Part shown: piece after piece, positions 1 through 29,651 of the stretch
Numbering within the stretch: position 1 is the first letter of the stretch
Layout of the letters: each line of letters opens with the position of its first letter
The notes under the pieces: model-generated
Told to the model about the DNA's origin: nothing
Databases searched by the model: none
What the model saw: the letters and a program-made list of their open reading frames with translations, nothing else
IMG/VR virus record: IMGVR_UViG_3300040801_000838
Coordinates: 1-29,651 of that record
Origin: a virus
Strand: one strand, 5' to 3'
Length of the DNA: 29,651 nt
Made by a program: the position numbers and the translations under genes

Positions 1-57
1 AACTGGGATGGCGAGCCGTTTGATGTCGGTCAAGTGTATATTATTAACGCAGAATAA
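1..57 (+). CDS. C-terminal end of an upstream protein (partial)
   Basis: The first reading frame is open from the window edge to TAA at 55-57 and gives 18 residues ending in GQVYIINAE. The stop lies 4 nt before the ATG at 62, the tight spacing seen throughout the window, so this is probably the tail of a real gene. Too little is present to name a family. Confidence 0.5.
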   Translation, partial: NWDGEPFDVGQVYIINAE

Positions 58-61
58 AATC

Positions 62-361
62 ATGAATTTACAAAAAGCTATCATCAAACATCGACACGTT
101 ATTTTCCGAGAGGCATCATTGTATCTTAGGCGTCCGGTACAAGTTATCATGCCTAGTTGGCAAGAGATTGAACACTATACCAACGAGAATCTTATTTTAT
201 TTCGAGTCAATGCATTTGCAATTGATGATGACATAATAGGTATAGACTACGACGCTTCTGAGGCATTAGTAAACCTCATACTCGAGAACTTCCCTCCTTT
301 ATTCCCTAATCCGTTTGAGATACTAATTTTCCGAGATAACTTCGACCCAAAGCAAATTTGA
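62..361 (+). CDS. Conserved-looking phage protein of unknown function, 99 aa
   Basis: I chose the ATG at 62 because it lies just after the stop of the partial gene ending at 57; the frame is open from an ATG at 8, but that would bury the start inside the upstream gene. The 99-residue product is soluble, with a basic N-terminal third and an acidic segment around AIDDDIIGIDYDASEALV, and ends with proline and phenylalanine-rich residues. There is no signal peptide, membrane segment or catalytic motif. It precedes the late promoter at 380-387, so it closes the preceding transcription unit. No function is offered. Confidence 0.6.
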   Translation: MNLQKAIIKHRHVIFREASLYLRRPVQVIMPSWQEIEHYTNENLILFRVNAFAIDDDIIGIDYDASEALVNLILENFPPLFPNPFEILIFRDNFDPKQI

Positions 362-379
362 AAACATCTGTATCTTTCT

Positions 380-387
380 GATAAATA
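380..387 (+). promoter_or_regulatory. T4-type late promoter, GATAAATA
   Basis: GATAAATA lies in the 47-nt gap between genes, 22 nt from its last A to the ATG at 409. It differs at one base from the T4 late -10 element TATAAATA recognised by gp55, and the same octamer recurs at five other gene-proximal places in this window. A leader with the ribosome site ACGGAG follows. A TTGAAA overlapping the stop of the previous gene (358-363) could be a weak -35, but no good -10 pairs with it. Confidence 0.7.
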
Positions 388-408
388 ATAGAGTAACGGA
401 GCAAAAGA

Positions 409-972
409 ATGCCGAAGAAAGTAAATGATGTCCTAGCCCTTATTCGTCGAGTGAGTGGTAAGACTACCGCCCTTGATATGTTGCTAGAGTTCGAGAAGAT
501 TCTAGACCATGTCAGCATCTACGCATATAAGAACTGGATTATGGGAGAGCTGGTAGAAGGACCGGATATGGACCGCTACTGGTTCAAAACAACCTGGATG
601 TATCCTTATAAGTCGATGCCGGACCCAGAAGGTTCGATGCGACTAGTGAAGTATGGTTGTAAAGTCTATTTCAGCAAGGATGTCTTTATTGAGACTCAGC
701 GTGTTCTTGACCCTTCCGATACAGAAGGTGACGAGACACATCAACCAAAGAAGGCGCAGGAAAAGAGAATCCCAGTTTGGCTGGTAACGATTGAGATGCC
801 GCGCAAGTTTATTGATGAAGCATACGAAGGCATTCTAGAGTTCGAAGACGAAGAAGTTGATATTGAAGATATTACAGCAGCGTGGGATGAGGAAATCACC
901 GGAGACCAACAGGAAGAAGCCGATGATGATGCAGACGATGCTGAAGAGAATGAACAACAAGGTATGCAGTAA
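409..972 (+). CDS. Conserved T4-like phage protein with acidic tail, unknown function
   Basis: This 187-residue soluble protein starts 22 nt after a late promoter, with ACGGAG about 8 nt before the ATG. The central part carries WIMGELVEGPDMDRYWF, YPYKSMPDPEGSMRLVKYG and IPVWLVTIEMPRKFIDE, a pattern I associate with conserved proteins of T4-like phages that have no assigned function. The last 45 residues are extremely acidic and low in complexity. It overlaps the next gene by one base (TAATG), so the two are probably translationally coupled. A virion or assembly role is plausible from late expression but not shown. Confidence 0.75.
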   Translation: MPKKVNDVLALIRRVSGKTTALDMLLEFEKILDHVSIYAYKNWIMGELVEGPDMDRYWFKTTWMYPYKSMPDPEGSMRLVKYGCKVYFSKDVFIETQRVLDPSDTEGDETHQPKKAQEKRIPVWLVTIEMPRKFIDEAYEGILEFEDEEVDIEDITAAWDEEITGDQQEEADDDADDAEENEQQGMQ

Positions 973-1697
973 TGGGTATTCGTAACGAAGAGCTAAAGAA
1001 CCTCGTTCTACCGTTGATTAGCATTGACGAGTTTGAGCCGAAGCTTGGTACAACCGAAGAGGTAATCGTTGTCGCATTCTACTGCAAGGATGAGCTACCT
1101 GCGTATGACCTTGATGATTTTATTGACAAGAGTGTCGTTGAGGTATTGGACAGCGAAGTAAGTCCAAATCCTGACACGCACGGTAACTATCTTGTTTTTG
1201 TCGAGTTCAAGCGTCAACCAAACTTTTGGACTAAACTCTATAAGCTTCTCGACGATATTGAAAGAGTAACAGGTGAGATGGAATGGCGCGTAAAGCCGTA
1301 TCTCTCCGATAAGAAGTATCCTCTAAAGTCTAAGGAAATACAAAAGCTCGTTATCACTCGCGTTGAAGAGTATGTTCCTAAGTCCGACTTCAATCTAACT
1401 ATGGAAGACTATCTTCGTAATAGTGATTTGACTGGGTTAGAAATAACCGAAGGCTATATTGTATTCGAGCGTTCTGGACAGAAGCTTGTTTTAGATTTAG
1501 TAGACTTCGGTGATACAGAAGAGCTAACAGAGAAACTCAATCTTAAAGAATCCTATCTCGACCTAATGGCAACATCGTCTGCCCTTACTAATCTTCGCTC
1601 CATGCTTGGAGAAGGTTGGGATATTTCGACCATTGACACATATTTTTTCATCACACATAACAACGATAACCGGTCGATTGTCGTAAGGAGAAAGTAA
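972..1697 (+). CDS. Conserved T4-like phage protein, 241 aa, unknown function
   Basis: The product starts with the segment NLVLPLISIDEFEPKLGTTE and contains EVIVVAFYCKDELPAYDLDDF and NYLVFVEFKRQPNF, a signature I associate with a protein family of T4-like phages usually left as hypothetical. It has no membrane segment, signal peptide or nucleotide-binding motif. It sits in a chain of one-base TAATG overlaps with the preceding 187-aa protein and the following spanin, so all are likely made late from the promoter at 380. A structural or assembly role is an inference from position. Confidence 0.75.
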   Translation: MGIRNEELKNLVLPLISIDEFEPKLGTTEEVIVVAFYCKDELPAYDLDDFIDKSVVEVLDSEVSPNPDTHGNYLVFVEFKRQPNFWTKLYKLLDDIERVTGEMEWRVKPYLSDKKYPLKSKEIQKLVITRVEEYVPKSDFNLTMEDYLRNSDLTGLEITEGYIVFERSGQKLVLDLVDFGDTEELTEKLNLKESYLDLMATSSALTNLRSMLGEGWDISTIDTYFFITHNNDNRSIVVRRK

Positions 1698-2119
1698 TGC
1701 TTGGTTTTGGTTTGACTGGCAAGGTTGCACTTGGCGCCGGTGTCGTCATCTTAGCAATGAGCGGCGCGTTTTATCTATACTTCAATCATGCGCAAGAAAA
1801 GATGAATGAACAGGCTGCGCAGATTGAGATACTACAGAACGCTAACAGCACTCTTCAAGGAACGATTGTTCGCCAACGAGAAGAGTCGGCACGACAGGCG
1901 CAGAATCTCAACAACCTCAACGATCGCCTCAATCGTATTCGTCGCGAATCGAACGACATGGCTGAGCTATTGGCGAGACACGACCTCAAGTATCTTGCAT
2001 CGAAGCGTCCCGGATTGATTGAGAACCGCGTCAACCGAGGCACACAGGATGTCTTCAATCAGCTCAAGGAACTGAGCGACCCGGATAGCTACGAAGTGAA
2101 GCGGGAGGAAGAAGAATGA
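1697..2119 (+). CDS. Probable inner-membrane spanin (i-spanin, Rz-like)
   Basis: The 140-residue protein has one N-terminal membrane segment (about residues 9-29, short cytoplasmic side) followed by a long periplasmic heptad-like coiled coil (about 33-90) and a charged tail. The stretch LLARHDLKYLASKRPGLIE resembles that of i-spanin-like proteins in T4-like phages. I-spanins span the periplasm with an o-spanin to fuse inner and outer membranes in the last step of lysis of Gram-negative cells. The next gene, overlapping by ATGA, encodes a lipoprotein, the expected partner. An unrelated membrane-anchored coiled-coil protein cannot be excluded. Confidence 0.7.
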   Translation: MLGFGLTGKVALGAGVVILAMSGAFYLYFNHAQEKMNEQAAQIEILQNANSTLQGTIVRQREESARQAQNLNNLNDRLNRIRRESNDMAELLARHDLKYLASKRPGLIENRVNRGTQDVFNQLKELSDPDSYEVKREEEE

Positions 2120-2472
2120 AGACTCTCCTTCTTTTAGCATCATTGCTCTTGCTTTCTGGCTGTTTTCATGCTACAATACCAGCACAGACTGATACTTTGG
2201 AGCTCACATATATTCACCCATCAGCACCGGCAGAGATGACGCTGCGTGAAGTGAAATGGAGAGTGTTCAATCGTGAAGAGCTACTAAAGTATCTTGAAGA
2301 AAACAAGGATGTTGAGATTGCGCTGTTCGCAATCGAAACAAAGGATTATGAAAACCTTGCGCTAAACATGCAGGAGATTATTCGGTATGTTCGAGAGCAG
2401 AAGGAAATCATAATCTACTACAGAGAAACATTGCCTGACCCAACGAAGGGAGGTGATAGCGAGGAGAAATAA
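2116..2472 (+). CDS. Probable outer-membrane lipoprotein spanin (o-spanin, Rz1-like)
   Basis: The N-terminus is a textbook lipoprotein signal: Lys2, a leucine-rich core and lipobox LSGC with Cys16 as the acylation site. The mature protein has about 103 residues and contains [20 protein letters not shown] followed by a helical segment ending KEIIIYYRE, which resembles a lipoprotein found with spanin genes in other large phages. It would sit in the outer membrane and contact the i-spanin encoded just upstream (ATGA overlap). It is longer than lambda Rz1 but within the range of separated spanin pairs. Assignment rests on lipobox plus context. Confidence 0.7.
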
Positions 2473-3245
2473 TGAAAGACTATTACAAGATTCTTGGTGT
2501 CGAACGCAACGCAAGCGAAGACGAAATCAAGAAGCAGTATAGACGCCTCGCTAAAAAGTATCACCCCGATGTAAGCACCGAAGCCGAAGCTACTCAAAAG
2601 TTTCAGGAACTTCAAGAAGCTTACTCCATTCTAAAAGACCCTCAGAAGAAAGCCCAGTATGATATGGGCGGTTCCGCTGCTAATGGTGACCGTGTGCGAC
2701 AGTATTATTCCAGCAACGGTGGGGCGGACCCTTTCATGAATATTCATGATTTGTTCGAATCTCTCCGCGGGCGGCAACAACGGCGCACTATTTACCGTAC
2801 CACCATATCGCTTGAGGAAGCTTTTCATGGAACAATACGACAGGTGAATGATAAGAGCTTTCGTATTCCTCCCGGTCTTCGCACAGGCAATCGCATTTCG
2901 GTAGACGATTTTTGGGTTGATGTGGTCGTTCTTCCACACGCTAAATATAAGAGAGCAGGGGATGATTTGCTAGTTGAAGCAAACATCACAGCCGCAGAAG
3001 CGATGCTCGGCGTGAAGCTGGATATCGATCATATCGACCGAAGCCATTTACGCTGTGATGTTCCGGCTGGCACACAACCTGGACAGATACTTCGACTTCG
3101 TGGAAAAGGTATGCCCAACCCTGAGGTAACGAATATCAGAGGCGACCTTCTTGTTCAAATCAACATATCCATCCCGCGTAACTTGACAGACGAACAAAAA
3201 GAAAGTATCATTAGCTTAGGGTATCGCAACGAAATACAAGTTTAG
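2472..3245 (+). CDS. DnaJ/CbpA-like co-chaperone (J-domain protein without zinc finger)
   Basis: Residues 3-65 form a J domain with the invariant HPD at 31-33 (KKYHPDVST), which stimulates the ATPase of DnaK-type Hsp70. A short Gly/Phe-like linker follows, then the two beta-rich substrate-binding domains (about 105-250) with the typical [19 protein letters not shown]. The CxxCxGxG zinc repeats of DnaJ are absent, so it is closest to CbpA-type J proteins, and at 257 residues it is shorter than CbpA. No Hsp70 is in the window, so it would work with host DnaK. It overlaps the o-spanin gene by one base and is followed 8 nt later by clpA, pairing two chaperone functions. Confidence 0.88.
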
Positions 3246-3253
3246 GAGAACTT

Positions 3254-5521
3254 ATGTCCGCAGACAACAACGAGCATATCAATCGCGTTCTTGACCGTGC
3301 AGCTACATTTGCTGAAGAAAACGAACACGAATATCTCACCGCAGAACATCTGTTGTGGTCGCTTCTTCAAGAAAAAGAAGTTCAGCACATCATCACGAAT
3401 ATCGGCGCAAAGCCGAACATCATTCGTAACACGGTGGAGAAATACATCAACACGAATGCGCTAAAGGTTCCGAACGATGGGCTGACAAAGTATCAAGGCC
3501 CGCTACAGACAACCGCCCTGCGCAGAATCTTTCAACGGGCATTATCGAATTTCATCTTCTCCGGACGCAGCGAGATTACACCAATCGGACTTCTTCTGTC
3601 AGTCATGTGCGAGGAAAACAGCCACGCATATTACTTCCTACAGAAGGGTGGCGTAACAAGAGACCGCATCATCAACTATATGAAGAAGCACGATGTGGAT
3701 GGTGCTGGTGTTACTACAGAATCTCCGCTCGAGGAATTCTGCCGCAACCTCAACAAGGCGAGCAAGGAAGGACAGATCGATCCTGTTATCGGGCGTGAAA
3801 CAGAGCTTGAGGATACGATTGAGGTGTTGGCGCGACGGAAGAAGAACAACATCATCTACGTCGGTCATCCGGGCGTGGGTAAGACCTGTCTCGCAGAGGG
3901 GCTGGCGAAGAAGATTGTAGATGGTGAAGTACCCAAGGCGCTACAGGCTAAGGAGGTCTATAGTCTCGATATCGGTGCGCTCGTTGCCGGCACGAAATAC
4001 CGCGGTGACTTTGAGGAGCGACTGAAGGCGGTGCTGAAGGAGATTGAGAAGAAGGGCAATGTCATTCTATTCATTGATGAAATCCATATGATTATGGGTG
4101 CAGGATCAGCATCACAGGGCACGATGGATGCGAGCAATCTGCTCAAGCCAATGCTCGCCAAGGGAACGCTGCGGTGCGTTGGTGCTACCACCCTCGACGA
4201 ATACGAGACGCACTTTGAGAAGGACAAGGCGCTGAAGCGTCGTTTCCAGCGATATGAGATTACGGAGCCATCCGTCGATGATACGAAGCGCATCATGCGC
4301 GGACTGGTGAAATACTATGAGGACTTCCACGGCGTCGAATATGACCTCGAAGCTCTCGACACCGCTGTCGACCTCTCGATGCGCTACATGAAGAACAAGC
4401 ATCTGCCGGACAAGGCGATTGACATTATGGACGCGGCTGGTGCGAAGGCGAAGCTCGAAGAGGTTGAGAAGGTAGACCTGGAGCGTATTATGGCAACGGT
4501 CTCGAAGATTGCCAAGATTCCGGTCACAATGATCGACATCAAGGAGAACGATGCGCTGGCAAGCCTCGACGCGAAGATCAAGGATAAGGTCTACGGACAG
4601 GACAAGGCCATCGACACCGTTGTCGAAGCGATTGTCATTTCTAAGAGCGGATTGCGCGACACCAGCAAGCCAATCGGTTCCTACCTATGCGTGGGTCCGA
4701 CGGGTGTGGGTAAGACCTATTTCGCGAAACAGCTCGCGACGGCAATGGGCGTGGAGCTCATCCGCTTCGATATGAGCGAATACAACGAGAAGCATTCCAT
4801 TGCACGGTTGATCGGTGCTCCTCCTGGCTATGTCGGACACGGTGAAGGACAGGGTGGTTCGGGGCAGCTCATCACAAAGGTGGAGCAGCATCCAAACTGC
4901 GTCCTCCTGCTGGACGAGGTCGAGAAGGCTGCACCGGAGGTGCTACAGGTTCTCCTCCAGGTGATGGACGATGGTCGATTGACGAGCAGCACAGGTAAGA
5001 CGGTCGACTTCACGAACACCATTCTGCTGATGACCTCCAACCTTGGCGCAAGGGAGAGCGAGAAGCTCTCCATCGGCTTCGGCACACAGGTGAAGACAGG
5101 TGAGGATGATAAGGCTATCAAGCAGTTCCTCGCACCGGAGTTCCGCAATCGTTTGGACGGTACGCTGAAGTTTGGCAAGCTGTCGCGTGAGGAGATGCGC
5201 CTCATCGTTAGCAGAGCGATTGACGAGCTGAATGAGATGCTGGCGTCCAAGAAGGTGCGCGTGACCTGTCTTGCTGCGGCGCGTGATTGGCTTGCAGAAC
5301 ACGGCTACGATCCTGCCCTCGGCGCAAGGCCGCTGGCTCGGTTGATTCAGGATGAGGTGAAGAAGCCGATTGCGAAGGAGATTCTGTTCGGTGATTTGCA
5401 GAACGGTGGTAAGGCTCGATTGGCTGTCGTGGATGACAAGCTGGCGATCACCTATCGTCCTCCAAGCGGTCACACGCCTACGGTTGACGACATGCTGAAC
5501 GAGAACTCATCCGAAGACTAA
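3254..5521 (+). CDS. clpA: ClpA-type AAA+ unfoldase with ClpP-binding loop
   Basis: The protein has 755 residues, close to E. coli ClpA (758), with a Clp N-domain (about 1-140) and two AAA+ modules and no ClpB middle domain. Module 1 has Walker A GHPGVGKT (204-211), Walker B ILFIDE (271-276) and pore segment KYRG; module 2 has Walker A GPTGVGKT (481-488), Walker B LLLDE (551-555), pore segment GYVG and sensor 2 GARPL. The tripeptide IGF at 607-609, within LSIGFGTQ, sits where ClpA has the IGL loop that docks onto ClpP; the IGF version is the one used by ClpX. No clpP is present, so it likely recruits host ClpP. The ribosome site AGGAG precedes the ATG. Confidence 0.93.
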
Positions 5522-5546
5522 GACAAGACGAAGAGCGGGAGACGAG

Positions 5547-5570
5547 AGAGGGCGAGCAATCGCCCTCTTT
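5547..5570 (+). terminator. Intrinsic terminator after clpA
   Basis: A perfect 9-bp stem, AGAGGGCGA (5547-5555) with TCGCCCTCT (5560-5568), closes on the stable GNRA loop GCAA (5556-5559). The T-run after it is short (TT then CC, with the last stem T), so termination may be partial. It lies 26 nt after the clpA stop and 13 nt before a late promoter, so it separates the two units. Confidence 0.8.
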
Positions 5571-5582
5571 CCGTATCTATTA

Positions 5583-5590
5583 GATAAATA
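5583..5590 (+). promoter_or_regulatory. T4-type late promoter, GATAAATA
   Basis: GATAAATA followed by CTAAAAG lies between the clpA terminator and a small gene, 22 nt from its last A to the ATG at 5612, with the ribosome site AAGGAG in the leader. It would drive the small proteins and the fibre genes up to about 9123. Confidence 0.75.
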
Positions 5591-5611
5591 CTAAAAGCAA
5601 GGAGACATCCA

Positions 5612-5797
5612 ATGAATGAAATGCGTAAGTTAATGGAAATGTTTGACGATGATGATTTGGAAGGTGCAGAGAACGCTGATCCGTTAGAATGGATTGCTTC
5701 GCTCGCTGAGAAGGGGATGGCTGCTAAAACATTGTCGGAAGCTAAGGGCTACTTCGCTCAAATTTTAGACGAGACTGAAAATCATCAAGGTTTTTAA
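5612..5797 (+). CDS. Small acidic protein with capsid-targeting-like leader
   Basis: The 61-residue protein begins MNEMRKLMEMFDDDDLEGAE. The LME at residues 7-9 fits the L/I-x-E rule for cleavage by the T4 prohead protease gp21, and the leader is almost identical to that of the gene at 5970. The mature part would be acidic and helical (LEWIASLAEKGMAAKTLSEA). It is the first gene after a late promoter and has a strong AAGGAG ribosome site. I infer a small internal head protein; no enzymatic feature is visible. Confidence 0.7.
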   Translation: MNEMRKLMEMFDDDDLEGAENADPLEWIASLAEKGMAAKTLSEAKGYFAQILDETENHQGF

Positions 5798-5808
5798 GGA
5801 GACACACA

Positions 5809-5973
5809 ATGGCTAAGATTGTAGAAGAACTAATGGTAATCAAAGTATCGCAAATCGCTAAGGACGATGGCGATGCTCCAGAGAAACTAACAGACGAAAT
5901 CGTTGCTACTATTGAGCAGGTTGTTGCTGAAATGGTAGGTGGCGGATGTGTTGTGGAGGTTGTAAGCGAATGA
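5809..5973 (+). CDS. Very small phage protein, 54 aa, unknown
   Basis: The ATG at 5809 is preceded by TTAAGGAGA, an excellent ribosome site, 11 nt after the stop of the previous gene, and the frame runs to TGA at 5971-5973. The product starts MAKIVEELMVIKVSQIAKDD and is mostly a predicted pair of amphipathic helices with a hydrophobic glycine-rich end (EMVGGGCVVEVVSE). The stop overlaps the next start (ATGA). Spacing, ribosome site and overlap all support it as a gene despite its size. No family was recognised. Confidence 0.65.
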   Translation: MAKIVEELMVIKVSQIAKDDGDAPEKLTDEIVATIEQVVAEMVGGGCVVEVVSE

Positions 5974-6152
5974 ACGAGATGCGCAGGCTAATGGAGGCGG
6001 TCGGTCAAGGACAACGGCAAGATAGTCTAGACGATCAACTAAGAGATCTAATCCTTATTGCGAATCAGCATGGAATGTATGATGCCGCAGATTATCTTAC
6101 GCATGTCATCGAAAAGAACTACGATTCGCTGTATACTTTTAAGGAAGAATAA
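5970..6152 (+). CDS. Small protein with capsid-targeting-like leader, 60 aa
   Basis: I chose the ATG at 5970 (ATGA overlap with the previous stop) because it gives the N-terminus MNEMRRLMEAVGQG, matching the MNEMRKLME leader of the protein at 5612. LME would be the prohead-protease site. The rest is a short helical segment (DQLRDLILIANQHGMYDAADYLTHVI). The frame is open 8 codons further upstream, but that extension lies inside the previous gene and spoils the shared leader. A packaged internal head protein is the inference. Confidence 0.68.
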   Translation: MNEMRRLMEAVGQGQRQDSLDDQLRDLILIANQHGMYDAADYLTHVIEKNYDSLYTFKEE

Positions 6153-6595
6153 TGAGTCTAACACCAAGTAGAAAGAGCGTTGTAATGATGACCAACACAG
6201 GTCGTGAGCACAACATCACAGGCAAGGCAGTACGCGGAGACAGCTACTATGGGCACACAGATGGTGTTCATACGGTTCAAGTATTTTTCACGAATTTCAC
6301 GGGGCGTTTCGGAATTCAAGGCACGCTCGTAACTGAACCGCAGGACGGCGATTGGTTTGATATTAATCTTAATACAAGCCTAAGTGTAAATAACACAACG
6401 CCATATGCACAGTTTCCTATCAATCCTCTTGCTCCGACGGGTAGAGATGGCGATACAGGAACATTGGCGTTCACGTTTGTGGGCAATTTTACTTTCTTAC
6501 GAGCGATTGTAGACCGGTCGTATATTCCGGAACCTGCCGAAAATGACTCAACAACCGGGCTTGGTCATATTGACAAAGTCCTTTTAGCAATGTAA
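6152..6595 (+). CDS. Probable virion protein (beta-rich), 147 aa
   Basis: The product is rich in beta-prone and aromatic residues, with FFTNFTGRFGIQGTLVTEP and a later DWFDINLNTSLSVNN, ending in TGLGHIDKVLLAM. It resembles small structural proteins that precede fibre genes in T4-like phages, but I cannot name a T4 counterpart. The ribosome site AAGGAAG precedes the ATG and the gene overlaps its neighbour by one base. It lies immediately before two fibre-like genes in the same late unit, so a fibre adaptor or fibre-associated role is likely. Confidence 0.65.
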   Translation: MSLTPSRKSVVMMTNTGREHNITGKAVRGDSYYGHTDGVHTVQVFFTNFTGRFGIQGTLVTEPQDGDWFDINLNTSLSVNNTTPYAQFPINPLAPTGRDGDTGTLAFTFVGNFTFLRAIVDRSYIPEPAENDSTTGLGHIDKVLLAM

Positions 6596-6607
6596 CGGAC
6601 CCAAACT

Positions 6608-8338
6608 ATGTCTAGAATTATCGCCGGAAATACACTAGTAAATAATCTTCTTAATCAATATACGCCACCTTTTAGCGTTAGCGAAAGTGTTGCGTCGGGC
6701 TGGCATCTTCGATGGAATGACACGCTCAAGGCTTTTGAAGCGTATGATCCCGAAGCATTGAAAGGAGATGGCGGCTTCGATGCTATATTGGTAGATGGAC
6801 CATTTCCTGCGTCGGGTGTGAGTGTAAATTTCCCAGTTAATTTTATTGTCCCGGATGAAGAATCTCTTATCATTACAATTAACGGCGTAAAGCAGCAGAC
6901 CGGAGCATATACCATTCTAGAAACTTTTGAAACTTCTATGGTGGTTCAATTTGTAGAGGCGCCGCAAGCCGGCGATTTAATTGAATTCCTCGGTCTTCAG
7001 GCAAGAAACCCTACAGATATAAGAACGTTTGATAGCACAGGTGATCAAGGACCGCAATGGACGATTCCGTGGCTTGCTCCCTCCCCGCAGTCTCTCATTC
7101 TTACAATTAATGGTGTAAAACAACAATCAAATGCGTATGAAATTAGTTATCCTGGCGGAGTGAACGGGTCCACCACTACTCTCGTCACATTACTCGGAGA
7201 GGTATTATCCGGTTATGCTAACGGTTCAAAGACAGCCGGCGGTATTACCTTTACATCGGCATCTTTGAATTTTCAGACCGCAGGGGTGACCACTAACGAC
7301 ATCCTGCGCATCTATACTGGCAGCGAAGCAGGTGATTATATTATTCAATCTGCGTCGGGCTCAACAGTGACAATTGCGAACGGGAACGGTTTTAATCAGT
7401 TAACGGGGTGGTTGTCCAGCGAGACAGGATTAATCTTCTCCGTCTTCAAGAAAACGCTAACTTCAGACGATCAGATTGAAATTCTTGGCATCCTTGATAC
7501 AGGTGAGGCGCCATCTAGTCCGCTGGATGGAATCAATCTAGGTGCCGGTGCGGTATACGGTATTTTTGATGGTGTCGATGTTGCCGGTGTTAAACAGGTT
7601 GCTAGATTTAAATCTCTGGCAGCAGGCAATAACATTACAATCACCGAAAATGTTGGCGGAGAATTTTATACTATTTCCGCAGGATTGCCCGACTATACGA
7701 ACATCGGATCCGGTCAGGGAGTTGTGGTCAACCCATCCGCCGATACGATTGAGTTCCGCACCATTACAGGCGACGGCGATCAGATTTCCGTCGCACCTGT
7801 AAACGGCACGCTCGTCGTATCATTCGCAGGCGATGCCACTACGCTCGGCGGCACAGCCGCTACTTCGTTCGCGACTACGGTTGCTGATGCGGTTAGTGCG
7901 ACAGGCGAAAGCCTCGTGGCGAAAGGGACGGCTGCTAACGACAACACCCTTCGCCTAAAGGGTATCCGCGGTGGTGCTGGTGGTATTACGGTTACAGATC
8001 TCGGTGACGACCTTTACATTAGTTCTACGACAGGTCGTAGCTATCGGGAGGTAACAGGGACCACATATTCTGCTACTTTCGATGAAGAAATTCTCGGTGT
8101 GCAGAATGTTGCTGCGGTAACTATCAATCTACCGGAGCCTGCTTCCGTCCCTGTTGGACATCGCGTCATTATTAAAGACGAGGCGGGCGGTGACCGAACA
8201 ACATCAGCCATTACAATTCAAACTGCGTTGTCTGCAGGCATTGACAGCGGAACGAGCACTACTATTGGAGAAAACTTTGGTTTTGTCGAATTATATTCGA
8301 ACGGAAGCCAGTATTTCATTCTCGGCCGTAGAGGGTAA
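6608..8338 (+). CDS. Tail-fibre-like protein with duplicated module
   Basis: The 576-residue protein has a short N-terminal head (WHLRWNDTLKAFEAYDPEAL) then two copies of one module: copy 1 around 66-130 with SLIITINGVKQQTGAY and GDLIEFLGL, copy 2 around 147-300 with SLILTINGVKQQSNAY and DQIEILGIL. Copy 2 is interrupted by an inserted beta-rich segment of about 75 residues. A low-complexity shaft (ITGDGDQISVAP, LRLKGIRGGAGGI) follows. The last 105 residues are the glycine/threonine-rich tip domain with VPVGHRVIIKDEAGG and ELYSNGSQYFIL, widely seen at fibre C-termini. It probably binds the host surface or links fibre parts. Confidence 0.8.
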   Translation: MSRIIAGNTLVNNLLNQYTPPFSVSESVASGWHLRWNDTLKAFEAYDPEALKGDGGFDAILVDGPFPASGVSVNFPVNFIVPDEESLIITINGVKQQTGAYTILETFETSMVVQFVEAPQAGDLIEFLGLQARNPTDIRTFDSTGDQGPQWTIPWLAPSPQSLILTINGVKQQSNAYEISYPGGVNGSTTTLVTLLGEVLSGYANGSKTAGGITFTSASLNFQTAGVTTNDILRIYTGSEAGDYIIQSASGSTVTIANGNGFNQLTGWLSSETGLIFSVFKKTLTSDDQIEILGILDTGEAPSSPLDGINLGAGAVYGIFDGVDVAGVKQVARFKSLAAGNNITITENVGGEFYTISAGLPDYTNIGSGQGVVVNPSADTIEFRTITGDGDQISVAPVNGTLVVSFAGDATTLGGTAATSFATTVADAVSATGESLVAKGTAANDNTLRLKGIRGGAGGITVTDLGDDLYISSTTGRSYREVTGTTYSATFDEEILGVQNVAAVTINLPEPASVPVGHRVIIKDEAGGDRTTSAITIQTALSAGIDSGTSTTIGENFGFVELYSNGSQYFILGRRG

Positions 8339-8340
8339 TT

Positions 8341-9123
8341 GTGCTTACGAGGATCCGCACCGATCAAATTGCCGATAAGCAAGTCACGAAGGTAGACCTT
8401 GCCGATGGTGCGGTAGACGGTATAAAACTCGATACACCAACACCGGGTAATAGTGGAGACGCCTTACTGACCGATGGATTCTGGAATATCTATTTTGGTC
8501 CTATTAGCGGCGCGCTTACTCTCAACGACCTTCAAGATGTAGATTTGACCGGGGCCCTTCCCGGTAACATCTTACAATTTAATGGTACGGACTGGACACC
8601 TACTAGCCTAGGGGTTGCCGGTGGAGGTAATAGGACCTGGTTTGTGAACACAGAAGCAGAGCTTGTTCCTCTTCTAGGGACCGCCGAAAACGGAGATATG
8701 GGTTTTGTTCGTATCGCCACAGACGGAGAGTGGCGCTTGTTCTTGCTCGTAGACGGGGCGTGGCAGAAAATCTCCACGAAGGATTCTTCCGGGAGCGATT
8801 CCCGCACCATTGAAGCATTGGTAGAATTTGACGATAGTGCAGGACCTGTCCTTCTCGGTAACGTCAGTCAAGGGTCCCGCGCCACGCTCGTCACAGTCGA
8901 GGTCACGATCCCATTCAACGGTGCTCCGTCGCTAACGGTTGGTGACATAGGCGACAACGAACGATTGATAGGAAATGACTTTCACGATCTTTCGGAGACA
9001 GGAACCTACAATGTGCAAACGGACTATGTGTTTAGTCAGGCATTAGACACAGACATATTTGTATACTTCAGTTCGGGTGGATCAACTAGTGGGTCGGCGC
9101 GAGTTTTAGTAACCTATGTCTAA
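8341..9123 (+). CDS. Tail-fibre or fibre-tip associated protein (GTG start)
   Basis: The gene starts at GTG, 2 nt after the previous stop; there is no closer ATG in frame. The N-terminus LTRIRTDQIADKQVTKVDLA is of the type found at the start of phage fibre proteins, followed by LNDLQDVDLTGALPGNILQF, a common short fibre repeat unit, and a WRLFLLVDGAWQKI segment. The C-terminal 90 residues form a beta-rich domain ending GSARVLVTYV. It follows the larger fibre gene directly in one late unit. Which fibre part it builds is unknown. Confidence 0.72.
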   Translation: MLTRIRTDQIADKQVTKVDLADGAVDGIKLDTPTPGNSGDALLTDGFWNIYFGPISGALTLNDLQDVDLTGALPGNILQFNGTDWTPTSLGVAGGGNRTWFVNTEAELVPLLGTAENGDMGFVRIATDGEWRLFLLVDGAWQKISTKDSSGSDSRTIEALVEFDDSAGPVLLGNVSQGSRATLVTVEVTIPFNGAPSLTVGDIGDNERLIGNDFHDLSETGTYNVQTDYVFSQALDTDIFVYFSSGGSTSGSARVLVTYV

Positions 9124-9134
9124 GCGAAAAAGAT

Positions 9135-9142
9135 GATAAATA
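9135..9142 (+). promoter_or_regulatory. T4-type late promoter, GATAAATA
   Basis: GATAAATA lies 12 nt after the stop of the previous fibre gene and 33 nt (from the last A) before the ATG at 9175. It gives the long fibre gene its own late transcript, which would end at the terminator at 11258-11291. Confidence 0.72.
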
Positions 9143-9174
9143 TTGGTAGAAGTAGCACTTTCGAGGACTCGTAA

Positions 9175-11223
9175 ATGTCAATAACAAAAAATTTCGGTTT
9201 AGCTGGTATCGGTCCAGATGTTCAGCTCGGTAAGGGCGGCGGGCGCCTAGTTTGGACTCCTGGAGACAGCGATTTCAAGTTTACAACAGATGGCACAACG
9301 CTTGCCCATCTACAAGTATTAGCACCGGTTGCTGACAATGACGCAGCAACTAAGCTGTATGTCGATAATGTCGCTGCCGGGTTAGATCCGAAGGAACCTG
9401 CCCGCGTAGCAACAACAGGTAATATTACCACATATAATGCATCAGGCGGCCCAGCAGGTGTTGGTCAGTTTACGTCTGCTCCCGGAACAATTGACGGTGT
9501 GACCCTAGCAGAAGGCGATCGAGTTCTTGTTAAGTCTCAGTCGTCGGCTACACAGAACGGTATCTATGTTGTTACAGCAACAACGACCACCTGGAATCGC
9601 GCAGATGATCACAACGGCACACCAGCCGCAGAAGTTAGCAGCGGCAACTTCGTATTCGTTCTTGAAGGTAGCACGAATGCAGGCACAGGTTGGGTTCTAC
9701 AGGGCGATGGTATTTTAACGCTAAACACAGATGCTCTAAACTGGGTACAGTTCAGCGCATCGACAACGATCCTAGCAGGTAACGGATTAGTACAGAATGG
9801 TAATGCACTAGACCTAGACTTTTCCGAGCTAACATCTGCATCAACCATTGCGTTGGCAGATGAGCTAATCTTCAATGATGCCGGCGTTGAATCGCGCATC
9901 ACGCTAACGAACTTCTTCAATGATCGTGACATACCAAATGCGATTACAACAAACGGTCTAATCACCCGCACAGCAGATAACACATACGCATCTCGCTCGA
10001 TCGCGGTTGCAGGTGCTGGCGCCGGTGATGGTCTTGCTATTACTAACGGTAACGGTGTTTCCGGTGATCCAACGCTTGAGATTGATATTGATGGTACGCC
10101 GGCACTAGGGGACGATGTTGCAACAGGCGACCTAGTTCTCCTATACGATGCTAGCGGTACTGCTAACGTAAGAGCAACAGTAGACCAGCTAAAGACGTTT
10201 ATGAATGCTGGTACATCCAGCACATCTATTACAGAAGGTAACAGCACGCTTTCTATTGCAGACGCCGGCGCAGGTACACTAACAACCAACATTGACGCAA
10301 CCGACGTTATTGTTACAAACGTAAGCACAACAACCTTCCAAAACGGTAACGACGTTGTTCTAAACACGGGCAGCACACTAACCGTTACAGACCTAGCTGC
10401 AAACCGCATTGTTTACACTACAACAGGCGGACAGCTAACCTCCGGCACAGCACTAACCTTCAACGGCACAACGCTTGCAGCAACTGCCGCTGTCGATATT
10501 ACAGGTGACCTAGACGTCGACAATGTCAACATCAACGGTAACACAATTAGCATTACTGCCGCAGACGGCGATCTAACAATCCAGCCAAACGGCACAGGGC
10601 AAATTACTCTTGCTAATGGCAGCGGTGAGGAAGTTCTTGAGATTCTAGACACGGCGTCTGCTGTAAATGGTCTTGCTATTACAGCAGGTGCGACTGGCGT
10701 TGCACCTACCATTAGCCTTGGTACCGGTGCTGAGACGAACGTCGATATCGGTTTCGTAACGAACGGCACGGGTGTTCTAAGCGTTGTAGCAGGTACGGGC
10801 AACTATGAGGACAACGTCACAGCAGACGACGACATTCCTAACAAGAAGTATGTTGATGATGCGGTTGCTGGTGCAGTTACCCCAGGTGCCGTCGGCACGA
10901 TCACAGGAACGGTGAATCTAACATCCGCAACGGCACAGAACATTGGTGCGGCAGATGGCATCCCAGCTAACGCCACCATCCTTCGCGCTTATCTTGATGT
11001 CACAACAGCATCCGATGCTGCCACAACAGTTACGCTAGGCGATGCAACGAATGGTGCAGCCGCATATATGGCTGCAACCGAGAACGATCCCGAAGTGGAA
11101 GGCCTCTATATTGCCGACCTGCGTCTACTAAATGGTGGTACAGCACGGCAGGCCCGCGCAACTGTCACGACCGCCGGTGGTACAGGTACCGCAACAGCGA
11201 TTATTGAGTTCCGTTACGCATAA
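9175..11223 (+). CDS. Large tail-fibre protein, 682 aa
   Basis: The protein begins MSITKNFGLAGIGPDVQLGK and soon reaches DNDAATKLYVDNVAAGLDPK, the T-K-x-Y-V-D motif common in phage fibre shafts; a second copy, DIPNKKYVDDAVAG, lies near residue 560. Between them is a long Thr/Asn/Gly-rich repetitive region with pieces such as GDGLAITNGNGVSGDPTLEI. The C-terminus is a compact beta-rich domain. Codon choice is skewed (many CTA, ACA, GCA) and leaves long open frames on the other strand, which are not genes. It has its own late promoter and terminator, so its dosage is probably set separately from other fibre proteins. Confidence 0.82.
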   Translation: MSITKNFGLAGIGPDVQLGKGGGRLVWTPGDSDFKFTTDGTTLAHLQVLAPVADNDAATKLYVDNVAAGLDPKEPARVATTGNITTYNASGGPAGVGQFTSAPGTIDGVTLAEGDRVLVKSQSSATQNGIYVVTATTTTWNRADDHNGTPAAEVSSGNFVFVLEGSTNAGTGWVLQGDGILTLNTDALNWVQFSASTTILAGNGLVQNGNALDLDFSELTSASTIALADELIFNDAGVESRITLTNFFNDRDIPNAITTNGLITRTADNTYASRSIAVAGAGAGDGLAITNGNGVSGDPTLEIDIDGTPALGDDVATGDLVLLYDASGTANVRATVDQLKTFMNAGTSSTSITEGNSTLSIADAGAGTLTTNIDATDVIVTNVSTTTFQNGNDVVLNTGSTLTVTDLAANRIVYTTTGGQLTSGTALTFNGTTLAATAAVDITGDLDVDNVNINGNTISITAADGDLTIQPNGTGQITLANGSGEEVLEILDTASAVNGLAITAGATGVAPTISLGTGAETNVDIGFVTNGTGVLSVVAGTGNYEDNVTADDDIPNKKYVDDAVAGAVTPGAVGTITGTVNLTSATAQNIGAADGIPANATILRAYLDVTTASDAATTVTLGDATNGAAAYMAATENDPEVEGLYIADLRLLNGGTARQARATVTTAGGTGTATAIIEFRYA

Positions 11224-11224
11224 C

Positions 11225-11256
11225 ACCTTAGGACCGACGCAGTAATGCGCTAAGGT
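11225..11256 (+). other. Bulged hairpin between fibre stop and terminator
   Basis: ACCTTAG (11225-11231) pairs with CTAAGGT (11250-11256), and inside it CGCA (11238-11241) pairs with TGCG (11246-11249) across the GNRA-type loop GTAA; six bases (11232-11237) bulge on the 5' side. It begins immediately after the fibre stop and abuts the terminator stem. It could protect the 3' end of the fibre mRNA. Confidence 0.5.
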
Positions 11257-11257
11257 T

Positions 11258-11291
11258 GAAAGCCCCGCTCTCCCGACGGGGCTTTCTTTTT
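11258..11291 (+). terminator. Strong intrinsic terminator after the fibre gene
   Basis: A perfect 10-bp stem, GAAAGCCCCG (11258-11267) with CGGGGCTTTC (11277-11286), has a 9-nt loop and is followed by five Ts (11287-11291). This is a classic rho-independent terminator. It ends the fibre unit 21 nt before the next late promoter. Confidence 0.92.
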
Positions 11292-11311
11292 CCTAAAAGT
11301 TTCAAAATATT

Positions 11312-11319
11312 GATAAATA
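11312..11319 (+). promoter_or_regulatory. T4-type late promoter, GATAAATA
   Basis: GATAAATA followed by CTAGGAAG lies between the strong terminator and the holin-like gene, 27 nt from its last A to the ATG at 11346, with a consensus AAAGGAGG ribosome site in the leader. Confidence 0.75.
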
Positions 11320-11345
11320 CTAGGAAGAAGCAAAGGAGGTTCGCT

Positions 11346-11720
11346 ATGAGTTGCGAGCAATGTAATGGTAAGCAGGCAATTGTCCAGCAAAATCTTGAAG
11401 CAGGTTTCAAGAAGTATTGGCGACCGATTGCCGCGTATGTATATTTAGGGATTTGTATTTTCGACTTTGTGGGTATGCCGATAATTATGGAAGTACAAAA
11501 TAGACAAGTTAATTCAGAGGCATTTGCCGAGCTTCGTCTATTAGACGATAAGGATGTAAGGATTGAAGCTTTGAAGCAACTAGATTTAGGCCGTGTAGAA
11601 TGGAAGCCACTTACATTAGAAGGTGGAGCAATATTCCATGTGGCATTCGGGGCTATCCTAGGCGTAGCTGCCTGGACCAGGGGTGCTGAAAAAACAGCAG
11701 CAATCAATCAAGGTAGATAA
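11346..11720 (+). CDS. Holin-like membrane protein
   Basis: I chose the ATG at 11346 because a near-perfect AAAGGAGG lies 6 nt before it; an upstream in-frame start would fall in the terminator. The 124-residue product begins MSCEQCNGKQ and has two membrane segments, about residues 27-49 (PIAAYVYLGICIFDFVGMPI) and 92-112 (GGAIFHVAFGAILGVAAW), separated by a charged region and ending in TRGAEKTAA. The pattern K/R-x-W-R-P, then I-F-D-F, then W-x-P-L-T-L-x-G-G matches a holin family common in T4-like and alphaproteobacterial phages. It would form inner-membrane holes at lysis. It is separated from the spanins. Confidence 0.7.
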   Translation: MSCEQCNGKQAIVQQNLEAGFKKYWRPIAAYVYLGICIFDFVGMPIIMEVQNRQVNSEAFAELRLLDDKDVRIEALKQLDLGRVEWKPLTLEGGAIFHVAFGAILGVAAWTRGAEKTAAINQGR

Positions 11721-12016
11721 TGAATGAAGTAAGGACATTTATTCGTCTTGCGGTAAAGAGAGAACTTACTGAAGATGAGATTCGAACCTTCTACGAGTTT
11801 GTAGACGACCTCGCAACCGTGGCCGAAACTTCCGCCTTTGAAGAAGACGGAAGCGAGATTGACGATGTTGTCGTAACCATGTATAATGTAGATGATACAT
11901 TTATGTATGAGGTGGCGGTAGCAGAGGTCGTGGACATTGATACTAGCAGAGAAATTGGGCAAGACCTAATGTCTCTCATAGATGATGATTTTGAACTAGA
12001 TGTGGAATCGGTATGA
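11720..12016 (+). CDS. Acidic phage protein of unknown function, 98 aa
   Basis: The gene shares one base with the holin stop (TAATG). The product begins MNEVRTFIRLAVKRELTEDE, a basic helix reminiscent of the MNEMR leaders at 5612 and 5970 but without an L/I-x-E site, and then becomes strongly acidic (EEDGSEIDDVVVTMYNVDDT). No known domain is seen. Its end overlaps the next gene by ATGA. A virion or regulatory role cannot be distinguished. Confidence 0.65.
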   Translation: MNEVRTFIRLAVKRELTEDEIRTFYEFVDDLATVAETSAFEEDGSEIDDVVVTMYNVDDTFMYEVAVAEVVDIDTSREIGQDLMSLIDDDFELDVESV

Positions 12017-12294
12017 GATTAGCAGAGATTAAGCAGCAGATTAATGAAGGGCGCGATGGTTGGTTCTATCGTGTTGTTCAGCCATCTCTATTGCAGATAC
12101 CTAATCGAAGAGATGTTGCGCTTGAGATCGGTGCTGAAATCCATGTTGTATCCGAAGGCATCTTTTACGTCTACTCAAATAGTCGTGATGCTTTTCCTTT
12201 ACCTGTACCGTATGACCGTATTAAAGATTTAGAAAACGAAGGCATTCTTGCCGAACTCAGAACACCACACTTCGCACAAGTATATAACAAATGA
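12013..12294 (+). CDS. Small phage protein with possible capsid-targeting leader, 93 aa
   Basis: Starts in an ATGA overlap with the previous gene. The N-terminus MRLAEIKQQINEGRDGWFYR contains INE, which fits the L/I-x-E prohead-protease rule at residue 12, the usual length of a T4 capsid-targeting sequence. The rest is a small mixed domain (RDVALEIGAEIHVVSEGIF) of unknown family. It lies in the same late unit as the NMN adenylyltransferase-like gene whose leader is MRLFELIE. Packaging is an inference. Confidence 0.65.
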   Translation: MRLAEIKQQINEGRDGWFYRVVQPSLLQIPNRRDVALEIGAEIHVVSEGIFYVYSNSRDAFPLPVPYDRIKDLENEGILAELRTPHFAQVYNK

Positions 12295-12548
12295 AAACGA
12301 AGAAAACGCTTAAAGAAATGAATACATTAGCCCATCGTATGGCATCGGATATTGTTCTTGAGTTAGAAGAACTAATCAAGCAAACCGAACAAAATGCCCA
12401 ACTAGGTCGCAAGCTTCGCGTCGAGACGGAAGAAGAAAGCGATGTTGATTATACAGAGGCACTCTACACTCTATCAGCTGCCAATCGCCACCTCAAGCTT
12501 GCGAGAGAGCTTCTCGCAGCATTAGACGAGGATATGAGAAACGCATGA
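12291..12548 (+). CDS. Small helical protein, 85 aa, unknown
   Basis: ATGA overlaps join it to both neighbours. The product is almost entirely helical and charged, with heptad-like segments (MASDIVLELEELIKQTEQNA and TLSAANRHLKLARELLAALD), so a short coiled coil is likely. There is no catalytic motif. The local base composition is AT-rich: I counted 22 G or C in bases 12301-12360, in sharp contrast with the following gene. Confidence 0.65.
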   Translation: MKTKKTLKEMNTLAHRMASDIVLELEELIKQTEQNAQLGRKLRVETEEESDVDYTEALYTLSAANRHLKLARELLAALDEDMRNA

Positions 12549-13123
12549 GATTATTCGAGCTCATAGAACCAAAGCGCGGCATCGGTGTCTTTACCTTTGG
12601 GCGAATGAATCCGCCGACCATTGGTCACGAGCTCCTCGTCAATCGTGTCAAGGAGGTTGCCGACAAACACGGTGGGGAGGCAATCGTCTTCCTTTCGCAA
12701 ACCCACAAGCCACCCAAGGACCCGCTGCCGTTCGAGATGAAGGTGAGCATGTTCGCCCGCGCCTTCCCTCAGGTGGAGGTGTGGGACGGTCGTGAGAAGG
12801 AGGTCCGCACACCGTATGACGCCCTGTCGGTCATGGCGGAACGGTTCGACCACATCATCATGGTAGTGGGTAGCGACCGCGTCGGTGATTTTGCCAGAAT
12901 GGAGCGTTACGCCCGTGAGTATGGTGCGGACCGTTTCGAGGTGGTCAGCGCCGGCGAACGCGACCCCGACGCAGATGGTGTGGCTGGTATGAGCGCGTCT
13001 AAGGCGCGTGGGCTGGCTATGGCTGGCGATGTGGAAGGATTTATGGACGCCTTACCTGCTGCCATTTCACGAACTGCGAAGCTCAAAGCCTTCCGTACCA
13101 TTCGTCAACAATCTCGCAGTTGA
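12545..13123 (+). CDS. NMN adenylyltransferase-like nucleotidyltransferase
   Basis: The core matches the HxGH/TxGH nucleotidyltransferase superfamily: FTFGRMNPPTIGHELL (T25-x-G27-H28) at the start and GMSASKAR (148-155), equivalent to the ISSTxxR motif, near the end. VVGSDRVGDF and VVSAGERDPDADG match a phage branch often annotated as cytidylyltransferase or NMN adenylyltransferase. The reaction would join a nucleotide to ATP, most likely making NAD from NMN, but substrate is not proven. The N-terminus MRLFELIE ends in an L-x-E site before the catalytic domain. The gene is GC-rich (39 of 60 bases at 12781-12840) beside AT-rich neighbours, suggesting separate origin. A sigma70 promoter overlaps its stop. 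Confidence 0.82.
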   Translation: MRLFELIEPKRGIGVFTFGRMNPPTIGHELLVNRVKEVADKHGGEAIVFLSQTHKPPKDPLPFEMKVSMFARAFPQVEVWDGREKEVRTPYDALSVMAERFDHIIMVVGSDRVGDFARMERYAREYGADRFEVVSAGERDPDADGVAGMSASKARGLAMAGDVEGFMDALPAAISRTAKLKAFRTIRQQSRS

Positions 13124-13148
13124 CATTCTTCTAAATAGGTAGTATACT
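13120..13148 (+). promoter_or_regulatory. Sigma70-type promoter overlapping a stop codon
   Basis: TTGACA (13120-13125), a 17-nt spacer and TATACT (13143-13148) form a near-consensus host-type promoter. The TGA within TTGACA is the stop codon of the nucleotidyltransferase gene. Transcription would start near 13155, leaving a short leader with the strong ribosome site AGGAGG before the ATG at 13174. It separates late-type genes on the left from replication genes on the right. Confidence 0.85.
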
Positions 13149-13173
13149 TCTGTTATAACTACAGGAGGTTACT

Positions 13174-13455
13174 ATGTCCGAAGAACAAGAAGCACATCAC
13201 ATTCGTCATTATTCCGAAGATGATAAGGCAAGACTAAAGGCGCTCGTCAATGAGGGCTGCACCGTAAAGACGGAAATCGACACTCTCAACGAAGGCCTAA
13301 ACGACACCATCAAGTCCATTGCGGAAGAGATGGACATCAAGCCGTCAATGCTGAAGAAGGTTATCAACACCGCTTACAAGCGCAACCTCGCTGAAGAGCG
13401 TGAGAAGTTTGAAGAGCTGGAAGACATTCTTACAACTCTTGGCATCGACAAGTAG
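13174..13455 (+). CDS. dsbA: DsbA-like late-transcription accessory protein
   Basis: The 93-residue protein has the layout of T4 DsbA (89 aa): a short N-terminal tail, a helix with a spacer segment (LKALVNEGCTVKTEIDTLNE), a region SIAEEMDIKPSMLKKVINTA resembling the T4 segment around IRAKDELGVDGKMFNRLLAL, and an acidic C-terminal helix. T4 DsbA binds double-stranded DNA near late promoters and assists late transcription. It has its own sigma70-type promoter and an AGGAGG ribosome site, as expected for an early or middle gene. Similarity is judged by eye. Confidence 0.7.
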   Translation: MSEEQEAHHIRHYSEDDKARLKALVNEGCTVKTEIDTLNEGLNDTIKSIAEEMDIKPSMLKKVINTAYKRNLAEEREKFEELEDILTTLGIDK

Positions 13456-13462
13456 GTAAATA
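13455..13462 (+). promoter_or_regulatory. Weak late-promoter-like GGTAAATA
   Basis: GGTAAATA starts at the last base of the dsbA-like stop codon and lies 7 nt (from its last A) before the ATG at 13469. It differs at one base from the recurring GATAAATA. The match is weak enough that it may be chance, but the position between genes is right. Confidence 0.25.
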
Positions 13463-13468
13463 GAGCAC

Positions 13469-13756
13469 ATGGAGAACTTTGTCGCAGGCATTATAGCGTT
13501 TTGGCGCGAGACCTGGCGAACAAATAAACCATTATTTTGGGCAGAGGCGATTGGAACGCTTTGCGGAATGGCTGCGGCTCTAACAATGAGCTTACAGTCG
13601 CCCAACCCTAATCTATTGGTTGTCTTCATCTTCTATATTATTAGTGCCATCCTTCTTATGTATAGCAACTATACACGACACAGCAGTTGGATGGTGGTGC
13701 TAATGACTTTCTATCTTGTAACAACAACCTATGGATTGTTTCGACTCTTTATATGA
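13469..13756 (+). CDS. Small integral membrane protein with three membrane segments
   Basis: The 95-residue protein has hydrophobic segments at about 22-41 (FWAEAIGTLCGMAAALTMSL), 48-66 (LLVVFIFYIISAILLMYS) and 72-93 (SWMVVLMTFYLVTTTYGLF), with NPN before the second. The W-x-E at the first segment and the overall layout recall half-transporters of the PnuC/SWEET type found in phages, but the match is too loose to assign transport of nicotinamide riboside. It lies one gene from the nucleotidyltransferase and overlaps the antitoxin-domain gene by ATGA. No strong ribosome site is seen. Confidence 0.7.
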   Translation: MENFVAGIIAFWRETWRTNKPLFWAEAIGTLCGMAAALTMSLQSPNPNLLVVFIFYIISAILLMYSNYTRHSSWMVVLMTFYLVTTTYGLFRLFI

Positions 13757-13941
13757 CCGAAGAAGAACTACTTAGCAGAGTTACGAACTATTTTGCCGAT
13801 AAGGACCGTGCGGTGACATGGATGGACCATCCGAAGAAAAGCTTTGGTGGTCGGTCTCCGCGAGAGATGATGCGCATCGACGGTGGGCAAGAGGTTATTG
13901 AAGAGTGGTTAGACAAGATGGAACAAGGCTTTATCTACTGA
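13753..13941 (+). CDS. Free-standing MbcA/ParS/Xre antitoxin-type toxin-binding domain
   Basis: I chose the ATG at 13753, which overlaps the stop of the membrane-protein gene (ATGA); a longer frame upstream lies inside that gene. The 62 residues contain RAVTWMDHPKKSFGGRSPRE followed by MMRIDGGQEVIEEWLDKMEQGF, the hallmark of the toxin-binding domain of MbcA/ParS/Xre antitoxins (formerly DUF2384): A-x-x-W-x-x-x-P, G-G-x-S-P, G, and a final helix ending G. These antitoxins block RES-family toxins, which consume NAD. No DNA-binding helix-turn-helix and no toxin gene are present, so it may act on a host toxin. Confidence 0.75.
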   Translation: MTEEELLSRVTNYFADKDRAVTWMDHPKKSFGGRSPREMMRIDGGQEVIEEWLDKMEQGFIY

Positions 13942-13951
13942 GGGACAATGA

Positions 13952-16900
13952 ATGTATGTTGATTTGATTTATACTGCTCGAGACGGCAAGGTAAAGGTTG
14001 TCGAACGGAATGGCGGCAAGCGTGTCTATAAAGAATACCCCGCCATCTACGAATATTATATTCAAGACCCTAAGGGCAAGTATAAGAGCATCTACGGTGA
14101 ATCTTTGTCGAAGATTGAGTGCCGAACACACAATGAGCTTAGTCGGTCAACCAAGTTCAACTCACACAAAAAGACATACGAATCCGATATCAAAATGATC
14201 AACAAGGTGATCGAGAAGTATTACCTTCATCAATCACCTCCCGACCTGCATGTGGCGTTCTTCGACATTGAGACTGCCTTCGATGCGGACACCGGGTTCA
14301 GCCAGCCAGAGGACGCTGAGAACGAGATCACATCCATCGCCGTTCACCTTCAATGGTTAGGGCAGACGGTGTGCCTTGCGGTGCCGCCTGAGACGATGAC
14401 GATGGACGAGGCAAAGAAGGTCGCCGACCGTGTCGGTAACACCATCCTCTTTCATGAAGAAGCGCACATGCTCGACGCCTTCCTCACGGTGATTGATGAC
14501 GCCGATATTTTGAGCGGATGGCATAGCGAAGGGTTCGATATTCCGTATATCGTCAACCGCATCATCAAGGTGTTAGGGAAACAGGATACGCGCAAGCTTT
14601 GCCTATGGAATCAGTTACCGTCTGCGCGAACATTCGAGCGAAACGGCAAGGAATCTCATACATACGATTTGATTGGTCGTATTCATCTTGACTATATGCA
14701 GCTCTACAAAAAGTTCAACTACGAAGAGCGCCACAGCTATGCTCTCGATGCTATTTCCGAGATTGAGGTTGGCGAGCGCAAAGTCCCGTATGAAGGGACG
14801 CTTGACCAGCTATACAAGAACGACTTTGAGAAGTTCCTTCGATACAACATTCAAGACACAGAGCTGTTAGATAAGCTGGATAAGAAGCTACAGTTTATTT
14901 CTCTGGCAAGCGGCATCGCACACGGTAACGGTGTCCTCATTCCTGCATCGATGGGAGCGGTGGCAAATGCCGAGCAGGCAATCATCAACGAAGCACATCG
15001 TCGAGGCATGATCGTCCCTGACCGCACAGGCGAAAGTCACAGCGACGACCTTGCTGCGGCAGGTGGTTGGGTCCAGTATCCGAAGAAAGGGCTACACCGT
15101 TGGGTCGGTTCGAGCGACTTGAACTCCCTATACCCGTCTGTCATTCGTGCGCTGAACATGAGCCCCGAGACGATCGTTGGGCAGATACGATTGGATAGAA
15201 CGAACGAAGAGATTCGCACATGGGTAAAGGGCGGCAAGTCTATGACGGAATGGTGGAATGACCGTTTCAACACGCTGGAGATGGAGTTCGTTCTCGACAA
15301 CGACAACAGCGAACGAATCTATCTCGACGCAGAAGGAGGCGGTTCCTCGGAGACAACAGGTGCGTCGGTTCGAAACCTTGTGTTCGAGAAGGACAGCAAC
15401 CTGTGTATCTCCGCAAACGGTACGATCTTCCGCACCGACGTTGAAGGTGTCATTCCGGGGCTGTTGAGCAGGTGGTACTCCGAGCGTAAACAGATGCAGG
15501 GTGTGATGCGCGATTATATTGCGTTGAACACAGGCGTTGACATCGACATTCGCAAAGACGAGCTAGAATCCATTGCCGAAGCGTTGGAGCGAAAGCGAGC
15601 TGGCGGTGGTGTCGTAACGGTCGACCCCTATGATCAGGCACAGGTGTTCTCCGTCAACCATCTGCGAAAGAAGGCGGAAGAGGCTGGGACGGAACCGTTG
15701 TATCAGTATATGCTATCGCATAATCTATCATTTACGAAAGATGGTAAGGTTACACATATTGATAAGAACGAGCTGTCTAAAATCGTCGCCTTTTGGGACA
15801 AGCGGCAGTTGGTGAAGAAGATCAACCTCAACTCGTTGTATGGCGGATTGCTCAACGAATATTGCCGCTTTTACGATTGGCGACTAGGACAAAGCACCAC
15901 GCTAACAGGTCGAAGCATTGCACGACATATGGCTGCTAAAACGAACGAGCTACTTGATGGTGTTTACGACTATGCAGGACGGTCGGTCATTTACGGTGAT
16001 ACTGACTCGGTGTATTTTTCAGCCTATCCTATCTTCAAGAATCACATCGAGGATGGCACGGTAGAATGGACGAAGGAAAGCGTGATCGAACTTTATGATG
16101 CGGTTGCTGATGAGGTATCGAGTACCTTCCCTCAGTTCGCAAAAGAGACATTCAACATTCCGTTGGAGCGAGGTAAGGTGCTGAAGGCTGGTCGCGAAGT
16201 GGTCGGTGAAACAGGGCTGTTCGTGACCAAGAAGCGGTACGCCATTCTCGTATACGATCAAGAAGGTGCGCGTAAGGATATCGGTGACTCGCCAGGCAAG
16301 CTGAAGGTGGTTGGGCTAGACTTAAGACGGTCGGATACGCCAGTCATTGTGCAGGAGTTCCTCAAGGAGATTCTGTTAGCCACGCTTCAGCTAGAAGGCG
16401 AGGACGCTGTGATTGAGCGTATTCGCACCTTCAAAGAATATTTCTCATCGCTCAAGCCGTGGGAAAAGGGTTCCCCGACGGCTGTGAATAACCTTACAAA
16501 ATACACGAACAAGGTGCTACAACGCAGCAAGGTCGTCTTAGCGAACAAAAAGCCCGAATCGCTAACGGTTCCGGGGCATGTAATGGCGAGCATCAACTGG
16601 AACTCGTTGCGAGATTCGCACGGCGATTTGCACAGCATGAAGATTGTGGACGGCAACAAGGTGATTGTTTGCAAGCTGAAAGACAACAACGACATGCGAA
16701 TGAACTCCGTTGCTTATCCTGTTGACGAGCCGCATTTGCCGGATTGGTTCATCAGCCTTCCTTTCGATGATGAATCCATGATGAAGTCGATTGTTGATAA
16801 GAAGGTGAAGAATCTTCTCAATGTTTTGAAATGGGATTTACAGAGAACGGAACCGCATGTGGCAATGATGGAAACACTTTTCGATTTCTCGAAGTGTTGA
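13952..16900 (+). CDS. 43: Family B replicative DNA polymerase (T4 gp43-like)
   Basis: The 982-residue protein carries all exonuclease and polymerase motifs: Exo I FFDIET (D105, E107), Exo II around SGWHSEGFDIPYIV, Exo III YNIQDTELLDKL, Pol motif A SSDLNSLYPS (about 387-396), motif B KKINLNSLYGG (about 622-632) and motif C YGDTDS (about 680-685). It copies the phage genome with proofreading. It is longer than T4 gp43 (898 aa), with extra sequence between motifs A and B. The start at 13952 is preceded by GAGGG; an ATG at 13948 is in another frame and dead-ends. The sliding clamp gene follows, under its own promoter. Confidence 0.96.
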   Translation: MYVDLIYTARDGKVKVVERNGGKRVYKEYPAIYEYYIQDPKGKYKSIYGESLSKIECRTHNELSRSTKFNSHKKTYESDIKMINKVIEKYYLHQSPPDLHVAFFDIETAFDADTGFSQPEDAENEITSIAVHLQWLGQTVCLAVPPETMTMDEAKKVADRVGNTILFHEEAHMLDAFLTVIDDADILSGWHSEGFDIPYIVNRIIKVLGKQDTRKLCLWNQLPSARTFERNGKESHTYDLIGRIHLDYMQLYKKFNYEERHSYALDAISEIEVGERKVPYEGTLDQLYKNDFEKFLRYNIQDTELLDKLDKKLQFISLASGIAHGNGVLIPASMGAVANAEQAIINEAHRRGMIVPDRTGESHSDDLAAAGGWVQYPKKGLHRWVGSSDLNSLYPSVIRALNMSPETIVGQIRLDRTNEEIRTWVKGGKSMTEWWNDRFNTLEMEFVLDNDNSERIYLDAEGGGSSETTGASVRNLVFEKDSNLCISANGTIFRTDVEGVIPGLLSRWYSERKQMQGVMRDYIALNTGVDIDIRKDELESIAEALERKRAGGGVVTVDPYDQAQVFSVNHLRKKAEEAGTEPLYQYMLSHNLSFTKDGKVTHIDKNELSKIVAFWDKRQLVKKINLNSLYGGLLNEYCRFYDWRLGQSTTLTGRSIARHMAAKTNELLDGVYDYAGRSVIYGDTDSVYFSAYPIFKNHIEDGTVEWTKESVIELYDAVADEVSSTFPQFAKETFNIPLERGKVLKAGREVVGETGLFVTKKRYAILVYDQEGARKDIGDSPGKLKVVGLDLRRSDTPVIVQEFLKEILLATLQLEGEDAVIERIRTFKEYFSSLKPWEKGSPTAVNNLTKYTNKVLQRSKVVLANKKPESLTVPGHVMASINWNSLRDSHGDLHSMKIVDGNKVIVCKLKDNNDMRMNSVAYPVDEPHLPDWFISLPFDDESMMKSIVDKKVKNLLNVLKWDLQRTEPHVAMMETLFDFSKC

Positions 16901-16925
16901 CAATCCTTGCTATATCTGTTATATT
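16897..16925 (+). promoter_or_regulatory. Sigma70-type promoter overlapping the polymerase stop
   Basis: TTGACA (16897-16902), a 17-nt spacer and TATATT (16920-16925) lie across the end of the polymerase gene; the TGA of TTGACA is its stop codon. The predicted start near 16932 gives a short leader with AAGGAG before the clamp ATG at 16952. This lets the clamp be made in greater amount than the polymerase. Confidence 0.85.
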
Positions 16926-16951
16926 TGATACACTAGACTAAGGAGTTTTAT

Positions 16952-17698
16952 ATGCTTGCTGATATTTTTACAGACATTTTGGCACACACGCACGGTCTTG
17001 GCTTTATTGAAATGGTCAAGGTGGAGAGCGATGGTACCGCCTCAAACATCAAGGCGATTGACGAAAACAAGACGGTCGTCTTTTACGGGAAGCTGAAGAG
17101 CCCCGTTGACGGTCTTTCGGGTACGGTTGGGCTATCGCGTATGGCGGTGCTGTCGGGCTACCTCAAGTTTCCGCCGTTCGCGGCAAGCGATGCGACGGTA
17201 GAGATTGTGACGCAGAAGCGTGGCGAGGAAGAGGTGCCGGCTGAGATTCGCTTCACATCGAAGGATGGGCACAGCGCCAGTTACCGCTTCATGCATCGTG
17301 ACATCGCAGAAGAGCAGATCAAGGTTCCGCCTTTCCAAGGTGCGAGCTGGGACATCGTGGTAACGCCAACATCGGAGAACATGAAGGACCTCAGCTACTT
17401 CAACGGTGTGCTGGGTGCCTTTGAGCCGGTGTTCACCGCTAAGACGGATGGTACGGACCTCAACCTCTACATCGGCAGCGGTCCTACGGACAGGGCTGTG
17501 GTGCCATTTGCGAGCAATGTGAACGGGACGATGAGTGGCAACCTCGGCTGGCCTTTGATTCAGACGCTGGCGATCCTCAAGCTCGCGAAGAAGGCGGAAG
17601 ACTGCACGATGAGCTTCAGCAACAAGGGCGCGTTGAAGATCGAGCTGTCTACGGCTATCGGCGAGTATGAATACATCCTCCCAGCAAGAAAGGTGTAA
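16952..17698 (+). CDS. 45: Sliding clamp (T4 gp45-like)
   Basis: The 248-residue product follows the polymerase and resembles gp45 clamps of T4-like phages (T4: 228 aa): an N-terminal helix (LADIFTDILAHTHGLGFIEM), VGLSRMAVLSGYLKFPPF, the segment IVVTPTSENMKDLSYFNGVL and a C-terminal SFSNKGALKIELSTAIGEYE. As a trimeric ring it tethers polymerase, and in T4 it also activates late transcription together with gp55 and gp33, which fits the late promoters seen here. It has its own strong promoter and AAGGAG ribosome site. The sequence is GC-rich and codon-optimised compared with the small genes nearby. Confidence 0.82.
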   Translation: MLADIFTDILAHTHGLGFIEMVKVESDGTASNIKAIDENKTVVFYGKLKSPVDGLSGTVGLSRMAVLSGYLKFPPFAASDATVEIVTQKRGEEEVPAEIRFTSKDGHSASYRFMHRDIAEEQIKVPPFQGASWDIVVTPTSENMKDLSYFNGVLGAFEPVFTAKTDGTDLNLYIGSGPTDRAVVPFASNVNGTMSGNLGWPLIQTLAILKLAKKAEDCTMSFSNKGALKIELSTAIGEYEYILPARKV

Positions 17699-18122
17699 GA
17701 TAGAATGCTTTGACAAGGAGTTTCACTTCTTGTCAAACTTCTACATCGCCCCTATCGAGTATCGAGGGCGCCGCTGGTGGTCCTCGGAGGCAGCATACCA
17801 AGCGATGAAGACGGTGAGTGAAGAAGAGCAGAACGAGATTCAGCAAGCAAGGCTTCCTCATATCGCCAAGCGGCTTGGTAAGACGGTAACGATGCGCGAT
17901 GATTGGGACGATATAAAGGTTGACATCATGCGTGAGATTGTGCAGGCAAAGTTTGACCAGCACGAACTTCTTCGAGATATGCTTCTGGCAACAGAAGATG
18001 CTATACTAGAGGAAGGCAATCATTGGGGAGATACTTTTTGGGGTGTCTGCCGAGGCAAAGGCCTAAATATGTTGGGTAAGATACTAATGGACCTAAGAGA
18101 AGAATATGCAAAATCTAAGTGA
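17667..18122 (+). CDS. NADAR-domain protein (YbiA family)
   Basis: The 151 residues match the NADAR/YbiA family along their length: FLSNFY (22-27), SSEAAYQAMK with Glu41, the P-x-x-A-K-x-L-G segment, MRDDW followed by KVDIMREIVQAKFDQ, and HWGDTFWGVCRGKGLNMLG at the C-terminus. NADAR enzymes act on ADP-ribose-linked substrates; some remove ADP-ribose from guanine in DNA or RNA, reversing DarT-like toxins, and the E. coli YbiA is an N-glycosidase on riboflavin intermediates. The start at 17667 overlaps the clamp gene by 32 nt and is the only in-frame ATG before the domain. It overlaps the DpdA-like gene by 17 nt. Confidence 0.88.
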   Translation: MNTSSQQERCKIECFDKEFHFLSNFYIAPIEYRGRRWWSSEAAYQAMKTVSEEEQNEIQQARLPHIAKRLGKTVTMRDDWDDIKVDIMREIVQAKFDQHELLRDMLLATEDAILEEGNHWGDTFWGVCRGKGLNMLGKILMDLREEYAKSK

Positions 18123-19596
18123 ACTGAACAGAGACTACGCAATTTTTCTTCCAGCCATCTCGCAATTTTATGCGAGCATGGTTCGGAAGATACAACCGCC
18201 GGAACGGATTCCTGCGGCGTTTGAGAAAGGCCAAGAGGGAATGAACTTCCTCAAGCCGGACGGGTACTTCCATTATAACCGCGCACTCTATTCGGCGGGC
18301 CATGCAAAAATAGATTTAGAAAAAAGCATTGCCCATGAGCCGATGGTCTGGACAAGAGACAGAGATCAGACGCTGTTAGTATCCGACTCCGGCGGCTTTC
18401 AGATCGGTAAGGGCGTCATCAAGTTCGACTGGGACCGCTTCTTCGAGAAGAAGGGAGACCGCGGCTATAAGGGTGCAGCCGACCGTGTTCGTGAAGGTAT
18501 TCTACGCTGGCAGGAGCATGTCTCCGAATGGTCGATGGTGATGGATATTCCGACCTGGGCCACGCAACGTCCGGAGACTGGACTAAAAACCTTTGACGAC
18601 TGTCTGAAAGCCACCCTACACAACAACGACTTCTATGTCGAGAACCGCACCGAAGGTATGACAAAGTTCCTCAATGTCATTCAGGGCGGCAATTGGGAAG
18701 AGTCGGTGCGATGGTACGATGCTGTGAAGGATTATCCCTTTGAAGGTTGGGGCATGGGCGGACAGAACATGTGCAACATGGAGGTGGCACTAAAGCGTCT
18801 CATCACTATGCGTGATGATGGTATGCTCGAAGGTAAGGATTGGATTCACTTCTTAGGTACATCGAAGCTTGATTGGGCGTGTATGCTAACCCTCATTCAG
18901 CGTCAGTTGCGTAAGACTAACCCGAATCTCACCGTGTCCTTCGATTGTGCATCTCCGTTCGTAGCGGTTGCAAATGGTCGCACATACTCTTCGCCTATCC
19001 TAACACCGGATAAGTGGGGATATGTAATGACCTTTACATTTGACGATCGCAAGTTCAAGGGTTCGGACATTCCGTTCCCGTTCCAGTCGGAGATTGGCAA
19101 GCGACTAACGATTGGCGATATTTGCCACTATGGTCCGGGCGACCTCAACAAGATTGGCAAGGAAGGTGCAACGAGTTGGGATAGCTTCTCGTATGCTCTA
19201 CTAATGGCACACAACACCTACCAGCATATTCGTGCGGTGCAAATGGCTAACAACCTTACTGAGATTGAGATTGAAAATTATCAGCCGCATCCTCAGGATT
19301 GGCGTAAGAAGTCCGGTAAGAATGGACAGAAGCCGATTTCACAATGGGTACCGAATAACATTCTATACTTTGCTACGCTGGTGGAAGAGATTTTCTCTTC
19401 GGACCATCCGTTCTCAGTAATTGATGATAATATTGCGTTCATTCAAGACCTCAGCATCTCACGCAATCGTAAGACGAATGCCTTGTTCGATGAGCTGTTC
19501 GGTGATGAGCTTACAGAGGTCGATGAAGATACATTTGCTTCGTTGGATAACGATAAGATGGAAGAGTTGGAACACACTCTTGATGGAGATGAATAA
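18106..19596 (+). CDS. dpdA: DpdA-like guanine transglycosylase (7-deazaguanine in DNA)
   Basis: The 496-residue protein has the tRNA-guanine transglycosylase fold signatures: DSGGFQIGKG (94-103), VMDIPTWA (145-152), GMGGQ, HFLGTSKLD and FDCASPF with Asp280 as likely nucleophile (compare DCVLPTR of bacterial TGT). AHNTYQHI near the C-terminus matches the conserved HN helix. The CxCxxC zinc-binding cluster of tRNA enzymes is absent. This pattern fits phage DpdA proteins, which exchange guanine in DNA for a 7-deazaguanine such as preQ0 or a derivative, shielding DNA from host restriction. QueE and a QueD-like protein occur 2-5 kb downstream. Activity on tRNA is not excluded. Confidence 0.82.
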   Translation: MQNLSELNRDYAIFLPAISQFYASMVRKIQPPERIPAAFEKGQEGMNFLKPDGYFHYNRALYSAGHAKIDLEKSIAHEPMVWTRDRDQTLLVSDSGGFQIGKGVIKFDWDRFFEKKGDRGYKGAADRVREGILRWQEHVSEWSMVMDIPTWATQRPETGLKTFDDCLKATLHNNDFYVENRTEGMTKFLNVIQGGNWEESVRWYDAVKDYPFEGWGMGGQNMCNMEVALKRLITMRDDGMLEGKDWIHFLGTSKLDWACMLTLIQRQLRKTNPNLTVSFDCASPFVAVANGRTYSSPILTPDKWGYVMTFTFDDRKFKGSDIPFPFQSEIGKRLTIGDICHYGPGDLNKIGKEGATSWDSFSYALLMAHNTYQHIRAVQMANNLTEIEIENYQPHPQDWRKKSGKNGQKPISQWVPNNILYFATLVEEIFSSDHPFSVIDDNIAFIQDLSISRNRKTNALFDELFGDELTEVDEDTFASLDNDKMEELEHTLDGDE

Positions 19597-19760
19597 TGGA
19601 AGAGAAACAACCTTTCGATGTACTTGTATCTTATAGTCCGGAAGCCGAGAAAGCAATGAAAGATATTCACGGGCTTGATATACGAAAGGAAATTGAGTCT
19701 CTTATTCGCAGCGAGTATAAAGAACAGGAAGACGGAGACGATAATGGAACGACCATATAA
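19596..19760 (+). CDS. Small charged protein, 54 aa, unknown
   Basis: ATG at 19596 shares one base with the previous stop (TAATG), and the frame runs to TAA at 19758-19760, overlapping the next gene by 17 nt. The product begins MEEKQPFDVLVSYSPEAEKA and continues as a charged helix (RKEIESLIRSEYKEQEDGDD). The junction style matches the neighbours, which is the main support. No family is recognised. It lies between the DpdA-like gene and a conserved protein. Confidence 0.5.
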   Translation: MEEKQPFDVLVSYSPEAEKAMKDIHGLDIRKEIESLIRSEYKEQEDGDDNGTTI

Positions 19761-20280
19761 AGATCGTGTTGCTAACGATATTACCTACTTCACAGGATTT
19801 GAGGTAGAGAATACTGCGGCATACGGTAAGCTGACATTATTTGTTGTAGGGCTTCATTCATTCGAGGAGATAATGAATGTGCTTCACAACTACTATGCCC
19901 ATGACGGGGTCCATCACATTTATCTTGGTGCGAACAAAAGCTTCAACCAAGACGAAGGATGGCGCCATGTTGTGGATGCACTTCTACACGAAGGCTTTTG
20001 GGTAACGCTGGATTATCCTCTTCGTCTGCATAATTTTGTGATGCGGCAGTTCAACCAAGAAATGAGACACAGCCGTTTCATTCCAATGATTTCGGTTGAG
20101 ATTCCTAACATTGAAAGCTATAATTATAATACGGTGCTAAAGATTGACGACATTTCGATGGACCATTCTAACCCAGGCGTGTGGTGTCATCCATTACACG
20201 ATTTGATGGACAGAAAAGTCTTTACTCCGTGGAGCGATTACGAAAGCGACGAAGTGATTGACAATGGCAAAGATACATAA
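19744..20280 (+). CDS. Conserved phage protein, 178 aa, unknown; next to dpdA
   Basis: I chose the ATG at 19744 because GGAG lies about 6 nt before it; a longer frame from 19675 lies inside the small gene upstream. The protein starts MERPYKDRVANDITYFTGFE and carries GKLTLFVVGL, HHIYLGANKSFNQDEGW, FIPMISVEIPNIESYNYN and NPGVWCHPL. The combination looks like a conserved T4-like phage family, but no function is known to me. The aspartates, histidines and the VWCH motif could form an active or metal site. Position directly after dpdA makes a link to base modification possible. It overlaps the peptide deformylase gene by 17 nt. Confidence 0.7.
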   Translation: MERPYKDRVANDITYFTGFEVENTAAYGKLTLFVVGLHSFEEIMNVLHNYYAHDGVHHIYLGANKSFNQDEGWRHVVDALLHEGFWVTLDYPLRLHNFVMRQFNQEMRHSRFIPMISVEIPNIESYNYNTVLKIDDISMDHSNPGVWCHPLHDLMDRKVFTPWSDYESDEVIDNGKDT

Positions 20281-20770
20281 GGTTTTATATTGGCCTGATC
20301 GCCGCCTGAAGGAGGTTGCCGAGCCTGTCGAAAGCTATGCGGCAGAGCAGCAGTACATCGAGGAGATGTTCGAGACGATGTACGCCAACAAGGGCATCGG
20401 TCTTGCATCTACGCAGCTGGGCATTCCGAAGCGCATCTTCGTCATGGACACCACTCACGGTGGGGCTGGCACGAAGCGCGCCTTCGTTAATCCTAAGATC
20501 GTCTTCGGCGTCAACGAGGTCACAATGACTGAAGGGTGCCTCAGCTTCCCCGGCATTGGCGTGGAAATGACGAGATTGGAGAGCATCATCATTGAGACGC
20601 TCACGCCGGAGGGCGAGGTTGAGGAGGTCGAGCTACACGGTCTCGACGCCGTTTGCGCACAGCATGAGATGGACCATCTCAACGGCATCGTCTTCTTCGA
20701 CTATCTCAAGAAGACGAAGCGCATGATGATGGAACAAAAGCTACGGAAAAATATAAAGAAGCTGAAGTAA
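20264..20770 (+). CDS. def: Peptide deformylase
   Basis: All three motifs of the family are present: [10 protein letters not shown] (GxGLAAxQ), EGCLSFPG (EGCLS, Cys metal ligand) and QHEMDHLNG (HExxH, two His ligands and Glu). The enzyme removes the formyl group from the first methionine of new proteins using Fe2+ or Zn2+. At 168 residues it is close to bacterial length and longer than the shortened deformylases I associate with cyanophages. I use ATG at 20264; a TTG two codons earlier is possible. The start overlaps the previous gene, and the sequence is notably GC-rich, suggesting host origin. Confidence 0.95.
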
Positions 20771-20771
20771 G

Positions 20772-21110
20772 ATGAAAGGACCAACAGGTTTGACAGGCCC
20801 TACAGGCCCTACAGGACCTACGGGGTATACTGGTCCTCAAGGTATCCGAGGCCCTACTGGTCAGATTCACACACTTCGTGTTCGTTATGCCGATACTACT
20901 CCGCAAGAATACCCCGAGATTATATGGAAGGAAGTCTTCGTCTTTCACCTGGTGAAAGTGCAGCTTGCGAATGGTGGGGAAGAACGCGCAATCTTCGAGA
21001 AGCTTTTTCGAGGGCGGGTTCCGGCTCACCGCGGCCAAAGTGGTTACTACATTTATCGCAGGCCGAAAGACCATTTCTTGTTAGAGCTAAAAGGAAAACA
21101 CAATGACTAG
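20772..21110 (+). CDS. Collagen-repeat protein with C-terminal domain, 112 aa
   Basis: Residues 3-32 form ten consecutive Gly-x-y triplets ([20 protein letters not shown] and on to GPTGQI), the collagen repeat found in phage fibres and some bacterial surface proteins. A roughly 80-residue domain follows ([54 protein letters not shown]). Triplet repeats make trimers. It starts 1 nt after the deformylase stop, far from the fibre genes, and no late promoter precedes it, so its role is unclear. It may be a minor virion protein. Confidence 0.75.
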
Positions 21111-21453
21111 AGACGAACGAATTAGGTCGGTGGTAGATAATCTTCGCCCCGGCGACCTTTCACGCAATACGAACTGGATGTTTATTCAATCTGTGGGTAA
21201 TTATATCTCACCCATTGGAAACGATAAAAAGCATACTGTTACCGTATATCAAACCGGGGCGCGCACCGAGAACACAATCATTGCGGAGATTGAATGCACT
21301 AACTCAATCTACAGCGAATGGCTGATGGCATGTGCGGTTAGCATGTGGCACACGGAAAACAAAGTCGCACAAGACATACACGGCAATTTCTATCCTCTTG
21401 GTGATATGTGCGGTGCGCGATGCACAATAAGGTATGACAAGGAACCAGCATAA
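21103..21453 (+). CDS. Hypothetical phage protein, 116 aa
   Basis: Starts 8 nt before the end of the collagen-repeat gene. The product begins [20 protein letters not shown] and contains [35 protein letters not shown] and [19 protein letters not shown]. Three cysteines occur in the second half, two of them near the end (CGARC). There is no signal peptide or membrane segment. No family is recognised, and context gives no clear role beyond the accessory block before the QueD-like gene. Confidence 0.6.
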
Positions 21454-21707
21454 TGCAATTTACTTGGACCACTTTAGAAGCCAGGCGCCGTCAGAAAAAT
21501 ATGCGCTTGCGCCAGTGGCATAGATGGTTTGCTTGGCGGCCTGTTAGATTGGAGCACTCCTTATCCTCATTCGATAGCTCTCGAATTCCGGGTGTACATA
21601 AATATGCATTCCTGGAAATCGTTTATAGAAAAAGAGGCGTGTGCGACGAATACGAATACATCTCAAAGCAAGAATACATGAAAGAAAAGATAAAGAGCAA
21701 TGAATGA
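21453..21707 (+). CDS. Basic small phage protein, 84 aa
   Basis: TAATG overlap with the previous gene. The N-terminal half is very basic and rich in tryptophan and arginine (ARRRQKNMRLRQWHRWFAWR), suggesting nucleic-acid or membrane-surface contact. The C-terminal half is EIVYRKRGVCDEYEYISKQE. No known domain is seen. It ends 63 nt before the QueD-like gene, one of the widest gaps in this part, which holds a candidate promoter. Confidence 0.55.
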   Translation: MQFTWTTLEARRRQKNMRLRQWHRWFAWRPVRLEHSLSSFDSSRIPGVHKYAFLEIVYRKRGVCDEYEYISKQEYMKEKIKSNE

Positions 21708-21720
21708 TTTCCGTAATGAG

Positions 21721-21749
21721 TTGCTTGATAACGAATATACCAATATAAT
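21721..21749 (+). promoter_or_regulatory. Candidate sigma70-type promoter before the QueD-like gene
   Basis: TATAAT (21744-21749) is a perfect -10. TTGCTT (21721-21726) lies 17 nt upstream and matches the -35 consensus only at TTG. The predicted start near 21756 gives a short leader with the ribosome site AAGGAAAGGA before the ATG at 21771. The gap contains no convincing gene. Confidence 0.45.
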
Positions 21750-21770
21750 AAAGGACATAAGGAAAGGAAA

Positions 21771-22160
21771 ATGCAAGTACAGACTAAAAAGTTTATTTGG
21801 GTTACATTTGCCCGCGAAGGCATTCATAAATATCCCGATGCGCCTGACGGTGTCGAATTCTTGAAGTACCCGCATAGGCACATGTTTCACTTCAAGGTGA
21901 AGCTCGAGGTCTTTCACGATGATCGAGATGTGGAGTTCATTCTGTTCAAGCGCGAGTTGGAAGCTCTTTACGGAAGCGGTACGCTTGAGCTGGATTTCAA
22001 GAGCTGCGAAATGATGGCAGAAGACCTCGCAGAATATATTCAAGAAAACTATCCCGGCAGAGATTTGATCATCTCCGTTAGCGAAGATAATGAGAACGGT
22101 TGCGAATGTTTTTATCCTGCGGATAGAGAACTGGTTCCGAGGCTATACGAGACGCACTAA
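21771..22160 (+). CDS. QueD/PTPS-like T-fold protein
   Basis: The 129 residues follow the layout of 6-pyruvoyl-tetrahydropterin synthase and QueD: a first strand with His19 (REGIHKYPDAP), an HxH pair at 35 and 37 (YPHRHMFHFKVKLEVF) equivalent to the zinc-binding HGH, SCEMMAEDLAEYI matching T-S-E-N-x-A with Glu80, and ISVSEDNENGCECFY matching the final V-x-E-T segment with Glu105. QueD makes the 6-carboxytetrahydropterin that QueE uses for 7-deazaguanines. The catalytic Cys four residues before the HxH is absent, so activity may differ. Its neighbours QueE and DpdA support the pathway. Fold assignment is by eye. Confidence 0.5.
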   Translation: MQVQTKKFIWVTFAREGIHKYPDAPDGVEFLKYPHRHMFHFKVKLEVFHDDRDVEFILFKRELEALYGSGTLELDFKSCEMMAEDLAEYIQENYPGRDLIISVSEDNENGCECFYPADRELVPRLYETH

Positions 22161-23263
22161 TGAATATTTACATTGTTGATTTAGAATCTGTACCCACTCG
22201 TTATACATGTGAATGGAAAACACATCTTCCTGTTCTGTTCAAGAACGAGGCTGACCGTCTCGGCAGAAGTGATGTAAAGGTTATCAATATTTCCGGTGGT
22301 GACGAACAGCTAAAAGCGACGCCCGGTGCATTTCTAAACTTTGCACAGACGAACATTTACAAGAACACACAATTGTCGAAGATTGCACGACTATTCTCCG
22401 ATGGTGTTATTAGCGAAGGCGATCACTTTATCTTCACCGACGCATGGAATCCTGCTATCATTCAGCTCAAGTATATGAGCGAATTGCTCGGCATTCCGGT
22501 GATAACACACGGACTGTGGCATGCTGGCAGCTACGACCCGCAAGACTTTTTAGGTCGATTGATTGGCAATAAGCCTTGGGTAAGGTACGCTGAGCGGTCA
22601 TTCTTCGAATGTTTTGACCATAATCATTTCGCCACTAAGTTTCACATCGACCTTTTCATTCGAGAATTGCTTGGTGGTGTGTCGGCTGATGCGCATCATT
22701 ATCTCGCCGACGGTAAGATGGTGCTGACTGGTTGGCCGATGGAATATATGACCGAAACGCTACAGCCGTATGTCGGTTTCAAGAAGCGTGATTTGATTTT
22801 ATTCCCGCATCGTATCGCACCAGAGAAGCAGCCCGAACGCTTCCGCGAGCTTGCTGCGATGCTCCCGCAATACGAGTGGGCGATTTGTCAAGAGCAGGAA
22901 CTAACGAAAGCCGAGTATCACACTCTACTCGGTGAGTCGAAGATGGTCCTGTCTCTCAATCTTCAGGAAACGCTGGGCATCAGTTGCTTCGAAGGTGCTG
23001 TGGTAGATTCTCTACCGTTGGTGCCGGATAGACTGAGCTATAGTGAGATGTATGATGACACCTGGAAGTATCCTTCCGAGTGGTCGGACAATGAATGGGA
23101 CAATGGCGGAAAGGAGAAGCTCGCTGCATTAATCCAAAATTATATGGATAACTACGCGAATTATGTTGAGGAGGTGATTGCTCAAACACACAGTCTACAG
23201 CGAGACTTCTTCTCCGCCGGCGGCCTACTAGATACGGTCTTCTCCTATAGAGGTAAGCAATGA
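22160..23263 (+). CDS. GT-B glycosyltransferase (family 4-like)
   Basis: The 367-residue product shows a GT-B pattern. The C-terminal half has LILFPHRIAPEKQPERF, resembling the start of family 4 nucleotide-sugar domains, and LSLNLQETLGISCFEGAVVDSLPLVPDR, with E-x-x-G and E-G in the donor-binding positions, then SEMYDD. The N-terminal half begins MNIYIVDLESVPTRYTCEW and would bind acceptor. It transfers sugar from a nucleotide donor; the acceptor may be DNA bases, virion protein or host glycan. It lies between a QueD-like and a QueE gene, overlapping the former by one base, so sugar addition to a modified base is a possibility. It is not the T4 alpha- or beta-glucosyltransferase by any motif I can see. 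Confidence 0.72.
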   Translation: MNIYIVDLESVPTRYTCEWKTHLPVLFKNEADRLGRSDVKVINISGGDEQLKATPGAFLNFAQTNIYKNTQLSKIARLFSDGVISEGDHFIFTDAWNPAIIQLKYMSELLGIPVITHGLWHAGSYDPQDFLGRLIGNKPWVRYAERSFFECFDHNHFATKFHIDLFIRELLGGVSADAHHYLADGKMVLTGWPMEYMTETLQPYVGFKKRDLILFPHRIAPEKQPERFRELAAMLPQYEWAICQEQELTKAEYHTLLGESKMVLSLNLQETLGISCFEGAVVDSLPLVPDRLSYSEMYDDTWKYPSEWSDNEWDNGGKEKLAALIQNYMDNYANYVEEVIAQTHSLQRDFFSAGGLLDTVFSYRGKQ

Positions 23264-23541
23264 AACAATTAGAACTCGACCTCTATATTGATCTCGATTC
23301 CTATTATGAGAGCTGGTATCAGATAACTTCGAACGCAAATCTCACCATTAGCAGTCTTACTGGCGCGACTATAAACTGGCAAGGGCCGAAGTCTATCGAA
23401 CAACGGTTAGACGCCATTGAGAATAGATTAGCAATCATTGACGAGTCGCAAGTGCCGGAGCTAGGTATGCTGCGAGACATCTACAACAAATATAAATTTG
23501 TGGAAGCACTAGCAAAGCAGAGAAAGGAAACGGACGAATGA
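23260..23541 (+). CDS. Small conserved phage protein, 93 aa (paralogue of next gene)
   Basis: ATGA overlap with the glycosyltransferase gene. The product has an acidic start (MKQLELDLYIDLDSYYESWY), a short coiled coil (KSIEQRLDAIENRLAIIDES) and the C-terminal helix MLRDIYNKYKFVEALAKQRK. That end matches MLKETYEKHNFAKQL of the next gene, so the two may be diverged duplicates. The layout resembles small T4-like phage proteins of unknown function. Confidence 0.65.
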   Translation: MKQLELDLYIDLDSYYESWYQITSNANLTISSLTGATINWQGPKSIEQRLDAIENRLAIIDESQVPELGMLRDIYNKYKFVEALAKQRKETDE

Positions 23542-23783
23542 GTAATTGCGAAGACTCAATTTACGATTTAGAAAAGACTTTTGAAAAGTCAATTGATGAG
23601 GTAAGACTTGCCCTTAATCTACTTTACACGCAGATGGGGTTTCTCGAAAGCAAAATGGACGAGCTTCTCAAGCTACACAAGCTCGAACCTCAGGAATGTA
23701 CAAGCAAGCACCCTATGCTAAAAGAGACATACGAGAAACATAATTTTGCCAAGCAATTGGTACTAGGAGATGATAATGGATAA
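23538..23783 (+). CDS. Small coiled-coil phage protein, 81 aa (paralogue of previous gene)
   Basis: ATGA overlap with its neighbour. The N-terminal half is helical with heptad spacing (LALNLLYTQMGFLESKMDEL), followed by a linker and the C-terminal motif MLKETYEKHNFAKQLVLG, similar to MLRDIYNKYKFVEALA in the preceding protein. No catalytic motif is visible. Its end overlaps the phosphoribosyltransferase gene by 8 nt. Confidence 0.65.
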   Translation: MSNCEDSIYDLEKTFEKSIDEVRLALNLLYTQMGFLESKMDELLKLHKLEPQECTSKHPMLKETYEKHNFAKQLVLGDDNG

Positions 23784-24234
23784 TAAGCACTATGTGAACT
23801 GGACGGAACTGGACTCTCTCATTCGCAACCTTCAATTTAAGATTGAAAACGGCAAGCGACAGCCCGATGTGATTATGGGCATTAGTCGAGGAGGATTGAT
23901 TCCGGGTGTTATGCTAAGTCATCTTATGAATCTGCCGATGGTGCCGCTAAGGTGGTCGACCAGAGATTTTCTCTACAGCGATGAAGATACGATTAACGAT
24001 ATTTCCGACGAAGTTCAAGACGGTAAGACCATTCTCATCGTCGATGATATTTGCGACACAGGACACACCTTCAAGCTACTGGCTGATTTTTTCGATAATG
24101 TCCCGTATGATGTAAAGGACCGCATCATTTGGGCATCCATTCATGTACGCACAGGTACAGACTTTGAACCCGATTATTATGCGAAGAGAATCGAAGACGC
24201 AGGCTGGGTTGTGTATCCATACGAAGGTGAATAA
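23776..24234 (+). CDS. Type I phosphoribosyltransferase
   Basis: The PRPP-binding loop ILIVDDICDTGHT and the upstream VIMGISRGGLIPGVMLSHLM are diagnostic of type I phosphoribosyltransferases, nearest in layout to xanthine-guanine and hypoxanthine enzymes. The enzyme would join a purine base to PRPP, salvaging nucleotides from degraded host DNA; the substrate cannot be told by eye. I prefer ATG at 23776 because AGGAG lies 6 nt before it; ATG at 23770 is in frame and adds two residues. The gene overlaps its neighbours by 8 nt and 1 nt. Confidence 0.85.
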   Translation: MDNKHYVNWTELDSLIRNLQFKIENGKRQPDVIMGISRGGLIPGVMLSHLMNLPMVPLRWSTRDFLYSDEDTINDISDEVQDGKTILIVDDICDTGHTFKLLADFFDNVPYDVKDRIIWASIHVRTGTDFEPDYYAKRIEDAGWVVYPYEGE

Positions 24235-24650
24235 TGATTAATTGGTTTAAGCGAAGACTACGCATCGGTGTATCGGTGATAGACTTTAACACCGTTCCGT
24301 GGGAGGACCCGATTCAAGAGACAAAAGAATATTATGTCTTTCGAGACAAGTATCCCGTGACCATCGGGCATCAGTTATATGTTCCTAAGTATAACGATGC
24401 TAAAGGTGTGCAGGCAGCGTTTGAAGGTGCTTTGCGAGAAGGGCGTTTAAGAAAACTATACGGCAATGCGGACGGTTTCAATATCGGCATCAATGTCGGT
24501 GTTGCAGCAGGACAGACTGTAATGTGGCCCCATGTTCATCTAATTCCTCGCTATGCAGGCGATACAGCAAATCCGACAGGCGGTGTTCGTAATGTTATCC
24601 CCGGTAAGGGCGATTACAAGAGTCCCGCATATAATATGCCCATCTGTTGA
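24234..24650 (+). CDS. HIT-superfamily nucleotide hydrolase-like protein
   Basis: The C-terminal half reads GFNIGINVGVAAGQTVMWPH then VHLIPRYAGD and GGVRNVIPG, the pattern of HIT hydrolases (N-x-G-x-x-A-G-Q-T-V, H-x-H-x-x-P-R, G-G-V-R). In the usual H-x-H-x-H triad the first His is Trp98 here, leaving His100 and His102. Typical members hydrolyse or transfer AMP from dinucleotides such as Ap4A. Loss of the first His may change but need not abolish activity. The TGA stop forms part of the next promoter's -35. The N-terminal 25 residues are basic. Confidence 0.8.
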   Translation: MINWFKRRLRIGVSVIDFNTVPWEDPIQETKEYYVFRDKYPVTIGHQLYVPKYNDAKGVQAAFEGALREGRLRKLYGNADGFNIGINVGVAAGQTVMWPHVHLIPRYAGDTANPTGGVRNVIPGKGDYKSPAYNMPIC

Positions 24651-24675
24651 CAAATCGCCTAAATACTGTTATAAT
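24647..24675 (+). promoter_or_regulatory. Perfect consensus sigma70 promoter overlapping a stop
   Basis: TTGACA (24647-24652), exactly 17 nt, and TATAAT (24670-24675) match the sigma70 consensus at all 12 positions. The TGA of TTGACA is the stop codon of the HIT-like gene. The predicted start, 7 nt after the -10, is base 24682, the A of the next ATG, so the mRNA may lack a leader. It would drive the small gene and QueE. Confidence 0.9.
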
Positions 24676-24681
24676 ATCAAT

Positions 24682-24891
24682 ATGAGTAGGTCTAAAGTTT
24701 GGTTTGGATTATCCTCACCGGAGGATAAGAGCGTTGTTCTCGAATGGTTAGATGAAAACTGCCCTGACCGTTTTGTATGGTACTGGGTGCCTGCGTCGGC
24801 TAGACGACGAGTAGAATTTGAGGCATCGGAAGACGCCAATCATTTTCGTGAATTCCTACAAAATGAAGGATTAGTGATTTATGAAATATAA
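24682..24891 (+). CDS. Small phage protein, 69 aa, possibly from a leaderless mRNA
   Basis: I use the ATG at 24682: the frame is open upstream through the HIT-like gene, but only this start follows the consensus promoter. The product begins MSRSKVWFGLSSPEDKSVVL and contains DRFVWYWVPASARRRVEFEA, then NHFREFLQNEGLVIYEI. No ribosome site precedes the ATG, because the -10 element ends 6 nt before it. It overlaps queE by 11 nt. No domain is recognised; the tryptophans and arginines in the middle suggest a small folded domain. Confidence 0.65.
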   Translation: MSRSKVWFGLSSPEDKSVVLEWLDENCPDRFVWYWVPASARRRVEFEASEDANHFREFLQNEGLVIYEI

Positions 24892-25795
24892 GTATAGTGA
24901 AATTTTTAAGTCGATACAGGGAGAAGGACATTACACAGGTGTTCCTACTCTTTGGATTCGTTGGTTCCTGTGTAACCTTCAATGCTCCGGCTTCGGTCAA
25001 AAGAATCCCGCAGATGAATCTACGTGGGAGCTACCGTATAAGGAGTTTGATGTCTCACAGGTCAAGCGCATTGAAGACCTTCCTGTTTGGGACAAGGGTT
25101 GCGATAGTTCGTATTCTTGGGCTAAGAAGTTCAAGCATCTTTGCCCCGCCGGAACAGCGGAAGAAATTGCTGACAAGCTTGAAGGGCTAATGGAGAACGA
25201 ATACAACCCATATAAGAAGTTCACTATTGTCAAGGATTACGGAGAAACATCTTCGGTGCAAGACATCCACCTATGTATGACGGGTGGTGAGCCGATGATG
25301 AAGCAAACACAGGCGGCGCAGATTGCCGTTTTGAAAGAGCTAGAAGCTCGCACCAATCTCCCTCGTTTTATCACCATTGAGACAAACGGCACACAAGAGC
25401 TGACCCCCGAGATGCGAGAAGTGATCTCAAACTTTAGTCGTAAGGGAGAATGGTTCTGGTCGGTGTCGCCGAAGCTACTGCACACCAGCGGTGAGCCTGC
25501 GGACCGCGCTATTCATCCAGACATTGTGAAGAGCTATATGGATGTTTCTCCGTTCGGTCAGCTCAAGTTCGTTGTGCGCGGCACTCCGGAATCCTGGGAT
25601 GAGCTAGAGCAGCGAGTGTATGATTTTAGAATGGCGGGTGTGAACTGGCCTGTTTGGATTATGCCTGTCGGTGCTACGGTCGAAGAGCAATCGACTGAGA
25701 CGGTTGGTGAGATTGCGAACGAGGCTATCGAGCGCGGTTATAATGTCGCTGCTCGCGTTCATTGCTACCTGTGGGGAAATAAGATTGGGACCTGA
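24881..25795 (+). CDS. queE: QueE-like 7-carboxy-7-deazaguanine synthase (radical SAM)
   Basis: The protein starts with the QueE signature SEIFKSIQGEGHYTGVPTLW, then RWFLCNLQCSGFGQ, and later MTGGEP, TIETNGT, WSVSPKLL and QLKFVV. QueE converts 6-carboxytetrahydropterin to 7-carboxy-7-deazaguanine using SAM and a 4Fe-4S cluster. The usual CxxxCxxC motif is split: Cys31 and Cys35 are in place, but the third Cys appears to be Cys74 in GCDSSYSWAK, matching C-D-T-x-Y-x-W of normal QueE after about 36 inserted residues. At 304 residues it is longer than most QueE (about 210-230). It shares the window with DpdA and QueD-like genes. Confidence 0.88.
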   Translation: MKYKYSEIFKSIQGEGHYTGVPTLWIRWFLCNLQCSGFGQKNPADESTWELPYKEFDVSQVKRIEDLPVWDKGCDSSYSWAKKFKHLCPAGTAEEIADKLEGLMENEYNPYKKFTIVKDYGETSSVQDIHLCMTGGEPMMKQTQAAQIAVLKELEARTNLPRFITIETNGTQELTPEMREVISNFSRKGEWFWSVSPKLLHTSGEPADRAIHPDIVKSYMDVSPFGQLKFVVRGTPESWDELEQRVYDFRMAGVNWPVWIMPVGATVEEQSTETVGEIANEAIERGYNVAARVHCYLWGNKIGT

Positions 25796-25817
25796 GAGTT
25801 TCAATCCGCTTCTCTTT

Positions 25818-26087
25818 ATGGGTTCCACGGCAGAAGAAACCGTGAACATCGTATTGAAAGGTGAGGGCGGTAAGAGCAGCCTGTGGATGGATCCTGAGAC
25901 AGGACAGCTTTGCTCAATCGTTAGGAATATTCGATTCCGAGAGAGTATGGTCGAAATAACAACCACAACACAAACGCTCACCGACCCGGACGGCACATTC
26001 AATAATTCTACCAACCCACAGGTTACGGTAGAAAAGATTACAAAACAAGAATACTTCAAAAGGAAGTTAGCAGGAGAAATAGAATGA
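25818..26087 (+). CDS. Hypothetical phage protein, 89 aa
   Basis: The ATG at 25818 is the first after queE. A TTG at 25785 in the same frame, preceded by GGGGA, would add 11 residues (LGPESFNPLLF) and overlap queE by 11 nt, which fits the packing style here, so the start is uncertain. The product contains SLWMDPETGQLCSIVRNIRF and EITTTTQTLTDPDGTF, then ends with a basic helix (VEKITKQEYFKRKLAGEIE). No family is recognised. It overlaps the next gene by ATGA. Confidence 0.6.
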   Translation: MGSTAEETVNIVLKGEGGKSSLWMDPETGQLCSIVRNIRFRESMVEITTTTQTLTDPDGTFNNSTNPQVTVEKITKQEYFKRKLAGEIE

Positions 26088-26734
26088 GTAAGAAACGATT
26101 TTTGCCTTTTGGTTGGTCGCCATCGCATTGGGGACTCAAGGGCAAGGTGCGCCAAGTAGCACACGCTGAACACGAGCTAGAAGGTGAGGCGTTGGAACGA
26201 GCTCTCCTGGAGATCAATCTCGCAAACAGAACTGAAAAGGAGATTGCTAAGGTCGAGCTAGATTTAGACCTCAAGTATCTTCATATCACTCCCGAAGAGC
26301 ATGACCGCGCTGTTCTCGAATTGCGTAAAGACGAACTCACAGAAAAAGAATATAAGATTGAAAGTCTTCGTCTTGATAAGAAATACGAAAAGATTACGGA
26401 CGAAGAATTCACGAAATATATGGCTTCCGCAAATGAGGAGCCGTATGTTCGCGTAGCAAAGATTGAAACTGATCCTGCAAATCCGGCATTTGGTGGAATT
26501 ATTCTTGACTGGAACAAGGCCTTCGTGCTATACTTAGAAGAGAATGGATACGGACCTGCGCCGACAGATGAAGAAATTATCGACCAATGGTTTACAGAGC
26601 TGTGCAAGAACATTGCCCTCGACTCTTTTGACGGCATTGGCGATTTCAACGAGAGACTCGATGCCTCAGCGACGCAGAATTCGGATATCATTTACAAGCG
26701 TGATTTGAAGAAAGAACCCAAGAAGGATAAGTGA
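26084..26734 (+). CDS. Conserved phage protein with W-rich N-terminus, 216 aa
   Basis: The start, MSKKRFLPFGWSPSHWGLKG, is a distinctive aromatic motif that I associate with unassigned phage proteins. Residues 25-130 form highly charged helices (ELEGEALERALLEINLANRT, EKEYKIESLRLDKKYEKITD) with two similar helical units, suggesting internal duplication. The last third (GGIILDWNKAFVLYLEENGY and EEIIDQWFTELCKNIALDSF) is a small mixed domain followed by a lysine-rich tail. It directly precedes RNase H, so a DNA-metabolism role is possible but not shown. Confidence 0.65.
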   Translation: MSKKRFLPFGWSPSHWGLKGKVRQVAHAEHELEGEALERALLEINLANRTEKEIAKVELDLDLKYLHITPEEHDRAVLELRKDELTEKEYKIESLRLDKKYEKITDEEFTKYMASANEEPYVRVAKIETDPANPAFGGIILDWNKAFVLYLEENGYGPAPTDEEIIDQWFTELCKNIALDSFDGIGDFNERLDASATQNSDIIYKRDLKKEPKKDK

Positions 26735-27750
26735 TGGCTAAGTATGTTCTTGTCGATGCGTTAAATATGTTTCATCGTGCGAAGCACGTCGTTCGCGGTG
26801 ATATTGATACGCGCATTGGTATGTCATTGCACATCACATTCAACGCTTTGCGTAAGGCGTGGCGAGACTTGAATGGTGACCACATCGTCTTTTGTCTTGA
26901 AGGTCGAAGCTGGAGGAAATCGTTCAGCAAGGATTATAAGGCAAATCGTGTGGTTGCTCAACTCAAGCGCAGCAAGCGCGAGGTCGAAGACGACGAGCTG
27001 TTTTTTGAGGCATACGACGATTTTGCTCGTTTCTTTCTCGACAAGACTAACTGCACGGTGCTGCAATGCCCTGTAGCCGAAGCAGATGATTTGATTGCAA
27101 TGTGGATTGACCTCCACCCGAACGACGAGCATGTCATTGTCAGTAGCGATTCGGACTTCATGCAACTCCTAGCACCGAATGTCACTATCTATAACGGGGT
27201 GGCGAACCACCTCGTCACTTTGGAAGGATTTTTCGATGACAACGGTAAGCCGGTTATCGACAAGAAGAGCGGCGAAGCTAAGACTCCGCCTGACCCGGAA
27301 TGGCTACTGTTTGAAAAATGCATTCGCGGTGACAAGTCCGACAACATCTTCCCCGCATATCCCGGTGCCCGCGTCAAGGGTAGCAAGAACAAGACTGGCA
27401 TGATGGAGGCGTTCGAAGACCGTAACTCGGGCGGGTTTAACTGGAACAACTTCATGCTTCAGCGTTGGGAGGATGTCGAGGGCAACGAGCATGTGGTCAA
27501 GGACCGCTACGAATACAATCGCCATCTCATCGACCTTCGTGCGCAACCTGCGGACATTCGTGAGGCATTGGTTGAGAGCATTATCTCCGAGGTGCATAAG
27601 GATCGCGTAAGCGGTGTCGGTATTCACTTCCTCAAGTTTTGCTCGCGGTGGGCACTCAATCGTATCTCTCAGTATCCCGACGAATTCGCTCGGATGCTCA
27701 ACGAATCCTATAACGGTAATCTATTGCCGATTGCAGAAGAAATAGAATAA
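26734..27750 (+). CDS. rnh: RNase H / 5'-3' exonuclease of the FEN family (T4 Rnh-like)
   Basis: The 338-residue protein has the metal-binding motifs of FEN nucleases: VLVDALNMFHRA at the N-terminus, FCLEGRSWRKSFSKDYKANR, PVAEADDLIA, VIVSSDSDFMQLL and RGDKSDNI. T4 RNase H (305 aa) removes RNA primers and adjacent DNA from lagging-strand fragments; this protein should act with the polymerase and clamp seen upstream. I use ATG at 26734; GTG at 26731, overlapping the previous stop, adds one residue. The ribosome site is AAGGATAAG. T4 has dsbA beside rnh; here they are far apart. Confidence 0.9.
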   Translation: MAKYVLVDALNMFHRAKHVVRGDIDTRIGMSLHITFNALRKAWRDLNGDHIVFCLEGRSWRKSFSKDYKANRVVAQLKRSKREVEDDELFFEAYDDFARFFLDKTNCTVLQCPVAEADDLIAMWIDLHPNDEHVIVSSDSDFMQLLAPNVTIYNGVANHLVTLEGFFDDNGKPVIDKKSGEAKTPPDPEWLLFEKCIRGDKSDNIFPAYPGARVKGSKNKTGMMEAFEDRNSGGFNWNNFMLQRWEDVEGNEHVVKDRYEYNRHLIDLRAQPADIREALVESIISEVHKDRVSGVGIHFLKFCSRWALNRISQYPDEFARMLNESYNGNLLPIAEEIE

Positions 27751-27759
27751 AGGAGGCAC

Positions 27760-28239
27760 ATGGTATTATTAAAGGAGCTCACAGAAGATAGTTGGCTAGT
27801 ATTATCCGATAACGAACAAGACAAACTAGGATTACTAAGCACCGAACCAAGCGGTCGTTTTGTATTGCTTGACCAAAACGGTAAGAAACTTTTCTCTAGT
27901 CGCAAGGACCTTTGCGACTTTTTTCACGATGATATTTTCAGCAAAGTTCAACAAGCCAGCCCTGTAAAGAGGGTTGAGTTTTTTGTCAAGGGTTATCCAA
28001 TCAACTACCCCGAACCCATCGAAGTCGATGACGACTCTCATTACCCGCTGTTCAAGAAGACCAAAATCAGCAAGGTGTGTCATTGTGCCGGTTATTATTG
28101 CGTTCGCTTTCCTAAGGGATGGATTCATGTATTTTGTCCGAAGCTTTCTACGCTGCAAAAATACGAGCACCGCGGACCGTTCAAGTCCAGCAATGAAATG
28201 AAGGACTGTTTGAAAGAGCTTCGCAAAGCAGATAAATAA
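27760..28239 (+). CDS. Conserved T4-like phage protein, 159 aa, unknown
   Basis: A perfect AAGGAGG lies just before the ATG at 27760. The C-terminal half contains VEFFVKGYPINYPEPIEVDD, CHCAGYYCVRFPKGWIHVFC and PKLSTLQKYEHRGPFKS, a signature I associate with a protein conserved among T4-like phages without an assigned role. Five cysteines and several histidines fall in this part, so metal binding is possible. Its stop codon is inside a GATAAATA late promoter. Confidence 0.75.
   Translation: MVLLKELTEDSWLVLSDNEQDKLGLLSTEPSGRFVLLDQNGKKLFSSRKDLCDFFHDDIFSKVQQASPVKRVEFFVKGYPINYPEPIEVDDDSHYPLFKKTKISKVCHCAGYYCVRFPKGWIHVFCPKLSTLQKYEHRGPFKSSNEMKDCLKELRKADK
28231..28238 (+). promoter_or_regulatory. Late promoter GATAAATA overlapping a stop codon
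   Basis: GATAAATA is formed by the last codons and the TAA stop of the upstream gene. Its last A lies 6 nt before the A of the next ATG (28244). In T4, transcription starts about 6 nt after this element, so the predicted mRNA would begin at the start codon. Because it doubles as coding sequence, chance is possible. Confidence 0.5.
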
Positions 28240-28243
28240 TTGC

Positions 28244-28444
28244 ATGGAAGATGCAATTAAGAATTTTCGACTAAAGATTCGAAACACGCAAAAGCTAAAG
28301 AGAGACTCTCTTACATTCTCAACTAAAGAAGGTCTAGAGCTAGACAAAGCTATCGAAGGCTTAGAAAAGGAAATAGAGCGCCTAAATCGAGAACTATTGA
28401 AAGAGCAAAGTCTTAGTATAGACATTGTAGGCGCCGAGTTTTAA
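28244..28444 (+). CDS. Small coiled-coil protein, 66 aa
   Basis: The product is nearly all helix with heptad spacing (EGLELDKAIEGLEKEIERLN, RELLKEQSL), ending SIDIVGAEF. There is no recognisable ribosome site before the ATG; the late-promoter element ends 5 nt upstream. The next gene starts 1 nt after the stop. No family is recognised; a scaffold or structural helper role would fit a short coiled coil, but nothing shows it. Confidence 0.6.
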   Translation: MEDAIKNFRLKIRNTQKLKRDSLTFSTKEGLELDKAIEGLEKEIERLNRELLKEQSLSIDIVGAEF

Positions 28445-28445
28445 G

Positions 28446-28667
28446 ATGCACATTGTTGTATATACACAAAAGGCTTGTCCTCATAGCCTCGCCGCAAAGG
28501 TTTGGTTATCTCAACATAACTATGAATTTGAAGAAGTTGCCCTCGATGAAGACAACGAGTTGAATCGTTTTTGCGAACTTCACCCAGATCTTAAAACATT
28601 ACCTCAAATTTTTGTTGACGATAAGAACATAGGCGGCTTCTCAGATCTTTTAAGATCAGCATTATAA
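28446..28667 (+). CDS. Glutaredoxin with CPHS active site
   Basis: The 73-residue protein is a compact glutaredoxin: VVYTQKACPHSLAAKVWLSQ with Cys11, then TLPQIFVDDKNIGGFSDLL, the T-x-P glutathione-binding turn and the G-G-F-x-D-L end. The second active-site Cys is Ser14, making it a monothiol type. It could support ribonucleotide reductase or reduce glutathionylated proteins, though monothiol forms can also carry Fe-S clusters. No reductase gene is in the window. It starts 1 nt after the preceding gene. Confidence 0.9.
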   Translation: MHIVVYTQKACPHSLAAKVWLSQHNYEFEEVALDEDNELNRFCELHPDLKTLPQIFVDDKNIGGFSDLLRSAL

Positions 28668-28676
28668 TCAATTTAA

Positions 28677-28684
28677 GATAAATA
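28677..28684 (+). promoter_or_regulatory. Late promoter GATAAATA with no leader
   Basis: GATAAATA lies in the 22-nt gap after the glutaredoxin gene. Its last A is 6 nt before the A of the ATG at 28690, the same spacing as at 28231-28238, so the transcript is predicted to begin at or next to the start codon. Confidence 0.68.
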
Positions 28685-28689
28685 CGAAT

Positions 28690-29358
28690 ATGAGCTATAA
28701 CCCATTAAACTCGCCGGGTGTCCGTGTAATTCTTCTAGATGGTACTATTCGTTCTGTTCCCGCTGGTTCCGGAGGTGTACCTGAGCCATTTAGAACGCCG
28801 TTTCAAAATGCAGTTACTCCGTTATTAACCGGAGAATGGGAAGTCGATCCTCAGATGCTAGCAGAATGGGAAGTGTCAACACCGTTTAGCTTCTGTGACC
28901 CGGCACAATGGCAGGATTCGGACCTCAACTCACCACCAGTACCTTGGGAATTGGTTACTCCAGGAAGTAATGCATATGAATGGGATGAAACAAACCTGTT
29001 CGTATCATCTGATTTTCTTGCAGAGTCATATCCAATCACATATATTGGGAACGATGCGCTACCTGCGAGTCTCGAAATTTTTTATACATATAATTCCGGA
29101 GGCGCGTTTGGACCAGAACCAGGTCAAATTTCGTGGCACTGGCTAGATTCTTCTGATGTTGAAATCGACACGGGTCTACAAGTATTTTCCGAAGGAACTG
29201 GCAGCGTCGTAATTGGTCCGCCGCCGGTTGGTGCTGTAACGATGCAATTCAAGGTATACGGACCATTCTTCTGGGGCATGGGTTCATACGGTACCTACCT
29301 TGCGCTTGGATGCACAGACGCAGTATGGACATTGCTACCGGAAGAACCCCCAGTTTAA
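28690..29358 (+). CDS. Probable virion protein, Pro/Gly/Trp-rich, 222 aa
   Basis: The protein starts MSYNPLNSPGVRVILLDGTI and RSVPAGSGGVPEPF and is acidic, rich in proline, glycine, tyrosine and tryptophan, and low in lysine. Segments such as ISWHWLDSSDVEIDTGLQVF and VTMQFKVYGPFFWGMGSYG look like beta-sandwich domains of tail or capsid decoration proteins. It is the first gene after a late promoter and lacks a ribosome site, but has no other in-frame start nearby. It precedes a glycosyltransferase. Confidence 0.65.
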   Translation: MSYNPLNSPGVRVILLDGTIRSVPAGSGGVPEPFRTPFQNAVTPLLTGEWEVDPQMLAEWEVSTPFSFCDPAQWQDSDLNSPPVPWELVTPGSNAYEWDETNLFVSSDFLAESYPITYIGNDALPASLEIFYTYNSGGAFGPEPGQISWHWLDSSDVEIDTGLQVFSEGTGSVVIGPPPVGAVTMQFKVYGPFFWGMGSYGTYLALGCTDAVWTLLPEEPPV

Positions 29359-29651
29359 TGAAGATTGATGTTATCACGGTCATCTCACCTGGTACCAAAA
29401 AAGGCTATGTCAACCAATCGATCACTGCTACTAAAGCAGCAGCCGATCATTCTACTGCGGTCGGTAAGATCATAACCTCAGAAGGTGTGCCGAATAATAT
29501 CGGCCTTGCGTTTAAGAACGGTCTGAAGACATCTACCGCAGATTATGTGTGCTGGGTGGATGATGATGATATGGTGCTACCTAATGCCTTTGCCTGCTTA
29601 GAAAGACACCTTGCGAGTCAGCCTGCCGCTATCTTTGCGCGGGAGATTCAT
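29358..29651 (+). CDS. Family 2 glycosyltransferase (partial, N-terminal part)
   Basis: ATG at 29358 shares one base with the previous stop, and 98 codons run off the window. The start MKIDVITVISPGTKKGYVNQ, the first strand of a GT-A fold, is followed by SEGVPNNIGLAFKNGLKTST and then VCWVDDDDMVLPNAFACLER, where the acidic cluster is the D-x-D metal and nucleotide-sugar site of family 2 enzymes. It probably adds sugar to a virion protein or surface glycan. The donor and acceptor are unknown, and the catalytic base is beyond the edge. Confidence 0.75.
   Translation, partial: MKIDVITVISPGTKKGYVNQSITATKAAADHSTAVGKIITSEGVPNNIGLAFKNGLKTSTADYVCWVDDDDMVLPNAFACLERHLASQPAAIFAREIH

Follow-up and report, generated by a model that had tools for sequence, protein, structure and literature searches.

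A ClpA unfoldase of large phages with a conserved IGF docking loop, probably belonging to a largely phage-encoded protease

Clp proteins of jumbo phages, with ClpA, ClpP, ClpS and ClpX occurring together in one phage, are already described in the accessible text of published accounts (PMC6102473, PMC7824862, PMC11242549). According to that text, phage Atu_ph07 encodes ClpX, ClpA, ClpB, ClpP and ClpS (PMC6102473), and the available part of another account lists ClpA as one of the widely shared genes in one large-phage lineage (PMC12619734). The J-domain protein of phage RB43 is functional with the DnaK of its host, as stated in the accessible portion of the report (PMC3486835), and the loops by which Clp ATPases dock follow the consensus (L/I/V)-G-(F/L) (PMC8745299). 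In the accessible text covered by our literature search, subscription literature lying outside it, we found nothing on the docking loop of phage ClpAs, on a dnaJ-clpA pair or on co-variation of the loop with its ClpP pocket; the Paride paper does not mention Clp. Here we analyzed a phage clpA gene in a stretch of 29,651 nucleotides, positions 1-29,651 of IMG/VR record IMGVR_UViG_3300040801_000838, hereafter the window, which is a genome fragment (29.6 kb) without a near-identical phage DNA among 50,697 records. Its main features are given in Table 1.

Table 1. Features of the dnaJ-clpA region, in window coordinates
Feature	Position	Strand	Remarks
Virion structural protein	409..972	+	phrog_12928
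Virion structural protein	972..1697	+	phrog_13138
dnaJ-like J-domain protein, 257 aa	2472..3245	+	Pfam PF00226, PF01556; J domain with HPD, and DnaJ_C
AGGAGA ribosome-binding-like site of clpA	3244..3249	+	overlaps dnaJ stop codon (3243-3245); direct reading
clpA	3254..5521	+	ATG at 3254, stop at 5521; 755-aa ClpA unfoldase with Clp_N, D1 and D2, without ClpB-type middle domain
D1 Walker A GHPGVGKT (residues 204-211)	3863..3886	+	
D1 pore loop KYRG (residues 248-251)	3995..4006	+	
D1 Walker B ILFIDE (residues 271-276)	4064..4081	+	
D2 Walker A GPTGVGKT (residues 481-488)	4694..4717	+	
D2 pore loop GYVG (residues 525-528)	4826..4837	+	
D2 Walker B CVLLLDE (residues 549-555)	4898..4918	+	
IGF tripeptide (residues 607-609)	5072..5080	+	predicted ClpP-docking loop
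Terminator-like hairpin, 12 pairs, 7 G-C	5544..5571	+	directly 3' of clpA; consensus match, counts not above shuffles
Gene 3' of clpA	6152..6595	+	phrog_13657; weaker match to virion structural family

The gene encodes a genuine ClpA and belongs to the already described class of phage Clp proteins. Its product contains the Pfam domains Clp_N, AAA, AAA_lid_9, AAA_2 and ClpB_D2-small, can be aligned with E. coli ClpA over residues 7-735, and is assigned to phrog_4871 ('ATP-dependent protease'). Among the NCBIfam models the ClpA model TIGR02639 is the top-scoring one by far, and the score of 894.6 bits lies below its equivalog cut-off of 993.15, as is expected for a divergent phage branch. The protein has an N-domain and two AAA+ modules, the architecture of ClpA, and its Walker A and B motifs, both pore loops, sensor 1, arginine fingers and sensor 2 are all intact. 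Thus, the proposal in an earlier note on this DNA that the gene encodes a full-size ClpA with both ATPase modules intact is confirmed by the Pfam architecture and the motifs. A middle domain of the ClpB/ClpC type is absent, as it should be in a ClpA, and we rejected a ClpB-type disaggregase identity on the basis of this absence and of the IGF loop; ClpB (1qvr) aligns with the protein in two stretches, the best running from 1qvr residue 513 and query residue 396 onward. The AlphaFold model of the protein (mean pLDDT 82, pTM 0.64) has as its closest structures ClpC and ClpA from protease complexes, with the ClpAP entries at Z 31-34.

The IGF tripeptide aligns onto IGL at residues 617-619 of E. 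coli ClpA, in agreement with the placement in the earlier note, and this position is the ClpP-binding loop in the solved ClpAP (PMC7707817). It lies in D2 and conforms to the docking consensus given above; in the AlphaFold model, residues 604-616 form a flexible loop of low confidence between helices 599-603 and 617-625. When we compared the window with 80 viral loci, together 63 distinct ClpA sequences, the tripeptide was IGF in 63 of 63, the window included. Clustering at 80% identity, with each cluster represented by a single sequence, gave 40 clusters with a mean identity of 52%. Over these, the three IGF columns were all invariant; of the 20 other columns in the segment 600-622 none was, and of the columns in the whole ClpA alignment 15% were. 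These sequence comparisons support strong purifying selection on the docking loop in the clade of the window. Since the tripeptide varies among the named jumbo phages (see below), its invariance here would reflect selection on ClpP docking rather than a structural requirement. The earlier note had also regarded IGF as the loop of ClpX and deduced that the protein may compete with host ClpX. However, IGF occurs in 58 of 80 bacterial ClpA-related loci, followed by LGF in 8 and VGF in 7 (a sample rich in Treponema), so that it is not specific to ClpX, and the IGL of E. coli ClpA is one docking version among several. Because IGF is common in bacterial ClpA loci and fits the general Clp ATPase consensus, no special competition with ClpX is implied.

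Neither ClpP nor ClpS was detected within the window by E. coli queries and phage profiles, and the window has no ClpX gene either. The earlier note took no phage ClpP to be present, which reflects the length of the fragment instead: the nearest relatives G001 (L002), G024 (L007) and G004 (L010) encode clpP on the strand of clpA, 31-37 kb upstream of it, and since the window begins only 3.2 kb upstream of clpA, a missing clpP is uninformative. Whole-record searches of 30 related phage records identified ClpP in 23, ClpS in 20 (21 including one weak match) and ClpX above its cut-off in 13, and more ClpP genes are found in additional fragments beyond these records. All ten named complete or near-complete jumbo phages have ClpP and ClpS matches, the ClpS match of XaC1 being below the cut-off. 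The nearest long relative, G001, encodes the dnaJ-clpA pair, ClpP (270.5 bits with NF001368, cut-off 249), ClpS, ClpX, Hsp20 and FtsH, the same set as in PA5oct, and in both phages clpX, hsp20, clpS, ftsH and clpP lie within about 20 kb. This cluster (L235, G001 64500-84000; L236, PA5oct 168500-182500), is located near queD-like genes and forms a phage proteostasis island. Most of the phage ClpXs examined carry IGF too, so that the two phage unfoldases would dock on one and the same phage ClpP. As the relatives possess their own ClpP, ClpS and ClpX, the window ClpA is probably part of a phage-owned protease rather than a borrower of the host protease, and a clpP would be encoded elsewhere in the genome from which the window derives.

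We considered whether the phage ClpPs might be head-maturation proteases, and rejected this since NF001368 scores far above NF045542 for the ClpPs of G001, PA5oct, RaK2, 121Q and Atu_ph07, of which only those of G001 and Atu_ph07 pass the NF001368 cut-off. The RefSeq records of PA5oct (L236 11850-12521), RaK2 and Atu_ph07 label ClpP as 'head maturation protease'. Several phages have a second, weaker ClpP-like paralogue, which was left out of our reading of ClpP.

The dnaJ-like gene ends 8 bp before the start of clpA, and no zinc finger was detected in its product. The pairing is widespread: of 91 phage loci, 72 have a dnaJ-like gene with HPD that precedes clpA by no more than 150 bp. The two genes are surrounded by virion structural and spanin genes, and 83 phage loci share the gene at 6152-6595, placed no more than 4 kb downstream of clpA. 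The Rz/Rz1-like spanin pair (window 1697-2472) adjoins dnaJ-clpA upstream, and about 55 related loci have such a pair in the 4 kb that precede clpA. The search for HSP70 in the 30 phage records was negative, so any DnaK serving the J protein would be that of the host. A peptide deformylase is encoded at 20258-20770 of the window, and in phage Phosso a deformylase gene stands between dnaJ and clpA, a placement that may hint at a link to N-terminus-dependent degradation.

Taken together, we consider it probable that the ClpA of this phage branch is the unfoldase of a protease whose genes are for the most part those of the phage. As a hexamer, ClpA would unfold substrates and thread them, with its IGF loops docked in the hydrophobic clefts on a ClpP 14-mer that probably, in this lineage, is of phage origin as well. 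Phage ClpS may hand over substrates of the N-degron type or others, and the J-domain protein, presumably co-transcribed with clpA in a late structural module, probably recruits host DnaK to unfolded phage proteins. Virion proteins would thereby be folded or removed during late infection.

On the other hand, the earlier note proposed that the phage ClpA could hijack the ClpP of the host to degrade chosen host proteins. In a wider form of this view, it would dock on the host ClpP 14-mer and turn it towards substrates of host or phage, competing with the ClpX and ClpA of the host. IGF does match the consensus that docks bacterial ClpP (PMC8745299), and there is no obstacle to docking on the ClpP of the phage as well as on that of the host. 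Moreover, we found no ClpP, ClpS or full ClpX in the contigs L073 and L076 (309-328 kb) despite their IGF ClpA and DnaJ, so protease self-sufficiency is not universal in these phages. These contigs and their near-copies L074, L075 and L077 (119-329 kb in all), likewise with IGF ClpA and DnaJ and no ClpP found, are candidate cases of a genuine reliance on the ClpP of the host. However, most relatives carry their own ClpP, ClpS and ClpX, and the loop changes together with the phage ClpP cleft in two lineages (below), as expected if the partner is the phage ClpP. We therefore regard the use of host ClpP as unlikely to be the main role of the window ClpA, and keep that part of the proposal as a possible extra activity or as a possibility for the L073/L076 lineage.

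To place the phage proteins, we built a tree of the phage ClpAs with 17 bacterial ClpA and related sequences, a narrow bacterial sample. The phage ClpAs form a single clade outside these 17 sequences with a support of 100/100, the rows nearest to the window ClpA being L006, L004 and L002. Such a single clade argues for an old acquisition of clpA and its long retention in large phages, not for a recent capture from a present host. The RaK2-like ClpAs (L165, L166, L167, L169, L170, L171, L245, L246, L248 and L249) and that of SCTP-2 (L168) have intact ATPase motifs and a loop about three residues shorter in several of them, and most of their docking tripeptides have drifted: IGM in 121Q, IGV in RaK2 and Vibrio phage 2.275.O, MGM in Kaldavass and XbC2, MNM in Munch, fENko-Kae01 and SE_PL, IGG in Hallingskeid and IGY in SCTP-2; the tripeptide of the RaK2-like phage XaC1 (L171) is VGF. 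All the main phage ClpPs retain the catalytic Ser-His-Asp. We compared their docking clefts, which we take to be formed by L48, F49, Y62, L114 and R192 in the numbering of mature E. coli ClpP. These are mostly conserved in the ClpPs of phages with an IGF ClpA, with exceptions including PA5oct (L114S, R192K), and the cleft is altered in all seven phages with a RaK2-like or SCTP-2 ClpA that were examined (RaK2, 121Q, Munch, Kaldavass, XaC1, Vibrio phage 2.275.O and SCTP-2). In the RaK2-like clefts F49 is replaced by W or Y and L114 by G or T, and R192 is lost or K; the cleft of SCTP-2 is partly altered (F49Y, F82M, M92T, R192G). As SCTP-2 nests inside the IGF clade on the ClpA tree, apart from the RaK2 group, loop and cleft look like having undergone two separate changes in step. 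This co-variation is suggestive of a private lock and key in the drifted phages, and only suggestive because it amounts to about two independent events, with SCTP-2 a long branch. In a stronger version, the J protein, with host DnaK, would be dedicated to ClpA-ClpP and not to ClpB, and in some phages co-evolution would have carried loop and pocket beyond the bacterial lock and key, precluding cross-reaction with host Clp; we hold this version to be rather doubtful.

A third possibility is that ClpA, the J protein and host DnaK remodel or disaggregate virion proteins without proteolysis, in the manner of ClpB. A protease-free chaperone would not need the ClpP loop that is invariant in the clade of the window, and the window ClpA lacks the ClpB middle domain, by which ClpB cooperates with DnaK. 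The location of clpA, preceded by dnaJ and embedded in virion structural genes, and the RaK2-like ClpAs with shortened, drifted docking loops yet intact ATPase motifs, are in favor of such a role, which the accessible text of Iyer et al. suggests (PMC7824862). For the window ClpA we consider it very improbable; it fits the RaK2-like phages with their degraded loops better than the clade of the window. Besides the contigs L073 and L076 and the small number of loop-cleft events, two observations weigh against the phage-encoded protease that we prefer, namely, the lack of ClpP, ClpS and ClpX in the window itself, which is a fragment, and the detection by LC-MS/MS of the ClpA of Klebsiella phage fENko-Kae01, whose ClpP entry carries no such note. 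A role of ClpA as a virion protein was set aside, since this detection came from an ultrafiltration sample, which according to the fENko-Kae01 paper cannot prove the place of ClpA in the particle.

Elsewhere in the window, positions 18106-19596 encode a 496-aa protein, without a Pfam or PHROG match, whose DSGGFQ motif resembles that of tRNA-guanine transglycosylases and which may be DpdA-like. A QueE-like radical SAM protein (24881-25795; phrog_2076, no Pfam match) has the N-terminal motif CNLQCSGF instead of the usual CxxxCxxC, and together with the DSGGFQ protein it may serve a deazaguanine modification of the DNA. A small protein at 20772-21110 contains collagen-like GPT/GPQ repeats resembling those of tail fibre proteins.

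Phage Clp genes are often taken to serve the hijacking of the host protease; our results suggest instead phages in possession of the greater part of a cellular system for regulated proteolysis, with its docking interface under selection. The diverged loop-pocket pairs offer a natural test set for the specificity between Clp ATPases and ClpP. A connection between the J protein and ClpA, suggested by the conservation of the dnaJ-clpA pair, is testable in a cultured relative such as Pseudomonas phage PA5oct. As to the described systems, neither the docking loop nor the dnaJ-clpA pair nor the loop-pocket co-variation is discussed in the accessible text on the Clp proteins of Atu_ph07 (PMC6102473), and the J-domain protein of RB43 is phage-encoded like that of the window, although the accessible text mentions no ClpA partner gene (PMC3486835). 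Bacterial ClpA (TIGR02639; E. coli ClpA) shares with the window protein the domain order, the Walker motifs, the pore loops, the arginine fingers and a docking loop of the form hydrophobic-G-hydrophobic, but E. coli ClpA has IGL where the phage protein has IGF, and bacterial clpA is paired with clpS whereas the phage gene is paired with dnaJ. The jumbo-phage ClpAs of phrog_4871 (PA5oct, Atu_ph07, Phosso and RaK2/121Q) fall into the same clade as the window ClpA. Within it, the RaK2-like phages and SCTP-2, unlike the window, lack dnaJ and have unusual docking tripeptides except for the VGF of XaC1, whereas PA5oct, Atu_ph07 and Phosso have both IGF and an upstream dnaJ, as the window does.
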